Below, piece by piece: positions 1 through 64,000 of a stretch of DNA of 64,000 nucleotides (within the stretch, counting starts at the first letter, position 1; every line of letters starts with the position of its first letter). Made by a program: the position numbers and the translations under genes. The notes below the pieces were generated by a model. The model saw nothing but the letters and a program-made list of their open reading frames with translations, was not told the DNA's origin and did no database searches. The DNA is from Woeseia oceani (lineage in GTDB: Bacteria; Pseudomonadota; Gammaproteobacteria; Steroidobacterales; Woeseiaceae): the NCBI RefSeq assembly GCF_001677435.1, contig NZ_CP016268.1, forward strand, positions 3,895,001 through 3,959,000, written 5' to 3'.

Positions 1-518
1 TGTTTCAGAATCCTGGCATACCGCTGGAAGAGTTGCCCGGTACCGATGCGGTTGAATGGCAAGCGCTCCATCCCCGCTATGCGTTGGTCATACACGTGGC
101 TTCGGCAGCCATTCTCGTGACAATAGCGATCGCCATGGCGGTATTAAGTCTGGCGCTGCACGTTCCCTGGGTACCGGTCGGGATTCTGTACCTCGCCCTC
201 TTCATTGCCGCTGTTTTCTCGATGACCTGGCCGGGCATCGCGGTGAAACGTTGCGGCTACGTACTGCGCGACAAGGACATCCTGTTTCGCAAGGGCGTAA
301 TCTGGCATTCAGTTACGGCGATACCGTTCAACAGGGTTCAACACGTTGAAACCAGCAGCACACCGCTTGAACGACGTTTCGGCCTTGCCACCTTGCAGTT
401 GTTCACAGCGGGCGGCTCGGGTGGTGATTTAAAGATTGGCGGTCTCTGCAAAGACGTCGCCGAAAAGCTGCGGGCTTTTATCCTCAAGAAGGCAGGCAGC
501 GCTATTGAGCACAACTGA
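1..518 (+). CDS. PH-domain membrane protein, YdbS-like (5' edge cut)
   Basis: Small membrane protein of the bacterial PH domain (bPH_2) type. Two hydrophobic segments lie in the first half (about codons 20-45 and 50-70), then a soluble PH-like half with a typical I-P-F-N-R-V-Q stretch. The reading frame is open to the left edge. The first two bases of the window are tg and the next codons read F-Q-N-P-G, so the true start is very probably an ATG whose A lies one base outside the window; a TTG at 33 is the first internal alternative. It overlaps the following YdbT-like gene by 14 bp, as expected for the usual ydbS-ydbT pair. The precise function of the family is unknown. Confidence 0.8.
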   Translation, partial: FQNPGIPLEELPGTDAVEWQALHPRYALVIHVASAAILVTIAIAMAVLSLALHVPWVPVGILYLALFIAAVFSMTWPGIAVKRCGYVLRDKDILFRKGVIWHSVTAIPFNRVQHVETSSTPLERRFGLATLQLFTAGGSGGDLKIGGLCKDVAEKLRAFILKKAGSAIEHN

Positions 519-2019
519 TTCAGGCAGGTGGCGGCGCACATCGCCTTTCGCAATTCTGTTTTTCTTCGGCAGGATTTTTCGCCTCATCGCAAAAAATGCC
601 TGGCAATCACTGGCTCCCTTGGTAGCCCTGCTCGTCGCCTACGAGGGGAACATTGTTAACAAGTTGATCTTCGCCAGCATCGGTTTCAGTGTATTTATTT
701 CCGCCGCGGCATTGCTCAGTTACTGGTTCTTTCGCTTCCGGATCAGCGCCGATTCCGTTCTGATCCGTCACGGTGTTTTCAAGAAGAAACAACTGGACAT
801 CAAGTTCGACCGCCTGCAAGGGATAAACACAGAGCAGGGCCTGATCTACCGCCTCCTCGGGCTGGTCACTGTCAATTTCGACACAGCCGGATCAACTGGC
901 AATGAAGGTAATTTGCCCGCTGTAACGCAGCGCTTTGCCGACTCCTTGCGGGCCCGCCTGGAAGCTCCGTCACCAGCTCACATTACGAATGGCGAAGGCG
1001 AAGATAAGCAAAGCGAAACCAGAACCGACGAACTCGTGAGATTTGACTGGCGAGACATGCTTCGTATTGGCCTGGCCGATCGTCGTGCTTTGATTGTGTT
1101 TGCGGTCATCGGACCGTTCATAGAACGCATCGACGACCATATTGAGCGCTATTTGGCAACGCTTGTTGATATCGCTGCGGTCAACGGGGTTGAACTCGAT
1201 GGCATCAGCGGAATTTCCATTGCTGTAGCGGTTTTCTTCACCGTCGTTTTCTTATTCATTGTGGTATCCATCGCAGCCGCGTTTCTGCGCTACAACAATT
1301 TTCGACTTTTGCTGCAGGGAAAAACGTTACGCTCGCATGCCGGCTTGTTGACCGCGTATGAGCACTCGATGGATCTGGGCAAGATTCAAACGCTGCGCCT
1401 CCAACAGGGCGTTGCGCTGCGGCTGATGAAACGCTTTCAGTTGACTGCACATCAGGCGATCAGCGCGCGCAAGGGGCGACGGAAGGCTTTCGAGGTACCG
1501 GTCATTACCGCGGAAATCGGCGACGCACTGCATAGCCGATTCCTGGCACCGGACGGAGGCCGTTTATCGCTGAATCCAGCCAGTAGCGGATTCGTCGCAA
1601 TATCTCCCTATAGCGTCCGCTCCAAAATACTGTTCGCTGGTTTGCTGCCAGCATTGTTGGCTACCGTCGTATTGATGAAGCCACTTGGCTCTCTGGCGTT
1701 GTTTTTCCTGTTGTGGCTGCCGATCGTTGCCGCCGCGGCTTACCAAAACTGGAAACGCGCCGGCTACGTTCATGACGATGAGGAGATTATTCGGCGCTCC
1801 GGGTTGCTGGGTTACAGAACGGTAAGCCTGCTCTTTCGCAAGGTGCAACGCGTCACGGTAAGCCAGTCCCGGTATCAGCGGCGAAAGCAATTGGCCACTT
1901 TGCAGATGTATTTGGCATCGGGCAGCGTGAAAGTGCCGTATATCAAGCACGAAAAGGCGAAGCAATTACGCGACTACATACTCTACAAAGTAGAAACGAG
2001 CAGAAAGGCCTGGCATTAG
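505..2019 (+). CDS. PH-domain membrane protein, YdbT-like
   Basis: About 504 residues with alternating membrane pairs and soluble bPH_2 (PF03703-type) domains, roughly three PH units separated by hydrophobic hairpins near codons 20-70, 210-290 and 380-430. The last domain ends with the family-like phrase Q-M-Y-L-A-S-G-S. I place the start at the TTG at 505, which overlaps the upstream YdbS-like gene and has an AAGGCAG sequence about 8 bases upstream; the frame is open further upstream, but that part is read inside the previous gene. The pair probably forms one inner-membrane complex. Its role has not been established in the family. Confidence 0.85.
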   Translation: MSTTDSGRWRRTSPFAILFFFGRIFRLIAKNAWQSLAPLVALLVAYEGNIVNKLIFASIGFSVFISAAALLSYWFFRFRISADSVLIRHGVFKKKQLDIKFDRLQGINTEQGLIYRLLGLVTVNFDTAGSTGNEGNLPAVTQRFADSLRARLEAPSPAHITNGEGEDKQSETRTDELVRFDWRDMLRIGLADRRALIVFAVIGPFIERIDDHIERYLATLVDIAAVNGVELDGISGISIAVAVFFTVVFLFIVVSIAAAFLRYNNFRLLLQGKTLRSHAGLLTAYEHSMDLGKIQTLRLQQGVALRLMKRFQLTAHQAISARKGRRKAFEVPVITAEIGDALHSRFLAPDGGRLSLNPASSGFVAISPYSVRSKILFAGLLPALLATVVLMKPLGSLALFFLLWLPIVAAAAYQNWKRAGYVHDDEEIIRRSGLLGYRTVSLLFRKVQRVTVSQSRYQRRKQLATLQMYLASGSVKVPYIKHEKAKQLRDYILYKVETSRKAWH

Positions 2020-2134
2020 CCCTTGGGCGCAACTCTGCTTTGTACCTCGCCTGTATTTACATACGTGCGTGCACTGCTTCGCGCTGGCGATGCGGCCGCA
2101 CCGGATCCCGTTCAAACGACTCTGGGCTGATCAA

Positions 2135-3886
2135 CTAACGGCCGCGTACATCTTTTCGGTTTAGAACAATACCCGGTAACGCCCCTGTCGGTCTGCCTTG
2201 ATCAAAAGTGAATTTGCCATTGACGATCACGTTTTCGATGCCGCGGCTTGCGCCAGTCGGATTCTCAACGGTGGCGGTATCTGCGATCTGCTCGTAGTCA
2301 AAAATCACGATATCGGCTTTCTGCCCCGCCCGGATATAGCCTCTATCGGGAAGGCCGATGATCTGTGCTGGCAATGATGTCGACGCACGAATGGCAAACG
2401 GCAAGCTGATAACACCTTCGTCGCGCGCGAAGTGCCCGATCTTGCGAGGAAACGCACCGAAATAGCGGGGATGCTGACCAGGCCGTGGCGTCAAGGATAT
2501 TCCAGCATCGGTCGACGTCGCCGTGTACTCCTGCTGCATGTAGTTCACCACATCGAATTCATCGCCTGCGAGGGGACGGAAGAGAACGCCAGACGGTGCG
2601 ATGGTGTCCGCCGCAAGCGCGAAGTCGATCAGCTGCTGTACAACCGAGTTCTCGTTGGTTGCAGCAACCGCGGCCAGCGTCTTGCCCACCAATGACGGGT
2701 CTTCTGCGGCCACAATGATGTGCCGACGCGCACCGCCCTGCATCGCCATTGTGTATTCCGTATCGGCAATGATCCTTTGTCTGGTTGCGGGGTCTGCCAG
2801 GTTCTTTTGCAGGTTCGCTTTCGCTGCCGCAGGATCAATATCGAGACGATGTCCGACCAGACTCATCGGATTTGTGCCCGGTGGCGCATAGGCCCAGTCG
2901 GGCAAAACGTCGTTCGGGCCGCCACCAAACGTATTGTAGGGGTACTGGTCGAGAAACACCTGGACTCCTTCGGCCCGGGCGCGATCTATCATATTGATGT
3001 CGACTGCCGAGTGTCCCCAGGTGTCTTCCCCCTTGGCCTTGATGTGCGTGCCGACCACCCGTATGCCGGACTCGCGTCCGATGCGAATAGTCTCCATCAT
3101 GCCGTCGGTGCCGGTTAAAGACTTGCCTTGGGCCATTGCCGGCAAGTCACTTTCATTCATGCTGGGGAGTTGCCATAGCGGAATCGGCGACTGGCTCCGC
3201 TGATGCGAGAAATAAAATCCGTCGTAGGGTGCGACAACTTTTGCCAGCGCTATCAACTCCTCTGTGTTGCTGAACAGCCCCGGCGAGTATTCCGGCCCGG
3301 CTCCGATTCCCCACGCGCCGTCGTTCATACCGGCCTGCACCAGTCGCTCCATCTGAGCCACTTCCTGTGGTGTCGCAACCCGCCGGAAATCGTCCTTCAT
3401 CACGATCGAACGCACCGTGCCATGACCAACCATAGGGACGAAGTTCATCGGAATTCCGGGATCCCGCAATGTGGCAATTTCCTCGGAGATAGGCCAGCCG
3501 CTACGACCGTCGGCACCACCGACGACTGTCGTAATGCCCTGCGCGACCAGGTTGGGCGCACGCCGAAGATTGATGTCATCCGCCTTCAAACCCCGGTCGG
3601 AGTGCGAATGGATGTCGATGAAGCCGGGAACAACGTACTTGCCACGAGCTTCGATGGTGCGCTTTGCGTCGGTACCTCGCAACCGGCCGACAGCCACGAT
3701 CTCATCGCCCCGTATGCCAACATCAGCGCGAACTTTAGGGTTACCACCACCGTCGACTACCCAGCCATCGAGTATCAGGATGTCGAGCGATACTGATTGC
3801 GCCAATGTGGTCGACGACGACGCCAGAATGGCCGTACCGGCAATAGCTCTGGCAATTCTAGCAGTTGTATTGAGAAACCTGCTCAT
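2135..3886 (-). CDS. exported N-acyl-D-amino-acid deacylase-like amidohydrolase
   Basis: 583 residues. Residues 1-30 form a signal peptide ending L-A-Q, so the enzyme is probably periplasmic. The amidohydrolase metal motif H-S-H is at H93/H95, and further candidate ligands are H228 and H281. The overall order matches D-aminoacylase / N-acyl-D-amino-acid deacylases, which remove the acyl group from N-acyl-D-amino acids. The segment that is N-C-G in the classical enzymes reads G-A-D-G-R-S here (residues 124-129), so the bridging cysteine is absent. It lies just downstream of the TonB-dependent receptor on the same strand, separated by a strong hairpin, so the receptor may bring in its substrate. 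Substrate range cannot be read from the sequence. Confidence 0.82.
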   Translation of the reverse strand: MSRFLNTTARIARAIAGTAILASSSTTLAQSVSLDILILDGWVVDGGGNPKVRADVGIRGDEIVAVGRLRGTDAKRTIEARGKYVVPGFIDIHSHSDRGLKADDINLRRAPNLVAQGITTVVGGADGRSGWPISEEIATLRDPGIPMNFVPMVGHGTVRSIVMKDDFRRVATPQEVAQMERLVQAGMNDGAWGIGAGPEYSPGLFSNTEELIALAKVVAPYDGFYFSHQRSQSPIPLWQLPSMNESDLPAMAQGKSLTGTDGMMETIRIGRESGIRVVGTHIKAKGEDTWGHSAVDINMIDRARAEGVQVFLDQYPYNTFGGGPNDVLPDWAYAPPGTNPMSLVGHRLDIDPAAAKANLQKNLADPATRQRIIADTEYTMAMQGGARRHIIVAAEDPSLVGKTLAAVAATNENSVVQQLIDFALAADTIAPSGVLFRPLAGDEFDVVNYMQQEYTATSTDAGISLTPRPGQHPRYFGAFPRKIGHFARDEGVISLPFAIRASTSLPAQIIGLPDRGYIRAGQKADIVIFDYEQIADTATVENPTGASRGIENVIVNGKFTFDQGRPTGALPGIVLNRKDVRGR

Positions 3887-3988
3887 CGGAGCTCTCCTTG
3901 CATACTGGACTGTTCAACCTTACTTCGCGCCAACTAATCAGCATACGAGGCCAATGAAGTTTTGGGGCTCAAGACCGCACTGGAAATT

Positions 3989-4017
3989 GCCGGCTGTGCT
4001 GGAACAGCACAGCCGGC
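3989..4017 (-). terminator. 13-bp perfect hairpin after the TonB receptor gene
   Basis: A stem of 13 perfect base pairs (GCCGGCTGTGCTG and its complement) with a GAA loop begins six bases beyond the stop codon of the TonB receptor gene on the minus strand. The T tract after it is weak (AATTT), so it may act as a partial terminator or protect the 3' end, lowering expression of the following amidohydrolase relative to the receptor. Confidence 0.6.
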
Positions 4018-4022
4018 CGTTC

Positions 4023-6887
4023 TTACCACCTGAACCGAACGCCCAACTTGAACGCACGACCGCGGGTGTCGTAAAGGGCTTCATTGGTGTATGGCTCGAC
4101 CTGACTACTGTCGGATGGACCATTGACAACGATTGGCGGATCCCGGTCGAACAGATTCGTTACCTTGAAGAACAACTGGGTTTCAGTATCCCCGCTCATC
4201 AGCGTGTGTGACATATAGAGGTCTGTATAGAACGCACCATCAATCTGATTGTTGTTTACAGTACGATTCACGGATGTCGACACGGGACAACCCGTCAGAC
4301 ATTCGATATTGGAGTTATTGTAGACACCATCGCTGACACCTCGTCCGGTCAGGCCAACAGTAAACTGATCCGTGTTGTACGTAGCAGATATACGGTACAA
4401 CCAATCGGGCGGACCGCTGCCAGCGTTCTCGCCGGCATCATCGGTCGCCGGGTTGATGCCGTCGTCGGTCTTGTATTCGAGATAATGTGTCGCCAGTGCC
4501 GACAGCGTTACGTCACCAGGCAGCCCTGTCATTGGGAACAAGTAGCTCATCTCCAGATCGATGCCCTCAGCGGTTTCTGTAACGAAGTTGAACGGTCCGT
4601 TACGCAACTCGGTAATAACTGTCGACCCGGTGTTGCCCACGCCAAAGTCAATTGCCTGACAGTAAACGTCGTCACCCTCGAAACAGCGATCAACAATCTG
4701 TTGCGCACCCAACTCACCGATCGCGTCATTGATGTCAATCTGGTAGTAATCCACTGACAAGCCCAGCCCTTCAACAAATGATGGGCGCCAGACCAGCCCA
4801 AGGCCCAGACTGTCGGCTTCTTCAGGCTGCAGGTTCGGGTTACCGGTTACATTCTCAGTAAACTGGACGTTGGTGGGATTGCCGGGGTCCGCCGGGTTAG
4901 GTACCTGCAGTGTATTGGTACGCCGACGGCCCGCCTCAAAGAGTTCCGAAAGGCCGGGCGCTCGAATATCGCGTGACTTGGTGAGGCGCAGACGCACATC
5001 ATCGGTCACTGACCAGTTGAGCCCCACCTTCCACGTTGTCACTGAACCCGATGTACTGTAATCCGTAGCTCGCACGGCAGTGCTGAGTTCGAGATTGGCA
5101 GGCAGCGGTACCAGCGCTTCGACATACCCCTCAAACACATCATACTCACCAAAGGTTGGCAGGTAATTGCCGACCCGCCAACCGGACTGATACTGCTCCT
5201 CAACCGAACCCGAGATTTCTTCAGTTCGGTATTCAAGACCGAAGGCGAGTCCGATCGGGTCCACCCAACCTTTGACGTCAGTCGTGAAGTTGAGTGCCAG
5301 CACTTCCTGATCAAAGCGCTGCAAACGTGTCGGCCAGCCAGTCACGTAATCAACCGCCTCCGGCGTATTCACGCCGATACCCATTCGATTGAATGGAATG
5401 CAGCCGTTGCCAGGATCCGTAAGCGTCGATCGGCAAACGATTTCGCCGGTACCCGGATCGAGCACAGCATCCGTAGCCATGCCGAGGTTCGCCAGATTGG
5501 TCGCGAATACGCTTTCACGTGCTTCGGTAAAGCCTTTCTGATAGTACGTATCCCAACTCCAGTCTCGACCGAGAGCACTGAATGAACCGTTCAGGCCCAC
5601 GACGTATCGGGTCACTTCACGTTCCATGTCATTGAAGCGATTTGGCAGATCACCGTTGCTGGTGCCAAGAGTAAACTCGGTAATGCCAAGATCGGTCATA
5701 CGTTGCTGAACGGTTTCGGGGATAAACGCATTGTCGCCCTGAATCCGGACGTTGCCCTTATCGTAGAAAGAGCCACCCCAGCCGTAGGCATGACTTTTGT
5801 TGTACGAAGCTTCGGCGAAAGCCTCGATGCTGTCAGTGATGTTATAAGTGAGGTGTGCGAATACGCCGTCACGGTCATCCTCCGGAATCAGCGACACCGT
5901 ATTGTTCGACTGACCTAACTGCCAATCTCCACCAATAGTCCATGGATCCCGGGTATTACCGTACGCGAACTGATTAACAGTACTGTTAACGCCGAAGTAG
6001 GTTCCACGCAGTGCGGTATTCGTGATTATCCCACCCGGCGTCATTACGCTTTGCCCGGCATTGCCAACAACCAGTCGCTCCGGCAGCCCATTGCCTGGCA
6101 CATAGTCCGGATTGTTAACGAGGTACCAGCCGTCGTTATTCCAGTCGCGCGGCACACCGTAAATCCCTTCGCGGCGGGTTACTTCGCCGTTCAGAAGCAG
6201 ATGGCCGCGGTCATTGGCGAACGATGCGCCATAACCAATGGTTGCACTCTGCGTTTCATCATCACCGCGTGAAGTCTCGCCTGCGTTGAAATCGACTTTC
6301 AGACCAGTGTAGTCGTGGTCCAGAATGAAATTCACAACGCCTGACACCGCATCCGAACCGTATGTCGCTGACGCACCACCAGTGACGACTTCAACACTTT
6401 TGACCAAAGCCTGTGGAAAGGTGTTGATATCGACTGTCCCGTTAGAGAGCGACCCAACCGACCGTCTCCCATCCAGCAACACCAAAGTACGCGTATTACC
6501 AAGTGCACGCAGATTAACGGAGTTGACGCCAGCAGTACCGCTACTCTGACTGCGGTTCGATGTTGACGGCATGCTGCTTCCGACAACGCCTGGAAGTTCG
6601 TTCACAAAGTCAGCGAGATTGGTCGGCGCTGCTGACTCGATGGTTTCCTGATTGATTACTGTTACCGGTGTTTGCGTTTCATAGCCGCTGCGCGCTACGC
6701 GCGAGCCTGTGACCATGATCTCTTCCATGCTGGCATCTGAATCTGAGCTGTCCGATGTCTCCTGCGCATGGACAGCGCCCATACCCGCAGTCAATACGAG
6801 CCCCAGCCAACTTATTGTATAGCCGCAGCATCTACGACTATTGGACCCTGAACAGGCGGCGCTCTTACGAATTCTCTTGTTAAACAC
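4023..6887 (-). CDS. TonB-dependent outer-membrane receptor
   Basis: 954 residues from a GTG start at 6887. This start has a good GGGAG site and gives a signal peptide (hydrophobic core about residues 24-40, ending V-H-A-Q); the longer upstream frame has no such features. After the signal comes a likely TonB box (M-E-E-I-M-V-T-G-S-R, residues 54-63), then the plug domain and a long beta-barrel ending in an aromatic residue (F-R-W), typical of outer-membrane proteins. It resembles the large receptors that take up peptides or oligosaccharides. A perfect 19-bp palindrome lies upstream. The downstream D-aminoacylase-like gene suggests that N-acylated or D-amino-acid-containing compounds may be the cargo; this is inference. 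Confidence 0.92.
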   Translation of the reverse strand: MFNKRIRKSAACSGSNSRRCCGYTISWLGLVLTAGMGAVHAQETSDSSDSDASMEEIMVTGSRVARSGYETQTPVTVINQETIESAAPTNLADFVNELPGVVGSSMPSTSNRSQSSGTAGVNSVNLRALGNTRTLVLLDGRRSVGSLSNGTVDINTFPQALVKSVEVVTGGASATYGSDAVSGVVNFILDHDYTGLKVDFNAGETSRGDDETQSATIGYGASFANDRGHLLLNGEVTRREGIYGVPRDWNNDGWYLVNNPDYVPGNGLPERLVVGNAGQSVMTPGGIITNTALRGTYFGVNSTVNQFAYGNTRDPWTIGGDWQLGQSNNTVSLIPEDDRDGVFAHLTYNITDSIEAFAEASYNKSHAYGWGGSFYDKGNVRIQGDNAFIPETVQQRMTDLGITEFTLGTSNGDLPNRFNDMEREVTRYVVGLNGSFSALGRDWSWDTYYQKGFTEARESVFATNLANLGMATDAVLDPGTGEIVCRSTLTDPGNGCIPFNRMGIGVNTPEAVDYVTGWPTRLQRFDQEVLALNFTTDVKGWVDPIGLAFGLEYRTEEISGSVEEQYQSGWRVGNYLPTFGEYDVFEGYVEALVPLPANLELSTAVRATDYSTSGSVTTWKVGLNWSVTDDVRLRLTKSRDIRAPGLSELFEAGRRRTNTLQVPNPADPGNPTNVQFTENVTGNPNLQPEEADSLGLGLVWRPSFVEGLGLSVDYYQIDINDAIGELGAQQIVDRCFEGDDVYCQAIDFGVGNTGSTVITELRNGPFNFVTETAEGIDLEMSYLFPMTGLPGDVTLSALATHYLEYKTDDGINPATDDAGENAGSGPPDWLYRISATYNTDQFTVGLTGRGVSDGVYNNSNIECLTGCPVSTSVNRTVNNNQIDGAFYTDLYMSHTLMSGDTETQLFFKVTNLFDRDPPIVVNGPSDSSQVEPYTNEALYDTRGRAFKLGVRFRW

Positions 6888-7469
6888 TCCAGTCTCCCTG
6901 CGTTTTCTACTCCCCCACGATCTGCAACCGACCTTACTTGGCAAGAACGACAACCAACAATGAAAAGGTAGTGGGGGTGCATAACGTGACGTTATGCCGG
7001 TTTGGAGTAACGCAGCCAATATCTCTTGTCTTGATATATGGTTGAGATAACACATCAATTTGCAGCCCGCGTTGTATCTATGCGACAAGTACAACGCAAT
7101 TTCTTTGCACGCAGTCCCACCATCGTCTCATGTCGTTGTTTTTCTACGGTCGGCGGGCACGGTCGCCGCAATAACGACAACTTGCGCGATCAAGTAACAG
7201 CTCGCTGCAAGGCACAAGAACCGCTTCGCTATTCAATAATGGAATAGTTTGCTTGCGGAATAGCATTGGCTTCGGCGTCAGGGAGAGCGATATGCTTGGT
7301 GGCTAACTGCGATTGCGCATGTGCCTATTCGTACGGAGTCCATGCGATAGCTTTTAAGAAGGAGCGGCGTATCTTTAGTCGTGAGAACAAGCGCTGCGTG
7401 AACGGCCTGTTTTATCAACTCTTGCATACTGCGCGAGATGCTTTACGTCTGCGCGCAACGTGCATCGAC
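6888..7469. other. divergent intergenic region, receptor / HupE-like gene
   Basis: About 580 bases between two divergent genes. The part near the receptor holds the 19-bp palindrome described separately. The part next to the HupE-like gene is an open frame in phase with it, but has no signal-peptide or coding character. I see no further gene. Confidence 0.6.
6979..6997. promoter_or_regulatory. perfect 19-bp palindrome, candidate operator
   Basis: GCATAACGT-G-ACGTTATGC is a perfect inverted repeat with 9-bp arms and one central base. It is centred about 100 bp upstream of the TonB receptor start, where a regulator would be expected to bind. The cognate regulator is not known; the palindromic form fits a dimeric helix-turn-helix protein. 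Confidence 0.5.
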
Positions 7470-8585
7470 ATGATCTTCACGCGCCGTACCCGGCAGTACA
7501 GGCTATTGTCCTGTCTTGTCAGCCTGCTACTCCCGAGCCTGGCCTGCGCGCAAGCCGGCAACGCATCCGTTCTGGAGCTGACGGTTGACCAACACCGTAT
7601 CGCTGGCGAACTGTCTGTCGAACTCGACAATCTTAATAGCCCGCTGGAGCTTGATACCGATCTGGATGGCGAGGTTACCTGGGATGAGATACGAAACAGG
7701 CGCCCTGACATCGAGGATCACCTGCGCAATCATGTGTTCATTTTTGCCAACGGCAGCGAAGTCGATCTGCAATTCGACGAGCTGGCCTACGGTTCGTTCA
7801 ACGGCATGCCTTCAATTCTCTCGCACTTTAGTGCAACGGCAGCACAGGATGTGCAGCACATCGGTATCAACAATACGCTAAGGGGCGACAGTTACCGTCT
7901 GCGACTTCGGTTCGCTGGTGCTGCGTCCCTGGACACCGTACTTCCGGCGGGCGGCGGCACTGCGTCTTTCAGCCGAGCCGAAGCAGAACGCAGTGAGCTT
8001 GGCAGATCCATCGTGAACGGAATGCTGCATATCTGGCAAGGCTACGATCACATTCTTTTTCTGCTAGTGCTCCTGATTCCTGCCGTGTTTCACCGAACCG
8101 ACGCCGGCCGTGAGAGTGTGTCGAATTTCGGGCGTTTGCTAAAACAGGTCGTGATCGTCGTTTCCGCATTTACAATCACTCACTCGCTGACGCTGTCACT
8201 TGCAGCAATGAAGCTCGTCAGCTTGCCACCCCGGTTTGTTGAGATTGCAATAGCAGTATCTGTACTGCTTGCAGCTCTGCACAATTTCTTGCCAAGAACG
8301 ACCGGGGTCCGCAATGCATGGCTCGCTAGCGGGTTCGGCTTGTTACATGGATTCGGTTTCGCCAATTTTCTGGGTGAGTCGATCGCTGGAGCGGCCCCGA
8401 TAGTGCGCACATTGGTCGGATTCAATATCGGTGTGGAGCTGGGTCAGTTGGCTATTGTTGCTGTTTTCCTGCCGTTTGCTTTCTGGCTCCGCGACACCCG
8501 TTTTTATCGCTTTGGACTGCTATACGGTGGTTCCGGTGCTGTCTGCATCGTTTCGTTGTTCTGGATCTGGGGTCGTGCGTTTTGA
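7470..8585 (+). CDS. HupE/UreJ-family membrane protein
   Basis: 371 residues from the ATG at 7470, giving a signal peptide with the hydrophobic core S-C-L-V-S-L-L-L-P-S-L and the end A-C-A-Q. The first half is a periplasmic domain (about residues 30-170). The second half is a membrane domain with about six helices, including the histidine-bearing phrases H-I-W-Q-G-Y-D-H-I-L-F-L and L-L-H-G-F-G-F-A, which are typical of the HupE/UreJ_2 group. Classical HupE proteins move nickel, but this exported subgroup with a long N-terminal domain has no settled role. Its stop is 16 bp from the VWA gene, so it is probably co-transcribed with the plus-strand half of the Bat-type locus. Confidence 0.85.
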   Translation: MIFTRRTRQYRLLSCLVSLLLPSLACAQAGNASVLELTVDQHRIAGELSVELDNLNSPLELDTDLDGEVTWDEIRNRRPDIEDHLRNHVFIFANGSEVDLQFDELAYGSFNGMPSILSHFSATAAQDVQHIGINNTLRGDSYRLRLRFAGAASLDTVLPAGGGTASFSRAEAERSELGRSIVNGMLHIWQGYDHILFLLVLLIPAVFHRTDAGRESVSNFGRLLKQVVIVVSAFTITHSLTLSLAAMKLVSLPPRFVEIAIAVSVLLAALHNFLPRTTGVRNAWLASGFGLLHGFGFANFLGESIAGAAPIVRTLVGFNIGVELGQLAIVAVFLPFAFWLRDTRFYRFGLLYGGSGAVCIVSLFWIWGRAF

Positions 8586-8601
8586 GTGAGGTCGTGACCT
8601 G

Positions 8602-10416
8602 ATGGGCTGGGGTCATCCATGGATACTCCTCGGCTTGATTCTGCCGCTTGCGGCAGCATTACGCATGCGACAAGCTCGCAGCCAACAGGCCACCGGTTAT
8701 TGGCCTGGTCTACTGCACGTCACTATTGCCGGCCGAAGCGTACGTTACGCCCGACCGTCACGCGTACACTCAACGACGCTCGTTCTGGTGGCAGTCTCTC
8801 TTTCGATAGTGGCAGCGAGCCGCCCGCAGTGGGGCGCACACCCCGAACAATCCTTCAAACAGACCCGCGAAGTCTTGATCGCGCTGGACTTGTCACGGAG
8901 CATGCTCACCGAAGACGTTTCGCCGTCCCGGCTTGAGTTGTCCAAACGTATTACCGGACAGTTACTCGACAACCTGCGCGGTGAGAACGTCGGATTGATC
9001 GTTTTCTCTGGTACGGCATTCGTTCAGGTTCCTCTGAGCCCCGATTATCAGATCATTGAACAGTTCATACCCAGCCTCAATCCGGACTACATGCCGCAAG
9101 GCGGATCGAATTATGCGGGGATGCTCGATGCTGCAATTGACGGTTTCAGCGATGCCGCCGATCAGGACCGGTACCTGTTCGTACTGAGCGACGGCGAGAG
9201 CAGCACGACCGGATGGGAATCCCGTCTCCCTGATCTGGCAGAGCGTCGCATTCATGTGGTGGCTATTGGTATAGGTTCGGACGACGGTGGATTTATTCCT
9301 GACGAATGGGGCGGCTACCTGATCGATCTTGACGGTAACCCGGTCCACTCCCGGCTAATGCCGGACAACCTTCAGGAGCTGGCAAAGCGTACTCGTGGCC
9401 TCTATCGCAACGGGAATGCTCTGGGACAGGTCGAAGACCTGCAATTGCTGCTATCAGAAACAGTCATTGCCGGCAGCCCGGGAGGCACCGCCACCGGCCG
9501 GGGCATTGTGCTTGTTGAACGCTTCCAGTGGTTTCTTTTTCCTGCACTCTTGCTTGGTTTGCTTAGTTTGTGGAAACAATTCAGTTCACGTCCGACTTCG
9601 CGGCAGGTTCGCCCCAAGTTTGACAGCAAGACTCACCAACGCGGTACCTCACCACTGCGGAAGTATCAGTCCGAAGCAACGATAATGGTCGCGGTGTTGC
9701 TGCTCGCAACCGCGAACGAGCCGCAGGCCCATTTTGATTCAGAAGCTAACTTCGACGTTCGTGCCGTGTTCGACAGTAATCCGGTCGAACGGGTTCGGGT
9801 AATTGCCGAGCACCTTGCTGAGTTTGATTACGATGCATTCGATCTCCGGCTCCTGGTAGAAGAGTCAATTCGCTATGGTCAGGATACTCAGCGCACCGGC
9901 GAAACTATCGAGGCTGGTGCTATTCGCGATGCCATCGAAGCGACGGTAATTGGTGAAGGCATTGATACCGGCATAGCGGATTGGCCTTATTACCGATCGC
10001 AGCTGAACAGCATGCTGGCTGTTGTCGAAGAAGCGGCCGCGGAAGAAAGCGCGAAGAGGGACCGCGATGAGAACGTGGACGAGGAGGACGAGACACCGGT
10101 AGTCACCGGGCAGAGCAGCCAGCAAACTGCCGAAGATTCATTTGGCAGAGGCGCTGCGGCCAAGACCGACGCGGCTCTCGGAGACCTGTCAGCCGACAAT
10201 GCGCCAACTGGAGAACGCGGAAAACGTCCCGCTCCGCAGAGTACCCGCACCGCAACTCTTAGAGAGTCCGCGAATGGGCGAAACGACAACGATCCCATTC
10301 TCGCCTTTTCGCGTAAGCGCCTCGAGGAAATTGCCCGCAAGGATTCGCCCGGTCGCGTGCACCAATTATTGACGGATGGAACCGTCCTTGAAAATCAGAA
10401 TAAATTCGACTGGTAA
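8602..10416 (+). CDS. VWA-domain membrane protein, BatB-like, with long C-terminal tail
   Basis: 604 residues. N-terminal membrane segments are followed by a von Willebrand A domain with an intact MIDAS start D-L-S-R-S (D96, S98, S100), then a membrane helix near residues 302-318, as in BatB of the aerotolerance-type operons. Known BatB proteins are about 330 residues; here roughly 270 more follow a further hydrophobic segment. The tail has an acidic stretch (E-E-D-E-T) and low-complexity Ala/Gly/Glu sequence, and looks partly disordered. The stop overlaps an in-frame ATG of the next gene (TAATG). With the MoxR, DUF58 and second VWA genes on the facing strand it should form the periplasmic part of a MoxR-type chaperone system. 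Confidence 0.85.
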   Translation: MGWGHPWILLGLILPLAAALRMRQARSQQATGYWPGLLHVTIAGRSVRYARPSRVHSTTLVLVAVSLSIVAASRPQWGAHPEQSFKQTREVLIALDLSRSMLTEDVSPSRLELSKRITGQLLDNLRGENVGLIVFSGTAFVQVPLSPDYQIIEQFIPSLNPDYMPQGGSNYAGMLDAAIDGFSDAADQDRYLFVLSDGESSTTGWESRLPDLAERRIHVVAIGIGSDDGGFIPDEWGGYLIDLDGNPVHSRLMPDNLQELAKRTRGLYRNGNALGQVEDLQLLLSETVIAGSPGGTATGRGIVLVERFQWFLFPALLLGLLSLWKQFSSRPTSRQVRPKFDSKTHQRGTSPLRKYQSEATIMVAVLLLATANEPQAHFDSEANFDVRAVFDSNPVERVRVIAEHLAEFDYDAFDLRLLVEESIRYGQDTQRTGETIEAGAIRDAIEATVIGEGIDTGIADWPYYRSQLNSMLAVVEEAAAEESAKRDRDENVDEEDETPVVTGQSSQQTAEDSFGRGAAAKTDAALGDLSADNAPTGERGKRPAPQSTRTATLRESANGRNDNDPILAFSRKRLEEIARKDSPGRVHQLLTDGTVLENQNKFDW

Positions 10417-10481
10417 TGACTCTGCAACGCACCATACGGTACCGTTTTCCGGATTGCCTGACTCGCAGGAGAGTCAACTCA

Positions 10482-11843
10482 ATGTGTCGACGACTCGGTG
10501 TAGTGCTGGCTGTGTTGGCAACACCAAATACCTGCGCAGCAGCCGCAGCACCGATGCTTCTTCCGGTCGGCACGAACGCAGTGCTGCCCTGGTCATTTCA
10601 CCCGGCCTGGTTCGTGTTGTTGCCCTTGCTGTTGACAGGTGCTGTATGGGCTGGCTGCGCCTGGAAACGTGCACTCAGCGAAGACCCTGACCGCCTCCGT
10701 CGGGCTGGCCTCAGAGAACTGAAGCACTTACTGGCGAGAGTGCGGCGATGCCGGACAGGGCCAGCGCCCGTACATCTGCATGCCTGGTTGCGAGCGGCGG
10801 CCCGTACCTGGAACGTTGGTGACGCGGCTCCGACCTGCGACCAGCTTGCTGATGCTCTTCGAGCCTGCAATACGGAAACGGGCCTTGCGCAACAATGGTG
10901 TGACCTCTGGTGTACGACCGAGCGATCCGTCTTCGCTGCCGAACAGCGCACACCGTCGAACTGGATCGATCGCGCAACGCTGGCAGCTACCGCAGTCCGA
11001 TTACCGCCACGGACTCATTGGTACCCGAACCGCATTAGTCACTGGCTGCCGGTTACCTTGGTTGTTGTGATTTTCATTGTCTCTGTGCCAGCGCTTTCGC
11101 TTGCCGGATCTGCAGAAGGGTCAACCGACAACAGCGAACCTACGAAAGCAACGCCTGCCGTCAACCAGGAAACCACAGCTTACGCCGCACAACAAGCGCT
11201 GACTTCGGCATGGAACGACTGGGCTGCCCATTACAATATCGCTATCGCTGCAATGCAGGCAGGTGATCCGGGCAATGCGCTCGGGCACGCAACGGCCGCA
11301 TTTGTCCAGCAGCCAGGATCGCGCGTAGTTCGAAACAATCTGCGAAATATCTTGCTGCAAGTTGAAACAGCAGACCCGGTACTGCACCGCTTGCTGTCAG
11401 GGTCCAGTGTCCAGCGCTTGCCGGTGTTGGCATCGCCCGCGGTATGGCAACGTGTCGCATTGCTGGCCAGTCTCATGCTTGCGGCCGGACTCAGCCTTGT
11501 GGTCATTACATTGTACCGCCCGACCCGTAGACGCCAGATACTGCTGGCGGGTTGCGGCATCGGTATGACTGGAGTTGTAATTCTTGGCGTTGCAGTCATG
11601 AGCTGGAAAGCTTATGGCAGCCTGAATAAGCCGACTGCAGCTATCGCTGTTCAGTCTGTGAACCTCAGTCCTGCTCCAACTGACCTTGTTCCCGAGGAAG
11701 AAACAATCCCTGTTCAACCAGGTAACATCGTCATTCGAACAGGCCGTGATTTTCTTGGCTGGCAGCAAGTAGAGCACGGTCGAGATCAGGGTTGGGTTCG
11801 ACACATTGCATTGCTACCGTTGTACGCCAGCGACGGCCCCTGA
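10482..11843 (+). CDS. membrane protein with TPR and C-terminal SH3-like segment, BatE-like
   Basis: 453 residues from the ATG at 10482, which has an AGGAG site 10 bases upstream and yields a signal-like N-terminus; an ATG at 10416 overlapping the previous stop would add 22 residues. Membrane segments lie near the start and in two later places. A region with T-S-A-W-N-D-W-A-A-H-Y-N-I-A-I-A-A-M-Q-A-G-D looks like a TPR unit, and the last 60 residues (V-I-R-T-G-R-D-F-L-G-W-Q-Q-V) resemble a bacterial SH3 fold. BatE proteins combine TPR and SH3 parts, and the position after the BatB-like gene agrees. I could not identify a BatD part with certainty. Confidence 0.65.
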   Translation: MCRRLGVVLAVLATPNTCAAAAAPMLLPVGTNAVLPWSFHPAWFVLLPLLLTGAVWAGCAWKRALSEDPDRLRRAGLRELKHLLARVRRCRTGPAPVHLHAWLRAAARTWNVGDAAPTCDQLADALRACNTETGLAQQWCDLWCTTERSVFAAEQRTPSNWIDRATLAATAVRLPPRTHWYPNRISHWLPVTLVVVIFIVSVPALSLAGSAEGSTDNSEPTKATPAVNQETTAYAAQQALTSAWNDWAAHYNIAIAAMQAGDPGNALGHATAAFVQQPGSRVVRNNLRNILLQVETADPVLHRLLSGSSVQRLPVLASPAVWQRVALLASLMLAAGLSLVVITLYRPTRRRQILLAGCGIGMTGVVILGVAVMSWKAYGSLNKPTAAIAVQSVNLSPAPTDLVPEEETIPVQPGNIVIRTGRDFLGWQQVEHGRDQGWVRHIALLPLYASDGP

Positions 11844-11861
11844 TCGGACGAGCATGGGAAC

Positions 11862-11891
11862 GCCGTGGCACACCAGACTGTGCACCACGGC
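11862..11891. terminator. hairpin between convergent genes
   Basis: Arms GCCGTGG and CCACGGC, with a further short ACA/TGT pairing inside, lie between two convergent stop codons. No T tract follows on either strand, so termination may be Rho-assisted. Confidence 0.4.
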
Positions 11892-11903
11892 AGTGCCCTC
11901 AGA

Positions 11904-13523
11904 CTATGGGTAGGTAACGTCCTCTCCGAACGGGTAGAACTGATCTAGTTTGAGATGCTCGTACTCGAGTGCCTCAAGACGAATTGTTCCGAGGAACGGT
12001 TGGTCAGGCTCGACGAGAAGTATGGTTTTTGCGTAGCCATTGTCATCAAAGCCGCGGCGAAAATGCACTCGCGACTTGATCGCTATGACACTGAAGTCAT
12101 CCGGGTTGAGGCCGATATCCAGGAACGATTCCGGATTCGTAACCTGATGGAGGTACGGACTGATCACGAGTACGTTGCCATCGCCGAATTTCACACTGAC
12201 CCACAACTGCGCTCCTGCTGCTCCTGTTCGACCGTTACGCGACCCGATACCCCCGCTTACGGTATGCACCGTACCGACAACCCGAACAGGATCTCCCGCT
12301 GAGACATCCAGTTTGCCACCAACCATCATGTCGAACGGATCGCCGGGTTTCACGCCGCGTTTGCGCAACGTCTCTATGGTTTCCTCGTCGGCCACTGTAC
12401 CGATGAGCGTGTTACTTAGCTTCTGCTTTATCACCTGGTCCAGCAGCCAGATCGCCGCACCCGAACGGTCGCTGTGATCAGCCAGGACGACCGGCACTGC
12501 ACCCGCGGTGATCGCTTCTTTGGCCATGCCGATACCGTCTGCGATGCTGTGCACCTCTGTGCCGTAATAGAGCTCCTCGCGTAATCGCCAGGCAGTTTGC
12601 GCCATGTCATCGGCAATGTGATTGGCCAGCTCTGGATCACCGTTGGTCATTACCTGGAAGGTCATGCCTGCGTCCACAACGTCGGCAAAGGCGAAGCCGT
12701 AGTAGAAATTCACGTACACGTCGGTTTCGCGGGCTTCCCAGACCAGCGCCCGTTGTACCAGGTCCATCCACGGCGAATTTCCTGTCCATTGCAGTACTGA
12801 CGGCGTAATGATCGGCGGTTTTCGCGTTGCGGTCGTTGGTACGTAGTCGCCACGGATGCTGCGGATTAAGGTGCGCGCGGCACGCTCGCCTTGCAGGTAG
12901 CCGTCATAATGCGGGTAGTATTTGATGGTAAAAGCTAGATTCGCATACCGCAGAAACTCTTCATCCTCATTACCATGAGGGTCAAACGTGCCGACGATAA
13001 ACGCATCCGGGCCGATAGCTTCACGAATTCTGCGAGCGATGATTGACTCGGGCTTAGGTATGCCACGAACACCCATAGCCCCATGCAGCGACAAATAGGC
13101 ACCATCGAATGGTGCCTGAGCCTTCAGGTCAGCAACCATTCTGTCCAGAAAATGCTCGAAAGCTTCTTTGGTAATCCAACCTGATCCGGATCCGCGCTTG
13201 GAGCCAAGTGGTGACTCAATACCAACGAGCTCAACGTTCGCGTGCTCTCTCGCCACTGTCACGAACCCGCCCATATAACCTCGAGGCGAGGAAGACAGTA
13301 GTGCCTCACCACGCGCAGGTGAGCCTTCATAAATGAAATCATCCGTTGTTGTGTCGTAGGGCAGGAACGTCACTGTTTCATGTGAGAAGCGCATACAGGC
13401 GATGCGTACCGGCCGGGTCGCCATACTTTTTCCTGACGAAGATAACTGTGCTCTGCCCGTCAGCGGCAGTGCAGCGGCTGCGGCACCCATCCCTATTAAC
13501 GCTTTGCGTCTTGCTATCTTCAT
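11904..13523 (-). CDS. exported M81-family (MlrC-like) metallopeptidase
   Basis: 539 residues, longer than the roughly 500 of most family members because of the leader. The N-terminus has a twin-arginine-like signal (R-R-K-A-L-I-G followed by an Ala-rich core to about residue 26), so export through Tat in folded, metal-loaded form is likely. The metal motif D-P-H-G-N is at D181/H183, and Y-P-H-Y-D at H205/D207, as in MlrC. MlrC cleaves the linear product of microcystin opening, but family members as a whole act on varied amide or peptide substrates. It begins 36 bp after the minus-strand VWA gene, so it may be read through from moxR. Confidence 0.85.
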   Translation of the reverse strand: MKIARRKALIGMGAAAAALPLTGRAQLSSSGKSMATRPVRIACMRFSHETVTFLPYDTTTDDFIYEGSPARGEALLSSSPRGYMGGFVTVAREHANVELVGIESPLGSKRGSGSGWITKEAFEHFLDRMVADLKAQAPFDGAYLSLHGAMGVRGIPKPESIIARRIREAIGPDAFIVGTFDPHGNEDEEFLRYANLAFTIKYYPHYDGYLQGERAARTLIRSIRGDYVPTTATRKPPIITPSVLQWTGNSPWMDLVQRALVWEARETDVYVNFYYGFAFADVVDAGMTFQVMTNGDPELANHIADDMAQTAWRLREELYYGTEVHSIADGIGMAKEAITAGAVPVVLADHSDRSGAAIWLLDQVIKQKLSNTLIGTVADEETIETLRKRGVKPGDPFDMMVGGKLDVSAGDPVRVVGTVHTVSGGIGSRNGRTGAAGAQLWVSVKFGDGNVLVISPYLHQVTNPESFLDIGLNPDDFSVIAIKSRVHFRRGFDDNGYAKTILLVEPDQPFLGTIRLEALEYEHLKLDQFYPFGEDVTYP

Positions 13524-13559
13524 TGCTTACTCCTCATTTTATCTCGTGAATGCAGCAGG

Positions 13560-14588
13560 TCAGGCCCGCTCGCCGACTTGTGTGTGAATACCTGCGCCGT
13601 ATGCGGCAGCCGCGAAAGTTGCCGTCCCGACTAGCGCGAACAGGACGAACAATTCGTGACTAACCAGCGGGGGGGCCGCATCGAAGGTGGTTTTCTCTGC
13701 CTGATCGATGCTTTCGAAGGCCTCCTTGATGGCGTTCTCATCGGTCGCGCGAAAGAACAGTCCGCCGGTCGACGAGGCAATATCGTCCAGTAACAATGTA
13801 TCGATTCGGGATTCGCGCTGTTCTGTGCCTATGCGATTGCCGGCATAGTCGAATATTGGTGTCGTTACCATGCCTTCGGCACCGGCACCAATGGTATAGA
13901 TCGCGACCGAGTCCGCGGCGGCCAGTCCGGCGGCCTGTCGTGGATCGATCGATCCTTTGTTGCTTGATCCATCCGTGAGCAGCACGATAAACGAACCTTC
14001 CCGCAGTTCGCCGTCATCTTTCCAGCCCTCGCGAAGCCGGGTTAGCGAGACAGCAATTGCATCGCCGATGGCCGTGCCATCCTCGATCAGACCGATCGAT
14101 AGTCTGGCGGTTTGTTTTCGTAGCCAGTCGTGATCAAATGTGAGCGGTGCGAAAGTGTACGCACGGCCTGCAAACACAACGACACCGATACGATCGCTGG
14201 GGCGCTCGTTTATGAAGGCCGATATGATCGGCTTCACAGCCTGCAATCGATTGGTAACGGTAGCGCCCCGTTGAAAGTCTTCCGCATACATGCTGGTCGA
14301 CAGATCGATCGCGATGATGAAGTCATAGCCGCGCATATTCTGATCTTCTGGCATCGTGAGGACCTGCGGTCGCGCCAGTCCGACAATCAACATTGTCAGT
14401 CCCAGATAGGCACAGGCAATTGGCCACCATGGCAGTGGTGTCACCCTCGGCACGTGCCAGTTCTGCGCTTCCGGCACTACGATCGCCGGAACACCTTTTC
14501 GCCGTCGGAGCAAGGCGACCAATGGCAGCAGAAGCAGCAACGCGAGCCAGGCAGGATCGTCGAATCTCCAACCGGCGATTTCGGTCAT
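13560..14588 (-). CDS. VWA-domain membrane protein, BatA-like
   Basis: 342 residues, the usual length for BatA. Two membrane helices lie in the first 75 residues, then a VWA domain with MIDAS residues D-L-S-T-S (D95, S97, S99) and L-T-D-G-S-S later, and a C-terminal membrane helix near residues 310-330. The gene starts 11 bp after the DUF58 stop. It belongs to the moxR-DUF58-batA unit; the MoxR ATPase is thought to act on such VWA proteins. The often present DUF4381 gene between DUF58 and batA is missing here. Confidence 0.9.
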   Translation of the reverse strand: MTEIAGWRFDDPAWLALLLLLPLVALLRRRKGVPAIVVPEAQNWHVPRVTPLPWWPIACAYLGLTMLIVGLARPQVLTMPEDQNMRGYDFIIAIDLSTSMYAEDFQRGATVTNRLQAVKPIISAFINERPSDRIGVVVFAGRAYTFAPLTFDHDWLRKQTARLSIGLIEDGTAIGDAIAVSLTRLREGWKDDGELREGSFIVLLTDGSSNKGSIDPRQAAGLAAADSVAIYTIGAGAEGMVTTPIFDYAGNRIGTEQRESRIDTLLLDDIASSTGGLFFRATDENAIKEAFESIDQAEKTTFDAAPPLVSHELFVLFALVGTATFAAAAYGAGIHTQVGERA

Positions 14589-14599
14589 GAACCCAAGAC

Positions 14600-15517
14600 T
14601 CAGGTATATACGCCACGGTGACCGTGGCGACGAAAGTAGGTGATCAGTTCCTGCAGCGGATCGTCGGTCCCGCAGATTGTCAGACGCTCATCGGAACGGG
14701 GAAACAGACGGGTAAAATGCGCGTCTCTCCTCTCTCGCCAGCGGGCATGAGCAGCTCTTTCAGAGGCTGAGGAGGTATTAATGGATACCAGCCGACCGGC
14801 AAGTGGGTCATACGCCGAGAGCCGGCCGGCTGCGGGCAGTTCAGTATCCCAGGGATCGTCCGCTCGCACGCCGACAGTCTGGTAACGCTGTTGCAACTCT
14901 TGCCATGGCTCAGGCATCGGTGATTGCGCAAACGGCCCCAGCCACAGTAGTACACTGCCGCGTGCTGCAGCCTTGCGAACGAGTGTCCAGGGCAACGTGC
15001 AGACGGCCGGCCCATCCAGGGGTGGTGGTTCCTGGCCCAGCAACTGCGCGACCAACCGCAGGATGCCACGACGACCCGGCAGTGCCCGCTGAATCCAATA
15101 ACCTTCAGGTGACCCGTACAGCAACATCACCCGATCGCGGTTTACGGAACTAAGCATCATCAGAAGCGCTGCTGCTTCCAACAGCGTATCGCGGCGAGTG
15201 CGCCCCGCAGAGCCAAACTGCAATGCAGGAGAATCTTCAAAAATCAGCACTACAGATAAGTCGCGCTCTTCAACAAATTTCTTGCGATATGGCTCGCCGA
15301 GTCTTGCTGTGACTTTCCAATCGATATCGCGAAGATCGTCACCCCACTGATACTTGACGACCTGGTCGAATTCCATGCCGCGTCCTTTGAATGCGGACCG
15401 GTAGTTGCCACTGAGACTCGTGTTCACCGCATGCCGCGCCCTCCATTCGAGCCGACGAATAAGGGCTGTCGGCGCCGCTGGTAGCGGCTTGCCGTCCCGC
15501 GAGATCGTTCCGTTCAT
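14600..15517 (-). CDS. DUF58-domain protein of MoxR operon
   Basis: 305 residues from the ATG at 15517, preceded by GGCGGAAG and 16 bp from the moxR stop; the longer frame runs back into moxR. It has the DUF58 signature G-R-G-M-E-F-D followed by W-G-D-D-L-R-D-I-D-W-K (about residues 46-68). The family is a VWA-like fold that accompanies MoxR ATPases. It probably works with the ATPase and the BatA-like protein in envelope stress or protein maturation; the exact client is unknown. Confidence 0.9.
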   Translation of the reverse strand: MNGTISRDGKPLPAAPTALIRRLEWRARHAVNTSLSGNYRSAFKGRGMEFDQVVKYQWGDDLRDIDWKVTARLGEPYRKKFVEERDLSVVLIFEDSPALQFGSAGRTRRDTLLEAAALLMMLSSVNRDRVMLLYGSPEGYWIQRALPGRRGILRLVAQLLGQEPPPLDGPAVCTLPWTLVRKAAARGSVLLWLGPFAQSPMPEPWQELQQRYQTVGVRADDPWDTELPAAGRLSAYDPLAGRLVSINTSSASERAAHARWRERRDAHFTRLFPRSDERLTICGTDDPLQELITYFRRHGHRGVYT

Positions 15518-15533
15518 TTGCCGGCTTCCGCCC

Positions 15534-16562
15534 TTACCTGAGACTGCCAGCAACGGAGCGCTCAGGCAGCGGTGTTTCCTTGACGATACCTGCCAGAATC
15601 TGGTCCGGTGTAAGACCAAGTGACTCAGCTTCATATGTCAGTCCAATGCGATGACGCATTACATCGGCAAAAACCTCCTGTACCAGCGCTGGCGTTACGT
15701 ACTCGTGATCTCTCAGCCAGGCCAGCGCCTTGCTGGCCTGATACAAGCCGAGGCAAGCGCGCGGCGAACCACCGTAGGCCAGGGGCTTGTGCGACATGCT
15801 GCTATCCACAGCATCGCCAGCCGCCAACTCACGCGTTGCCCGTACAAGCTCGACCAGGTAAGCCTGTACAGTGTCCGCCATGTGGACTGCATCGACAGTC
15901 TTGCGCAACTGAATCAACTCGGAGCCGGAGACTACCGCTGACACCTTAGGTGTCGACGACACCTGACCCCAGCGTTCCAGCATCTGCAGTTCCTCGTCAG
16001 CCGTTGGATAATCCAGCAGCAGTTTGAACAGGAACCGGTCCAACTGCGCCTCGGGCAACGGATAAGTTCCTTCTTGTTCCAGCGGATTCTGCGTGGCCAT
16101 GACAAGGAATGGTTCAGGCAACGGATACGTCGTGCCACCGATTGTTACCTGACGCTCCTGCATCGCTTCCAGCAGCGCACTCTGCACTTTGGCAGGAGCC
16201 CGGTTTATCTCATCGGCCAGAACCAGGTTTGCAAACACAGGTCCATGGTGCGGCGCGAAATGACCCTCACCAGGCGAATAGACCATTGTGCCAACCACGT
16301 CACTCGGCAATAGATCAGGCGTGAATTGAATGCGTTCGAACGAAACGCCTAACGCCTGCGCCAAAGACTTTACTAATAGTGTCTTCGCCAGACCAGGCAT
16401 TCCCTCAAGCAGAACGTGACCTCCAGTGAGGAGAGCAATTTGCAGCCGCTCAATCACCAATAACTGGCCGAGTACGGCCTTGCCGATCTCTGCCGAAAGC
16501 CCCGCTGACCAGGCCGCGCCACTTACCTCTGTCGATTCAGTGTCGATTACTCTGGAATTCAT
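15534..16562 (-). CDS. MoxR-family AAA+ ATPase
   Basis: 342 residues from the ATG at 16562 (an upstream ATG at 16604 is possible; neither has a strong ribosome site). The Walker A sequence G-M-P-G-L-A-K-T is at 54-61 and Walker B L-V-L-A-D-E-I-N at 113-120, followed by the MoxR phrases R-A-P-A-K-V-Q-S-A-L-L-E-A-M-Q-E and A-T-Q-N-P. It is a cytoplasmic ATPase that remodels client proteins, in an operon with the DUF58 and VWA genes. The LysR-type gene lies 183 bp upstream on the same strand. Confidence 0.95.
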   Translation of the reverse strand: MNSRVIDTESTEVSGAAWSAGLSAEIGKAVLGQLLVIERLQIALLTGGHVLLEGMPGLAKTLLVKSLAQALGVSFERIQFTPDLLPSDVVGTMVYSPGEGHFAPHHGPVFANLVLADEINRAPAKVQSALLEAMQERQVTIGGTTYPLPEPFLVMATQNPLEQEGTYPLPEAQLDRFLFKLLLDYPTADEELQMLERWGQVSSTPKVSAVVSGSELIQLRKTVDAVHMADTVQAYLVELVRATRELAAGDAVDSSMSHKPLAYGGSPRACLGLYQASKALAWLRDHEYVTPALVQEVFADVMRHRIGLTYEAESLGLTPDQILAGIVKETPLPERSVAGSLR

Positions 16563-16739
16563 CAAACTGTTGCCAGCACGTTTTCTACAGTCATGCCGCG
16601 CCACTGGCAGATTAGATTGGTTCCCAAGACTATCGACTGTGACACGTGCCGCTCCCTCCTGAACAATGTGCTATCTGTAATGGCTTTCGATAATAGGTAG
16701 CGAGTTCATGCACAAACAATGAATAAATGGGGCGTGAGC

Positions 16740-16756
16740 ATAACCTCAAGTTATTC
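16740..16756. promoter_or_regulatory. ATAAC-N5-GTTAT dyad upstream of moxR
   Basis: ATAAC CTCAA GTTAT is a 15-bp dyad overlapping the last codons of the LysR-type gene and about 180 bp upstream of moxR. Its shape is like a LysR-type box, but it is short and could be chance. Confidence 0.3.
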
Positions 16757-17849
16757 CCTGCCGATCTGCTCTGAATGCGTTTTTCATCTCGACCGCGCTG
16801 TTGCAGGGACACTCCCCACTCGTGCAGGCAAGACTGTGACTTCCGCCGTACGCAGGCGACGACAACGGATCGATGCTCGCTTTGTTATAGAGCATTGGCA
16901 TTTCAAGTACCGCCATCATCGCGCTTGACACTTCACTTGCGCATTCGAGAAAGCGCTTCTGTACGGAATTCAACTCGCATTCGTCGCGATACACGGCATA
17001 CAACGATACTGGAATGTCAGGCGCAGCCGGCCGGGCCTGAATTGTATCGTCGCCGTCACCAATCGCCGTAAAAGGATCGACCAGTGCGAGGCCATGCCCC
17101 TTCGCCACAAGTGATCGTGCCATTTGATATGTCTGAACGAGAATCGAGACTGTCGGCTGCGGCGAAAGGCTATCGAGATGAGATTGCAACTGCCCACCCA
17201 GCTTATCGCCGGGAGCAATGCCCACTATACGTCGCGCTGCGAGGTCCTCTATTGGAACTGGCTGACTGAGTTCGCAATCCGACCACCATCCGGACGGCGC
17301 AATGACCATCATGGACCCCTGGCACAGAACTTCGGAGCGAATCCCCGGATGATCAGGTTTCTGCAACGTCAAACCGATATCCGAAGCTCGAAGCAGAATC
17401 GACTCCAGCATTTCCTCAGAGTGCTGCGTACCAAGTTCGATACCGGCAGTCGGCATCACACGTTGCAGTCGAGTAACCGCCTTTGGAACAGTGGCTAACG
17501 CCAGACCTGGCGTACTAACGATCTTCAACCCACAGCTTTCCGAAGCCTTGAGATTGGACGCCAGCCGCTGAAGATCGCGAACCTCGCCTGATATCCGCTC
17601 AATCTGGTCTTGCAGGACCTCACCTTTGGACGTCAGTTGAAGACCGCCCCTCACCCGGTCAAACAGTGCGAAACCTAGTTGTTGCTCCGCCTGCTGCAGG
17701 CGCTTCGTGGCAGCTGGCTGCGATATGTTGAGCATATTAGCGGCACCAGTGAGCGTACCCGCGTGCAATACTGCCTCAAATATTTCAACGTGTCGGAGAC
17801 GCATGGTTGCTGCCGGAGGTCTTGAACCGGAAGGTTGTTGTCTGTTCAC
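16746..17849 (-). CDS. LysR-family transcriptional regulator
   Basis: 367 residues. The helix-turn-helix is near residues 15-75 (H-A-G-T-L-T-G-A-A-N-M-L-N-I-S-Q-P-A), starting at either of two in-frame ATGs (17849 or 17804), then the LysR substrate domain with the phrase V-L-C-Q-G-S-M-M-V-I-A-P-S-G. The protein is 50-60 residues longer than usual: after the expected end (M-A-V-L-E-M-P) it has a tail rich in Ser, Pro and Cys of no recognisable fold, possibly because an original stop was lost. It sits between moxR and the divergent NhaC/deacylase operon and could control either. Confidence 0.88.
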   Translation of the reverse strand: MNRQQPSGSRPPAATMRLRHVEIFEAVLHAGTLTGAANMLNISQPAATKRLQQAEQQLGFALFDRVRGGLQLTSKGEVLQDQIERISGEVRDLQRLASNLKASESCGLKIVSTPGLALATVPKAVTRLQRVMPTAGIELGTQHSEEMLESILLRASDIGLTLQKPDHPGIRSEVLCQGSMMVIAPSGWWSDCELSQPVPIEDLAARRIVGIAPGDKLGGQLQSHLDSLSPQPTVSILVQTYQMARSLVAKGHGLALVDPFTAIGDGDDTIQARPAAPDIPVSLYAVYRDECELNSVQKRFLECASEVSSAMMAVLEMPMLYNKASIDPLSSPAYGGSHSLACTSGECPCNSAVEMKNAFRADRQGIT

Positions 17850-18460
17850 GTTTGTAGCCTCATTGGTAAACGCAGTATTACCGGCATAGCCGGCCTGCGA
17901 CTTTCGTTAAGGAGACGCGCAAAGTATGTGCCAGCTCAACGGTCGACTTTTTCACGGTTAATTTGCGAGAGAAGAGACCGTCGCCGCATCGCTTGGGTGC
18001 GCTTGGACATTCTGTCGCACGAGTTAGGTGCATCAGACTGTTGCTCGAGAGAGAATTTGACAGGAACAAACTGAAATGGCTGTCTCGACTTTTCTTGTAT
18101 CGATTCGTTTCGTTGCCATGCCGTCCTCGCAATAGAGACGCGATACCAATTTGGTTCGAATCAAACTAGTTTTAAAACCTGTCAGCTTCCAAAGCCGAAT
18201 GTGCATCCGTGTATGCTTTTTTCGCATAACTAGCACAAGAAAGAAGTCAAGCTGGAGCGAGAAAACTATTGCGGTGCGAACACGATCTGCGAAGGGCCTC
18301 GTGTAGATCGGATGATCGATACCAGAATTATACTGACCAGCAGAACTCTCTTGCTATGTGAATCACACATGCGTTAATCAGGCTTTCGCATTGGAGATGA
18401 ACTGGCTCCTGCAGTACTTTTGCACGCTGCCGCAACAATGACCTTCAGGCCAGCAAATGT
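17850..18460. other. divergent control region upstream of nhaC-like gene
   Basis: About 610 bases with no convincing gene. Short frames on both strands lack a ribosome site and have no recognised sequence. The region should hold the promoters for the LysR gene and the nhaC-deacylase operon; one 16-bp near-palindrome at 18150 is listed separately. Confidence 0.6.
18150..18165. promoter_or_regulatory. near-perfect palindrome, candidate operator
   Basis: TTTGGTTCGAATCAAA is palindromic except for one base pair. It lies in the control region between the LysR gene and the nhaC-like gene, about 300 bp from each start. Confidence 0.35.
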
Positions 18461-19897
18461 TTGAAATGCGCACGAGCAAATTACGTGTCGACTGAATCGC
18501 AGGACGACAGACTCCACTTCCACGGTGGAAGCCTCACAGCTCTGGTACCCATCCTCGTCCTGATCGGAGGACTGACCTGGATTTCACTGGCCGAAAAGGG
18601 AGGCACCGCTGAATTCTGGGTGTTCGCCTGGCTCGGAATTGTGGTTGGTCTCTTCTTTGCAAAAAACAAATCGAAGTACTGCAACTCCGCACTCAATGGC
18701 CTATCGGACAGGGGTGGTGTGACCATCATCATTGCCTGGTTGTTTGCAGGTGTACTTGGCAAGATCATGGTTGCGGGTGGTTTGGTCGACGGCATACTGT
18801 GGCTCGGCACGACGTTCGAGGTCGGCTCTGCCCTGTTTGTGGTGCTCGCGTTTGTGGCTTCAATGGTCTTCGCGGTTGGCACCGGAACGTCGACGGGGAC
18901 AGCACTGGCGCTGGCGCCAGTCTTGTATCCAGCGGGTGTGTTTCTCGGTGCGGATCCTGTGGCACTCGCTCTGGCGATCCTGGCTGGCGGGGTCTTCGGC
19001 GACAATTTGGCGCCGATCTCTGACAGTACAATTGTCTCCGCTTTAACGCAAGGTGCAAGAATTGACGATGTGGTGCGCAGTCGGTTTCCACTCGCAATGA
19101 GCGCAGCGGTCATCGCCGCTACTGCCTTGTACCTGATGGGGCAATCCGCTGGCGAAGCAGCCACTGTTGGCACTGACGTTGTTGCAGAGCCGAAAGGGCT
19201 CATGATGCTCGCTGGTCTGGCTGTGGTCGTCATCAGCGCACTGACCGGCCGCCACTTGGTCGAATCATTGATCTACGGTATTGGCGCATCCGTATTGGCC
19301 GGAGTGTTGATCGGTAATCTGGCGTTCACGCAACTGCTGCACATTCCGGAAGCGCGAGGGCAGTCCACCGGCTTAATTCAAGATGGTCTGGGCGCAACGC
19401 AAAACGCCATCGTGTTTGTCCTCTTGCTGCTGGCGTTAACCCAGGTCGTTGTAGACAGCGGCATAATGTCCCGATTCCTCGGCTTTCTGCAAAGATCTGT
19501 TGTCAAGACAGTCAGGCAAGCTGAGCTGGCAATTGTCGGCATTACCGTCGCAATCTCGGTTCCAATTTGCTCGAATGCACCGGCTCTACTCATTGTCGGC
19601 CCCAGTATCGTCAAGCCGCTGGGATCTCGCTTTCGTCTGTCAGCAGCGCGCAAAGCGAACCTGATGGACTGCGCGGTGTGTTCCGTCTTTTATATGTTGC
19701 CCTGGCACATTGCGGTGATGGTTTGGCACGCCGCGATTGTTGAAGCGGCCAATAGTTATTCCATATTCGCTCCCGAAATTTCTATCGCCCTGCTGAATCC
19801 TTACGCCTGGGCTATCTTGACGGTTATTCTGTTTTCCGCTCTTACCGGTTGGAATCGACGATTCGAACCGGACACAACAACTCCTGAAGTTTCTTGA
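18461..19897 (+). CDS. nhaC: NhaC-type Na+/H+ antiporter-family transporter
   Basis: 478 residues with about eleven or twelve membrane helices and NhaC-family features: a G-T-S-T-G-T repeat-like region near residue 145, G-G-V-F-G-D-N-L-A-P-I-S-D-S-T near 180, and a second half with S-V-P-I-C-S-N-A-P-A. The family exchanges sodium for protons, but several members placed beside amino-acid genes carry amino or organic acids. No ATG is available in frame; the TTG at 18461 or the GTG at 18485 must be used, and no clear ribosome site separates them. The deacylase gene follows within 12 bp, so the two are one operon and the transporter may import its product. Confidence 0.85.
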   Translation: MKCARANYVSTESQDDRLHFHGGSLTALVPILVLIGGLTWISLAEKGGTAEFWVFAWLGIVVGLFFAKNKSKYCNSALNGLSDRGGVTIIIAWLFAGVLGKIMVAGGLVDGILWLGTTFEVGSALFVVLAFVASMVFAVGTGTSTGTALALAPVLYPAGVFLGADPVALALAILAGGVFGDNLAPISDSTIVSALTQGARIDDVVRSRFPLAMSAAVIAATALYLMGQSAGEAATVGTDVVAEPKGLMMLAGLAVVVISALTGRHLVESLIYGIGASVLAGVLIGNLAFTQLLHIPEARGQSTGLIQDGLGATQNAIVFVLLLLALTQVVVDSGIMSRFLGFLQRSVVKTVRQAELAIVGITVAISVPICSNAPALLIVGPSIVKPLGSRFRLSAARKANLMDCAVCSVFYMLPWHIAVMVWHAAIVEAANSYSIFAPEISIALLNPYAWAILTVILFSALTGWNRRFEPDTTTPEVS

Positions 19898-19908
19898 GGT
19901 ACTGGTTT

Positions 19909-21504
19909 ATGCGTACGACGTTACTGGCCGCAACTGCTGTTCTTGCTTTCTCCGGTTCCGCCATGGCGGCGACAGACGTTGATCTCGTGATCGAGAATGC
20001 CCGTATCGTCGATGGCAGCGGCAATCCCTGGTATCGCGGGAGTGTGGCGATTGACGACGGGGTAATCGTGCAGATCGGCCGGAATCTGGACGTCAATGCG
20101 CAACAGACGATCGATGCGAAATCCCGTGTACTGGCACCTGGCTTTATCGATGTGCATACACATATCGAATCGGGAATTACCGATAATCCACGGGCTGACA
20201 ATTTTATTCTGGACGGCGTTACAACCGTCGTTACAGGTAATTGCGGTAGCTCTACGGTTGATCTCCCGTCCTGGCGACAGTCGATTGTTGGTCCCGCAAT
20301 CAATATTGCGACCCTGGTAGGTCACAACTCTGTCCGGACGGCAGTGATGGGCCGTGAGAATCGCGCGCCCACACAAGCGGAAATGTTGCAGATGGAGCGC
20401 CTCGCGGAGCAGGCAATGATTGACGGCGCAGTCGGACTGTCAACTGGTCTGCTGTATGTACCCGGCACTTTTGCGAGCACCGATGAAGTCATTAGTCTGG
20501 CGAAGGTTTCCTCAAGGTTCGGTGGTATCTACTCGACGCATATACGTGATCAAGGCCCGCGCTTGAACGAGTCAATCGAAGAAGCGGTGACAATCGGGCG
20601 TGAAGCCGACATTCCGGTGCAGATCTCGCACCTGAAGATCAAAGGCCCGATACGTTGGGGCAGGATCAACGAGACTATTGGCTTGATCGAAGAATTTCGC
20701 GCCGACGGCATAGAAGTTACGGTCGACGCCTACCCTTATGAGCGGGCAAGCACGAGTCTCGCTGTGATGTTGCCATCCTGGGCTACCGCTGGTAGCGCTG
20801 ACGACCTGCTGGCCAGACTGGATGATTCGGAGACTTACCGGCGCATACTTGAAGAGATGGAGGTAATGCGCACCGACAGTGGCTATCCCGACTTTTCGTT
20901 TGCCACGGTAGCCAGTTACCCACCGAATCCGGCCGTGAATGGCCTCACGATTAGCGAGATTAACGTAGACCTCGAGCGGCCAGCGACAATAGCAAGCGAG
21001 ATGGAACTGATTCTGCAGATGATGGCCGATTCGGCCCGACTCGGTCGCACAAACGGTGCGCAAATGGTCTATCACTTCATGAGCAAGGACGATGTCGACA
21101 CTATTTTTCGTTACCCCAATACGGCTGTCGCCAGTGATGGAGGGGTAAGGGAGTTTGGGGAAGGCATACCGCATCCACGCTCTTACGGCACGAATGCGAG
21201 AGTACTGGCTGAATTCGTCAGAGAGCGGAATGTGCTGTCATTGCCGGACGCGATCCGCAGAATGACGTCGTTGCCCGCTCAGGCATTTCAGATGCAGGAT
21301 CGCGGTCTGATTCGTACCGGCTTCGTCGCAGACCTGGTTCTGTTTGACCCGGACCAGGTACAGGATCTGGCAACCTACTCCGATCCACATAATTTTAGCC
21401 GCGGCTTCGACTATGTACTGGTCAATGGGGTTGCTGTAGTTGAAAAAGGTCAGGTTACGAACTCGCGGCCAGGTCAGTTCGTTGATGGGCCAGGCGCCCG
21501 GTAG
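19909..21504 (+). CDS. exported N-acyl-D-amino-acid deacylase (D-aminoacylase family)
   Basis: 531 residues from the ATG at 19909, chosen for the GAGGT site 8 bases upstream. Residues 1-20 are a signal peptide ending S-A-M-A. All classical metal-site residues are visible: H83-T-H85, the cysteine of N-C-G (C112), H211 and H241, plus the family phrase G-L-S-T-G-L-L-Y at 177-184. The reaction is hydrolysis of N-acyl-D-amino acids to the free D-amino acid and a carboxylate. It forms an operon with the NhaC-type transporter; a racemase and a D-cysteine desulfhydrase-like enzyme lie just downstream on the other strand, forming a plausible route for D-amino acids. Confidence 0.9.
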   Translation: MRTTLLAATAVLAFSGSAMAATDVDLVIENARIVDGSGNPWYRGSVAIDDGVIVQIGRNLDVNAQQTIDAKSRVLAPGFIDVHTHIESGITDNPRADNFILDGVTTVVTGNCGSSTVDLPSWRQSIVGPAINIATLVGHNSVRTAVMGRENRAPTQAEMLQMERLAEQAMIDGAVGLSTGLLYVPGTFASTDEVISLAKVSSRFGGIYSTHIRDQGPRLNESIEEAVTIGREADIPVQISHLKIKGPIRWGRINETIGLIEEFRADGIEVTVDAYPYERASTSLAVMLPSWATAGSADDLLARLDDSETYRRILEEMEVMRTDSGYPDFSFATVASYPPNPAVNGLTISEINVDLERPATIASEMELILQMMADSARLGRTNGAQMVYHFMSKDDVDTIFRYPNTAVASDGGVREFGEGIPHPRSYGTNARVLAEFVRERNVLSLPDAIRRMTSLPAQAFQMQDRGLIRTGFVADLVLFDPDQVQDLATYSDPHNFSRGFDYVLVNGVAVVEKGQVTNSRPGQFVDGPGAR

Positions 21505-21755
21505 CCGCGCGTTGGAGCGGGTTGTTCTGGGTTTGCAACGCGTAATGGCAGGGACACGAGGATTGATGATGCAGTTCCGGCAACAATCATATGGCCGGGT
21601 AGTAACCACCTGTCAATGAATGTATCGCCTGTGATGTCAGGACTATCAAGAACTGTTGGAACTGTGGCTATCGATCGTCAAGTGCCTCCAGCTTGACTGT
21701 TGTTCGTCTTGAATGACGCCCGGTAGCGTTGCTCGTACGTGGCACCGCCGCTCCA

Positions 21756-22529
21756 CTATCGAAACGATGGGCTGCGAACGCCAAGTGAATAGTCGATGAC
21801 ACCATCAACGAGGATGTCGCAGGGGTTGAGTAGCGGTACGCGCAACATCTCGTCTTCGAGAACGCGCGGTATTTCAGCGCAACCTGCGATGACGACTTGC
21901 GCTCCATCGTCGATAAGCGACTGAGCCAGCGATTTAACCTGTTCAACCACAGATTGCGAGACATCATCGGCTTTGATCTGTTCGAGCAGCAGTGTGAACA
22001 GTTCTAATTCTGGTTCGCGCCAAACGACGGCTTCAAAACCGACGGCTTCAAGTGCTGTCTGATACAGACCCGCATCCAGACAACCTCGCGCTGCCATCAC
22101 GCCGACTCGGCGTCGACTGGAAAAGCGATCTGCCAGGACGCCCATCACCTCGCCGACCATGCTGATGAACGGAATACTCGTCGCGTGTTCAATATCGCTT
22201 TGGTATGCGTGGGCACTGTTACAGGTCAAGACCAGAAAATCCGCACCGCCTGATTCGAGATTCTGAGCCATTCGGGCCAGATGAGGTCCTGCGCTCTCTC
22301 CTTTGCCACTGATCGCATCGGTCCGGTCAGGAACGACCGGGTTGTGATCAATGAGCAAATGAAGGTGTTCCTGATCCGTGGCAGCATCAGTTTCGCGTAT
22401 CACCTTGGCAAGGAAATCTATCGTAGTCTTCGGACCCATTCCGCCAAGGACTCCGGGCACCAAGACCTGCGCAGTACTACTCACGTTGACCCGAGACTCG
22501 CTCGGCCACTTCAGATTCATTCTTGGCAC
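21756..22529 (-). CDS. aspartate/glutamate racemase-family protein
   Basis: 257 residues. The N-terminus contains G-V-L-G-G-M-G-P-K-T-T, as in aspartate racemases. The two catalytic cysteines are in L-T-C-N-S-A-H and A-G-C-A-E-I-P (the second is usually G-C-T-E-I-P), so the protein should be an active cofactor-independent racemase. It interconverts L and D forms of aspartate, glutamate or a related acid in the cytoplasm. No signal peptide. Substrate cannot be fixed from the sequence; the D-amino-acid context supports a catabolic role. Confidence 0.9.
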   Translation of the reverse strand: MPRMNLKWPSESRVNVSSTAQVLVPGVLGGMGPKTTIDFLAKVIRETDAATDQEHLHLLIDHNPVVPDRTDAISGKGESAGPHLARMAQNLESGGADFLVLTCNSAHAYQSDIEHATSIPFISMVGEVMGVLADRFSSRRRVGVMAARGCLDAGLYQTALEAVGFEAVVWREPELELFTLLLEQIKADDVSQSVVEQVKSLAQSLIDDGAQVVIAGCAEIPRVLEDEMLRVPLLNPCDILVDGVIDYSLGVRSPSFR

Positions 22530-22961
22530 AGACGAAAATCACCGTGCCATGCAACTGGTTTCTCACATCCCCCCCATTATCTGGCTGTTGGCCACACCGG
22601 TGACCAAGCAATACGTCTGACACAATTGAGTGTAGTTATCGGAGTGGTGTCGAACTAATGCTTTTCCAGCATTAATTGATAGTCGGCGGACATGGCATGA
22701 CAACAACGATTTTCATGCGCTGCGGATTCCGCTGTATTTTCTCGACGATGTCGATTTCCTGTCGATGCCTCGCAGCCTGGAGAGCGCAACAAAGCTCCAG
22801 TCAGAAGGCCCATGATCCTGCAGGCTTTGTTGACTACGCAGTTATTACCCTGTGCACGAATTTGTGGAGGTGCGCAGAAGATCGAGAAACTTGGCGTCTA
22901 TTGATACTGCATTCCGCGTAATTTGCGCCAGTTCAGCACTCTCGGAGAATCGCTGGAATGA
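22530..22961. other. intergenic region with a possible gene remnant
   Basis: About 430 bases between the racemase start and the end of the next gene. A plus-strand frame of about 60 codons from about 22630 to 22813, open between stops, reads like protein (for example A-L-R-I-P-L-Y-F-L-D-D-V-D-F-L) but has no clear start or ribosome site, and I could not identify it. It may be a fragment of a lost gene. Confidence 0.35.
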
Positions 22962-23963
22962 TCAATCGGCCTCAAATATTGCCCTGTATCCTGACAAAGC
23001 CTGTGCACCACCTGTGTGCAGGAAGACCAGATTTTCTTGTCCGCTGAAGTGACCTTGTCGAATCAAGTCGATAAATCCGGCCATGCCCTTCCCTGAATAG
23101 ACGGGGTCCAGCAGAATTGCTTCCGTCTGAGCTAACAGATTTACCGCTTCCAGCATGCTGTCGGTTGGCACACCGTATCCACCACCTACATATTCACAAT
23201 TTGCCACCACATCTTCTCTTCGAACCACACCGGGAACTGATAACAGATCTGCAGTGCGTTCGGCCAGCTTGAATACGTTTGCTTCCTGCAGATCTTTTGG
23301 CGCGCGAACACCAATGCCGAGGAGAGGAATGTGGCTGTTCGTTGCACGCAAACCGGTAATCAACCCTGCCTGAGTACCCGCGCTTCCGGTCGCATGCACC
23401 AGATGATCAATTTTCAGTCCCATGTTGTTGGCCTGGGTCAACAACTCCAGGGCCGCATTTGCGTAGCCAAGTGCGCCGATTGGATTGGAGCCGCCGCCCG
23501 GAATTATGTAGGGCTTCTTGCCATCGTCACGTAATTGCTGGGCGATTTCCTCCATAGCCGCATTCATGTCGGTATCTGCCGGTACTTTCGATACGCTGCA
23601 GCCAAGGATGCGATCAAGCAACACATTGCCGTTGGAATTGTAGTCCTGCTCCTTGCTACCGGTTCGGTCTTCAAGCAGCGCATAACAGCGCAAACTCAGT
23701 TTTGTGGCTATGGCAGCAGTTTGTCTCACATGGTTAGATTGGGTAGCACCCTGGGTAATGATGCAGTCAGCCCCCTGATTCAGCGCATCTGCCAACAAGA
23801 ACTCAAGTTTTCGGGTCTTGTTTCCGCCACCAGCGAGGCCTGTGCAATCATCGCGCTTGATCCAAAGATTAGGACCACCCAGCACTTTGCTGAGAGTAGG
23901 CATAGGTTCGAGTGGCGTCGGTAGGTGGGCAAAGTTGAGTCGCGGAAATCTCGCAAAGTGCAT
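22962..23963 (-). CDS. dcyD: D-cysteine desulfhydrase / ACC deaminase-family PLP enzyme
   Basis: 333 residues, the normal length. The N-terminal part has [21 protein letters not shown] with the PLP lysine in N-K, followed by Q-G-A-T-Q-S-N-H. The G-G-G-S-N and H-T-G-G-A phosphate-binding phrases are present. The sequence is closer to D-cysteine desulfhydrases, which yield pyruvate, ammonia and sulfide, than to true ACC deaminases, though I cannot exclude the latter. A perfect minus 10 box framed by an inverted repeat lies just upstream. The start is the ATG at 23963. Confidence 0.88.
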
Positions 23964-23974
23964 CTTGATATCCA

Positions 23975-24013
23975 GTCCATGGTAGTAGGATCATCATTAT
24001 AGAGACCATGGAC
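23975..24013 (-). promoter_or_regulatory. promoter with minus 10 box framed by a 9-bp inverted repeat
   Basis: On the minus strand a consensus TATAAT box lies at 24001-23996, 33 bp before the desulfhydrase start. It is enclosed by perfect arms GTCCATGGT (23975-23983) and ACCATGGAC (24005-24013), each containing the palindrome CCATGG. A minus 35 box is not obvious, so an activator or repressor acting here is likely; the adjacent LysR gene is a candidate. Confidence 0.5.
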
Positions 24014-24125
24014 AGGGCAACTCTAATTCGAATTCGGCAGACCACGCTAAGTTTTGTGCATAACCGCGACGACGTCGCGATCAATGCTCGACGTCAATGA
24101 AGTTCTGTCGAAACAGTTGGTATGT

Positions 24126-25055
24126 TCAGAACTCGTTTGCACAGTCAGCCTCGCTCTCTTGGCACAGCGGCGAGTTCTGAATCAGAGCCCACGCGCGCTT
24201 TGTAAGTTCGCTGGCTCTTCGCGGGTTCATCAAAAGCACGACAGAAAGGTCTATTGCACCGAAGTGCTCGTCGAGCGAGGCCAGTGAACCGCTCTCGAGT
24301 TCGCTGGCGACTAGCGAACGGGGAATCCAGGCAATTCCCATACCGGACATAACCAGCTTTTTCAGCGCCATTGTCAGCGAAGAGTCGCAGACATTCTCAA
24401 TGACGTAGTCCTGGAAACCGCCGGCAATCTGCCCTCGATTGACAACATTGCGCAAGAATGAGCCGACGGGATAGTTCAGCATCTTCAGTGTTGTTTGTGT
24501 TTCCGGATCATGAACCCGGCTCCCCTCCGGGTCTGTAGCGGTAACGGGAATCAGTTGCTCGTCACCGAGATTCAGCTTGTCGAGATTGTCGCCGTACTGT
24601 GCAGTAAGAACAGACGATTCGTAGCACAACAGGAATGCTACATCGCCATTTTCCAACCAAGTAATGCATTCAGGAAGATTTGCTGACCTGAGCCGGACTG
24701 TCACTGTCTGCAGTTGGCCATTGATGATGGATAATAGCTGCGGAAAAACACTGGTGGCCAGTGTGTGCTGTGTAGCGAAGGTTACGCTTTTCGTCGCTGA
24801 TTCAGCCCTCAATGAGTTCCTTATGTTGTAAACATCTACTACCGCGTTGCTGACAGCAGGTATCAGGCGTTCCATTGCCGGAGTGAATTTGATGGGCTGG
24901 GTAGTGCGGTCGATGATGTCTTGCCCGACCCATTGCTCGAACAACTGCACGCGCCTGGAGAATGCCGGTTGCGTGATATGTCGCCGCTCAGCCGCTCGTG
25001 AAAAGTTCCTTTCTTCGTAAAGGACAAGAATATCCTCCAACCATTTTATGTCCAT
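24126..25055 (-). CDS. LysR-family transcriptional regulator
   Basis: 309 residues, a standard LysR protein. The N-terminal helix-turn-helix reads F-S-R-A-A-E-R-R-H-I-T-Q-P-A-F-S-R (about residues 18-34), followed by a substrate domain with the phrase S-G-M-G-I-A-W-I-P-R-S-L. It lies upstream of and on the same strand as the desulfhydrase gene, 160 bp away, and is a good candidate to regulate that gene and perhaps the racemase. Confidence 0.93.
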   Translation of the reverse strand: MDIKWLEDILVLYEERNFSRAAERRHITQPAFSRRVQLFEQWVGQDIIDRTTQPIKFTPAMERLIPAVSNAVVDVYNIRNSLRAESATKSVTFATQHTLATSVFPQLLSIINGQLQTVTVRLRSANLPECITWLENGDVAFLLCYESSVLTAQYGDNLDKLNLGDEQLIPVTATDPEGSRVHDPETQTTLKMLNYPVGSFLRNVVNRGQIAGGFQDYVIENVCDSSLTMALKKLVMSGMGIAWIPRSLVASELESGSLASLDEHFGAIDLSVVLLMNPRRASELTKRAWALIQNSPLCQESEADCANEF

Positions 25056-25090
25056 CTCGAGTCCGGTTATTCAGATTCGCCTGATCGCGC

Positions 25091-25222
25091 TTAGAGTGAA
25101 GCAGCATGATATTCATTTCTGCATAAACTTTCAGGCGAGACTTGCGTGACTTTCTCGATCAGCCGTTCTTTCTGCTCCGGAGTCATTGCATTCATCGGGA
25201 CGTCGATGGTTTCGAGCCGCAT
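25091..25222 (-). pseudogene. tautomerase-like remnant (43 codons)
   Basis: A short frame with an ATG reads M-R-L-E-T-I-D-V-P-M-N-A-M-T-P-E-Q-K-E-R and then L-I-E-K-V-T. The stretch T-P-E-Q-K-E-R-L-I-E-K-V-T is typical of the first helix of 4-oxalocrotonate tautomerase-family proteins. After that the match ends, and the frame stops at codon 44, short of the 60 or more residues of the family, and there is no catalytic proline directly after the start. I read it as a decayed fragment. The same frame is open about 40 codons upstream without any recognised sequence. Confidence 0.35.
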
Positions 25223-25395
25223 GCTACGTACCCTAAGCCTGCGAGTTTCGCTTCGAGGGTTTCCCGTGAAATCTGAACTTGTGCGGACACTAATCGCGGA
25301 TGCGTTGAACGGGCCTGGCTTCTGGCGTTGAAGATCGAGTGGCTATCTAGGGCGAATCCGATAATGCCTGACGTACTCGCTGGTGACGACCGGAG

Positions 25396-25719
25396 TTAAT
25401 CGCTTTCCTCAAGTCGGCTCAAACGCTGGCGCAGCTGCTGCACTTCATCGAGCAAGTCCAGCACCAGGGCGGCGCCAGCCGGGTTCAGCCGCAGATCTCG
25501 AGACAGGCGCTCCGCGACCACGACGCGCCGGACACTGTGGCCGCTGAATCGCCACTCGGCGGGCTCGTTGCCGACCGGCTCTACCAAACCTTCTTCAACC
25601 AGTTGCACGACGCGTTCGCTGCTAACCGTACAAACCCTGCACAAATCCGAGAGGGTCATCTCAACCCGGGTTTCGATAATTTCACTCTGCAGGACGGTTT
25701 TCCGACTGTCATTGGTCAT
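25396..25719 (-). CDS. cbpM: CbpM-type chaperone modulator
   Basis: 107 residues with a MerR-like helix-turn-helix (L-C-R-V-C-T-V-S-S-E-R-V-V-Q-L-V-E-E-G-L-V-E-P, about residues 25-48) and a C-terminal helical segment. CbpM binds the J domain of CbpA and blocks its DNA-binding and co-chaperone activity. Its ATG overlaps the cbpA stop by 4 bp (ATGA), as in the standard cbpA-cbpM operon. Confidence 0.92.
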   Translation of the reverse strand: MTNDSRKTVLQSEIIETRVEMTLSDLCRVCTVSSERVVQLVEEGLVEPVGNEPAEWRFSGHSVRRVVVAERLSRDLRLNPAGAALVLDLLDEVQQLRQRLSRLEESD

Positions 25720-26675
25720 TTCCAGCCCTCCCTTTCCTTACGCGGATCGAAGGCGAAAGCGCTCGCGAATTCACGATACGCCTTTTTCTGATCAGCCGAT
25801 TCGGCCCGTGGCAGGGCAATTTGCAAAACCGCGTAGAAATCACCGGGCTCTTTCCCGGGCAGCCCACGCCCTTTGAGGCGCAGCTTGCGGCCCGCCTTTG
25901 AGTGCGGCGGAATTGTCAGATCCACGTCGCCTGCCGGCGTTGGCGTTTTGACGCTGGCGCCAAGCTCTGCCTCCCACGGTGTGACCGGCAAGTTGAGGTA
26001 AACGTCATTGTCTTCGACGTAAAACTTCGGGTGTGGCCGAAAGCTGATTTCCAGCAACAAGTCGCCGCTTTCTCCTCCACCCGCACCCGGTGAGCCTTGC
26101 TTGGCAAGGCGAATGTGTTGACCGGGCCGCACTCCTTTCGGGATTTTCACGTTCAGTGTTCGGGTGCTCAAGGCCGGACGACCGTCGTCGCCGATCACCG
26201 TGTGCTTCAGCGTCACGCTGCGCGTCGCGCCGCTGTAGGAGTCCTGCAGATCGATTTCGATTTTGGCGAACGTGTCCTCGCCGCGGCTGGCGAACGGCCG
26301 GTGATCCGCCCGGGTGTAAGCACTACGGAAATCGCCACGACCAAACAAGGTCTCGAAGAAGTCACTGAAGTCCTGAGCGCCGCCCTGGGACGCGTTGCCC
26401 CCGTGGAACTCGAAACCCTGATCCCAGTTGGGTGGCGGCCGGAAATCCTGACCCGACTTCCAGTTCGCGCCCAGTTGATCATAGGCGGTTCGCTTCTCGG
26501 GATCTTTCAGAACTGCGTAGGCCTCGCCCACTTCTTTGAAGCGCAGCTCCGCGTCCGATTCTTTGCTGACATCAGGGTGATACTTGCGGGCAAGCTTGCG
26601 ATACGCGCGCTTGATCTCGTCCTGGGTAGCGTCGCGTTTGACGCCCATCACCTTGTAATAGTCTTTGTATTCCAT
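25716..26675 (-). CDS. cbpA: DnaJ-type curved-DNA-binding co-chaperone CbpA
   Basis: 319 residues. J domain at residues 1-70 with the H-P-D tripeptide at 33-35, a Gly/Phe-containing linker, then the two DnaJ C-terminal substrate domains without a zinc-finger region, which is the CbpA layout. It stimulates DnaK and can bind curved DNA. It is translationally coupled to cbpM. Confidence 0.95.
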   Translation of the reverse strand: MEYKDYYKVMGVKRDATQDEIKRAYRKLARKYHPDVSKESDAELRFKEVGEAYAVLKDPEKRTAYDQLGANWKSGQDFRPPPNWDQGFEFHGGNASQGGAQDFSDFFETLFGRGDFRSAYTRADHRPFASRGEDTFAKIEIDLQDSYSGATRSVTLKHTVIGDDGRPALSTRTLNVKIPKGVRPGQHIRLAKQGSPGAGGGESGDLLLEISFRPHPKFYVEDNDVYLNLPVTPWEAELGASVKTPTPAGDVDLTIPPHSKAGRKLRLKGRGLPGKEPGDFYAVLQIALPRAESADQKKAYREFASAFAFDPRKEREGWK

Positions 26676-26998
26676 AAGGCAACACTATTGGGCCGCCGGG
26701 TAAGAGTAGCAAGGGTTTGGTTGCTTTTTTAGTGGTTTCGGCCACCCCCGTATGCTCTCGGCCAGTAACGAGACTAAAGAACCAGCAGCACCGGGATCCC
26801 TCGGCAACGGAACAGGCGTCATTCAGGTGCGGGATCAGAGTGAGGACAGGTAACAGCACGCACAGTCAGATTTCGCCGAACAATTCCTCCTGTCTTGCGC
26901 CGTAAAAGGCAAAGGCAGGAGAACGCGGAGAGTGGCTTCCCTGACTGATTATCTTCGCGGTCGTTGCCAACCAGCGCACTCACGATGGAGCCAGCACA
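26676..26998. other. divergent intergenic region with a hairpin
   Basis: Region of about 320 bases between cbpA and the exported protein gene. A hairpin with arms CTCCTG (26887-26892) and CAGGAG (26916-26921), plus an inner TTGC/GCAA pairing, lies about 80 bp before the exported-protein gene. No gene is seen. Confidence 0.5.
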
Positions 26999-27601
26999 AT
27001 GAATACGATAGCTCTGCAGTCCTTTCGACCGACCGCAAGACTAGTTTTGGCTCTCTCCCTGGTCCTCTTGCTGTCGGCGTTTCGCCATACCGACGTTGAC
27101 ACCCAAACCAACCCGGCCTATGTCGACTACACGTTCGACGCCGTTTACGTACAGCTGCCGACGGCCAATGACTACTTTCGCGAGTACGTTGCCGAACGGC
27201 TCGCCAAAGAGTTCAGCAAGTCGAATGTGTGCATGTACACAACAGAGGACCTTTTTTCTCCCTTCAGGGACTGGACTGACGAAGAACGGCGGGCGGTCCT
27301 GTCCGAGCGCGGTGTGAGTGCCACCATCGTTATATCGCTGGAATCCGCCAGCGAACGAGCCAGCCCCGGAACGATTTTCTTCAATACCGACCTGGGGACG
27401 GCGACGCACGTACAGGCCAAATCCGACCGCGCGGTCTTTCATGTCAGGCTGATCGACATAGAGACCAGGGATCTGGCGTGGACGGCAATCGTGCGTACCC
27501 GTGGCAGTGGCTCTCTGTTTGTCGGCGACAAGAGCACGGCAAAGGCCATCTCGAAGCACGTTGCCAGATCACTCAGAGAGTCCGGTCACCTGCTAAGATG
27601 A
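26999..27601 (+). CDS. exported protein of unknown function
   Basis: 200 residues with a signal-peptide-like hydrophobic stretch near residues 15-27 (L-V-L-A-L-S-L-V-L-L-L-S-A-F). The rest is soluble, with a mixed alpha/beta pattern, and I do not recognise the family. The phrases D-Y-F-R-E-Y-V-A-E-R-L-A-K-E-F and later V-F-H-V-R-L-I-D-I-E-T-R-D-L-A-W look like a small periplasmic domain that assembles oligomers, but this is only an impression. It precedes the ECF sigma/kinase pair by about 100 bp on the same strand. Confidence 0.7.
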   Translation: MNTIALQSFRPTARLVLALSLVLLLSAFRHTDVDTQTNPAYVDYTFDAVYVQLPTANDYFREYVAERLAKEFSKSNVCMYTTEDLFSPFRDWTDEERRAVLSERGVSATIVISLESASERASPGTIFFNTDLGTATHVQAKSDRAVFHVRLIDIETRDLAWTAIVRTRGSGSLFVGDKSTAKAISKHVARSLRESGHLLR

Positions 27602-27706
27602 GCCTCCTGCGGGAATATGGTCGAGTGTTTACGTCGCGAATGGCCACCCGCCGTATCGCCGCAAGATCGGTGAGCTCACCGGCTCTGCGGTGCCCGGAGG
27701 TCATGC

Positions 27707-28270
27707 ATGCGCCCGAACGAACTTACCGGCCTCATCAATCAGTGGCAATCCGGTGACGATGCCGCCTTGCAGCAGCTCATGCCCCTGGTGCACGGCGAAC
27801 TTCAGCGCCTGGCCCGACGGCAAATGCGCGGGGAAGCACCGTCGCATACGCTGCAGGCCACGGCATTGGTCAATGAAGCCTTCATGCGCCTCGCCGACAT
27901 CAAGATTGAATACAAAGACCGCTCCCACTTTCTGGCAATGGCATCGAAGACCATGCGCAGGGTTCTCGTTGACCACGCACGCAAGAAGAAAAGCGCGAAA
28001 CGCGGCGGCGGTATGCCGGACCTGACGCTCGACGACAATGTGGCAGTGGCAGCCAACGCACCCGACATCCTCGACCTCGACAACGCTCTGAGTGCTCTGG
28101 CGGGAGTCGATGAACATCTTGCATCCACGATAGAGCTGGTATTTTTCGGCGGTCTGACCTACCAGGAGGCCGCGGATACGCAAGGGGTTTCGAAGACGGC
28201 ATTGTTCGACGACATGGAACTGGCGAAGGCCTGGTTGAAGAACCGCATGGCCGACATGGAAGAAGAGTGA
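27707..28270 (+). CDS. ECF-type RNA polymerase sigma factor (Sigma70_ECF)
   Basis: 187 residues, of the ECF group that travels with Ser/Thr kinases rather than membrane anti-sigma factors. Region 2 is seen in A-L-V-N-E-A-F-M-R-L-A-D and H-F-L-A-M-A-S-K-T-M-R-R-V-L-V-D-H-A-R, and region 4 in G-L-T-Y-Q-E-A-A-D-T-Q-G-V-S-K-T-A. The start is the ATG at 27707, within the first codons after the frame opens. The partner kinase gene begins 63 bp downstream. Confidence 0.9.
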   Translation: MRPNELTGLINQWQSGDDAALQQLMPLVHGELQRLARRQMRGEAPSHTLQATALVNEAFMRLADIKIEYKDRSHFLAMASKTMRRVLVDHARKKKSAKRGGGMPDLTLDDNVAVAANAPDILDLDNALSALAGVDEHLASTIELVFFGGLTYQEAADTQGVSKTALFDDMELAKAWLKNRMADMEEE

Positions 28271-28333
28271 TCGACGGCCGCCTACGATCAATCGGCGCAG
28301 CTTGAGTAAAGCGCTATAGCTGAGAACCCGACA

Positions 28334-31300
28334 TTGAACAGCGACGACAAATCACACTGGCAAAAGGTCAAGGCATTGTTCAAGGCCGCTCGCGCATTAC
28401 CGCCTGAATCGCGGGCCGGCTACCTCAGCGAGCAATGCGGCCACGACGCGGACTTGCTCAAGGCGGTTTCGCGGTTGCTGCAGTCCGCAACCGCCGACGA
28501 GTATCTCAGCGGCATCGTCCAGGATGCGGCGAAAAACACCGTCGCGGCAACGGCCAAAGCCAGACTCGAACAGCGGGTTGGAAACTACAAGTTGATCGAG
28601 CTGATCGGTACCGGTGGCATGGGCAACGTCTACCGTGCTGAGCGTGACGACGACCGGTTCGATCACCAGGTGGCCATCAAGCTGTTGCACGCGAATCTCG
28701 GTGACGAGGCGCTGGTGCAACGGTTCCAGGTGGAACGCCAGACTCTCGCGAACATGAACCACCCCAACATTGCGAGACTGCTTGATGGCGGCGAGACCGA
28801 CGCCGGTACGCCCTACCTCGTTATGGAGTACGTCGACGGCATTCCTGTTGACCGCTATTGCGATGAGCACCGGCTGTCCGTTCCCGAGCGACTCCGGCTG
28901 TTCCGCAAGATCGCTGACGCGGTTGAATATGCGCACCGAAACCTGATCGTGCACCGTGATATTAAGCCTTCGAACATCCTTGTGAATCCAGCAGGCGAAC
29001 CGAAATTGCTGGACTTCGGCATCGCCAAGTTTCTCGACAACACCGTGCTCAAGTTCGCCGTCGCCCCAACCCTTGAAGGCAGCGCTTTGATGACGCCGGA
29101 GTACGCCAGCCCGGAACAGGTTCGGGGCGAGCCGATCACCACTGCCACAGACATTTATTCACTGGGTATTCTTCTTTACATACTGCTGAGCGGGCGACGA
29201 CCCTACCTGCAGCAGGCGACCAACATGGCAGCCATTGCCCGGGCCATTTGCGATACCGAGCCCAGCCGCCCGAGCACTGTCATCACGCTGGAAGGCGATC
29301 CGGACAACACGGTGCCAAATATCGTTGCCTCGCGCCGGACGTCAGTCAGCCGCTTAACGAAACTGCTTTCCGGCGATCTCGACAACATCGTGATGATGAC
29401 GTTGCAGAAAGACCCCGAGCGACGCTACCGATCCGCCCGGGCACTGTCGGATGACATTGAAAACTATTTGTCGGATAAGCCGGTTAGCGCGCGGCCGGAA
29501 TCGGTTACTTATCGAACGGGCAAGTTCATAAGGCGTAATCGCTGGGGTGTTGCGGCCACCGCAGCGATTCTTCTGCTGATCGTCGGACTGCCGGCTTATT
29601 ACAGTGTCAAAGTGACCGAGCAACGGAATCTCGCGCAGCTGGAAGCGCAAAAGTCGGCGCAGGTTTCCGGGTTTCTGTTGAGCCTTTTCAGCATGCCGGA
29701 TCCCGATCAGGCTCAGGGCGAACGAGTGACAGCCCGGGCGTTGCTCGATCAGGGCGCCTTGCGCATCGAGCAGGAGTTGGCCGATCAGTCCGTCGTTCGC
29801 GCGGCTATGCAGGACGTCATGGGTGGCGCCTACATGGGCCTCGGCTTGTACGACCGGTCACAAGCGCTGCTCGACAGTGCGTTACGCACGCGCGTATCGC
29901 TCTTTGGTGCAGAGCACGACGAGGTTCTGCAAACCGGGACGAAGATCGCCGAACTCAATGCAGCGACAGGTGACTTCCGGAAAGCCGAGTCGCTCTACCG
30001 TGAGGCGCTGAAACTCAGTCGAAAGCTGCACGGCAATGACAGCCTGCATGCCGCGATGCTGCTCACTGGCCTTGCCAATGCTGTTTACGAACAGGGCAGC
30101 CAGGAGGAAGCACGCGGCTATTACGCTGAAGCGCTGGCCATGCACGAACGCCTCTCCGCACAGCCGAGCCTTGAGAAAGCAACGACGATGCACGGCTACG
30201 GCTGGCTGTTGACCAACATGGCGGAGTTTGACGAGGCCGAGTCGGTTTTACGGGCATCCATCGCCATGCTTCGCGAGACGGCCGGCGCATATCACCCAGA
30301 AGTTCCGGCGGCAATGAATCACCTGACGTTCGCACTGATGGACAGCGGCCAGTGGGATGCCGCGGAACAGAACATGCGGGAGGGGCTGGCGCTGACCACT
30401 CGCATCTATGGGGAAGAACACCCGGGCGTTGCCGCCGATCTGCAGACGCTCGGCACGATCCTGCAGAAGAAGGGCGCGTACGCCGAGGCTGAAACACTGT
30501 ATCGCCGCGGGCTGGCCATCGATCTCAAACTGCTTGGGGAAGATCATCCCTATGTCGCGTCGGACAAGAACAACCTTGCCGGTGTTTTGAAAACCCAGGG
30601 GAACTACGCTGAGGCGATCGCGCTGTACCGTGAATCGCTGGCAACGAACCGGCAACGTTTCGGCACAGAACATCCAGAGACGGCAACGAACCTGTCCAAC
30701 CTCGGGTTGGCGTTGTTGCAGCTGGGGGATTTTGAGGGGGCCCGCGAGCTGCTGGCCGAAGCCACGCAGATTCGCACGGTAGTGTTGGGCGCCGACCACC
30801 CGGCGACGCTCTCGAGCCGAAATATCTTCGCAATCTACCTGCATATTGCCGAGGACTACCCGGCGGCGCGGTCGGCGTTCGAGAAGTCCCTCGCGGATCG
30901 CACGCGCGTGCTGGGCGAGCACCATACCGCACGCATGACGACGTTGCTGGATCTCACCGAGTTGTTGCGCGACATGGGCTTGCCTGATGAAGCAGCCGCA
31001 CGCCTATCGCAAGCACGTGAAACAGTCGACGCCAGCGTGGACGAGCAACACCCCGTCCGCATACGAACAGACTACGTCGATGCCCTGCTGCGCGATGATG
31101 CCGGCGACACCGAGGCTGCGCGATCGCTGTATCAGGGTGTCCTCTATCGTTACCGCGAAATTCTGCTGCCTAATGATCCGCGGCTGGCCAGAATCCTCAT
31201 GGCTTACGGCGACCTGCTGACCCGCAATAGCGAAGTGCGCGCGGCATTGCCGTTGCTGCAGGAAGCTGTATCCATTCGGGAGGCGATACTGCCGGCCGGA

Positions 31301-31486
31301 CACTGGGAAATTGCTGTCGCGCAGAGCCTGCTGGGAAATTGCGAGAGCGCGCTGGGGCGTGCCGGCGCCGAAGCCACCCTGCTTGGCGCACGCGACACGC
31401 TGCTCGCCACACGGGGAAATAAAAACAGCTATACGCAAAAGGCCGAAGCGCGGCTGACCGCGCATCGCGCGCGGGACAACCGCTAA
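28334..31486 (+). CDS. Ser/Thr protein kinase with transmembrane helix and TPR array
   Basis: 1050 residues from a TTG start. The kinase domain is complete: glycine loop G-T-G-G-M-G-N-V-Y-R-A near 92-102, catalytic lysine K116, H-R-D-I-K-P-S-N at 207-214, D-F-G at 227-229, and a P-E-Y-A-S-P-E-Q activation-segment end. A single membrane helix follows at about 404-426. The remaining 600 residues are repeated helical units of tetratricopeptide type that should lie in the periplasm and sense or bind partners. It is coupled to the ECF sigma factor upstream, and is likely to control that sigma factor by phosphorylation. Confidence 0.93.
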   Translation: MNSDDKSHWQKVKALFKAARALPPESRAGYLSEQCGHDADLLKAVSRLLQSATADEYLSGIVQDAAKNTVAATAKARLEQRVGNYKLIELIGTGGMGNVYRAERDDDRFDHQVAIKLLHANLGDEALVQRFQVERQTLANMNHPNIARLLDGGETDAGTPYLVMEYVDGIPVDRYCDEHRLSVPERLRLFRKIADAVEYAHRNLIVHRDIKPSNILVNPAGEPKLLDFGIAKFLDNTVLKFAVAPTLEGSALMTPEYASPEQVRGEPITTATDIYSLGILLYILLSGRRPYLQQATNMAAIARAICDTEPSRPSTVITLEGDPDNTVPNIVASRRTSVSRLTKLLSGDLDNIVMMTLQKDPERRYRSARALSDDIENYLSDKPVSARPESVTYRTGKFIRRNRWGVAATAAILLLIVGLPAYYSVKVTEQRNLAQLEAQKSAQVSGFLLSLFSMPDPDQAQGERVTARALLDQGALRIEQELADQSVVRAAMQDVMGGAYMGLGLYDRSQALLDSALRTRVSLFGAEHDEVLQTGTKIAELNAATGDFRKAESLYREALKLSRKLHGNDSLHAAMLLTGLANAVYEQGSQEEARGYYAEALAMHERLSAQPSLEKATTMHGYGWLLTNMAEFDEAESVLRASIAMLRETAGAYHPEVPAAMNHLTFALMDSGQWDAAEQNMREGLALTTRIYGEEHPGVAADLQTLGTILQKKGAYAEAETLYRRGLAIDLKLLGEDHPYVASDKNNLAGVLKTQGNYAEAIALYRESLATNRQRFGTEHPETATNLSNLGLALLQLGDFEGARELLAEATQIRTVVLGADHPATLSSRNIFAIYLHIAEDYPAARSAFEKSLADRTRVLGEHHTARMTTLLDLTELLRDMGLPDEAAARLSQARETVDASVDEQHPVRIRTDYVDALLRDDAGDTEAARSLYQGVLYRYREILLPNDPRLARILMAYGDLLTRNSEVRAALPLLQEAVSIREAILPAGHWEIAVAQSLLGNCESALGRAGAEATLLGARDTLLATRGNKNSYTQKAEARLTAHRARDNR

Positions 31487-31923
31487 ACGCGAAATTGAGC
31501 AAAACCCAGTTCAGTGGCGGCAAAGATCACACTGCTTGCCACGCGAGGGGCCAGAGCAGCGACACACGAGTGCCTGGGCACGGCCATTCGAACGTCTCGC
31601 GCCTGACAACCACCAAAGGCAGGATGCGAAGATCCCAGCTCATTGACGCAGGGACACGCTGCTCGCGATGCAAAGAGGTTCAAAACAGCGGCGCGTAATG
31701 TCCGGAAGCACAGCAAGGTGGTCATCGCTCGCCCGTCCGCATTGACCTTGTGCTGATAAAAGCCGGGGCCAGCGCGACATCCCACAAACCCGCCTCAGAA
31801 CATTTTCAAAACCCAGCGGTTTTCCGCGCTACCCAGCGCGGTGGAAAGCTGCCAGCCATTTCCGAACAGCAACGCCGCTTTTGCGCCTTTGAAGATAGGA
31901 CCACTATTTTCAAGGCGATCGTC
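31487..31923. other. intergenic region before the lipoprotein gene
   Basis: About 440 bases. The frame of the lipoprotein gene is open back to 31750, but that part has no signal peptide or ribosome site. No other gene, repeat or strong hairpin was seen. Confidence 0.55.
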
Positions 31924-34341
31924 ATGAAACCCATCGATCACACCGCTCCTCCTTCCCACGTCCGTCGGCTGCTGTTTGGGCTGGCCCTCTTTATGCTGGG
32001 GGCCTGCGGCGGTGGGGGCGGAAGCAGCGGTGGTGGCACGATGCCCCCACCACCCCCGCCGCCGGTTATTGAGCCAAGTGATGACGTGTTCGTCGGGGTG
32101 CTCAGCGGGATGCCGAGTGTATTGAGTGTGCTCGACAACGACCGTACAGGTGAGCAACTGGTCTCTGTATCGCGCAGCCGGGTCGGCAGCGAGATCGCCA
32201 TCGACGGCACTACCATCCTCTACACATCACCCAGTGACTTTGTGGGCGAAGACAGTTTCTTTTACATCACCGAGAATTCAAACAGCGAACAGACCCGCTC
32301 GGAAGTGGAACTGCGGGTGGATCAGGTTTCCAGGCCGAATGATCCGGCGGCTGCGCCGGTGCCGTTGGCCGCAATGACGGCAGACGGCCCGTATGCCGTG
32401 GAGTATGAACTCTATGGCGGCATCGACCTGATCACTCACACCACAACCATTCAGGAAGCTGATTTCGGCCAGCTCATACGGGTCGACGGTATACCCTCGC
32501 CCACCCGGATTGAGGGCGCTAAACAGGGCCACCGGGTGTCGGCGCGTTTACGCGCGGGCGTGCGCTACCTGATCAGCTTTGAATACTCCATGGACCGCGA
32601 GAGCGATGTAATTCCGCCGTTGATCTGGTCGGAGTACCCGCAATCCGTCGTGACCGATTCCTACTCGGTCCCGCTGTACGACGATCTGTGCATCTACTAC
32701 GAGGACTGGGTCTGGGGCAATTTCTGGGCATGCCATACCAATCAAACCGGAGTGGAACGTTTGGTGGGACATGTGTTCGAGCCGAAAGTCACTGACGAGT
32801 ACAACTTCTACTTGTGGAGCGAAGTCTATGTGCTCGACGACAAGCTCGTCGTTCTGTGTGAGAACCTGCCGAGCTTTGGCTGCGGTTACAACCTGATGAT
32901 CGAGGAGCTCGACGACAACACAAGCACGCGACAAGACGCCTCCATCGCTATTGGCGGCTCGGCTGTCCATGGCAGCATCGAGACCACCGCCGATTCCGAC
33001 TGGTTCACGATGAATGCCTATGCGACGGAAACAACGGTCATTAATGTCTATCCCGAACCGGACGCCAAAGGCGAACAGCTGGACGACTTTCTCGTGCAGC
33101 TGTGGGTCGACGGCCAGATCGTGGCCTACACCGCGCCGACAGGTGGGGTTGCCACGCTTGAACATGTTGCTACCGGTGACCATTCGCTGCGGGTCGGCAT
33201 CGAATCGTCAGGTGGACAGATTGGCGGTTACCGGATTGAGTCGGCAGGCGGCGATGTGCCCAGCGACACCAGCACATTTGCGGGCATGGAAGTGGGTGAG
33301 GTTGTTGACGGCCAGATCAATAACGGCCGTGACGCTGGTGACTGGTTCAAAGTGTACCTGACGGCAAACGTGCCTTACGAAGCCTCCATCACCACTTCGA
33401 TCGCCGATATTGAGAATGCGTTCATCGGTCTTCGCGATGTACGCGGCGATGCGGTATGGACCTCCAGACAAAACGACGATCTGGTCTGTAACCCAGGCTG
33501 CGAGCACACGCACCGGGTGTCGTTTTCGCTGGTGCGGTCGGGTTACTACTTCCTGACGGCCGCGGCACCGGAACCCCAGCAGAGTGGCCACTATCAGTTG
33601 GCTCTCGTGGAGCGTCAAGCTACAGCGCCTGATGATGATCTTGCCGGAGATACAACGACCATTGGACGTGCAGAATCGATGGTCCCCTCTCACGGCGTGC
33701 TGGAAAGCGCCGGTGATGTTGATTGGTTCCGTTTCATATCGGCGTTCGGCGGCGAACAACGCGCGTTCTTCGTCGATGGCGCTTACGTACTGAACGGGCT
33801 GTTCGAGTATCCGACGGTTGCGATTGTTGATGACAACGGCAATGTCGTGGCAACAGGCGAGGTATGGACGGATGGCGTGCAACGAGTGGCCATGACGACC
33901 GCGCAAAGTGGCAACTACTACCTGACAGTCAGCACCAATAGTACGAATGCTCTGCCCTACACCGTGCACAACAGTGTTGGCGACCCGGCCGGCAACAGAG
34001 ACTCGTGGGCCTACATTGGATTTTGTGCCGAGGTACACCAGTCGATCAGCCGGACTGCGGATCTGGACTGGTACAACATCGAACTGCTGGAGGACCGGTC
34101 CTACGCGTTCGAAATTGCCGGCGAAGAGCAAGGCTACACCGCAGCAACAAGGCCCAGAGTTTCGCTGTACACGGAAACGGGCGATTTCGTCGATAGTGTT
34201 ACCTCTGTGGATGCCAGCGCGACGCTCGCCATAGACATCACAACGTCAGGACGCTACTTCCTGGAGGTGAATAATGATTCGGGACGAATTGGCGGATACC
34301 GGCTATTGGCGACCGATGTGTCGGCGGGTAGCTGTGAGTAA
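31924..34341 (+). CDS. large surface lipoprotein with Ig-like and PPC-type domains
   Basis: 805 residues from the ATG at 31924. Lipobox L-G-A-C with the cysteine at residue 28, followed by a poly-Gly/Ser and poly-Pro linker, which is usual for outer-membrane lipoproteins. An Ig-like or cadherin-like domain follows (V-L-D-N-D motif near residue 65). Several later units with D-x-D-W-F / D-W-Y and Y-x-L-x-V-x-x-S strands (about residues 360, 470, 600, 720) look like bacterial pre-peptidase C-terminal (PPC) beta-domains, which bind surfaces or polysaccharides. No catalytic domain was recognised. The stop codon lies at the very beginning of inverted-repeat element A. Confidence 0.8.
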   Translation: MKPIDHTAPPSHVRRLLFGLALFMLGACGGGGGSSGGGTMPPPPPPPVIEPSDDVFVGVLSGMPSVLSVLDNDRTGEQLVSVSRSRVGSEIAIDGTTILYTSPSDFVGEDSFFYITENSNSEQTRSEVELRVDQVSRPNDPAAAPVPLAAMTADGPYAVEYELYGGIDLITHTTTIQEADFGQLIRVDGIPSPTRIEGAKQGHRVSARLRAGVRYLISFEYSMDRESDVIPPLIWSEYPQSVVTDSYSVPLYDDLCIYYEDWVWGNFWACHTNQTGVERLVGHVFEPKVTDEYNFYLWSEVYVLDDKLVVLCENLPSFGCGYNLMIEELDDNTSTRQDASIAIGGSAVHGSIETTADSDWFTMNAYATETTVINVYPEPDAKGEQLDDFLVQLWVDGQIVAYTAPTGGVATLEHVATGDHSLRVGIESSGGQIGGYRIESAGGDVPSDTSTFAGMEVGEVVDGQINNGRDAGDWFKVYLTANVPYEASITTSIADIENAFIGLRDVRGDAVWTSRQNDDLVCNPGCEHTHRVSFSLVRSGYYFLTAAAPEPQQSGHYQLALVERQATAPDDDLAGDTTTIGRAESMVPSHGVLESAGDVDWFRFISAFGGEQRAFFVDGAYVLNGLFEYPTVAIVDDNGNVVATGEVWTDGVQRVAMTTAQSGNYYLTVSTNSTNALPYTVHNSVGDPAGNRDSWAYIGFCAEVHQSISRTADLDWYNIELLEDRSYAFEIAGEEQGYTAATRPRVSLYTETGDFVDSVTSVDASATLAIDITTSGRYFLEVNNDSGRIGGYRLLATDVSAGSCE

Positions 34342-34692
34342 CAAGGGTCGAACCGATTTTTCGTTTCGCTCGCCTTGGCCTGACGCACGTTCCTGCCTCT
34401 ACGGCTCGGCTCAGAATTGGTGCCACCTGCTCATGACAGTAATCGCCGCCGATTGCAGCACATTCACTTGTCGGCTTGCTTGTAACAGTGCTCACACAGT
34501 GAGCCTGGTCGACGGTAGTAATCGTCATAATTCCTGCATCACACGAGACGACGGCTCCAGACGCACTGGAGACAGTTCAGGATGCACATGCTTGCTGGGC
34601 GAGACAGAGGCGTGGCGCAATCTGGTGTGTACCGCTACGAGCTAAGGCCGAAATCAAGCTGAGCGCCGAGTAAATCGGCTCGACCCCTTGTT
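34340..34692. mobile_element. MITE-like element A with imperfect terminal inverted repeats
   Basis: 353 bp bounded by a left end AACAAGGGTCGAACCGATTT and a right end whose complement reads AACAAGGGGTCGAGCCGATT: about 19 of 21 positions match with one gap. No transposase is inside. Its middle part is clearly related to element B at 37257-37567, so both belong to one dispersed family. The lipoprotein stop TAA overlaps the left end. Confidence 0.65.
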
Positions 34693-35009
34693 CGCTTATT
34701 CGCAATCTGTTGCCTTTTTATGCGACCCGACACCAGTTGCGCGTCTAGTTGCACATGTTCGCGTGTACGCCACGTTCAGAGCTGCAGATCGACTCTATAC
34801 TCAAGCGCGAGCTGACAGGACCGTCGACATCTCCGCAGATTTTTTAAGCCAGGATTTCGATATCGTCCGGCACTCGATTTTCATCGGTGACCATTGCATG
34901 GACGCGACCGCAACCAGTTAGCGAAGAATTCGTTAGCCGGTACTGCGTGTCGTAACATGATTGGCCAACTAAACACGGACCCGCTAAAAAAAATTACAGG
35001 GAGAAAACA
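34693..35009. other. intergenic region before the serine hydrolase gene
   Basis: About 320 bases, no gene seen. An A-rich tract and a good AGGGAG ribosome site immediately precede the hydrolase start. Confidence 0.6.
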
Positions 35010-36491
35010 ATGCTGCGATTCGCACGGCCCATCTCTTTCTTGGCCATAGCCTTTCTGTTCGGCCTGACTGCATGTCAACCTGGAGATGCGACGAGTGTTC
35101 CGGTCGCTTCAGACAGTCAACCTGCCTCCGCACCGAAACGGCCAACAACAGCTGGCGTCGACGACATATTTGCCGATATCGCGGCAGACGCTCCCGGTGC
35201 ATCCGTCATAGTAATGAAAGACGGTGAGATCGTGCATCGCGCTGATTACGGCCTTGCCAACCTCGACTACGGTATACCGATCAACAGCAACACCGTATTT
35301 GACATTGCATCGATCTCGAAACAGTTTGGCGGCATGGCGGCCTTGTTGCTCGAGGCCGACGGCGCACTCGATCTCGACGCGGATGTCAGAGACTACGTGC
35401 CCGAACTCCCGGATTTCGGCTATACGATCACTGCTCGCCACCTGTTACACCACACCAGCGGTATCCGCGACTGGCCGCACGTCATGATGTTGGCCGGCGT
35501 TGAGTATGGCGATGTCATCTCCTACGAGAAAATTCTGCGCATGCTGTTTCAGCAGGAAGCGATTAATTTCCCGCCCGGCTCGGAATACGCCTATTCAAAT
35601 ACTGGCTACAACTTGCTCTCTCTGATCATCGAACGAACGTCAGGCATGACGTTTCGTGAATTTACCAACGAAAGAATTTTCAAACCACTCGGAATGACCA
35701 GTACGCACTTTTCCGACAACTCCAATGAAGTCATTGCGAACCGCGCTGAGTCTTACCAGCCAGTGGAGTCCGGCGCGCCCAGTGGACAGTATCAGCGTGC
35801 TGTGAACCAGTTGACGGCATTGGCATCGAGCTCCCTGCACACAACGATCGACGACTTCGGCCTCTGGATGAAGAATTTTGAGAGCGCTCAGCTTGGCGGA
35901 CAGGCGATCGTCGAGCGCATGACCGAACAGGGTGTCTTGACCAACGGCGAGACCATAGCCTACGCCAACGGCCTCGCGGTCGGCGAATACCGGGACTTGG
36001 TTACTCACGGTCACGGCGGTTCCTGGGCAGGTTTTCGAACCAACTATCTGCGCTTTCCGGACCACGGTATTTCAATTGCAGTGTTCTGCAACTTCGCTGA
36101 TTGTGATCCCGCCCGCCGTGTACGGAAGGTATCAGAAGTCTTTCTCGGCAATCTGATGGGCCCGCCGCCGCCCGAACAAGAAGCCGAACCTGAGAAAATT
36201 CATCCGATCCTGTCGGAAGCTGAGCTCACGGCATTCAACGGCAGCTACCGTAGCGCGGAGCTGGATTCCACCTACCGGGTTTTCGTAAGGGACGGCCAGT
36301 TGATCGCCGAACACTGGCGCAACGCACCGGCCGTGCTCACACCGGTCGCCGAAGATCTGTTTGAAGGGGACCAAAACTGGTTTCCCGAAGTGCGATTCCG
36401 GCGCGATGACAACGGCCATGTAACCGCCTTGCTGGTTGCTGGATCGCGTGTTCGTGATTTGGTATTCGAGCGAATGGCGGCCGATCAATAA
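35010..36491 (+). CDS. lipoprotein serine hydrolase, beta-lactamase class C fold
   Basis: 493 residues. Lipobox L-T-A-C with C22, so it is probably anchored to the envelope. The penicillin-binding/class C fold is shown by S-I-S-K (S101, K104), Y-S-N (Y195, N197) and a later H-G-H-G-G in place of K-T-G. This third motif is common in esterases and peptidases of the family. A C-terminal domain of about 110 residues follows, as in many such hydrolases. Substrate cannot be told: D-peptidase, esterase or beta-lactamase-like. The AGGGAG site is 6-7 bases from the ATG. Confidence 0.9.
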   Translation: MLRFARPISFLAIAFLFGLTACQPGDATSVPVASDSQPASAPKRPTTAGVDDIFADIAADAPGASVIVMKDGEIVHRADYGLANLDYGIPINSNTVFDIASISKQFGGMAALLLEADGALDLDADVRDYVPELPDFGYTITARHLLHHTSGIRDWPHVMMLAGVEYGDVISYEKILRMLFQQEAINFPPGSEYAYSNTGYNLLSLIIERTSGMTFREFTNERIFKPLGMTSTHFSDNSNEVIANRAESYQPVESGAPSGQYQRAVNQLTALASSSLHTTIDDFGLWMKNFESAQLGGQAIVERMTEQGVLTNGETIAYANGLAVGEYRDLVTHGHGGSWAGFRTNYLRFPDHGISIAVFCNFADCDPARRVRKVSEVFLGNLMGPPPPEQEAEPEKIHPILSEAELTAFNGSYRSAELDSTYRVFVRDGQLIAEHWRNAPAVLTPVAEDLFEGDQNWFPEVRFRRDDNGHVTALLVAGSRVRDLVFERMAADQ

Positions 36492-36852
36492 TAAGGCAGT
36501 GGTGAGGACATGCACCGTGGCGATGCACCAGACATCATTCAATGCATCACGTTGGTTCGTTAACCCCTGTGAAAGGGGTCGCTCTCAATTGCAGAAGCGA
36601 GCATTTTCGCCACCTGCGACGATATCGCGGAATTGGCATGATGGTTGCAACCTTATTCGTAAGCGCGTCTCGGTGCTTTCGAAAGATCCGAAATGACTGC
36701 GCCTCTGGACTTCGGGTTCCAACCCCCCCGGAAGCCGGCTCCAGGAGCAACGGCAGAGTAGGTAGCGCTATAGGGAGCGGCATTGTGCCGCTCCCTTCTT
36801 TGCCATAATTGTTGGGATGATCCGAACTGGCTTTTCCGATAGGACAATCAAG
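36492..36852. other. 360-bp gap with hairpins, possible sRNA
   Basis: No ORF with support. A short hairpin ACCCCT-GTGAA-AGGGGT lies near 36558-36575, and a strong terminator at 36773-36800 (listed separately). The region may be a long 3' UTR or an independent small RNA. Confidence 0.4.
36773..36800 (+). terminator. intrinsic terminator, perfect 10-bp stem
   Basis: GGGAGCGGCA-TTG-TGCCGCTCCC forms a perfect 10-bp stem with a 3-base loop followed by TTCTTT on the plus strand. It lies 280 bp after the hydrolase stop and 53 bp before the thioesterase start. Confidence 0.75.
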
Positions 36853-37236
36853 ATGCAGGACCGAATAAAGTTTTACGGACGTCGTATGGTGCGGCCCGAA
36901 CACCTAAACAGCGTCAATCGATTGTTCGGCGGAACATTGTTGAGTTGGGTGGATGAAGAAGCGTACATATTCGCGAAATGCCAACTGCGAACACCACACC
37001 TCGTTACGCGACACTTTTCCGAAGTGAATTTCGTTTCCGCCGCCGTTCAGGATGACATCGTTGAATTCGGCCTGAGTGTGAAAAAGTTTGGAAAGACCTC
37101 CATAACGATCACCTGCCAGGTTCGCAATAAAGATAGCAAGAAGGTACTTATCGATATCAAGAAGCTCGTCTTTGTAGCGGTTGACCGGCTTGGCCAGCCC
37201 GTTCCGCATGGCTTGGGCCTGGAAGCGGTGAGCTAA
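36853..37236 (+). CDS. acyl-CoA thioesterase, hotdog fold (YciA-like)
   Basis: 127 residues from the ATG at 36853, chosen for the AGGA site 8 bases before it. The hotdog core is marked by N-R-L-F-G-G-T-L-L-S-W-V-D-E-E-A, corresponding to the catalytic G-G-x-x-x-x-W-x-D region of YciA-type thioesterases, and V-N-F-V-S-A-A-V at the second strand. It hydrolyses acyl-CoA thioesters in the cytoplasm; chain-length preference is unknown. It is a single gene between the terminator and element B. Confidence 0.88.
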   Translation: MQDRIKFYGRRMVRPEHLNSVNRLFGGTLLSWVDEEAYIFAKCQLRTPHLVTRHFSEVNFVSAAVQDDIVEFGLSVKKFGKTSITITCQVRNKDSKKVLIDIKKLVFVAVDRLGQPVPHGLGLEAVS

Positions 37237-37256
37237 GGAGCGACTGCGGCGATAGC

Positions 37257-37567
37257 AAAAGCGGCCAAACCGGTATTTTCTGCTCCCTGAAATAGTCGTC
37301 GCCGACAGCTGGGCTTATACTTGCAGGCTTGCCTGTAACGTCGCTAACACAGTGTGCCTGTTCAACGGTAGAGGCCGTTTCGATGGTATACGTACTGTCC
37401 GTCACATTGCCCGCATCACACGAGCAACGACTCTGGTCGCAATGGGAATGTGCCACATTCACATGCTTGGCAATTGAAACATAAGCATGGAACAATCGGC
37501 CGTGCTGCTTTTCGTGCCCTACCCAGAATCAAACGTAGTATCGAGTAAATCGGTTAGACCCCTTTTT
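37257..37567. mobile_element. MITE-like element B, related to element A
   Basis: About 311 bp with weaker inverted ends: left AAAAGCGGCCAAACCGG and the complement of the right end AAAAAGGGGTCTAACCGATT. The centre (37320-37375) is about 80 per cent identical by eye to element A (34468-34520), and the segments around GCATCACACGAG also match. The open frame of the aminotransferase runs back into this element, but the true start is after it. Confidence 0.6.
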
Positions 37568-37585
37568 CAGTCTTTGGCGACGATC

Positions 37586-38884
37586 ATGCTTAAAAACCTG
37601 AATATAAATATTTCCGGACTGAAGCCTTCAGCGACACTCGCCATCAACGAGAAAAGCCTGCAGATGCTGCGCGAAGGCAAGGAAATTTATCGGCTTGGCT
37701 TGGGACAGTCGCCTTTTCCTGTGCCGGAATCGGTAGTCAATACCCTCCGGTCGCACGCCAGTGAAAAAGACTATTTGCCGGTCTCGGGCTTACCGGCATT
37801 GCGGACCGCTGTCGCAGGCCACCTTAATCGCGGACGTGGAACTTCCTTCAAAGCCGACAACGTACTGATTGGCCCAGGCTCAAAAGAATTGCTCTTTATT
37901 CTGCAGATGGCATTTAGCGGCGAGTTGCTTTTGCCTGCGCCCAGCTGGGTGTCCTATGCGCCGCAGGCCGAGCTGCTCGGCCTTGAGGTTACCTGGCTAC
38001 CGACGAGTTTGGACGACGGCTGGCGCTTGCAGCCCGAAATACTTGATGACTATTGTGAACGCAATGGCAGACACCCCCGATTATTGATACTGAATTACCC
38101 GAATAATCCGACAGGTACGTCTTACTCCGATGAATGGTTGGCCGAAATTGCCGTTGTCGCGGGGAAACATGAGTTGCTCGTGATCGCCGATGAAATTTAC
38201 TGGGAACTATCTTTTGGCGACAACCCTGGTTCCCTTGTCCGGCATTACCCGGAAGGAACCATTCTCAGCACGGGCTTGAGCAAATGGTGTGGCGCGGGTG
38301 GCTGGCGACTGGGCGCGTTCGCGTTTTCCGATGAATTGGCGACATTGCGCAACGCCATGGCAACAATCGCCAGTGAAACCTACAGTGCCGTAAGTGCGCC
38401 GGTGCAATATGCTGCCGTAACGGCATTTGCCGGTAATGCTGAGCTGGATGATTACCTGCATCACTCACGACGCGTTATGCAGTTCATATTGAGTGCATTT
38501 GAAAACGCGTTACGGGATGTTGGAATCCAATGTTCGCCAGCGGAAGGAGGGTTTTACCTCATGCCCGACTTCTCCAACTTTCGGATTGAGCTGAAAAAGC
38601 AAGGAATAGCAGACGGAAAAATGTTGGCGAACCGGATTCTGCAGGACACCGGCGTCGCCAGTTTGCCCGGCAGCGATTTCGGGCTGCCGGATGATGCCCT
38701 GATTTTGCGTTTTGCTTTGGTGGATTTTGATGGCGGCGCTGCACTAACGGCCAGCGGATTTAAAAGCAAAGCACAAACATTAGACGCAAGCTTTATGCCG
38801 ACCCACGCTCCCGCAATGAACAAAGCCTTGTCAGCGTTGTTGCACTGGATCTCCGGTATAGGCAGAGCACATCAGCAAGAATAG
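37586..38884 (+). CDS. class I/II aminotransferase (PLP)
   Basis: 432 residues from the ATG at 37586; the frame extends upstream only because element B lies there. Aspartate aminotransferase-type fold with N-N-P-T-G (N174), D202-E-I-Y205 and the PLP lysine in S-T-G-L-S-K (K233), followed by R241. An N-terminal aromatic/glycine stretch R-L-G-L-G-Q-S-P-F-P-V-P resembles aminotransferases active on aromatic or branched substrates, but the donor cannot be fixed. Ordinary length. No neighbour clarifies its pathway. Confidence 0.9.
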   Translation: MLKNLNINISGLKPSATLAINEKSLQMLREGKEIYRLGLGQSPFPVPESVVNTLRSHASEKDYLPVSGLPALRTAVAGHLNRGRGTSFKADNVLIGPGSKELLFILQMAFSGELLLPAPSWVSYAPQAELLGLEVTWLPTSLDDGWRLQPEILDDYCERNGRHPRLLILNYPNNPTGTSYSDEWLAEIAVVAGKHELLVIADEIYWELSFGDNPGSLVRHYPEGTILSTGLSKWCGAGGWRLGAFAFSDELATLRNAMATIASETYSAVSAPVQYAAVTAFAGNAELDDYLHHSRRVMQFILSAFENALRDVGIQCSPAEGGFYLMPDFSNFRIELKKQGIADGKMLANRILQDTGVASLPGSDFGLPDDALILRFALVDFDGGAALTASGFKSKAQTLDASFMPTHAPAMNKALSALLHWISGIGRAHQQE

Positions 38885-38966
38885 ATAGAGTCGGACCGGT
38901 TTGTTCTGCACCGGCGCGGTGCTATACCCACATACAAGCTGCGAGTCGATTAAACAGGTCCGTCGT

Positions 38967-39773
38967 CTACCCTTCCCATGACAGCGGCGCGAAACGGGGG
39001 AATACGAGTTGAACGTTATCTTCGCCCGCAGCCACACGCCGGCGCGCCTCAGTTCTTAGCTCTTGAACCGCAGTCGGAATAGCGTTTCGAAACTTGCTTA
39101 GCTCGTCCCAGCTGGCGCTGAATTTCTCAGGTCGGTTACCGGCCTCGGTCGCTGCAAGTAAAGGGCCAACGACGGCGTAGCCGGCCACCACGCGGTCCGC
39201 CAATTGCCGCTCGAATGCGTCGATTTCCTGATCCAATCGGCGAAGCTCGGCGGACTCCACGACAGGTTCGGCAGGCCGATCTTCGTTTGACCATTTTTGG
39301 AAGTAATCGACGGACGCCGACATACCAATGTTGTAAGCATTACCCCACTGGTGCCGATCCGCTTCATTGATTACCTGCCCGCTCGAGGGATCAATAATGA
39401 GTACTGTTGGCGTTGCGTAGTAGTGCGGGACACCAAATCGCTGCATGACATCCCTGCCCTGCTCGTAGAAGCCGACGCTCACGAATACCAGCTCGTAATT
39501 TTCCTGAACAAGGTCTGCCAACGGCGACTGACCCAGACGGGAGGCGAGTGCGCGCGAATCGTGACACCAGTTGGCACCCGCGACGACCAGCAATGGTCGA
39601 TCACGTTCTTTTGCTCGATCGAGCGCCAGTTCAACGTCGACAAGGGGAGTCGCGGATTCTACGTAACGGCGCCCGTCAGGGTCCGTTTCAGCGGCCAAAG
39701 CGCGACCGGCAGCCAAGACCAGGCAAAGCCCCAGCGAGATAGTGCATAGAAAATTGGCGTAGCGGATTGGCAT
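38967..39773 (-). CDS. exported thioredoxin-like protein
   Basis: 268 residues from the ATG at 39773 (GAGGAG site upstream); the frame is open further upstream without a signal. Signal peptide about residues 1-27 (L-G-L-C-L-V-L-A-A-G-R-A-L-A-A). A thioredoxin-like segment follows, with G-A-N-W-C-H-D-S in the place of W-C-x-x-C: only one active cysteine remains, so it is probably not a full disulfide oxidoreductase. A cis-proline-like A-T-P-T-V-L-I-I-D follows. The C-terminal 100 residues are helical and charged. Confidence 0.82.
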   Translation of the reverse strand: MPIRYANFLCTISLGLCLVLAAGRALAAETDPDGRRYVESATPLVDVELALDRAKERDRPLLVVAGANWCHDSRALASRLGQSPLADLVQENYELVFVSVGFYEQGRDVMQRFGVPHYYATPTVLIIDPSSGQVINEADRHQWGNAYNIGMSASVDYFQKWSNEDRPAEPVVESAELRRLDQEIDAFERQLADRVVAGYAVVGPLLAATEAGNRPEKFSASWDELSKFRNAIPTAVQELRTEARRRVAAGEDNVQLVFPRFAPLSWEG

Positions 39774-40058
39774 GGACGTGCTGCTCCTCGTGACTACGAT
39801 TGAGTTCACGGCAATACGGACTACGTTAATGAGCCACTGCGCTTTGTGCAAGCTTCGGTTCTTATCGACCAAGGGAGCGTGCCGCGAACCGTATGATGCC
39901 GGGTTCGGCGTTGAGGTGTGGGTGAAAACCGAAAGAGAGAGCCGTTTGAACCACCAACGCGCGAATTATCCCGCACGACTATTGACCCGGATCGACTCCA
40001 TATTCTTGTGGCTGCGGCAGCTCGCTACAATGCATTACAATCACGCCTGATCCAACCC

Positions 40059-40883
40059 ATGAACATGCAGGCCATCTCTATGAATTCCGAAGCACAGGTT
40101 TCCGGCAACCTGCGAAAAATGCGGACCCGACTTGAGGGTGGCGCGCAATACACGCTGGAGTTGGATGGTAAGTCGATCGATATGAACGCGAAGATCGGCA
40201 AATCGATCACCTTGAGTTTTGACGGCACCATCAACTGCATTGCCTGCGGCCAACTGACGAAAAAGTCTTTCGGGCAGGGTTTCTGCTACCCGTGCTTTCG
40301 AAACTCTCCGGAGGCCAGCGAATGCATCATCCGTCCGGAGCTGTGCCGGGCACACGAAGGCGAGGCGCGAGACATGGCATGGGCCGAAAAACATTGCCTG
40401 GTCGAGCAGATTGTCTATCTCGCCAGAAGCTCCGCGGTCAAGGTGGGCATCACGCGGGCCTCGCAAATACCCACTCGCTGGATCGATCAGGGCGCAAGTG
40501 ACGCGATCGTGTTCGCCCGCGTGCCAAATCGCTACACGGCTGGCCTGGTTGAAGTCGCCATGAAAGAACACCTTACCGATCGGACAAACTGGCAACGCAT
40601 GTTGAAGAATGAGGTGATCAATGCGGACCTCGCCGCCACGAAAGCATCGTTGACTGGCACGCTCGACGCCGACCTGCGGCGATTTGTCGATACGGATGAC
40701 ACCGTCTGCTCCATCGACTATCCGGTTGATCGGTACCCGGAGAAAGTAAAGAGTGTTGGCTTTGACAAGCAGGCGGAGATCGAGGGTTGCCTCGCCGGAA
40801 TCAAGGGTCAGTACCTGATATTCGACGACAACCGCGTGCTAAACATCCGCAAGCACAACGGCTACCGCATCACCATGAGCTAG
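40059..40883 (+). CDS. DUF2797-family protein
   Basis: About 274 residues from the ATG at 40059; other Mets at 40065 and 40080 are possible. The Cys-rich part C-I-A-C-G-Q and C-Y-P-C-F looks like a zinc ribbon, followed by A-R-S-S-A-V-K-V-G-I-T-R-A-S-Q-I-P-T-R-W-I-D-Q-G-A, which is the conserved core of the DUF2797 group. This core has a GIY-YIG-like character (V-K-V-G-I-T). The function is unknown. Confidence 0.87.
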   Translation: MNMQAISMNSEAQVSGNLRKMRTRLEGGAQYTLELDGKSIDMNAKIGKSITLSFDGTINCIACGQLTKKSFGQGFCYPCFRNSPEASECIIRPELCRAHEGEARDMAWAEKHCLVEQIVYLARSSAVKVGITRASQIPTRWIDQGASDAIVFARVPNRYTAGLVEVAMKEHLTDRTNWQRMLKNEVINADLAATKASLTGTLDADLRRFVDTDDTVCSIDYPVDRYPEKVKSVGFDKQAEIEGCLAGIKGQYLIFDDNRVLNIRKHNGYRITMS

Positions 40884-40889
40884 AGAAAA

Positions 40890-40972
40890 ACGGGGTCGAA
40901 CCGCGACCAGTCCAGCAGTCGCGGCTCCAAGCTCAATTCGTCCCATTTTCGACGAATCGATTTGACCCCGTA
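40890..40972. repeat. two-hairpin palindromic element (REP-like)
   Basis: Outer ends CGGGGTC (40891-40897) and GACCCCG (40964-40970) frame two perfect inner hairpins: CCGCGAC/GTCGCGG (40901-40924) and ATTCGTC/GACGAAT (40936-40957). It lies between two convergent genes and may serve as a bidirectional terminator. Its ends share the GGGTCGAACCG sequence with elements A and B. Confidence 0.65.
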
Positions 40973-40997
40973 TTCTTATTGCGATTTTGAATAATGC

Positions 40998-42527
40998 CTA
41001 CCGTTGATGATGCCGACGCAAATACTCATCAAGCGCACGCACGCTCCAGCCTGAATACCCCTTCGGTACGGTCGGCCGGGCTTCCTCCAGCAGGTCTACA
41101 CCGGCGATATCGAAGTGAGCCCAGGCCTGATCCTCGGCAACGAACGAACCGATAAATGCCGCGCCGACACTGGCACCGGGATTGCCCGCACCGCTGTTCT
41201 TGATGTCGGCGTACTCGGATTTGATTTGCTTGAAGTGCGAGTCATCCAGCGGCAAACGCCAAATCGCCTCGTTTGCAACGTTGGATGCTTCGGTGAGTTG
41301 TTCTATCAAGTCATCGTGACGACCGAAGACTGCGGCGTAATCATCACCCAATGCCCGGCCTGCCGACCCGGTTAACGTTGCGACGTCAATCAACACGCTG
41401 GGCTTGTAAGTGACCTGGCCGTAATGCACGGCATCGGCAAGTACCAGCCGCCCTTCGGCGTCGGTAGAAATGATCTCGATCGTAATGCCGGACATCGACG
41501 TCAGGATATCGCCAGGCCGGGTTGCCGTGCCCGAGGGCATATTTTCGGCAAGCGCAGCCAGTGCAACAACATTGACCGGTGCGCCACGACGCGCTGCGGC
41601 CAGCACGGTACCCGTCACAACGCCTGCGCCGCCGAGATCGCCTTTCATGGCCCACATGCCGTCATTGCCCTTGAGCGAGATACCGCCGGTGTCGAAGGTA
41701 ATTCCTTTGCCGGCGAGCACAACCGGTGGGCTGTCACCCCCAGCCATGTATTCAATGATTAATAGCCGGGGCGGGCGTGAGGAGCCCTTGCCAACGCCCC
41801 AATGCGCGCCCATGCCAAGCCGCTGCAGATCTTTCTCGTCCAACACTTTGATTTTGACGTTGTCGAGCCCTTTGAACAGCTCCTTTGCCCTGTCAACGAA
41901 CACCTGTGGATAAACAACGTTGGCGGGCTCCGAGGGCATGTTCCGCGCGAAGAAAACACCGGCGGCAAGATGCTTAAGGTCCCCCTCGAAGGTCGCCTGT
42001 GAGTTGTCGTTACTCAGGAGGCGTACAACCGGGCGCGTGTCCGGATCAATCTTGTCGGACTGGTACTTATCGAAACGGTAGCTGCGGAGCAAATAACCGA
42101 AGGCGACACGCGCTGCGGTAGCGTCCCGATCGGCGCTGGCAACATCCCAGAGAATCTGCACGCTGCCGCCTTTTGTTTCCGCCAGCAACGATGCGGCCGT
42201 ACCACCAAAATTCTCAGCAGCGGCGCGGCTAACGGTTTCTGTCCCCAGACCGATCAGATCTATGCGCGAATAAGGCGCGACACCGTAGAGTGTCACCGTT
42301 GCATTCGCTTCGCCTAGAAACGACGCTTCCGCCGCCGCAACCGCGAGTGCACCATTGGTTCGTTGGTCGATCGTTGCGGCAATGCCGCTTAGTGACTCAC
42401 CTTCAACCACGGGCACGACTATGCGTCCGTCTGCCGGAATATTTAACGACGCAAAATCAAATTGCTCATCAGCGTGAGATAAAGGGGCTAGTGCAAGAAA
42501 GGCAAGTAGTGCAGCAATCGTTTTCAA
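40998..42527 (-). CDS. exported leucyl aminopeptidase-family protein (M17)
   Basis: 509 residues from a TTG start at 42527 with a very good GGAG site 7 bases before it, giving a signal peptide (K-T-I-A-A-L-L-A-F-L-A-L-A-P-L-S-H-A). M17 cytosolic aminopeptidases are usually not exported, so this is an extracytoplasmic variant. The metal/active-site phrases G-K-G-I-T-F-D-T-G-G and M-K-G-D-L-G-G-A are present. The family signature N-T-D-A-E-G-R-L is S-T-D-A-E-G-R-L here, an Asn to Ser change next to the metal ligand Asp. It removes N-terminal residues from peptides. Confidence 0.9.
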   Translation of the reverse strand: MKTIAALLAFLALAPLSHADEQFDFASLNIPADGRIVVPVVEGESLSGIAATIDQRTNGALAVAAAEASFLGEANATVTLYGVAPYSRIDLIGLGTETVSRAAAENFGGTAASLLAETKGGSVQILWDVASADRDATAARVAFGYLLRSYRFDKYQSDKIDPDTRPVVRLLSNDNSQATFEGDLKHLAAGVFFARNMPSEPANVVYPQVFVDRAKELFKGLDNVKIKVLDEKDLQRLGMGAHWGVGKGSSRPPRLLIIEYMAGGDSPPVVLAGKGITFDTGGISLKGNDGMWAMKGDLGGAGVVTGTVLAAARRGAPVNVVALAALAENMPSGTATRPGDILTSMSGITIEIISTDAEGRLVLADAVHYGQVTYKPSVLIDVATLTGSAGRALGDDYAAVFGRHDDLIEQLTEASNVANEAIWRLPLDDSHFKQIKSEYADIKNSGAGNPGASVGAAFIGSFVAEDQAWAHFDIAGVDLLEEARPTVPKGYSGWSVRALDEYLRRHHQR

Positions 42528-42754
42528 ACTTATTTCTCCAGAAATGCCCCGTCGACGAATAGGCAGATTCGTTTCGACGGGCCTTGAACAAGAAACTTCT
42601 TCGTCAACGATAGCTGCGTATAGTTCAATCTTCCATACTTCTTGAAAAAGACTGGCATGCAATCCATAGCAACGACACCCAAGGCACCGGGATTGCCAGA
42701 TTCGATCGCGCCATGCCTGTCTTGCCGGCGGGCATCGCGGGAATAACTCAAGAG

Positions 42755-42899
42755 GTGGTCAGAGGCGAAATGGATTCGCTTCGTTCGCCGTTCGGGCGCG
42801 GTGAGTCTGTCTCGCCTGCGCCGCCCTGCTGAATCTCCGACACGCGGACTCACAGTCTGCAGCTCTACCCTGCCGCTGCGCGCCACGACTACCTGGACC
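42755..42899 (-). pseudogene. decayed tRNA-like copy 1
   Basis: Third and most decayed of three tandem units related to tRNA-Phe. The anticodon arm is altered (loop C-T-G-T-G-A-G, formally GTG), the acceptor ends still partly pair (GGTCCAG with CTGACC), and a stretch of about 60 bases sits in the T arm where copy 2 has its insertion. Probably not functional as tRNA. Confidence 0.55.
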
Positions 42900-42931
42900 T
42901 TGGCTTCACTGCAAAACGCAAATAGGCCTGG

Positions 42932-43081
42932 TGGTGGCCAGGGGCGGAATGGACTCGCTGCGCTCGCCCTGCGGGCGCACTTCGTGCGTCTGTAGGCGCT
43001 GGGCGCCTCGGTTGAACCACCGACACGCGGATTTTCAATCCGCTGCTCTACCCTGCTGCTGCGCGGCCCCGCTACCTGGCC
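42932..43081 (-). pseudogene. tRNA-Phe copy 2 with two insertions
   Basis: 150 bases: the acceptor stem, anticodon arm with GAA, and CCA end equal those of the intact tRNA-Phe, but 64 bases replace 2 bases of the T loop, and 19 bases replace 7 bases of the D arm. The length fits exactly (76 plus 62 plus 12). The larger insertion contains hairpins (CGCAC-TTC-GTGCG and AGGCGC-TGG-GCGCCT). Flanks match the intact gene, so it arose by tandem duplication with a unit of about 183 bp. Confidence 0.7.
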
Positions 43082-43102
43082 CGTGCCTTCGTTTCAGAAC
43101 GC

Positions 43103-43125
43103 AAAAAGGCCTGGTGGTGGCCAGG
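43103..43125 (-). terminator. terminator after tRNA-Phe
   Basis: On the minus strand CCTGG-CCACCA-CCAGG is followed by CC and a five-T run, so the last part of the acceptor stem pairs with the region after CCA. Copy 2 has the same arrangement but with the T run broken. Confidence 0.5.
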
Positions 43126-43190
43126 GGCGGAATCGAACCACCGACACGCGGATTTTCAATCCGCTGCTCTACCAACTGAGCTACCTGGCC
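43115..43190 (-). tRNA. tRNA-Phe (anticodon GAA)
   Basis: 76 nucleotides including the encoded CCA. Acceptor GGCCAGG/CCTGGCC, D arm GCTC/GAGC, anticodon stem GCGGA/TCCGC with loop TTGAAAA (anticodon GAA), T arm GGTGG/CCGCC with loop TTCGATT. All stems pair, so this is the functional gene. Confidence 0.96.
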
Positions 43191-43357
43191 CCCACTAGGC
43201 CTTTTTGCTTTGCGAGGTTTCGATCCGGGGCCGGATCGAGCGGGGTATTAGACCTATGTTGCTGATTGCAGTCAAGAATAGCGCCTGAATTCCTCCATTC
43301 CGGGCACAACGGGTGATAATTGCTAACAAAATCAGTCACCCGGACATCCAAGTAACA

Positions 43358-43894
43358 ATGGCAGCGGTACTGAAGCGCGGCAATAAGCCGACGCAGGCGG
43401 AGTTTCATGCGGCGATTTCGAGTCGATCGGATCGCTGGTTCGCCGCGTGCCTGCGGATTACCCGCAGTCGCGAGCTGGCCGAAGACGCGGTGCAGGACGC
43501 ATTGCTGTCCGCGTGGAACAAACGCGAGCAGTTCCAGCAGGGCGCGCAGCTTTCTACCTGGATACACCGCATCGCCATCAACTCGGCGCTGCAGCTTATC
43601 CGCAAGCAACGGCCGGGACGTTTCACGGCACTGGATATGGATATCGAGAGTGAGGAGGAATCGCCTGAAGAATCCAAAGCCAATATCGAACTTGCGAAGA
43701 CTCTGACCGAGGCCTGTGCGCACCTGAGTGAGATCGAGCGGGTCTGCTTCCTGTTGAAGCACATGGAAGAGTGGCGCTTGAAAGAGATCGCGGAATCGCT
43801 CGAGACCAACGAGGGCACCGTCAAGCAGGCCATCTTCCGGGCAGTAAAAAAACTTCGGGTCCGCTTGGGCGGGCTGGAGAGGAACGCATCATGA
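43358..43894 (+). CDS. ECF RNA polymerase sigma factor
   Basis: 178 residues from the ATG at 43358; a GTG at 43313 would add 15. Region 2 is visible in R-W-F-A-A-C-L-R-I-T-R-S-R-E-L-A-E-D-A-V-Q-D-A-L-L-S-A-W, followed by the R-I-A-I-N-S-A helix; region 4 in L-K-E-I-A-E-S-L-E-T-N-E-G-T-V-K. The ATG of the next gene overlaps its stop (ATGA), which with the position indicates a sigma/anti-sigma pair. Confidence 0.93.
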   Translation: MAAVLKRGNKPTQAEFHAAISSRSDRWFAACLRITRSRELAEDAVQDALLSAWNKREQFQQGAQLSTWIHRIAINSALQLIRKQRPGRFTALDMDIESEEESPEESKANIELAKTLTEACAHLSEIERVCFLLKHMEEWRLKEIAESLETNEGTVKQAIFRAVKKLRVRLGGLERNAS

Positions 43895-44625
43895 AAGACG
43901 AACAGCTGATTCTCTATTACTACGCCGACGGGCTGAGCCGCGCCGAGCGGCTGGCGGTCGAGGCGGCACTTGCTGCCGATCCGGCGTTGCGCGAACGCTA
44001 CGAGGCCTTGCAGCGCGAACTGAACGACGTGACCGAAGAAGTGATCGAGAAACCACCCGAATACATGGTCGCTCGCTGGCACGACAGTATTGATCGCGCC
44101 GCAGCGGCGGAGCGCCACCGTGTACCTGCAAGAACCAGCGGCTTCCACCTGCCCTCTTTCGCCTGGGGGACCGCGCTGGCCGCCACGCTCGTCGTCGGCA
44201 TTGCTATTGGCATCTACTTCAGCAGCACGCCGATGAACGACGACTTCGTCGAGCCCGGCCCAACCGTTGCCAATCTTGTCGGGAACACCAGCGCAGGCAA
44301 CGCGTTCACCCGCGGTTTACAGGAACATTTCCAGCAAAGCCGCCAGGACATCAACGGCCTGCCCGCTGATTCGAGCGCCGAGCGTGAGCTGCTGATCATG
44401 CACATCATTCAGCAAAACCGCCTGTTCGCGCGCGCCGCGAAAGAGAATGACTCACCCGAACTTGCCCGCGTGCTGCGGGCCTTCGAACCCATTCTCGCCC
44501 GTCTCTCGGCCGATGACTTGTCACCAGCCGAAGCTGCCCGGTTGCAGGCAAAACTCAGCTTCGAACTGAACGTGATGCTAACCAAAATGAATCAAGCGCC
44601 GTCCAATAGTTCCGAGTCCATCTAG
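43891..44625 (+). CDS. putative membrane anti-sigma factor
   Basis: 244 residues from the ATG at 43891, overlapping the sigma stop by 4 bp. The N-terminal helical part (Y-Y-A-D-G-L-S-R-A-E-R-L-A-V-E-A-A-L) resembles an anti-sigma domain; one membrane helix is near residues 95-112 (A-A-T-L-V-V-G-I-A-I-G-I-Y-F); the C-terminal half is helical and should be periplasmic. No HC2 zinc motif. The context makes the anti-sigma role likely. Confidence 0.75.
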   Translation: MKDEQLILYYYADGLSRAERLAVEAALAADPALRERYEALQRELNDVTEEVIEKPPEYMVARWHDSIDRAAAAERHRVPARTSGFHLPSFAWGTALAATLVVGIAIGIYFSSTPMNDDFVEPGPTVANLVGNTSAGNAFTRGLQEHFQQSRQDINGLPADSSAERELLIMHIIQQNRLFARAAKENDSPELARVLRAFEPILARLSADDLSPAEAARLQAKLSFELNVMLTKMNQAPSNSSESI

Positions 44626-44642
44626 TTTTCAGGAAGTCCCTT

Positions 44643-45542
44643 ATGAACAGATTTAAACAGTTAGTCGGCGCGAGCATCATCATCGGCCTGTCGTCTGTCG
44701 CTTTTGGCAGAGACGATGCCTTAAGCGAAGCCGAACAGCTAAAAATTGTCGCAATCGAATCGTTGATCACCGCACCAGCTGAGCGCGCCTTGCCCCTCGT
44801 CAGCCGGGTACTGCGCGGCGACGATAGTGATGAGGTGAAGGAACATGCCCTGTTCATCCTGAGTCAGATCGACAACCAGGAAGCACAGGAATTGCTGATT
44901 GAAGTTGCCCGCAGCGACAACCGCGAGTTGCGCGAAGAGGCGGTGCGCATGATCGGCATCAGCGGCAAGCCTGGCGCACTGGCAATGCTGAAGGACCTGT
45001 ACCGCGACGGCGACATGGACATGCGTGAAGCGGTACTGGAAGCGTATTTGATTACCGACGATGCCGATGCTGTGCTGGCCATCGCCGAGGCAGCAGTGGA
45101 TGTCGAAGAATTCGAGCTGGCGGTGGAAACACTAGGTGCAATGCGTGCTACCGAACAACTGCGGTCACTGCGCAATAAGAAAGGCATGTCCGAGGTGCTG
45201 ATTGAAGCCTACGCTATAGCCGGCGATGTCGAGTCGCTGCGCGAGTTTGCAATGGACGGCAGTGACCCGGTACGCCAGGCCGAAGCACTCGAGGGCCTCG
45301 CTATCGCCGGTGACGATGACGCGAATCAAACCTTCATGGAGGTTTATCGCAACACCGACAACAACGACCTGAAAGAAGCCGCGCTCGAAGCAATGCTGAT
45401 TTCCGGCTACGACGAGGGCGTACTCCTGCTGTTCCGCGAAAGCACCGATGCGGCTGAGAAACGGGAGTTACTGCAGATGCTGGTGCATATGGACAGTGAC
45501 GCCGTGTGGGACATTATCGATGCCACGCTGGAGGATGACTGA
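44643..45542 (+). CDS. exported HEAT-repeat protein
   Basis: 299 residues with a signal peptide (S-I-I-I-G-L-S-S-V-A-F-G-R). The rest is a run of about eight helical repeats of roughly 31 residues with E-x-A-L / D-x-E-x-R-x-x-A-x-x-x-L spacing, which is the bacterial HEAT or PBS-lyase repeat pattern. It is likely a periplasmic interaction protein. Its stop overlaps the next gene (TGATG). Confidence 0.85.
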   Translation: MNRFKQLVGASIIIGLSSVAFGRDDALSEAEQLKIVAIESLITAPAERALPLVSRVLRGDDSDEVKEHALFILSQIDNQEAQELLIEVARSDNRELREEAVRMIGISGKPGALAMLKDLYRDGDMDMREAVLEAYLITDDADAVLAIAEAAVDVEEFELAVETLGAMRATEQLRSLRNKKGMSEVLIEAYAIAGDVESLREFAMDGSDPVRQAEALEGLAIAGDDDANQTFMEVYRNTDNNDLKEAALEAMLISGYDEGVLLLFRESTDAAEKRELLQMLVHMDSDAVWDIIDATLEDD

Positions 45543-46504
45543 TGCGCACGGTGATCCTTGCCTGCTTGCTGGTCAGCCTCTGGCCAACGCAGGTGAACGC
45601 GCTGCCCACTGCATCCGCTGACGGCTGGTACACCTGGCGAGTAGCGGCCACCGACGACTCGCCAAGCTGGTGCTGCGTCAACTGGAACGGTGGTCGCTCC
45701 GTGCCCGGTACCTGTCAACTCGATGACCGCCGTCATGGCTACAGCAACACTGATGATCACCTGCCGGAAACCGGCGAGTTGCAGATTTACGCACTGCTCG
45801 TTGACGGCAAGGCGGAACGCATCCGCCCGTTGAGCCCGGCCTGCCCGGTTGAAACCACGCAGCCGGTCAACGACCTGGGCCTGGTCAATCCTGTCGACAG
45901 CCTCAACTGGCTGAAAACCTATGCCCGCCGTGACGGCGACAGTGACGCCCTGCCCGCTATCAGCATGCACCGCGGCACTGAATCCCTGGAGTTTATTCGC
46001 GACCTCGCGTTGCACGATCAGGACCCGGACGTGCGCGGGCGTGCAATGTTCTGGCTGGGCCAGGTGCGAATTGCCGAGGGCAAAGCCACACTGGTGCAGG
46101 TGATGTTTGAGGACCAGAGCGCCGATCTTCGTGAGCACGCGGCATTTTCACTGGCGCAGTCCAGCGCCTCCGACAAGGCCGGGCTGCTCATTCGGCAAGG
46201 CCGGACCGACCCCAGCGCCGAGGTCCGTGGTCAGGCCTGGTTCTGGCTGGCGCAAACCGGGGCCAAGGACGGTGAAACCGTCATCCTGCATGCGCTGCAA
46301 GACGATCGCAGCGCCAAGGTGCGGGACAGCGCGATATTCGCGTTGTCGCAGCTACCGGACGGGCAAGGTATCCCCAGCCTCGTGAGAATCGTCAAGGACA
46401 AGTCAGCGGACCGCGAGTTGCGCGAACAGGCGTTGTTCTGGCTTGCGGAATCGGACAGCGACGAGGCTTACGCGCTGATCGACAGGCTCCTGTCTGCGCG
46501 TTGA
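45542..46504 (+). CDS. exported HEAT-repeat protein with N-terminal Cys-rich domain
   Basis: 320 residues, with a signal peptide ending A-L-P-T-A-S-A. Residues 35-110 form a domain with W-C-C-V-N-W and two further Cys that could be disulfide bonded. The C-terminal half has five or six HEAT-like repeats (D-P-D-V-R-G-R-A-M-F-W-L-G-Q). The start ATG at 45542 overlaps the previous stop, so the two HEAT proteins are coupled; with the sigma/anti-sigma pair they form one operon of four genes. Confidence 0.85.
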   Translation: MRTVILACLLVSLWPTQVNALPTASADGWYTWRVAATDDSPSWCCVNWNGGRSVPGTCQLDDRRHGYSNTDDHLPETGELQIYALLVDGKAERIRPLSPACPVETTQPVNDLGLVNPVDSLNWLKTYARRDGDSDALPAISMHRGTESLEFIRDLALHDQDPDVRGRAMFWLGQVRIAEGKATLVQVMFEDQSADLREHAAFSLAQSSASDKAGLLIRQGRTDPSAEVRGQAWFWLAQTGAKDGETVILHALQDDRSAKVRDSAIFALSQLPDGQGIPSLVRIVKDKSADRELREQALFWLAESDSDEAYALIDRLLSAR

Positions 46505-46534
46505 CAGGCTCGTCGAACGGGAAAACTGGCAGTC

Positions 46535-46563
46535 AAAAAAAAAGCCGGGCTTGCGCCCGGCTT
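46535..46563 (-). terminator. intrinsic terminator of ald
   Basis: AAGCCGGGC-TTGC-GCCCGGCTT, a 9-bp perfect stem, is followed on the minus strand by a long T run (ten T). It lies about 70 bp after the ald stop. On the plus strand the T run is absent, but it lies shortly after the HEAT gene stop. Confidence 0.8.
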
Positions 46564-46631
46564 CAAACTGGCCCGATTCAGAGGGGGGAGGTGAATCAGG
46601 CAGCTTTCTGTAATCCCTGAACTGCGGTCGA

Positions 46632-47753
46632 TTAACCCGCTTTCAAGGCGTCTTCGGCAGACAAATACTGGTAACCCAGCTCCTTGGCCACCGCTTCGTA
46701 ATTGACGTGCCCGTTGTGCACATTCAGGCCCATCGCAAGGTGCGGATCCCGCCGCAGCGCATCGCGCCAGCCGTGATTGGCCAGGGCCTTGGCAAAGGGC
46801 AAAGTCACGTTGGTTAAAGCGAAGGTCGATGTGCGCGGTACAGCTCCCGGCATGTTGGTCACGCAATAGTGAACAACATCGTCCACGAGGTAAGTCGGTT
46901 CAGCATGAGTCGTCGGACGACTGGTTTCGAAGCAACCGCCCTGATCGATGGAAATATCCACCAGCACAGCACCAGGGCGCATCGCCTTGACGTGCTCCCG
47001 CGTAACCAGCTTCGGCGCCGCGGCACCAGCAATCAAAACCGCACCGATGACGAGGTCGGCTTCAGGAACAAGGCGGTCCATCGCGTCTTTGGTGGAATAC
47101 ACCGTGTGCACGCGGCCGCTAAAAATAGTATCGAGTTGACGCAAGCGCGGCACTGAACGATCAAGCACCGTGACATCGGCTCCCATGCCAACGGCCATTT
47201 CCGCCGCGTGCGTACCCGCAACACCGCCGCCGACCACCAACACTTTCGCCGGGGGAACGCCCGGCACGCCGCCGAGCAACACGCCGCGGCCGCCGTTTGC
47301 CTTTTGCAGCGCAAAGGCGCCAGCCTGAATCGACAAACGACCCGCGACTTCGCTCATGGGGGTTAGCAATGGAAGAGAACCGTCTTTGGCGGTAACGGTC
47401 TCGTAGGCAATAGCCGTCGCGCCGGATTTAACGAGTGCCTCGGCCTGCGCCGGATCGGCTGCCAGGTGCAGGTAAGTGAACAACACCTGCCCTTTTTTCA
47501 ACATTGCGCATTCGTGTAATTGCGGCTCTTTCACTTTGACGATCATGTCAGCCGCCGCGAAAATTTCTTCGGGGGTCGCAAGGACGGTTGCACCCGCCGC
47601 TTTGTAATCTTCATCGGTCATGCCGATTCCAAGCCCTGCACCGGTTTCGACCAGGACTTCGTGTCCAGCGTGGACAAGCTCTCCAACACCCGCCGGGACC
47701 ATGCCTACGCGGTATTCGAGAACTTTGATTTCTTTTGGCACGCCGATTTTCAT
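46632..47753 (-). CDS. ald: alanine dehydrogenase
   Basis: 373 residues from the ATG at 47753, chosen for the GGGGAGG site; the longer frame runs into the control region. The Ald sequence has M-K-I-G-V-P-K-E at the start, R15, K75, H96 and the NAD-binding phrase [13 protein letters not shown]. It catalyses L-alanine plus NAD+ to pyruvate, ammonia and NADH, reversible. Length is standard. The Lrp/AsnC-type regulator is divergent and likely to control it. Confidence 0.96.
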
Positions 47754-47804
47754 TACTAGCCTCCCCTGTTTTTTTGTTATGCCACGCAATATACGCCCCC
47801 CAAT

Positions 47805-47891
47805 GAGCAAGTTTCTTGCCGTATCAGTGACAGATCGGGGATTTGCTGGCATATTTCTTCAATACTGACCCTTTTTGAGCAAGATTCTGCC
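47805..47891. promoter_or_regulatory. two repeated sites in the ald-lrp control region
   Basis: TGAGCAAGTTTCTTGCC (47805-47820 region) and TGAGCAAGATTCTGCC (47876-47891) are near-identical copies 71 bp apart. The first contains the dyad GCAAG-TTT-CTTGC. The second overlaps the ribosome site and start of the regulator gene, which suggests autoregulation. About seven helical turns separate them. Confidence 0.5.
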
Positions 47892-48353
47892 ATGAGCCTC
47901 GACCGATATGACCGCGCCATTTTGCAGGCCCTGCAGCAAGACGGCCGGATCAGCAACGTCGTTCTGGCAGGCATGGTGAACCTGTCGGAATCGGCCTGCC
48001 TGCGACGGGTGCGGGCGCTGGAAGCGAAGGGACTCATTGAACGCTACGTCGCGCTGCTCAACCAAAAGCAGGCAGGACTGGCGGGCAACGTTTTCGTCCA
48101 CATTGCGCTGAACCGCGAAGAGCAGAGCGAACTCGCCGCCTTCGAAGAAGCCGTGCAGCATTTGCCGGAAGTCATGGAGTGCTACCTGATGACTGGCGAG
48201 TTCGATTATTTGTTGCGGATAGTCGTCTCAGACATGGCCGATTTCGAGCGCGTACATAATGAGTCACTCACGCGCCTGCCCGGCGTTGCGCGGGTGAACT
48301 CCAGCGTTGCCATTCGTACCGTGCGCAAGACCACGGAACTGCCGATCTCGTAA
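47892..48353 (+). CDS. Lrp/AsnC-family regulator
   Basis: 153 residues. Helix-turn-helix in the first 60 residues (D-R-A-I-L-Q-A-L-Q-Q-D-G-R-I-S-N), followed by the RAM (ligand-binding) fold with V-M-E-C-Y-L-M-T-G-E-F-D-Y-L-L-R. Probable regulator of the divergent ald gene, sensing alanine or a related amino acid. Starts at the ATG at 47892. Confidence 0.93.
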   Translation: MSLDRYDRAILQALQQDGRISNVVLAGMVNLSESACLRRVRALEAKGLIERYVALLNQKQAGLAGNVFVHIALNREEQSELAAFEEAVQHLPEVMECYLMTGEFDYLLRIVVSDMADFERVHNESLTRLPGVARVNSSVAIRTVRKTTELPIS

Positions 48354-48365
48354 CGCTTCCTGCTC

Positions 48366-49283
48366 TCAGGTCTTACTGAGCCACGCCAGATTGCTCGCCG
48401 CCGCTTTCTTGATGGCAACAACCGCCGCGTGACGCAATCTTCTTTCAGTAGATATCAGGTAAAAGCTCTGCGTTATTTCCGTTGTGCGGCCAACAACCCC
48501 CACTTTGTAGCGCTGCAAAATGTCACTCTCCATCGCCGTGGGCAGCGCGTACACACCGGTATTCGCTTCACCAAAAGCGTTCATCAGGGCACTGTCTTCG
48601 AATTCCGCGACCGTGCGCGGCTGAATGCTGTTGCTCTCAAACCATTGCGCGAGACTGTCGCGCAATGCACAGGTTCGTGCCGGCAACAAGAACTCCGCGC
48701 GGTGCAAGCTGTGTGGAAAACGACCCTGGTACTGGGCCACGGACCGGCGGGCAGCGAAGAACGACAAGCCCGATTCCCCAAGAAGATGGTTGTAGGCCTT
48801 GACCGGGTAGCTGTTGTTGACCGGACTGTCAGTTAGCACCAAGTCAAGTTTGTGTACTGCCAGATCGGCGAGCAGGCTGTCCACCGGCGCTTCATGGCAG
48901 TGGAGGCGTACCGGCTGCTCCATCTTCAATACCGGTTCCAGCGTTCGGTAGGCAATCAACTTCGGCACCACCATCGCGATACCCGCGTTGCAACTGATTG
49001 GCCGTCGAATCTCGCCGTCGCGCAACACTTCCTGCAACTCTTCGCCTTTGCGAAACATCTGATCAGCGTAAGCCTGCACAACCCGCCCGGTTTCGGTCAG
49101 CGCCAGCCCGCGGCCACTGCGCGTGAACAGGCGTTCACCAATACGCTCCTCCAGCTTGCGCAACTGGCCACTGATGGTTTGCGGCGTGACATGCAGAATC
49201 GCCGATGCGCTTAGCAATGAATCGGAATTAGCAACCACCCAGAAATAATGCAGGTGATTGTAGTTAAGACTCTTGCTGATCAT
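48366..49283 (-). CDS. nhaR: NhaR-type LysR regulator
   Basis: 305 residues. The N-terminus reads L-N-Y-N-H-L-H-Y-F-W, the hallmark of NhaR, with T-P-Q-T-I-S-G-Q-L-R-K-L-E-E-R-I in the recognition helix. NhaR responds to Na+ and activates the nhaA antiporter gene. There is no antiporter gene next to it here; the nhaC-like gene is 30 kb away. Two repeated boxes upstream suggest self-regulation. Confidence 0.9.
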   Translation of the reverse strand: MISKSLNYNHLHYFWVVANSDSLLSASAILHVTPQTISGQLRKLEERIGERLFTRSGRGLALTETGRVVQAYADQMFRKGEELQEVLRDGEIRRPISCNAGIAMVVPKLIAYRTLEPVLKMEQPVRLHCHEAPVDSLLADLAVHKLDLVLTDSPVNNSYPVKAYNHLLGESGLSFFAARRSVAQYQGRFPHSLHRAEFLLPARTCALRDSLAQWFESNSIQPRTVAEFEDSALMNAFGEANTGVYALPTAMESDILQRYKVGVVGRTTEITQSFYLISTERRLRHAAVVAIKKAAASNLAWLSKT

Positions 49284-49359
49284 TCGGCTCTCCGCAGTCG
49301 GTCAGCGTGGATTATAGGGTGTCGGCGTTGAAAGGAACTTCGCATTAATCGACCATTTA

Positions 49360-49408
49360 CTTCGGTATTGCCGAAGAAATGATTGCCGGAAACCCTTCGG
49401 CATTACCG
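49360..49408. promoter_or_regulatory. tandem boxes upstream of nhaR-like gene
   Basis: CTTCGGTATTGCCG (49360-49373) and CTTCGGCATTACCG (49395-49408) are direct copies 35 bp apart. The extended arms CGGTATTGCCGAAG and CTTCGGCATTACCG also form a long inverted repeat. They lie 77-125 bp upstream of the NhaR-type start. Confidence 0.55.
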
Positions 49409-50053
49409 TAGTTAAAGCTCCCATAGAACCGACTTTTTAGTACAGGTGGTTTGAAATACAGTGCCTTACAAGCGGTTGGGCGAATAATCAGACTTAAAAG
49501 TGCTCATTCTCGTGCAGGCCCGCCCGATACTGGCTAATGCGCTCTAAGCCACATTAGCGGCTCGCGAAGGGCAGGCCGTTTGTCCCACAAGAATGGACAG
49601 CAGCAGTACAAGGGCCTGAACGCTGCCCTGGCTGCGCTCACGTACACGGCACGATTCCGGGCAAGCATGCGCCGACCCTGGAAATAGCAAGACAAGCGCT
49701 CTGCAGACGAGCCGGCTTTCGCGCCCTCGGCCAAAGGACACTCCGTGCAGTCCCCCCTGCACAGCCTCCGGCGCGCCAGGTGCAGGTAGTCAGTGCATTG
49801 CCACAGACTGACATTGCCATCATTACCTGCACCTGGCGCTGCCGGCTTTTTATCCGCAGCGACCAGACGACAGCACTGCAGCTCGTTGGCCAGTAATAAC
49901 ACTGATGCCTGAGCCCGGTTGCAGCCTTCAGGCTTGCCGTTGAACCGCTCAATCGATCTGCGGTCTCAGGACTTACTCGCAGCGCGGCATTGCTTTGACA
50001 ATAAACAGGGCAGCACTTACGCTGATTTGCCGCTTTCCATCAGGACTTTTTCC
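49409..50053. other. long intergenic region before egtB
   Basis: About 640 bases. Minus-strand frames of 70-120 codons between 49534 and 49952 overlap one another and have no ribosome site or family; the hairpin at 49773-49839 lies across them. I see no supported gene. Confidence 0.5.
49773..49839. repeat. long nested inverted repeat upstream of egtB
   Basis: A perfect 16-bp arm GCGCCAGGTGCAGGTA (49773-49788) pairs with TACCTGCACCTGGCGC (49824-49839). Inside lies a second pair GTCAGT/ACTGAC. On the plus strand a run of five T follows within about 8 bases, so an RNA of this shape would be terminator-like. It may be the 3' end of a small RNA or a regulatory leader. Confidence 0.6.
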
Positions 50054-51322
50054 ATGTTGCCAGACAGGGAAGCCGCCTCCCGCCGCCACACCCCGGAAGC
50101 TTTGCTTGCGCGATATCAAAGAGTCCGCCGTACGACCGAACGGCTGTGCAGCACACTGGTGCCGGAAGACTTCGTCGTACAAAGCATGCCAGACGTCAGC
50201 CCAACAAAATGGCACCTCGCGCACGTCAGCTGGTTTTTCGAACGGTTCGTACTCGAGCATTTCGATTCGCAGTACCGCCGCTACAACGAATCGTTTCATT
50301 ACCTGTTCAACTCATACTATTTCAGCGTGGGGCAGATGTATGCCCGACCCAAGCGCGGCTTGCTGTCACGACCGACGGTGGCTGAGATCAGGCAGTACAG
50401 ACAACATGTCGATGAGCAGATGCAGGAACTCATCATGCGCCGTGCAGGCGATCCGGAGCTTGTACAGCGAACGACACTCGGCCTGCACCACGAGCAGCAA
50501 CATCAGGAATTGTTATTGACCGACATCAAGCACGTGTTTTCCTGCAATCCGTTGCTGCCGGCCGTCAACTCCGGGCTCACGATACCGCCTGAAGCAAGCG
50601 CCGCAGATCTGACCTGGCAGGACGGTGCTGCCGGAATTCAGGAAATCGGCACAAACGGTGACGATGCGTTCTGCTTCGACAACGAAACACCGCGTCACCG
50701 AGTGCTGTTACAGGAACACAGTCTCGCCAACCGTCTTGTAACCAACGCCGAGTATCGCGATTTCATTCGGGACGGGGCGTACAGCAATCCAGCACTGTGG
50801 TTGTCGGACGGCTGGAGCGTGATCAGTCAGCGCAACTGGCAACGCCCGCTGTACTGGAGCGAAGACCTAGAACACGAATTCACGCTGGCAGGCCAGCGGA
50901 CGCTTGAGCTTCACGCGCCCGTCACACACATCAGTTATTACGAAGCCGATGCGTACGCACGCTGGGCGGGCGCCCGACTGCCACTGGAAGCGGAGTGGGA
51001 GACTGCCGCCGCTCAGCGGGAGATCGACGGTAATTTTCTCGACAACAATGTCTGGCACCCGGTCGCCGGAAACGGACAGTTTTTTGGCGATGTCTGGGAG
51101 TGGACCGCGTCACCGTACACGGCATACCCCGGCTTCAAACCGCTGGCGGGTTCGCTCGGTGAATACAACGGCAAGTTCATGTGCAACCAAATGACCGTGC
51201 GCGGCGGCTCCTGCGTGACATCACGCGAGCATATGCGAGCAAGCTATCGCAGCTTTTTTTATCCCGATGCACGCTGGCAGTTTCTGGGCCTGCGGCTGGC
51301 CAAGAACGCCGTGCCGGCGTAA
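50054..51322 (+). CDS. egtB: ergothioneine biosynthesis protein EgtB
   Basis: 422 residues from the ATG at 50054 (AGGA site). A DinB-like iron domain with K-W-H-L-A-H (H54) and H-H-E-Q-Q-H-Q-E (H146, H150), followed by a formylglycine-generating-enzyme-like domain (G-D-V-W-E-W-T, G-G-S-C-V-T). It joins the sulfur donor to hercynine in an oxygen- and iron-dependent step. Nine bases separate it from egtD. Sulfur donor choice (gamma-glutamylcysteine or cysteine) cannot be read. Confidence 0.95.
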   Translation: MLPDREAASRRHTPEALLARYQRVRRTTERLCSTLVPEDFVVQSMPDVSPTKWHLAHVSWFFERFVLEHFDSQYRRYNESFHYLFNSYYFSVGQMYARPKRGLLSRPTVAEIRQYRQHVDEQMQELIMRRAGDPELVQRTTLGLHHEQQHQELLLTDIKHVFSCNPLLPAVNSGLTIPPEASAADLTWQDGAAGIQEIGTNGDDAFCFDNETPRHRVLLQEHSLANRLVTNAEYRDFIRDGAYSNPALWLSDGWSVISQRNWQRPLYWSEDLEHEFTLAGQRTLELHAPVTHISYYEADAYARWAGARLPLEAEWETAAAQREIDGNFLDNNVWHPVAGNGQFFGDVWEWTASPYTAYPGFKPLAGSLGEYNGKFMCNQMTVRGGSCVTSREHMRASYRSFFYPDARWQFLGLRLAKNAVPA

Positions 51323-51331
51323 GGAACACTC

Positions 51332-52303
51332 ATGGCACAAGATGCGCCACCACTTGAACTGACCGAGCAGGACGCGACAGTCACTGACGATCTCGCAGAA
51401 ATTCTGGAAGGGCTCAGTCGCCCGCAAAAAACACTGTCGCCGAAGTTCTTTTACGACGAGAAGGGCTCGTCGCTGTTCGAACAGATCACCGAATTGCCGG
51501 AGTACTACCCGACACAAACGGAACTGTCGATCATGCAGGACAAAGTGCACGAGATGGTGGCACTGATCGGCGCAGAAGCCAGCCTCATAGAGTTTGGCAG
51601 CGGTTCCAGTCTGAAGATTCGCCTGTTGCTGGAACACATGATCAGACCAGCTGCCTACGTTCCGGTCGATATATCCAAAGAGCACTTGCTGGCGTCGGCC
51701 GAAAGCCTGGCGGCTGATTTCCCGAACATAGAAATTCTGCCGGTTGCCGCGGATTTTACCCAGCCGTTTGCCTTGCCAAACCCGGTCATATCGCCCGTGC
51801 GGAATATCATCTACTTTCCCGGCTCGACCATCGGCAATTTTTCACCGGAAGACGCGAAGAGTCTGCTGGAAGTCATGCACCAGGAAGCAGGCGAGGGCGG
51901 CGCACTGCTCATCGGTGTTGATCTGCAGAAAAGCGTCGAGGTTCTGGAACGTGCTTACGATGACAGTGCCGGCATAACCGCCAGTTTCAATCTCAATTTG
52001 CTGCAGCGGCTGAACAACGAGTTCGGCGCAAACTTCGACATCGACGCCTTCGAACATGTGGCGCACTACAACAGCACCAAGAGTCGTATCGAGATGCACC
52101 TGAAGAGCCTGAAGGCCCAAACCGTGACGATTGGCGGCCGTCGATTCGAATTCGCCGCGGGCGAATTGCTGCACACCGAAAATTCACACAAGTACACGCT
52201 GGCAAGCTTCAGTAAACTTGCCAGCAGCGCAGGCTTCACAGTGCACACAGTCTGGATGGACGAGCGCGAGTACTTTTCCATTCAGTACTGCGTTCGAGAC
52301 TGA
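51332..52303 (+). CDS. egtD: L-histidine N-alpha-methyltransferase EgtD
   Basis: 323 residues. EgtD phrases K-F-F-Y-D-E-K-G-S-S-L-F-E-Q-I-T and Y-F-P-G-S-T-I-G-N-F-S-P are present, with G-S-G-S-S in the SAM site. It trimethylates histidine to hercynine, the first step of ergothioneine synthesis. Operon with egtB, the start following an AAGGAA site. A C-S lyase gene (egtE) is not in the window; another PLP lyase may supply the last step. Confidence 0.95.
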   Translation: MAQDAPPLELTEQDATVTDDLAEILEGLSRPQKTLSPKFFYDEKGSSLFEQITELPEYYPTQTELSIMQDKVHEMVALIGAEASLIEFGSGSSLKIRLLLEHMIRPAAYVPVDISKEHLLASAESLAADFPNIEILPVAADFTQPFALPNPVISPVRNIIYFPGSTIGNFSPEDAKSLLEVMHQEAGEGGALLIGVDLQKSVEVLERAYDDSAGITASFNLNLLQRLNNEFGANFDIDAFEHVAHYNSTKSRIEMHLKSLKAQTVTIGGRRFEFAAGELLHTENSHKYTLASFSKLASSAGFTVHTVWMDEREYFSIQYCVRD

Positions 52304-52306
52304 GAC

Positions 52307-52576
52307 TCAGGCGTTCGGCACGTATTCTTTCGGCTTGGCCGAACCTTCGCCGAAAAAGAATTTCTCCATTTCGGTTTCAATGAACTTGCGCGCTTCCGGC
52401 TCTATCGGCGTCAGGCGGTACTCGTTGATGAGCATCGTTTGGTGCGCGACCCATTGCTGCCACGCTTCCTTGCTCACGTTGTCATAGATGCGCTTGCCCA
52501 GATCGCCCGGGTACGGTGCGTAGTCAAGGCCTTCAGCGTCTTTTTTCAGCAGGATGCAGTGTACGATTCGTGACAT
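52307..52576 (-). CDS. yggX: YggX, probable Fe(II)-trafficking protein
   Basis: 89 residues, standard length. The start M-S-R-I-V-H-C and the [14 protein letters not shown] core with W-Q-Q-W are typical. It protects Fe-S clusters from oxidative damage. It follows mutY in the usual mutY-yggX order, which is a good marker for beta/gammaproteobacteria. It ends almost back to back with egtD. Confidence 0.96.
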
Positions 52577-52592
52577 GTCGAACAGGACCTTC

Positions 52593-53666
52593 TCAGTGCG
52601 TGATAGTCAATTGTGCCAGCAATTTGCTAACCGGTGCTGCCAGACCGACATTCAGCGGCTGATCCAGCGGGTACCAGGCGCCCGGCAGGTCCGCCACTGT
52701 ACGTGATACGTCCGACAGTCGCACCGTGAGCGGCTGAATATCGAGATCGTAATGGCTGAAGCTGTGGCGCAATACCGGCCAGGGTTCCACGGTTTTTGCG
52801 CGGACATTGAGCCGCGTCTGCAGCCAGTCATCGACTTCTGCGGCGCTCGTTACCTCCGGCAAGCTCCACAAACCACCCCAGATCCCGCTGGGCGGACGCC
52901 GTTCCAGATAGACCGCATTGCCGTGCAGCGCGAGCAGCATGACCGTCGCCTTCTGCGGTCGCCGCTGCTTCGGTTTGCGCCCCGGGTAGTCAGCCTGCGA
53001 GTCGCTGGCGTACGCCTGGCATTCCGTACCCAGCGGGCAATCACCACAGCGTGGTCGGCTGCGCGTACACAAGGTTGCACCCAGATCCATGATCGCCTGG
53101 GTATAGTCGGCCACCCTTGATTCCGGCGTATGCTGTTCTGCCTTGTCCCACAACGCGGCCGCAACGGCCGTCCTGCCGGGCCAGCCCTCAATGGCGTGAT
53201 AACGCGCCAATACCCGCTTGACGTTGCCGTCCAGAATCGCATGGCGTTCGCCTCGCGACAGCGCCAGAATCGCACCAGCCGTGGACCGACCGATACCGGG
53301 TAACGCGACGACGTCGTCAAAGCGTTGCGGAAACTCTCCTCCGTATTGCTCGCAAACCGTCACCGCTGTTTTGTGCAGATTGCGGCAACGAGCGTAATAG
53401 CCGAGGCCCGACCAGTGATGCAACACCTCGTCGACGGGTGCTGCCGCCAATCGCGCGATATCAGGATACGACTGCATGAACCGGGTGTAGTAGGGGATGA
53501 CAGTCGCAACCTGAGTCTGCTGCAACATGATTTCTGAGACCCAGACCCGGTAGGGCGTCGCTGGCTGTTGCCACGGCAGGTCATGTCGCCCGTGCAGGTC
53601 GAACCAGGTTAACAAATGATCGGCGAAGGTTTTCACGGCGTCATTGTCTGCTCGCCCGCGCGACAA
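52593..53666 (-). CDS. mutY: A/G-specific adenine glycosylase MutY
   Basis: 357 residues. Helix-hairpin-helix [13 protein letters not shown], catalytic Asp in [10 protein letters not shown], and the 4Fe-4S ligands C-x6-C-x2-C-x5-C in [14 protein letters not shown]-terminal NUDIX-like domain ([17 protein letters not shown]) recognises 8-oxoG. It removes adenine mispaired with 8-oxoG. In operon with yggX. Confidence 0.97.
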
Positions 53667-53692
53667 AGAAAGCCGGGCAGAGCCTTGATCCG

Positions 53693-54295
53693 TTAAGGCT
53701 TGGGTTCTTTGCCCTGTGCGACGGCCTCGATGCGATCGACAGCGTCGATACCACCGGCGCGAAGTACCCGTTTGATCACGAACGGGCCGACGACCGGCGG
53801 CACCCAGAATGCCGGTTCCAGTTCAAAGTAGTAGGTCATCACGGTGCCGTCACCGTCGTCCTGCAGCACCCAGCGTTCGCGACTGAAATTGAAGTCACTG
53901 CGGTCGCGGTGCGCAATCGCGATGATTTCTGAGGGTGGGTTGAGAATCAGGTGACCGGTGCGCTGCATCGACTTGCAAAACAGCAATACGCAGCCTTCCA
54001 TGCGCGTAAAAAAACGCGGTCGTCCGGCACTGTCCGGCGCCAGGTTGCGGGTCTCGACAAACGCGGAGGTGAACTTTTCGAACAGGTCGTAATTGGTCAG
54101 TACCCGGTACAGATCGGCCCGCCCGACATTGAACCGCGCTCTCGATTCAAGCCGATAACGATCGTTCTTGAACTCGACGGTGACTTCCTGCAGGTCTGCA
54201 CCAGCTACCGGCGACTGCACAGCAAGCAATACCAATGCCGCCAGCAACAAGCCGGCGCAGGCACGGGCAGAGTAATGCGCGGTCTTATCTCTCAA
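53693..54295 (-). CDS. exported SRPBCC (START-like) protein
   Basis: 200 residues with a signal peptide (L-L-L-A-A-L-V-L-L-A-V-Q-S-P-V-A-G-A). A soluble domain with Y-x-V-L-T-N-Y-D-L-F-E-K-F and later R-E-R-W-V-L-Q-D-D-G-D-G-T-V-M-T-Y is typical of SRPBCC/polyketide-cyclase folds that bind hydrophobic ligands. It overlaps the end of the AsmA-type gene by 11 bp, so they are co-transcribed. Function unknown. Confidence 0.85.
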   Translation of the reverse strand: MRDKTAHYSARACAGLLLAALVLLAVQSPVAGADLQEVTVEFKNDRYRLESRARFNVGRADLYRVLTNYDLFEKFTSAFVETRNLAPDSAGRPRFFTRMEGCVLLFCKSMQRTGHLILNPPSEIIAIAHRDRSDFNFSRERWVLQDDGDGTVMTYYFELEPAFWVPPVVGPFVIKRVLRAGGIDAVDRIEAVAQGKEPKP

Positions 54296-56468
54296 GCAGT
54301 TTCTTCAGCCGGTCTTTAAGCTGGTCCTCTGCGCTCTTTTCTTCCGCGGGCTCAGTGCTTTCAGCCTCAGTATCCTCGGCCGATTCACCTGCCGAGGCGT
54401 CCGCAGGCGGTGCGATGCGGTCGAGCAACCTCTGGCGCAGCTCATCGCCTTTTTCCTTGAGCGAGTCCTCCACTTCTTTGCGGAACATCGCTTCGATATC
54501 CGGTCGTACGCTGGGGTCGGTCAACGGCCCGCGAACACGAACGGGTATCAAGGCCTCGGTGAACTCGGACAATTCGGCATCGCTGGCACCGCGCACGAAC
54601 TCCGGACGCTCCAGTACCCGGGCTTGCAATGCGTAGTCGATCTCACCGGCCACAAGATTTACAACACCGTTGCCGGTCAGTTGCAGGAACGGCATCTCTG
54701 CCAGCAAATCGTTGTTGCTGAATACGCCGTCGGTGACGGTGCCTGTCGCCTTCACCGAGCTGAACTCGGTCTGCACCGGCGTTTTTGCCGGTGGCGGCTC
54801 TTCGCGTTTGTACAGGGCGCGCGCCGTGCGCAATTGCTGCCACATATCCACGCCCTGCCAGGCACCATCGGCCAGCTCGAAGGACATGCTGCCATTCAGA
54901 TTCTGGCGCATGGCAGACAGCGTCTTGCCACGTGCGGTCAGCGCGAAGCGGCCGTCGATGCTGCCTGTGATGTTGTCGCGCTCGAACATTGCCTGCGCCA
55001 GCGGTGTCAGGCTGACGCCGGTGAGCTGTTCGTTCAACGACAACAAGGGCGTCTCGCCGGAAGCGTCGATACGAACGTCGCCCGAGTAAGTGCCATCAAA
55101 AAGCTCAGCGGAGAGCGGGTTGAGCTGCAACTTGCCGCCGCTGACGTTCAGGCCAAGCTGCATGTTGGTAAAGCGCATGCCGGACAGCGTGGCTTCAGCC
55201 AGCCGCAGGTTGCCGCGGGCATTGAGGCTCCGGATCATTTCGACGGGAATTTCGAAATCGTCGGCTGTGGCTGACGCGGCATCGGCATCCTCTTCGCTGG
55301 CCGGCGCCATGTAGCGGTCAACGTCCATGCGATCTGCGTTCAGGTCGAAGCGAATGGGCGCGTCATTGCCCATCGGCAGCGCGAGCTCACCGGTCACCGT
55401 GGTGTCATCGAGCTGCATATTCATCTTGCTCAGGGTCAGAGCGCTGGCGTCCAGCACTGCATCCGAGCTGAACGAAAGCCTCTGCAATGCGTTCGGGTCA
55501 GCCGTTTCCGGCGCTTCGATGTCCAGCAGATCAAGCAGCTCGGGCAGTGAAAACTGTGCCACCTTGATACCCGCGTCGGCAGTAAGGTCGCTGGCCCAGG
55601 ACAGTGCACGCACTTCGGCGTCGACGGTCAGCCCCAGCGCCGTCAGCACCAGGCTCGTGGGTGCAAGCCGGCTGTTCTCGAGGTCGACCTGCAGACTCGC
55701 TGCAGCCAGGCCGATGTCGGTGCTGTCTTTGGCAAGACCGCTGACTTCACCATCAACGACCAGCTCGTCAAGTACGATGCGGGCGAAGTCGCTGGCAACA
55801 GTGGCCACACCCGAAATGCTCAGTTTGCCGCTGATGTCATCCGGCTTGGCATCGAAGTCAAACTCGCCGCGCACATCGAAGGCTTCACCCAGCGCAATGC
55901 GCCCGGTACGGAGATCAACGTCGTCCAGCGTGTATTCAGCGCCACTTTGCCGGTCGCGATAGCGAATCTCGGCATCACTGATTTCGACGCTGGCAATATC
56001 GAGTCCCGCCAACCCGGAACCCGCGGCGTCGTTCGCTGTTGTTGCTGCCGCGGAATCGTCACCGGACGCGAGGTCCTCCCAGTTGTTGCTGCCAGCGCTG
56101 CTGACTTCAAGATTGAGGCGCAATGATTCGAGCGAGGCGGTGCCAACCGCAATTTCGCGGCGGAGCAGCAACGGCAGCAGCCGTACGCTGAGACGGGCCG
56201 AATCGAAACTCGCAAAAGCTTCGTCGTCGAAGCCGTCAGCGTTACCCAGACGGGTTTCACCCATCTCCACGGCAAGCCAGGGAAACAGGCTGACCGACAG
56301 GTCGCCTTCGATCGTCAGGCTGCGACCCGTGGCCGCTTCGACTTTCGCGGCTATTTCATCCCGGTAGTTGTTGGGGTCTACAAACAGCAGTATTGCGGCT
56401 GCGCTCAACACGACCAGCAGAACGATGCCGGCAATTGCCAGCGTCAGGACTTTGAATAAGCGGTTCAT
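54285..56468 (-). CDS. AsmA-family protein
   Basis: 727 residues from the ATG at 56468 (GGAG 5 bases upstream); ten codons earlier another ATG is possible. N-terminal membrane helix (L-T-L-A-I-A-G-I-V-L-L-V-V-L-S-A-A-A-I-L-L) followed by D-P-N-N-Y-R-D-E-I and the long repeating-groove beta domain of AsmA proteins, ending in an acidic then basic tail. These are periplasmic proteins tied to outer-membrane lipid transport or assembly. Confidence 0.92.
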   Translation of the reverse strand: MNRLFKVLTLAIAGIVLLVVLSAAAILLFVDPNNYRDEIAAKVEAATGRSLTIEGDLSVSLFPWLAVEMGETRLGNADGFDDEAFASFDSARLSVRLLPLLLRREIAVGTASLESLRLNLEVSSAGSNNWEDLASGDDSAAATTANDAAGSGLAGLDIASVEISDAEIRYRDRQSGAEYTLDDVDLRTGRIALGEAFDVRGEFDFDAKPDDISGKLSISGVATVASDFARIVLDELVVDGEVSGLAKDSTDIGLAAASLQVDLENSRLAPTSLVLTALGLTVDAEVRALSWASDLTADAGIKVAQFSLPELLDLLDIEAPETADPNALQRLSFSSDAVLDASALTLSKMNMQLDDTTVTGELALPMGNDAPIRFDLNADRMDVDRYMAPASEEDADAASATADDFEIPVEMIRSLNARGNLRLAEATLSGMRFTNMQLGLNVSGGKLQLNPLSAELFDGTYSGDVRIDASGETPLLSLNEQLTGVSLTPLAQAMFERDNITGSIDGRFALTARGKTLSAMRQNLNGSMSFELADGAWQGVDMWQQLRTARALYKREEPPPAKTPVQTEFSSVKATGTVTDGVFSNNDLLAEMPFLQLTGNGVVNLVAGEIDYALQARVLERPEFVRGASDAELSEFTEALIPVRVRGPLTDPSVRPDIEAMFRKEVEDSLKEKGDELRQRLLDRIAPPADASAGESAEDTEAESTEPAEEKSAEDQLKDRLKKLLER

Positions 56469-56593
56469 ACGGCTCCGGGGGTTTGCATCGAACGGCAAAG
56501 GATATCAAATATCAATGACCGCCTGCGTGTGAGGCCGTTCCGCTTTTTTGTGAATTGCGGCGAATTCCGGGCCTTATTCGCTGTCGGCGTCGC

Positions 56594-57484
56594 TTAATCG
56601 CGACACATTTGCAGATCACCGTTCAGTGTGCGGATGGTGACCCGGCCACTGCCACCGCCCTCAGTAAAGACCAGTTCCCTGCCTGGCGCGTATTTGCTGG
56701 TCCGCCTCGATTCCGGGCCGAAGCAGTTGCGGATATCGCCGTTGAAGGTTTCCACGTCAAAGCGCGCGGAAATCGCGCCTGTAAAGTCTATGTCGACGTC
56801 GCCGTTGATTGTTTCCACGTCCAGTCTGCCTTTGTTCAGCAACTGCGCGCGAAACACAATGTCGCCGCTGGTAGTGTTCATGCTGACTCGCGTGAAACGA
56901 CCATCGGCCACCGTTACGTCTCCGCTAACCGAACCGGTCTCGATTTCACCGGACAAACCAACGACGTCGATATCACCGCTGACCGAGCCAATTGTTGCGT
57001 GCAACTCTTTGTCGTCACCGCGCACGGTAATGTCACCACTAACGGTATCGATATCGATGTCTGACTCGAACACGTAAGTATCGATGTCACCACTGACGGT
57101 TTGCAGACGCTGCGAACCGTGAACGTCATTGGTCACGATATCTGCGCTTACACCGGCAATCTTGACTGAGCTGTTTTGTGGAACACGAATCTCCAGATCG
57201 CTTGATGTACCGCGCGCATTGTTACGCGGGACTCTGACAAGGATTTTCACTTCATTGCCGTCGCGCTCGAAGATCAGCTCTTCAACACCACGACCCAGAT
57301 CGCTGTTGACCTCGACCTGATTGCGCGACCAGCCTTTCACTTCGATCGAGCCAGCCGGGTTGGAGATCGACACGAGCCCATCTTCGCTGGCGTCGATGAT
57401 CTGCCGAATTTCTTCAGCCGCCACCAATGCCGTACCTGCAAGGTACAACGCAATCGCGACAAATCCTTTCATAGTCCTGCTCAT
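56594..57484 (-). CDS. exported DUF4097-type beta-repeat protein
   Basis: 296 residues with a signal peptide (M-K-G-F-V-A-I-A-L-Y-L-A-G-T-A-L-V-A-A). The body is a right-handed beta structure with repeated V-S-G-D-I / T-S-G-D-I / N-G-D-V units at about 15-20 residue spacing, as in DUF4097. The ATG at 57484 or 57472 can start it. It lies right after the anti-sigma gene and is probably part of the same regulon; the family occurs next to such sigma/anti-sigma pairs. Confidence 0.87.
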   Translation of the reverse strand: MSRTMKGFVAIALYLAGTALVAAEEIRQIIDASEDGLVSISNPAGSIEVKGWSRNQVEVNSDLGRGVEELIFERDGNEVKILVRVPRNNARGTSSDLEIRVPQNSSVKIAGVSADIVTNDVHGSQRLQTVSGDIDTYVFESDIDIDTVSGDITVRGDDKELHATIGSVSGDIDVVGLSGEIETGSVSGDVTVADGRFTRVSMNTTSGDIVFRAQLLNKGRLDVETINGDVDIDFTGAISARFDVETFNGDIRNCFGPESRRTSKYAPGRELVFTEGGGSGRVTIRTLNGDLQMCRD

Positions 57485-57552
57485 TTCAATGTCTCGTTTG
57501 TCGGGTTCGTGCGCGTTTCCGCCGCACCCCTACGAACCTCGGTTGCCTATCC

Positions 57553-58143
57553 CTAGATATCCGTGCGGCGCATAACCGCATGACTGATACCATCAACTTT
57601 TTGCATGATTGCCAGTTCTTCGCTGTAAGTACTGAGCAGCAATTCCTGCAACAGTACATTGTCCGGTTCTTGCGCCAGAGCCTTGTTGATTTCCGCGATC
57701 GCCGCTCGAATCACGTTGATATTCCTCTCAACTTCCTCGCGTGTTGCGGTCGGCAAGCGCTCCAGCTGCTGATCAAGTTTCACAACCAGGCTGTCACGTG
57801 CGTCCTGAAAATCCGGGCCCAGGCTGTACTTGCTGCCAAACGAGCCGGAGACAGGCTCGAAGGTCAACTCGCCGGAACTGGCCACGGGCGGAACCGTAAC
57901 GTCTGTGTTGTTCATGGTTATCCAGGTCAGCGTCGACGACGCGCCAACCAGCAGCAGCACTGCGGCCGCCTGTGCGAACATACTCGGCCAGCGACGTTCT
58001 GCCTGTGCGACCGGCCGCTCACTGACGTCGATAGCTGCCGCAATACCTGGCCACAAATCACGTGCGGGCTGAACCTCGGTCGCGATTCCTCGCGCCCGAT
58101 TCACTACTTCACGTTCCCTGTCTGTCATGTCGTCGTTATTCAT
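57553..58143 (-). CDS. putative anti-sigma factor
   Basis: 196 residues. One membrane helix near residues 55-76 (S-M-F-A-Q-A-A-A-V-L-L-L-V-G-A) separates a short cytoplasmic helix-rich part from a periplasmic coiled part (L-D-Q-Q-L-E-R-L-P-T-A-T-R-E-E-V). The gene overlaps the sigma stop by 4 bp. The order sigma, membrane protein and DUF4097 supports the anti-sigma call; no zinc motif. Confidence 0.7.
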   Translation of the reverse strand: MNNDDMTDREREVVNRARGIATEVQPARDLWPGIAAAIDVSERPVAQAERRWPSMFAQAAAVLLLVGASSTLTWITMNNTDVTVPPVASSGELTFEPVSGSFGSKYSLGPDFQDARDSLVVKLDQQLERLPTATREEVERNINVIRAAIAEINKALAQEPDNVLLQELLLSTYSEELAIMQKVDGISHAVMRRTDI

Positions 58144-58727
58144 GTCTCTGCACCTTCCAGTTGCTGCGCCAGCAAGCGGCGCGCGCGGTGTAGTTGTGCT
58201 TTGCTGGTGCCGCTGGCTATGCCCAACATTTCGCCAGTTTCATCGTGGCTGTAACCGTATACGGCATTCAAGACGAAAACATGGCGGGCACCCGCCGGTA
58301 ATTCGTCAAGCGCCTGCTCCAGATCCTGCAAACCGCCACTGTCACCGACAGTTGCCGTGGGTGGCGCTATGTCTCGCACCACCTGCAGCCGATCATGCTC
58401 CCGGCGCGACTTGCGCATACGCCCAAGCACGGCATTGACGGCGATTCTGTGCAGCCAGGTTGCAAATGCGCTATCGCCCCGGAACAGCTCAAGCCTGGTC
58501 CATGCCTGAATGAAGGCTTCCTGCGCGCAATCTTCAGCCTCGCTCGCATTGCCGGTCATGCGCAGACACAGGCCGTACACTTTGCCAACGTGCAGGCGAT
58601 AAAGCGCCTCGAACGCCGTCGAACTGCCTTTCTGTGCAAGGGCGATGAGGGTTTGCTCGTCGCCCGCACCCTGATTGCTTACCGCCACTGGCTCATCTTC
58701 CTCGCGATTGGCGGCCACAGACGCTCC
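58140..58727 (-). CDS. ECF RNA polymerase sigma factor
   Basis: 195 residues from a TTG at 58727 (GGGAG upstream); a GTG at 58688 (GAGGA site) is also good, and the open frame reaches 58928 with no support. Region 2: L-Y-R-L-H-V-G-K-V-Y-G-L-C-L-R-M-T-G-N-A followed by E-D-C-A-Q-E-A-F-I-Q-A-W. Region 4: Y-G-Y-S-H-D-E-T-G-E-M-L-G-I-A-S-G-T-S-K-A. It is followed by its anti-sigma gene with a 4-bp overlap. Likely an envelope stress factor. Confidence 0.85.
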   Translation of the reverse strand, partial: GASVAANREEDEPVAVSNQGAGDEQTLIALAQKGSSTAFEALYRLHVGKVYGLCLRMTGNASEAEDCAQEAFIQAWTRLELFRGDSAFATWLHRIAVNAVLGRMRKSRREHDRLQVVRDIAPPTATVGDSGGLQDLEQALDELPAGARHVFVLNAVYGYSHDETGEMLGIASGTSKAQLHRARRLLAQQLEGAET

Positions 58728-59130
58728 CAAAGCCGAAATCTCCCGTTCTTTGCTGTTTGGACGTCCGTCGTCCCGGTTTGGTTTAAGCAATGGCCGCAGA
58801 AGAAGCGTGAATTGTGCCCCAGAAACCGACAAAACAGGCGACAGACACTTTTTCTGTCGGGCCCGTGTCGCCACCGGCCATGTTCGCTGCCGGTAGTCGG
58901 GAGTCACGTCGGGCTTTCCCGGCCGCAAGACCCACGACCAGCATTTCCCGCAACTGAAACCTGTGCGCGGGCACGATTCTGGTATTATGCGGCAGGGGAA
59001 AATCTACCGCACAACGCCAGACTGAAATCGAAAAGAAATAAAGAAATGGCGCATGGACAGTAGCGACCAGAAAATCACAATGCAGGCACAGTCTAAAGGG
59101 ATCGAAACCAATGCCGGCAACATGTAGCTG
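58728..59130. other. divergent control region, sigma factor / GGDEF gene
   Basis: About 400 bases. The sigma factor frame is open into it, but that part has no conserved sequence. No separate gene is seen. Confidence 0.5.
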
Positions 59131-61245
59131 ATGGCGAGTTATACCATTCTGTACCTCGGCCATCGTGAGTTTGCCGAAGACTTCCTGCAACAACTCGAGC
59201 AACAAGATTGCTGCGGGCGATTGATCGACTGCGATAACCCGGCCTCTGCCATTACGCTGGCCAAAGACAGCCGGGTCGATATCGTGCTGTTTGAGACCGG
59301 ACCTGGCCTGGGCCGCTCCGGTGAAATCCTGAAAAACCTCGTTCGTTCCTTCGCCGGTTATCCGCTGGTTGCCCTGACCGACCGCGATCACGAGCATCGC
59401 GGCGTCGCGGCAGTACGGGTCGGCGCACAGGGTTATCTGTGCATGGATGACAGCAGGCTGGAACGGCAACTCGGCGTATTACACCATGCCATGCAGCGAC
59501 ACCGACTGCTCGAGAGCCTTTCAGAAGCCGACGACACCGTGCTCTCGATACTAAAGAGCATTAACGACGGTGTGATCGTTGTGGACAGCGACGGCCACGT
59601 ACTTGACATCAATCCCGCCGCTCGCTCAATACTCGGGCTGCCGCGGCGTGGCACGCCGGGTCCGGAATGGGTCGCGACCTTTTGCAGTCTGGAAGCGGAC
59701 GGCGTAACTCAAACCGGGCAAAGCCTGCGGCCACTGTTTCGTGCCCGTCGCGGCGAAAAATTCAGCAACCAGATTGCATTGCACCGGGCCGAGCAACAAG
59801 CCGATACGCTGCTCAGTATCAACGGCCAGGGCCTTTACAACTCAAGCCAGTCGCTGGTCGGCGGCGTCATTACGTTCCGTGATGTCACCGAAGTCATGTA
59901 CAAGACACTCGAACTTGAGAAGCGGGCTGAATACGACGACCTGACCATGCTGCCAAACCGGCGGCTGTTTTCGCGCCAGCTGCAAAAAGCCATGGGCCGC
60001 GCGCAGCGCAGCAAGCGCCCGCTCGGCGTGCTGTTCATCGACCTCGATCGCTTTAAATCCATCAACGACACGCTCGGCCATGACTGCGGCGACGAATTGC
60101 TCCGGCAGGTTGCCAAGCGAATTCAGAGCAACCTCCGGGTTGGTGATTTTTGCGGGCGCTGGGGCGGTGACGAGTTTGTCGCCTGCCTGGAAGAATTTGG
60201 TGACGCTGACGATGCTGCCGCTGTTGCACAGAAGTTGCTACTGGTGCTGTCGGAAAAGTACAGCATCAACGAGAGCGAAGTTTACGCAACGCCCAGCATC
60301 GGTATTGCCTTATACCCTGAGTCCGGCATGAGCACGGACCGGCTGGTTAAAGCCGCTGATGTGGCCATGTACCAGGCGAAAAAGCGTGGGGGCGGCCGGT
60401 TTCAGTACTATTCCGCAGCGCTTAACGCCAAGCTTGAACAAAGTGACGAACTGGAGATCGGCCTGCGCCACGCGCTCGTGCGCAACGAATTCATCCTCCA
60501 TTACCAGCCGCGCATCGACGTCTTGTCCGGGCGCCTCATTGGCCTCGAAGCGCTGCTTCGGTGGCAGCACCCGCGCTACGGCCTGTTACCGCCAGCACGC
60601 TTTTTGAGCATTCTCGAAAGCAGCGGACTCATACATTCGGCGGGCGAGTGGATTATCGACACGGCGTGCCGGCAGCTCGCTGCATGGCAACGACAGTTCG
60701 ACCTTCCGGACTTGTCGGTGGCCATCAATCTCTCGTCCCAGCAGCTGACTCACGGCCGGCTGGTCGACGCCGTTGAACGTGCACTTGCGAATACGGCCCT
60801 GGACCCCGGCTGCATAGAATTCGAGTTATCCGATGGCGATATCGTCGGTCGACGGCCAACTGAACGAGAGTTGCTGGAAGCACTGCGCCGACTGGGTGTA
60901 CGGCTGTCACTCGACAACTTCGGCACGCGCGATATCTCCTTTACCTCACTCGATACCGGTGTGATAGACAGCTTCGTGCTCGACCCCAGTCTGATTCAGG
61001 ATGTCGAAATCAATCACAGCCATCAGCGTATCGTGCGCGCTGCAATCGCGATGGCGCGCGGACTGAATATAGAAGTAGCGGCAGAGGGCGTTGAAACCAT
61101 TACGCAACTGGAGTTTCTGAAGAGCTGCGATTGCGATCTCGCACAAGGCTTTCTGATCAGCAAGCCGATGCAGGCAGAAAAAGTATCGAGCATTCTGCGC
61201 AACGAAATCGCAGGCGCCCGCTTGTTGCACATCAACGCCGCCTGA
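59131..61245 (+). CDS. GGDEF-EAL protein with pseudo-receiver and PAS domains
   Basis: 704 residues. An N-terminal receiver-like domain (1-120) has Glu in V-L-F-E-T-G at the normal phosphoacceptor site, so it is probably a pseudo-receiver. A PAS domain follows (about 140-260). The GGDEF domain has the intact motif G-G-D-E-F at 345-349 and should make c-di-GMP. The EAL domain keeps E-A-L at 473-475 and A-E-G-V-E-T, but has Asp at 568 for the Glu of T-E-S, D595-N596 for the metal D-D, and V611 for the catalytic lysine. So phosphodiesterase activity is probably lost. Cytoplasmic; no membrane helix. Confidence 0.9.
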   Translation: MASYTILYLGHREFAEDFLQQLEQQDCCGRLIDCDNPASAITLAKDSRVDIVLFETGPGLGRSGEILKNLVRSFAGYPLVALTDRDHEHRGVAAVRVGAQGYLCMDDSRLERQLGVLHHAMQRHRLLESLSEADDTVLSILKSINDGVIVVDSDGHVLDINPAARSILGLPRRGTPGPEWVATFCSLEADGVTQTGQSLRPLFRARRGEKFSNQIALHRAEQQADTLLSINGQGLYNSSQSLVGGVITFRDVTEVMYKTLELEKRAEYDDLTMLPNRRLFSRQLQKAMGRAQRSKRPLGVLFIDLDRFKSINDTLGHDCGDELLRQVAKRIQSNLRVGDFCGRWGGDEFVACLEEFGDADDAAAVAQKLLLVLSEKYSINESEVYATPSIGIALYPESGMSTDRLVKAADVAMYQAKKRGGGRFQYYSAALNAKLEQSDELEIGLRHALVRNEFILHYQPRIDVLSGRLIGLEALLRWQHPRYGLLPPARFLSILESSGLIHSAGEWIIDTACRQLAAWQRQFDLPDLSVAINLSSQQLTHGRLVDAVERALANTALDPGCIEFELSDGDIVGRRPTERELLEALRRLGVRLSLDNFGTRDISFTSLDTGVIDSFVLDPSLIQDVEINHSHQRIVRAAIAMARGLNIEVAAEGVETITQLEFLKSCDCDLAQGFLISKPMQAEKVSSILRNEIAGARLLHINAA

Positions 61246-61246
61246 T

Positions 61247-61555
61247 TCAGTTTTCCAGGCCGCAACTCCAGCAAGCCGCAAACTGCCCTTCATTGTCTTC
61301 ACCGCAATTGCCGCAGCGCCAGATTTCTCCCGGGCTTTCCTGCAGCAGCGTCTCGGCGTCGATCAGCTGCAATGCCCGGTCGTAATCCAGATCATTGTTG
61401 ATCCACAGTTCCGGCCAGACTTCCTGAAACGGCATTTCACCCACTATCGACCCCAGATGCTCGTTGCGCAGAAACGCGTCGATACCTTCGCTCCGCAACA
61501 GGTTGCGGTAGTGGTTGATCGTAATGATCGACGGCGCAGTCGTTAGTTTTCGCAT
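61247..61555 (-). CDS. DUF2007-type small protein with zinc ribbon
   Basis: 102 residues. The first 75 residues are of the DUF2007 (putative signal-transducing) type: S-E-G-I-D-A-F-L-R-N-E-H-L-G-S. The C-terminal ribbon has C81-G-N-C84 and C95-W-S-C98, able to hold one zinc. It is 17 bp after trpA and likely read as part of that operon, with no functional link known. Confidence 0.82.
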   Translation of the reverse strand: MRKLTTAPSIITINHYRNLLRSEGIDAFLRNEHLGSIVGEMPFQEVWPELWINNDLDYDRALQLIDAETLLQESPGEIWRCGNCGEDNEGQFAACWSCGLEN

Positions 61556-61572
61556 GACCGTCTCTTGCTCAC

Positions 61573-62343
61573 TCAGTCTCGCAGGCTACGCAGGAAGGCC
61601 GCCGGATCTTCACCACGTTCCAGCACTTCAACCAGCGCCGAACCCACGATAGCACCAGCGGCATGCTGACCCACGTTGGCAACATCACCAGCCGCACGGA
61701 TGCCGAAACCGGCACAGACCGGCAGCGGCGATACCTTGCTGACCCGATCAAGATAGGCGGCGAGGTCGTCGGGCAGACCACCGTCGCCACCCGTGATGCC
61801 GGTGATCGTTACGGCATACAGAAAACCACGCGACGCGTCTGCCAGTAATTGCAGCCGTTCCGCGGGCGTGGCCGGCGTAACCAGTTGCACAACACCCAGC
61901 CCCTGCGATTCCAGCGCGGCACGCAGGTCATGACTTTCTTCAAACGGCAGATCCGGAACGATGAAGCCACAAACACCGGCCGCCAGCGCGCGCTTCGCCA
62001 GTTCGTCGTAGCCGATAGCCAGCAAGGGATTCATGTAAGACATGAGCACAACGGGCGCCTTGATCCGGTCGCGGTTGGCGCTCAGTTGCTCAAGGATCCA
62101 GCGCAACGACACTCCGTTCTTGATGGCCTCATGGCTGGATCGCTGGATCGTCATGCCATCGGCCATCGGGTCGGAGAAGGGCACACCAATCTCCACAACG
62201 TCGCCGACATCGCTGACGGCCGCCAGGACGTCCATGAAATCTTCAAGCTTCGGATAGCCCGCCGTGATGAACGGTATCAGCGCCGGTCGCCCGGCATCGT
62301 TCGCGGCACGCAGTGCACTGCTGACGGATTCGTGTGCACTCAT
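61573..62343 (-). CDS. trpA: tryptophan synthase alpha subunit
   Basis: 256 residues. Catalytic E51 and D62 in V-E-I-G-V-P-F-S-D-P. It cleaves indole-3-glycerol phosphate to indole and glyceraldehyde 3-phosphate and passes indole to TrpB. Its ATG overlaps the trpB stop by 4 bp. Confidence 0.97.
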   Translation of the reverse strand: MSAHESVSSALRAANDAGRPALIPFITAGYPKLEDFMDVLAAVSDVGDVVEIGVPFSDPMADGMTIQRSSHEAIKNGVSLRWILEQLSANRDRIKAPVVLMSYMNPLLAIGYDELAKRALAAGVCGFIVPDLPFEESHDLRAALESQGLGVVQLVTPATPAERLQLLADASRGFLYAVTITGITGGDGGLPDDLAAYLDRVSKVSPLPVCAGFGIRAAGDVANVGQHAAGAIVGSALVEVLERGEDPAAFLRSLRD

Positions 62344-63593
62344 TTGCGGGCACTCACGGGGTACTGGATCAGGGTCGGCATGTCTTTGTCACCACGACCG
62401 GAGTTGCCGATCAGAATTCGTTTGCCCGGATTGTTGGCCGCCCACTTTTTTGCGGCCGCGTAAGCATGTGCGGTTTCCAGCGCCGTCAGTATCCCTTCGG
62501 CCTCGCACAATTCGCCCAGCGCATCGAGGGCTTCCTCATCGCTGGCCATGATGTAGTTCACACGACCGATGGCCTGCAGCAGTGCATGCTCGGGACCAAC
62601 GCCCGAATAGTCGAGCCCGGCAGAAATCGAATGCGTTTCCTGCACCTGGCCATCATCGTCCTGCAGAATCATGGTGTAACTGCCCTGCAGAACTCCGGGC
62701 CGACCCGTCGCAAGGGTCGCCGCATTGTCGCCGAGACCCGGACCGCGGCCGCCAGGTTCAACCCCGAACAGTTCGGTTTGCGTGTCCGCCAGCAGCGGAT
62801 AGAACAGGCCGATTGCATTGGAGCCACCGCCGACGCAGGCGAACGCGGCGTCCGGTAGTCCGCCCGCCAGCCGCAACATCTGCTCGCGCGCCTCTTCGCC
62901 AATCACGTTCTGCAATTCCCGCACCAGCCACGGATACGGATGCGGCCCAACCGCCGAACCCAGCAGATAGTAAATGCCATCCGGATCCGATACCCAGCAG
63001 CGCATCGCTTCGTCGATAGCGGCGCGCAGGGTCGCATCGCCACTCTCGACCGCCACGACTTCCGCACCGAGGCGGTGCATGCGGTCTACGTTCGGCGCCT
63101 GCCGTTGCATGTCGAGCGCGCCCATGTAAACCGTGCAGGGCAATCCCACTCTGGCACAGGCGGCAGCCGAGGCAACGCCGTGCTGACCAGCACCCGTTTC
63201 AGCGATGACGCGCTTTGCACCGAGCCGTTTCGCCAACAAGGCCTGGCCAATAGCATTGTTGATCTTGTGCGCACCGGTATGCGCAAGGTCTTCGCGTTTC
63301 AGCCATACGTCACAGCCCCAGCGTGCGCTCAATGTCGGCGCGGGCGTCAGCGCTGTTGGTCGGCCAACCCAGTTGTGCAGTTCGGCGCGAAACTCCTTTT
63401 GGAAATCATCGTCATGCAGAAACTTGCGCACGCCTTGCTCAAGCCGCTCGAACGCGGGCACCAGCGTTTCGGGAATGTAGCGCCCGCCGAAGGGACCGAA
63501 GCGGCCACGTTCATCCGGTAGCTCGCCATTGATTGAGGCAGCGAGCAGCTTCTCTGCGTCACCTGACTCCAGTAAAGACTTCATGGTTTTCAA
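62340..63593 (-). CDS. trpB: tryptophan synthase beta subunit
   Basis: 417 residues. PLP lysine in H-K-I-N-N-A-I-G-Q (K110), start F-G-P-F-G-G-R-Y-I-P-E-T typical. It condenses indole with serine to tryptophan. Ordered trpF-trpB-trpA as in many gammaproteobacteria outside the enteric group. Confidence 0.97.
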   Translation of the reverse strand: MKTMKSLLESGDAEKLLAASINGELPDERGRFGPFGGRYIPETLVPAFERLEQGVRKFLHDDDFQKEFRAELHNWVGRPTALTPAPTLSARWGCDVWLKREDLAHTGAHKINNAIGQALLAKRLGAKRVIAETGAGQHGVASAAACARVGLPCTVYMGALDMQRQAPNVDRMHRLGAEVVAVESGDATLRAAIDEAMRCWVSDPDGIYYLLGSAVGPHPYPWLVRELQNVIGEEAREQMLRLAGGLPDAAFACVGGGSNAIGLFYPLLADTQTELFGVEPGGRGPGLGDNAATLATGRPGVLQGSYTMILQDDDGQVQETHSISAGLDYSGVGPEHALLQAIGRVNYIMASDEEALDALGELCEAEGILTALETAHAYAAAKKWAANNPGKRILIGNSGRGDKDMPTLIQYPVSARK

Positions 63594-63603
63594 CCTCGGT
63601 TCT

Positions 63604-64000
63604 TCAGTTTAGCTTTGCTGATTTTGCTGCGATGACAAATGCGGCAATCTTTGCGGGGTCTTTCATCCCCGGCGCGGATTCAACGGCGCTGGATACGTCC
63701 ACGCCCCAGGGGGCGACGCTCTCGATTGCCGCTGTGACGTTGGCAGCGCTCAAACCACCCGCCAAAATCATCCGACCCCGGCGAGCGTATGTTGCGGCGA
63801 GACCCCAGTCCACCCGTTCACCTGTACCGCTGTTGCTACCTTCGTAGAGAAAGGTGGCTGGCAATGCCGTGTCCGCGGTCACCGCACCCTCGCGGTAGAC
63901 AGGCCAGCGCTCAACCTTTGCCGGGACATCGAGCTGCAAAAAGTCGTCCGCGTCAGTTTGCAGCACATCCGGCGCAAACCTTGCCAGCACTTCCTGCCAC
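63604..64000 (-). CDS. trpF: phosphoribosylanthranilate isomerase, C-terminal part
   Basis: The last 132 codons of TrpF, cut by the right edge. The frame is open to position 64000 (codons Q-E-V-L-A-R-F-A-P-D). The phosphate-binding L-A-G-G-L and V-D-V-S-S-A-V-E-S motifs are present. It converts N-(5'-phosphoribosyl)anthranilate in the tryptophan pathway. A GTG at 63990 is internal and not the true start. Confidence 0.95.
   Translation of the reverse strand, partial: WQEVLARFAPDVLQTDADDFLQLDVPAKVERWPVYREGAVTADTALPATFLYEGSNSGTGERVDWGLAATYARRGRMILAGGLSAANVTAAIESVAPWGVDVSSAVESAPGMKDPAKIAAFVIAAKSAKLN

Follow-up and report, generated by a model that had tools for sequence, protein, structure and literature searches.

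The window, a stretch of 64,000 nucleotides from Woeseia oceani, probably contains an RtT-like array on its minus strand, in which a functional tRNA-Phe gene is followed by two trailer copies that carry a four-hairpin module in the T loop. The anatomy of the array, the covarying structure of the module, its recurrence in other tRNA genes of the same and related genomes and the resemblance to E. coli RtT in its 3' half are each demonstrated below. The array is a divergent RtT-like one in which a full tRNA body is still present, and on this basis tRNA copies with an insert in the T loop are the suggested ancestors of RtT units. To our knowledge, no account has been given of the origin of the E. 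coli tyrT repeats and the RtT RNA, although both were described decades ago. Full-length tRNA copies with a T-loop module offer one, with the units as eroded tRNA copies. This link to RtT is beyond what the preliminary description, a first reading of the sequence alone, could see.

Organization of the tRNA-Phe array

The array reads on the minus strand as an intact tRNA-Phe gene, a 33-nt trailer, copy 2, the trailer again and copy 1 (Table 1). The intact tRNA-Phe is the single RNA gene called in the window by ARAGORN and by Rfam at gathering scores. The repeat is 153 nt in length with a spacing of 183 bp and 78% identity, in agreement with the tandem tRNA-Phe and insertion-bearing copies of 183-bp period given in the preliminary description. 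Within a 39-nt block that spans the anticodon and T stem, identity to the intact gene is 100% for copy 2 and 79% for copy 1. Alignment also bears out that copy 2 retains the acceptor stem, the anticodon GAA and the CCA, and that its T-loop and D-arm segments measure 64 and 19 nt, against 2 and 7 nt in the intact gene (net +12 for the D arm).

Table 1. Features of the tRNA-Phe array in the window and of the other arrays in the same genome
Feature	Position	Strand	Basis
Intact tRNA-Phe, anticodon GAA, head of the array	43115-43190	minus	ARAGORN; Rfam RF00005, 71.9 bits
33-nt trailer/spacer, intact gene to copy 2	43082-43114	minus	sequence; recurs at 42899-42931
Copy 2, full-length tRNA-Phe copy, 150 nt	42932-43081	minus	alignment and repeats
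Copy 2 T-loop four-hairpin module, 64 nt, net +62	42950-43013	minus	alignment; R2 match 42952-43009
Copy 2 D-arm segment, 19 nt replacing 7	43052-43070	minus	alignment
Repeated 33-nt trailer/spacer, copy 2 to copy 1	42899-42931	minus	sequence and repeats
Copy 1, decayed tRNA-Phe copy, 146 nt	42753-42898	minus	alignment, repeats, pair count
Copy 1 T-loop module, 60 nt, decayed	42771-42830	minus	R1 match 42771-42828; missed by R2
Copy 1 D-arm segment, 19 nt	42869-42887	minus	alignment
Arg-type arrays	L099 2127-2850 (C1:1007.6-1008.4 kb); L100 2660-3060 (C1:3068.6-3069.1 kb)
Ser array upstream of tRNA-Ser(GGA)	L101 2213-2770 (C1:2340.2-2340.8 kb)

Two origins had been offered for the copies. One insertion followed by duplication is the simpler account within the window, since both copies have the module at the same point and repeat along with the 33-nt trailer. 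A tRNA-derived element does not hold for the T-loop module, which recurs in the loops of other tRNAs and has a conserved structure of its own. A genome-wide search located the whole tRNA-Phe unit at a single locus in its own genome, the window. The corresponding arrangement is found in a congener (G001), in which an intact tRNA-Phe (2451-2526 of L042) is followed by one insert-bearing tRNA-Phe copy, and this counts against misassembly in the window, the artefact that the preliminary description had allowed for. Plain decaying tRNA pseudogenes with unrelated inserts, or an artefact, would suit the decayed state of copy 1, but the copy in the congener and the conservation and covariation of the module in many genomes leave very little credence for either, and the recurrence of the module already disfavours this reading.

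The intact tRNA-Phe is flanked by a 28-nt inverted repeat made up of its leader and trailer (43098-43125 and 43184-43211), with terminator-like sites on both strands. The antisense protein-like phrase remarked upon earlier is present as open frames, such as 42931-43179 of the plus strand (82 aa), which is composed of tRNA and module sequence. Antisense tRNA phrases are often annotated as proteins by mistake, and this frame, like the antisense of such trailer elements in general, is open to false annotation.

Structure and decay of the module

The T-loop insert had been called rich in hairpins, which is not reflected in its folding energy, as the 69-nt stretch with the copy 2 insert has no advantage over its shuffles (z -0.51; equalled by 55 of 200). 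An advantage is seen for copy 2 in its entirety (z -2.40; equalled by 3 of 200) but not for copy 1 (z 0.20). The structure argument stands on covariation, not on folding energy.

The 33 stem pairs of copy 2 were traced in copy 1, where 11 are broken, 1 falls on a gap, 17 are unchanged, 3 are changed on both sides yet still pair and 1 has a one-sided change. Copy 1 also has segments corresponding to those of copy 2 and an altered anticodon stem-loop, so that its earlier portrayal as a more decayed version with corresponding insertions and another anticodon loop is upheld. In the copy of the congener, the module keeps 16 of its 16 pairs, 2 of them through double change, against a T stem with 2 of its 5 pairs broken, and selection therefore seems to act on the module.

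Among 13 inserts from the family to which the window belongs, the four helices covary with a score of 0.262 against 0.089 for shuffled alignments (0 of 500). A second, independent covariance model, R2, was built from 26 of the 95 non-redundant inserts found among the listed matches to a sequence pattern (described below), hand-picked for a short first hairpin. Its rows comprise 25 from a named genus or order other than that of the window and one (L244) from an unnamed gammaproteobacterial MAG. The covariation score of these 26 gammaproteobacterial inserts is 0.342 against 0.141 shuffled (0 of 500), with 12 of 18 pairs changed on both sides. Alignment columns 67-86 hold C-G in 13 rows and U-A in 13 rows (n = 26) with no exception, and the pattern behind the inserts left the two sides of these columns mutually free. 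The module is predicted to have GNA-type hairpin loops, and its CGA...GAG flanks would fit tandem G.A pairs at hairpins 1 and 4. A tandem GA motif is reported in RtT in a passage of PMC7657543.

Distribution of the module in related genomes

A blastn search of 60 related genomes found a stretch running from the anticodon stem across the insert as far as the CCA at approximately 86-94% identity in several same-family genomes, and genomes G010 and G020 carry the same insert inside tRNA-Val- and tRNA-Met-like copies. R1, a covariance model of 13 aligned inserts with copy 2 among its training rows, scores the copy 2 module in the window at 86.3 bits (a training row) and the copy 1 module at 22.3 bits (E 0.0031). 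The preliminary description had left room for the inserts occurring nowhere else, and they do occur elsewhere, with R1 matches at E<=1e-3 in 76 of 107 family genomes, 8 of which gave model sequences, leaving 68 of 99 as independent. The sequence directly next to the insert is tRNA sequence in 43 of 50 family inserts and in 8 of 200 random places. These 50 inserts, used also in the excision test below, were drawn from 70 R1 matches, and the 20 omitted, none above 37.1 bits, comprised second or third units at a locus already represented, antisense matches and weak matches.

Within the genome of the window, R1 finds arrays outside its training set at two tRNA-Arg-type loci and one tRNA-Ser locus (Table 1). 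The first Arg array consists of three units with a 178-bp spacing behind tRNA-Arg(TCG), and the second is without an intact tRNA and has only a 3' tRNA piece at its head. The Arg units copy the tRNA 3' end from the T loop on. The Ser array consists of three units with a 152-bp spacing ahead of tRNA-Ser(GGA); these units copy the 5' part of tRNA-Ser up to the anticodon loop, where the module is located, and are the mirror image of the 3' arrays.

Several further arrangements were observed. In L075 (1501-1562) and L078 (1501-1566), modules lie in five-tRNA clusters beside chimeric or decayed tRNA bodies, and in L050 (4958-5081) and L051 (10354-10489) the module is fused to another hairpin module, which lies on the opposite strand in a head-to-head arrangement. 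The exact 58-base pattern of the copy 2 insert had zero matches in the genome contig collection, and the module core pattern had zero matches in the viral contig collection. Three viral contigs (L257, L258, L259) carry the broader pattern, with no tRNA found there by ARAGORN. Searches with blastn against phage and plasmid records gave at most 13% query coverage among the matches listed (17 of 17 phage and 20 of 90 plasmid records), all in the ordinary tRNA part.

The position of the module varies, with occurrences in the T loop of Phe, Ser, Met and Val tRNA copies, within the D loop of tRNA-Ser (L081, L085) and at the anticodon loop of tRNA-Ser (L101). This would be expected of a selfish, miniature mobile element akin to REP/BIME or PATE that targets tRNA loops, with a structure serving single-stranded DNA transposition and no RNA function. 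The gammaproteobacterial genome G453 also speaks for such an element, as it has 13 related modules (L284-L296) on both strands with no tRNA within 1.5 kb, and rtT-like elements inside enterobacterial BIMEs are reported in a passage of PMC2965389. The abutment of tRNA sequence in most family inserts and the lack of an evident target-site duplication argue against a mobile element. The nearest neighbour of an insert is also at the same tRNA species for 72 of 97 loci against 20.8 expected from shuffled labels, a figure with host kinship mixed in; this grouping, with the same admixture, points to long residence over frequent hopping. A mobile element is on balance an unlikely explanation of the array. 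The G453 modules lie on one 6.0-Mb chromosome, most of them within a longer shared repeat.

On contigs G012:C96 and G026:C7, insert-bearing tRNA-Phe 3' halves share a strand and are separated by kilobases of DNA that includes accessory genes. They raise the reading of the copies as attachment-site remnants of genomic islands at tRNA-Phe, left as scars of integration and excision, but the units of the window are separated by the 33-nt trailer alone and are full-length copies, not 3' halves. The 9 Pfam-scanned ORFs of G012:C96 (L038) include no integrase, and the module is also found in tRNAs and places without islands. The island reading, highly improbable overall, was rejected for the window, in which there are no genes between units; elsewhere, too, the module mostly occurs as tandem units at tRNAs. 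For the G012 and G026 contigs the reading may still apply. In these stretches (L038 6863-15099 of G012:C96 and L039-L041 of G026:C7), an SLFN-g3 helicase and MazG-like, HNH and metallophosphoesterase genes lie between the tRNA-Phe halves, with Fic and a DDE transposase past the last copy, and the halves are perhaps island attachment sites.

Relationship to RtT

The resemblance of the Arg units to the tyrT repeats of E. coli prompted a comparison with RtT. The E. coli tyrT region has three annotated RtT features, with the order hairpin 1, hairpin 2, CCCGAAGGG, YGAG, hairpin 4, GARTA, AATCC and the 3' end of tRNA-Tyr, and this order matches that of the units found here. The Rfam model RF00391 gives 15.9 bits (E 2.5) at 42932-43059 of the minus strand, below its cut-off of 45 bits, and the whole window has no RtT match at the Rfam gathering score. 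The array is thus RtT-like and is not filed as RF00391. On five family units the same model gives 41.7, 36.9, 35.7, 31.5 and 26.8 bits (E 6.6e-5 to 0.32), all below the cut-off, and R1 is not significant on E. coli RtT, with 9.4 bits at best.

With R2, E. coli RtT reaches 63.6-71.2 bits, and many family units reach 19-44 bits. The sole R2 match at E<=1 in the 64-kb window is the copy 2 insert (E 0.011). In the whole genome, R2 has four matches at E<=1, one on each of the three units of the tRNA-Ser array (E 0.02-0.11) and a weak one on copy 2 (E 0.71), and it misses copy 1 and the tRNA-Arg arrays. As in RtT, the window units are tandem and 3' of a tRNA gene, and each has the 3' end of that tRNA. 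Copy 2, but not copy 1, has the four-hairpin module with the covarying structure of the family by R2. In place of the 5' arm of RtT, which is complementary to the tRNA 3' end, the window copies retain the tRNA 5' half.

A search of 274 genomes of the class with RF00391 gave matches at E<=0.01 in 61 genomes and above the cut-off in 18, and on 14 control genomes it gave a match in E. coli only. Thirty RF00391 loci were collected across the class, 25 with an intact same-strand tRNA at most 80 nt upstream and 5 without. These 25 tRNAs are 13 Ser, 6 Tyr and 6 Gln, two of which overlap the match. By eye, nearly all units at the 30 loci end in the 3' end of their own tRNA, with L109 and L127 as exceptions. 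A pattern derived from the RF00391 loci is present in at least 119 stretches in named genomes. Among the listed stretches, no title is from outside what we take to be the Gammaproteobacteria, and one says only Pseudomonadota. The matches listed number 165 at 122 loci (three on viral contigs), with 91 at most 150 nt downstream of a same-strand tRNA (Tyr, Lys, Gln, Arg, Ser, Glu or Thr), 43 at 150-1500 nt and 31 with none seen. R2 over 299 genomes of the phylum gave matches at E<=1e-4 in 36 genomes, 16 of the class and 20 from one family of another class (f205), in which 7 of 10 loci with RtT-like units (L268-L275, L282, L283) have an intact same-strand tRNA-Gln or tRNA-Ser upstream.

Full-length and eroded units

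In Photorhabdus akhurstii (L152), two intact tRNA-Lys genes are followed by at least eight tRNA-Lys copies with the module in the T loop, where it lies between GGTTCGA and ATCC. When the insert flanks are joined and ARAGORN is asked for a tRNA, tRNA-Lys is restored in 7 of 8 such copies. The same excision restores a tRNA in 24 of the 165 listed pattern matches (19 of them Lys) against 5 of 412 control places, and in 6 of 50 family inserts against 6 of 200 controls. The test proves insertion only where the tRNA body remains whole, and its low rate of rescue indicates that most units no longer hold a whole tRNA body.

Such an exact insertion between two T-loop residues, clearest in these tRNA-Lys copies, would also be expected of an intron-like insert that is spliced to yield a working tRNA. 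This is barely credible, as the intact gene stands beside the copies, the bodies of the copies have mutated or disappeared whereas the module persists, and no intron family is found among the Rfam matches up to E 10 in 42700-43250.

The full-length copies of the window and Photorhabdus and the eroded units of the E. coli, Gln and Arg types form a series, from which RtT units are inferred to derive from tRNA copies with a T-loop insert. In eroded units, pairing of the arm before GGTTCGA with the tRNA 3' end was compared between the own tRNA and swapped ends. The own end pairs better in 109 of 139 non-redundant listed units (30 exceptions), with a mean pairing energy of -14.5 kcal/mol against -11.0 kcal/mol for swapped ends. 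The same arms are better than shuffled arms in 114 of the 139 units (25 exceptions). An eroded unit resembles an acceptor/T-stem helix with CCA, the module standing where the T loop would be.

Proposed origin and expression of the array

For an RtT-like array of this kind, the module would once have entered the T loop of a spare tRNA copy, and unequal recombination between the repeated tRNA ends could then have multiplied the unit. The 5' tRNA body would decay, with the module, the CCA end and the closing helix kept, giving RtT-type units. The array may be co-transcribed with the tRNA, each unit folding into an acceptor/T-stem helix that ends in CCA and has the module instead of the T loop; in full-length copies, the acceptor and T stem of the tRNA itself would form that helix. 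As is reported for RtT, the enzymes of tRNA maturation may free the unit as a small RNA, and such release is likewise predicted for the window units. Acceptor/T-stem helices with CCA are minimal substrates of RNase P, a shape that would explain the release of RtT. Copy 2 could still be capable of such folding and release, and copy 1 looks like a relic.

A more general reading is put forward only tentatively, as less likely than not. It supposes a family of tRNA-loop insertions in which a 55-90-nt four-hairpin cassette enters the loops of many tRNA species with duplication of the 5' or 3' part of the tRNA, the intact gene always being left, after which the cassette is multiplied and retained as a structured RNA. 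On this view the window copies would represent an early state of the family and E. coli RtT the eroded end state.

No promoter-like site was found in 42500-43500. The terminator-like sites behind the intact tRNA-Phe include 43110-43125 of the minus strand, between the intact gene and copy 2, and they could halt transcription ahead of the copies. In other species, a passage of PMC4986893 reports Northern signals for two RtT-family RNAs beside tRNA-Asn and tRNA-Lys of Actinobacillus, and one of PMC8092127 reports higher RtT in Thioalkalivibrio at low temperature (10 degrees). As far as these passages go, they support RNA products in those species. The number of rtT repeats differs by 175 bp between Salmonella isolates according to a passage of PMC2658671, which would fit gain and loss by whole units.

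Many tRNA trailers would, on these results, carry an overlooked structured RNA or mobile element that is missed by tRNA finders and by the RtT model of Rfam. How insertion is aimed at a tRNA loop while the intact copy is spared becomes testable. Beyond the passages cited, targeted term searches of open-licence PMC papers yielded no paper on T-loop inserts in bacterial tRNA copies and none on RtT-like arrays at many tRNAs.

Comparison with known systems

The array shares with RtT (RF00391) its tandem units in a tRNA 3' trailer, each ending in the tRNA 3' end from the T loop, and the four-hairpin module with the CCCGNAGGG and YGAG...GART signatures at the same place. It differs from RtT in that its copies retain the tRNA 5' half with the acceptor and anticodon, belong to tRNA-Phe and have different hairpin sequences. 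The BIME and REP sequences of enterobacteria are likewise short multi-hairpin repeats, some BIME members resembling rtT in the passage of PMC2965389, but they are dispersed between protein genes, whereas the window-type module abuts tRNA sequence in 43 of 50 inserts. The tRNA-Lys arrays of Photorhabdus (L152, L143, L147, L226, L251) resemble the window array in having intact genes followed by tandem full-length copies with a T-loop module, at a period of about 175 bp, and differ from it in the tRNA concerned, in the larger number of copies and in having no D-arm segment that could be seen.
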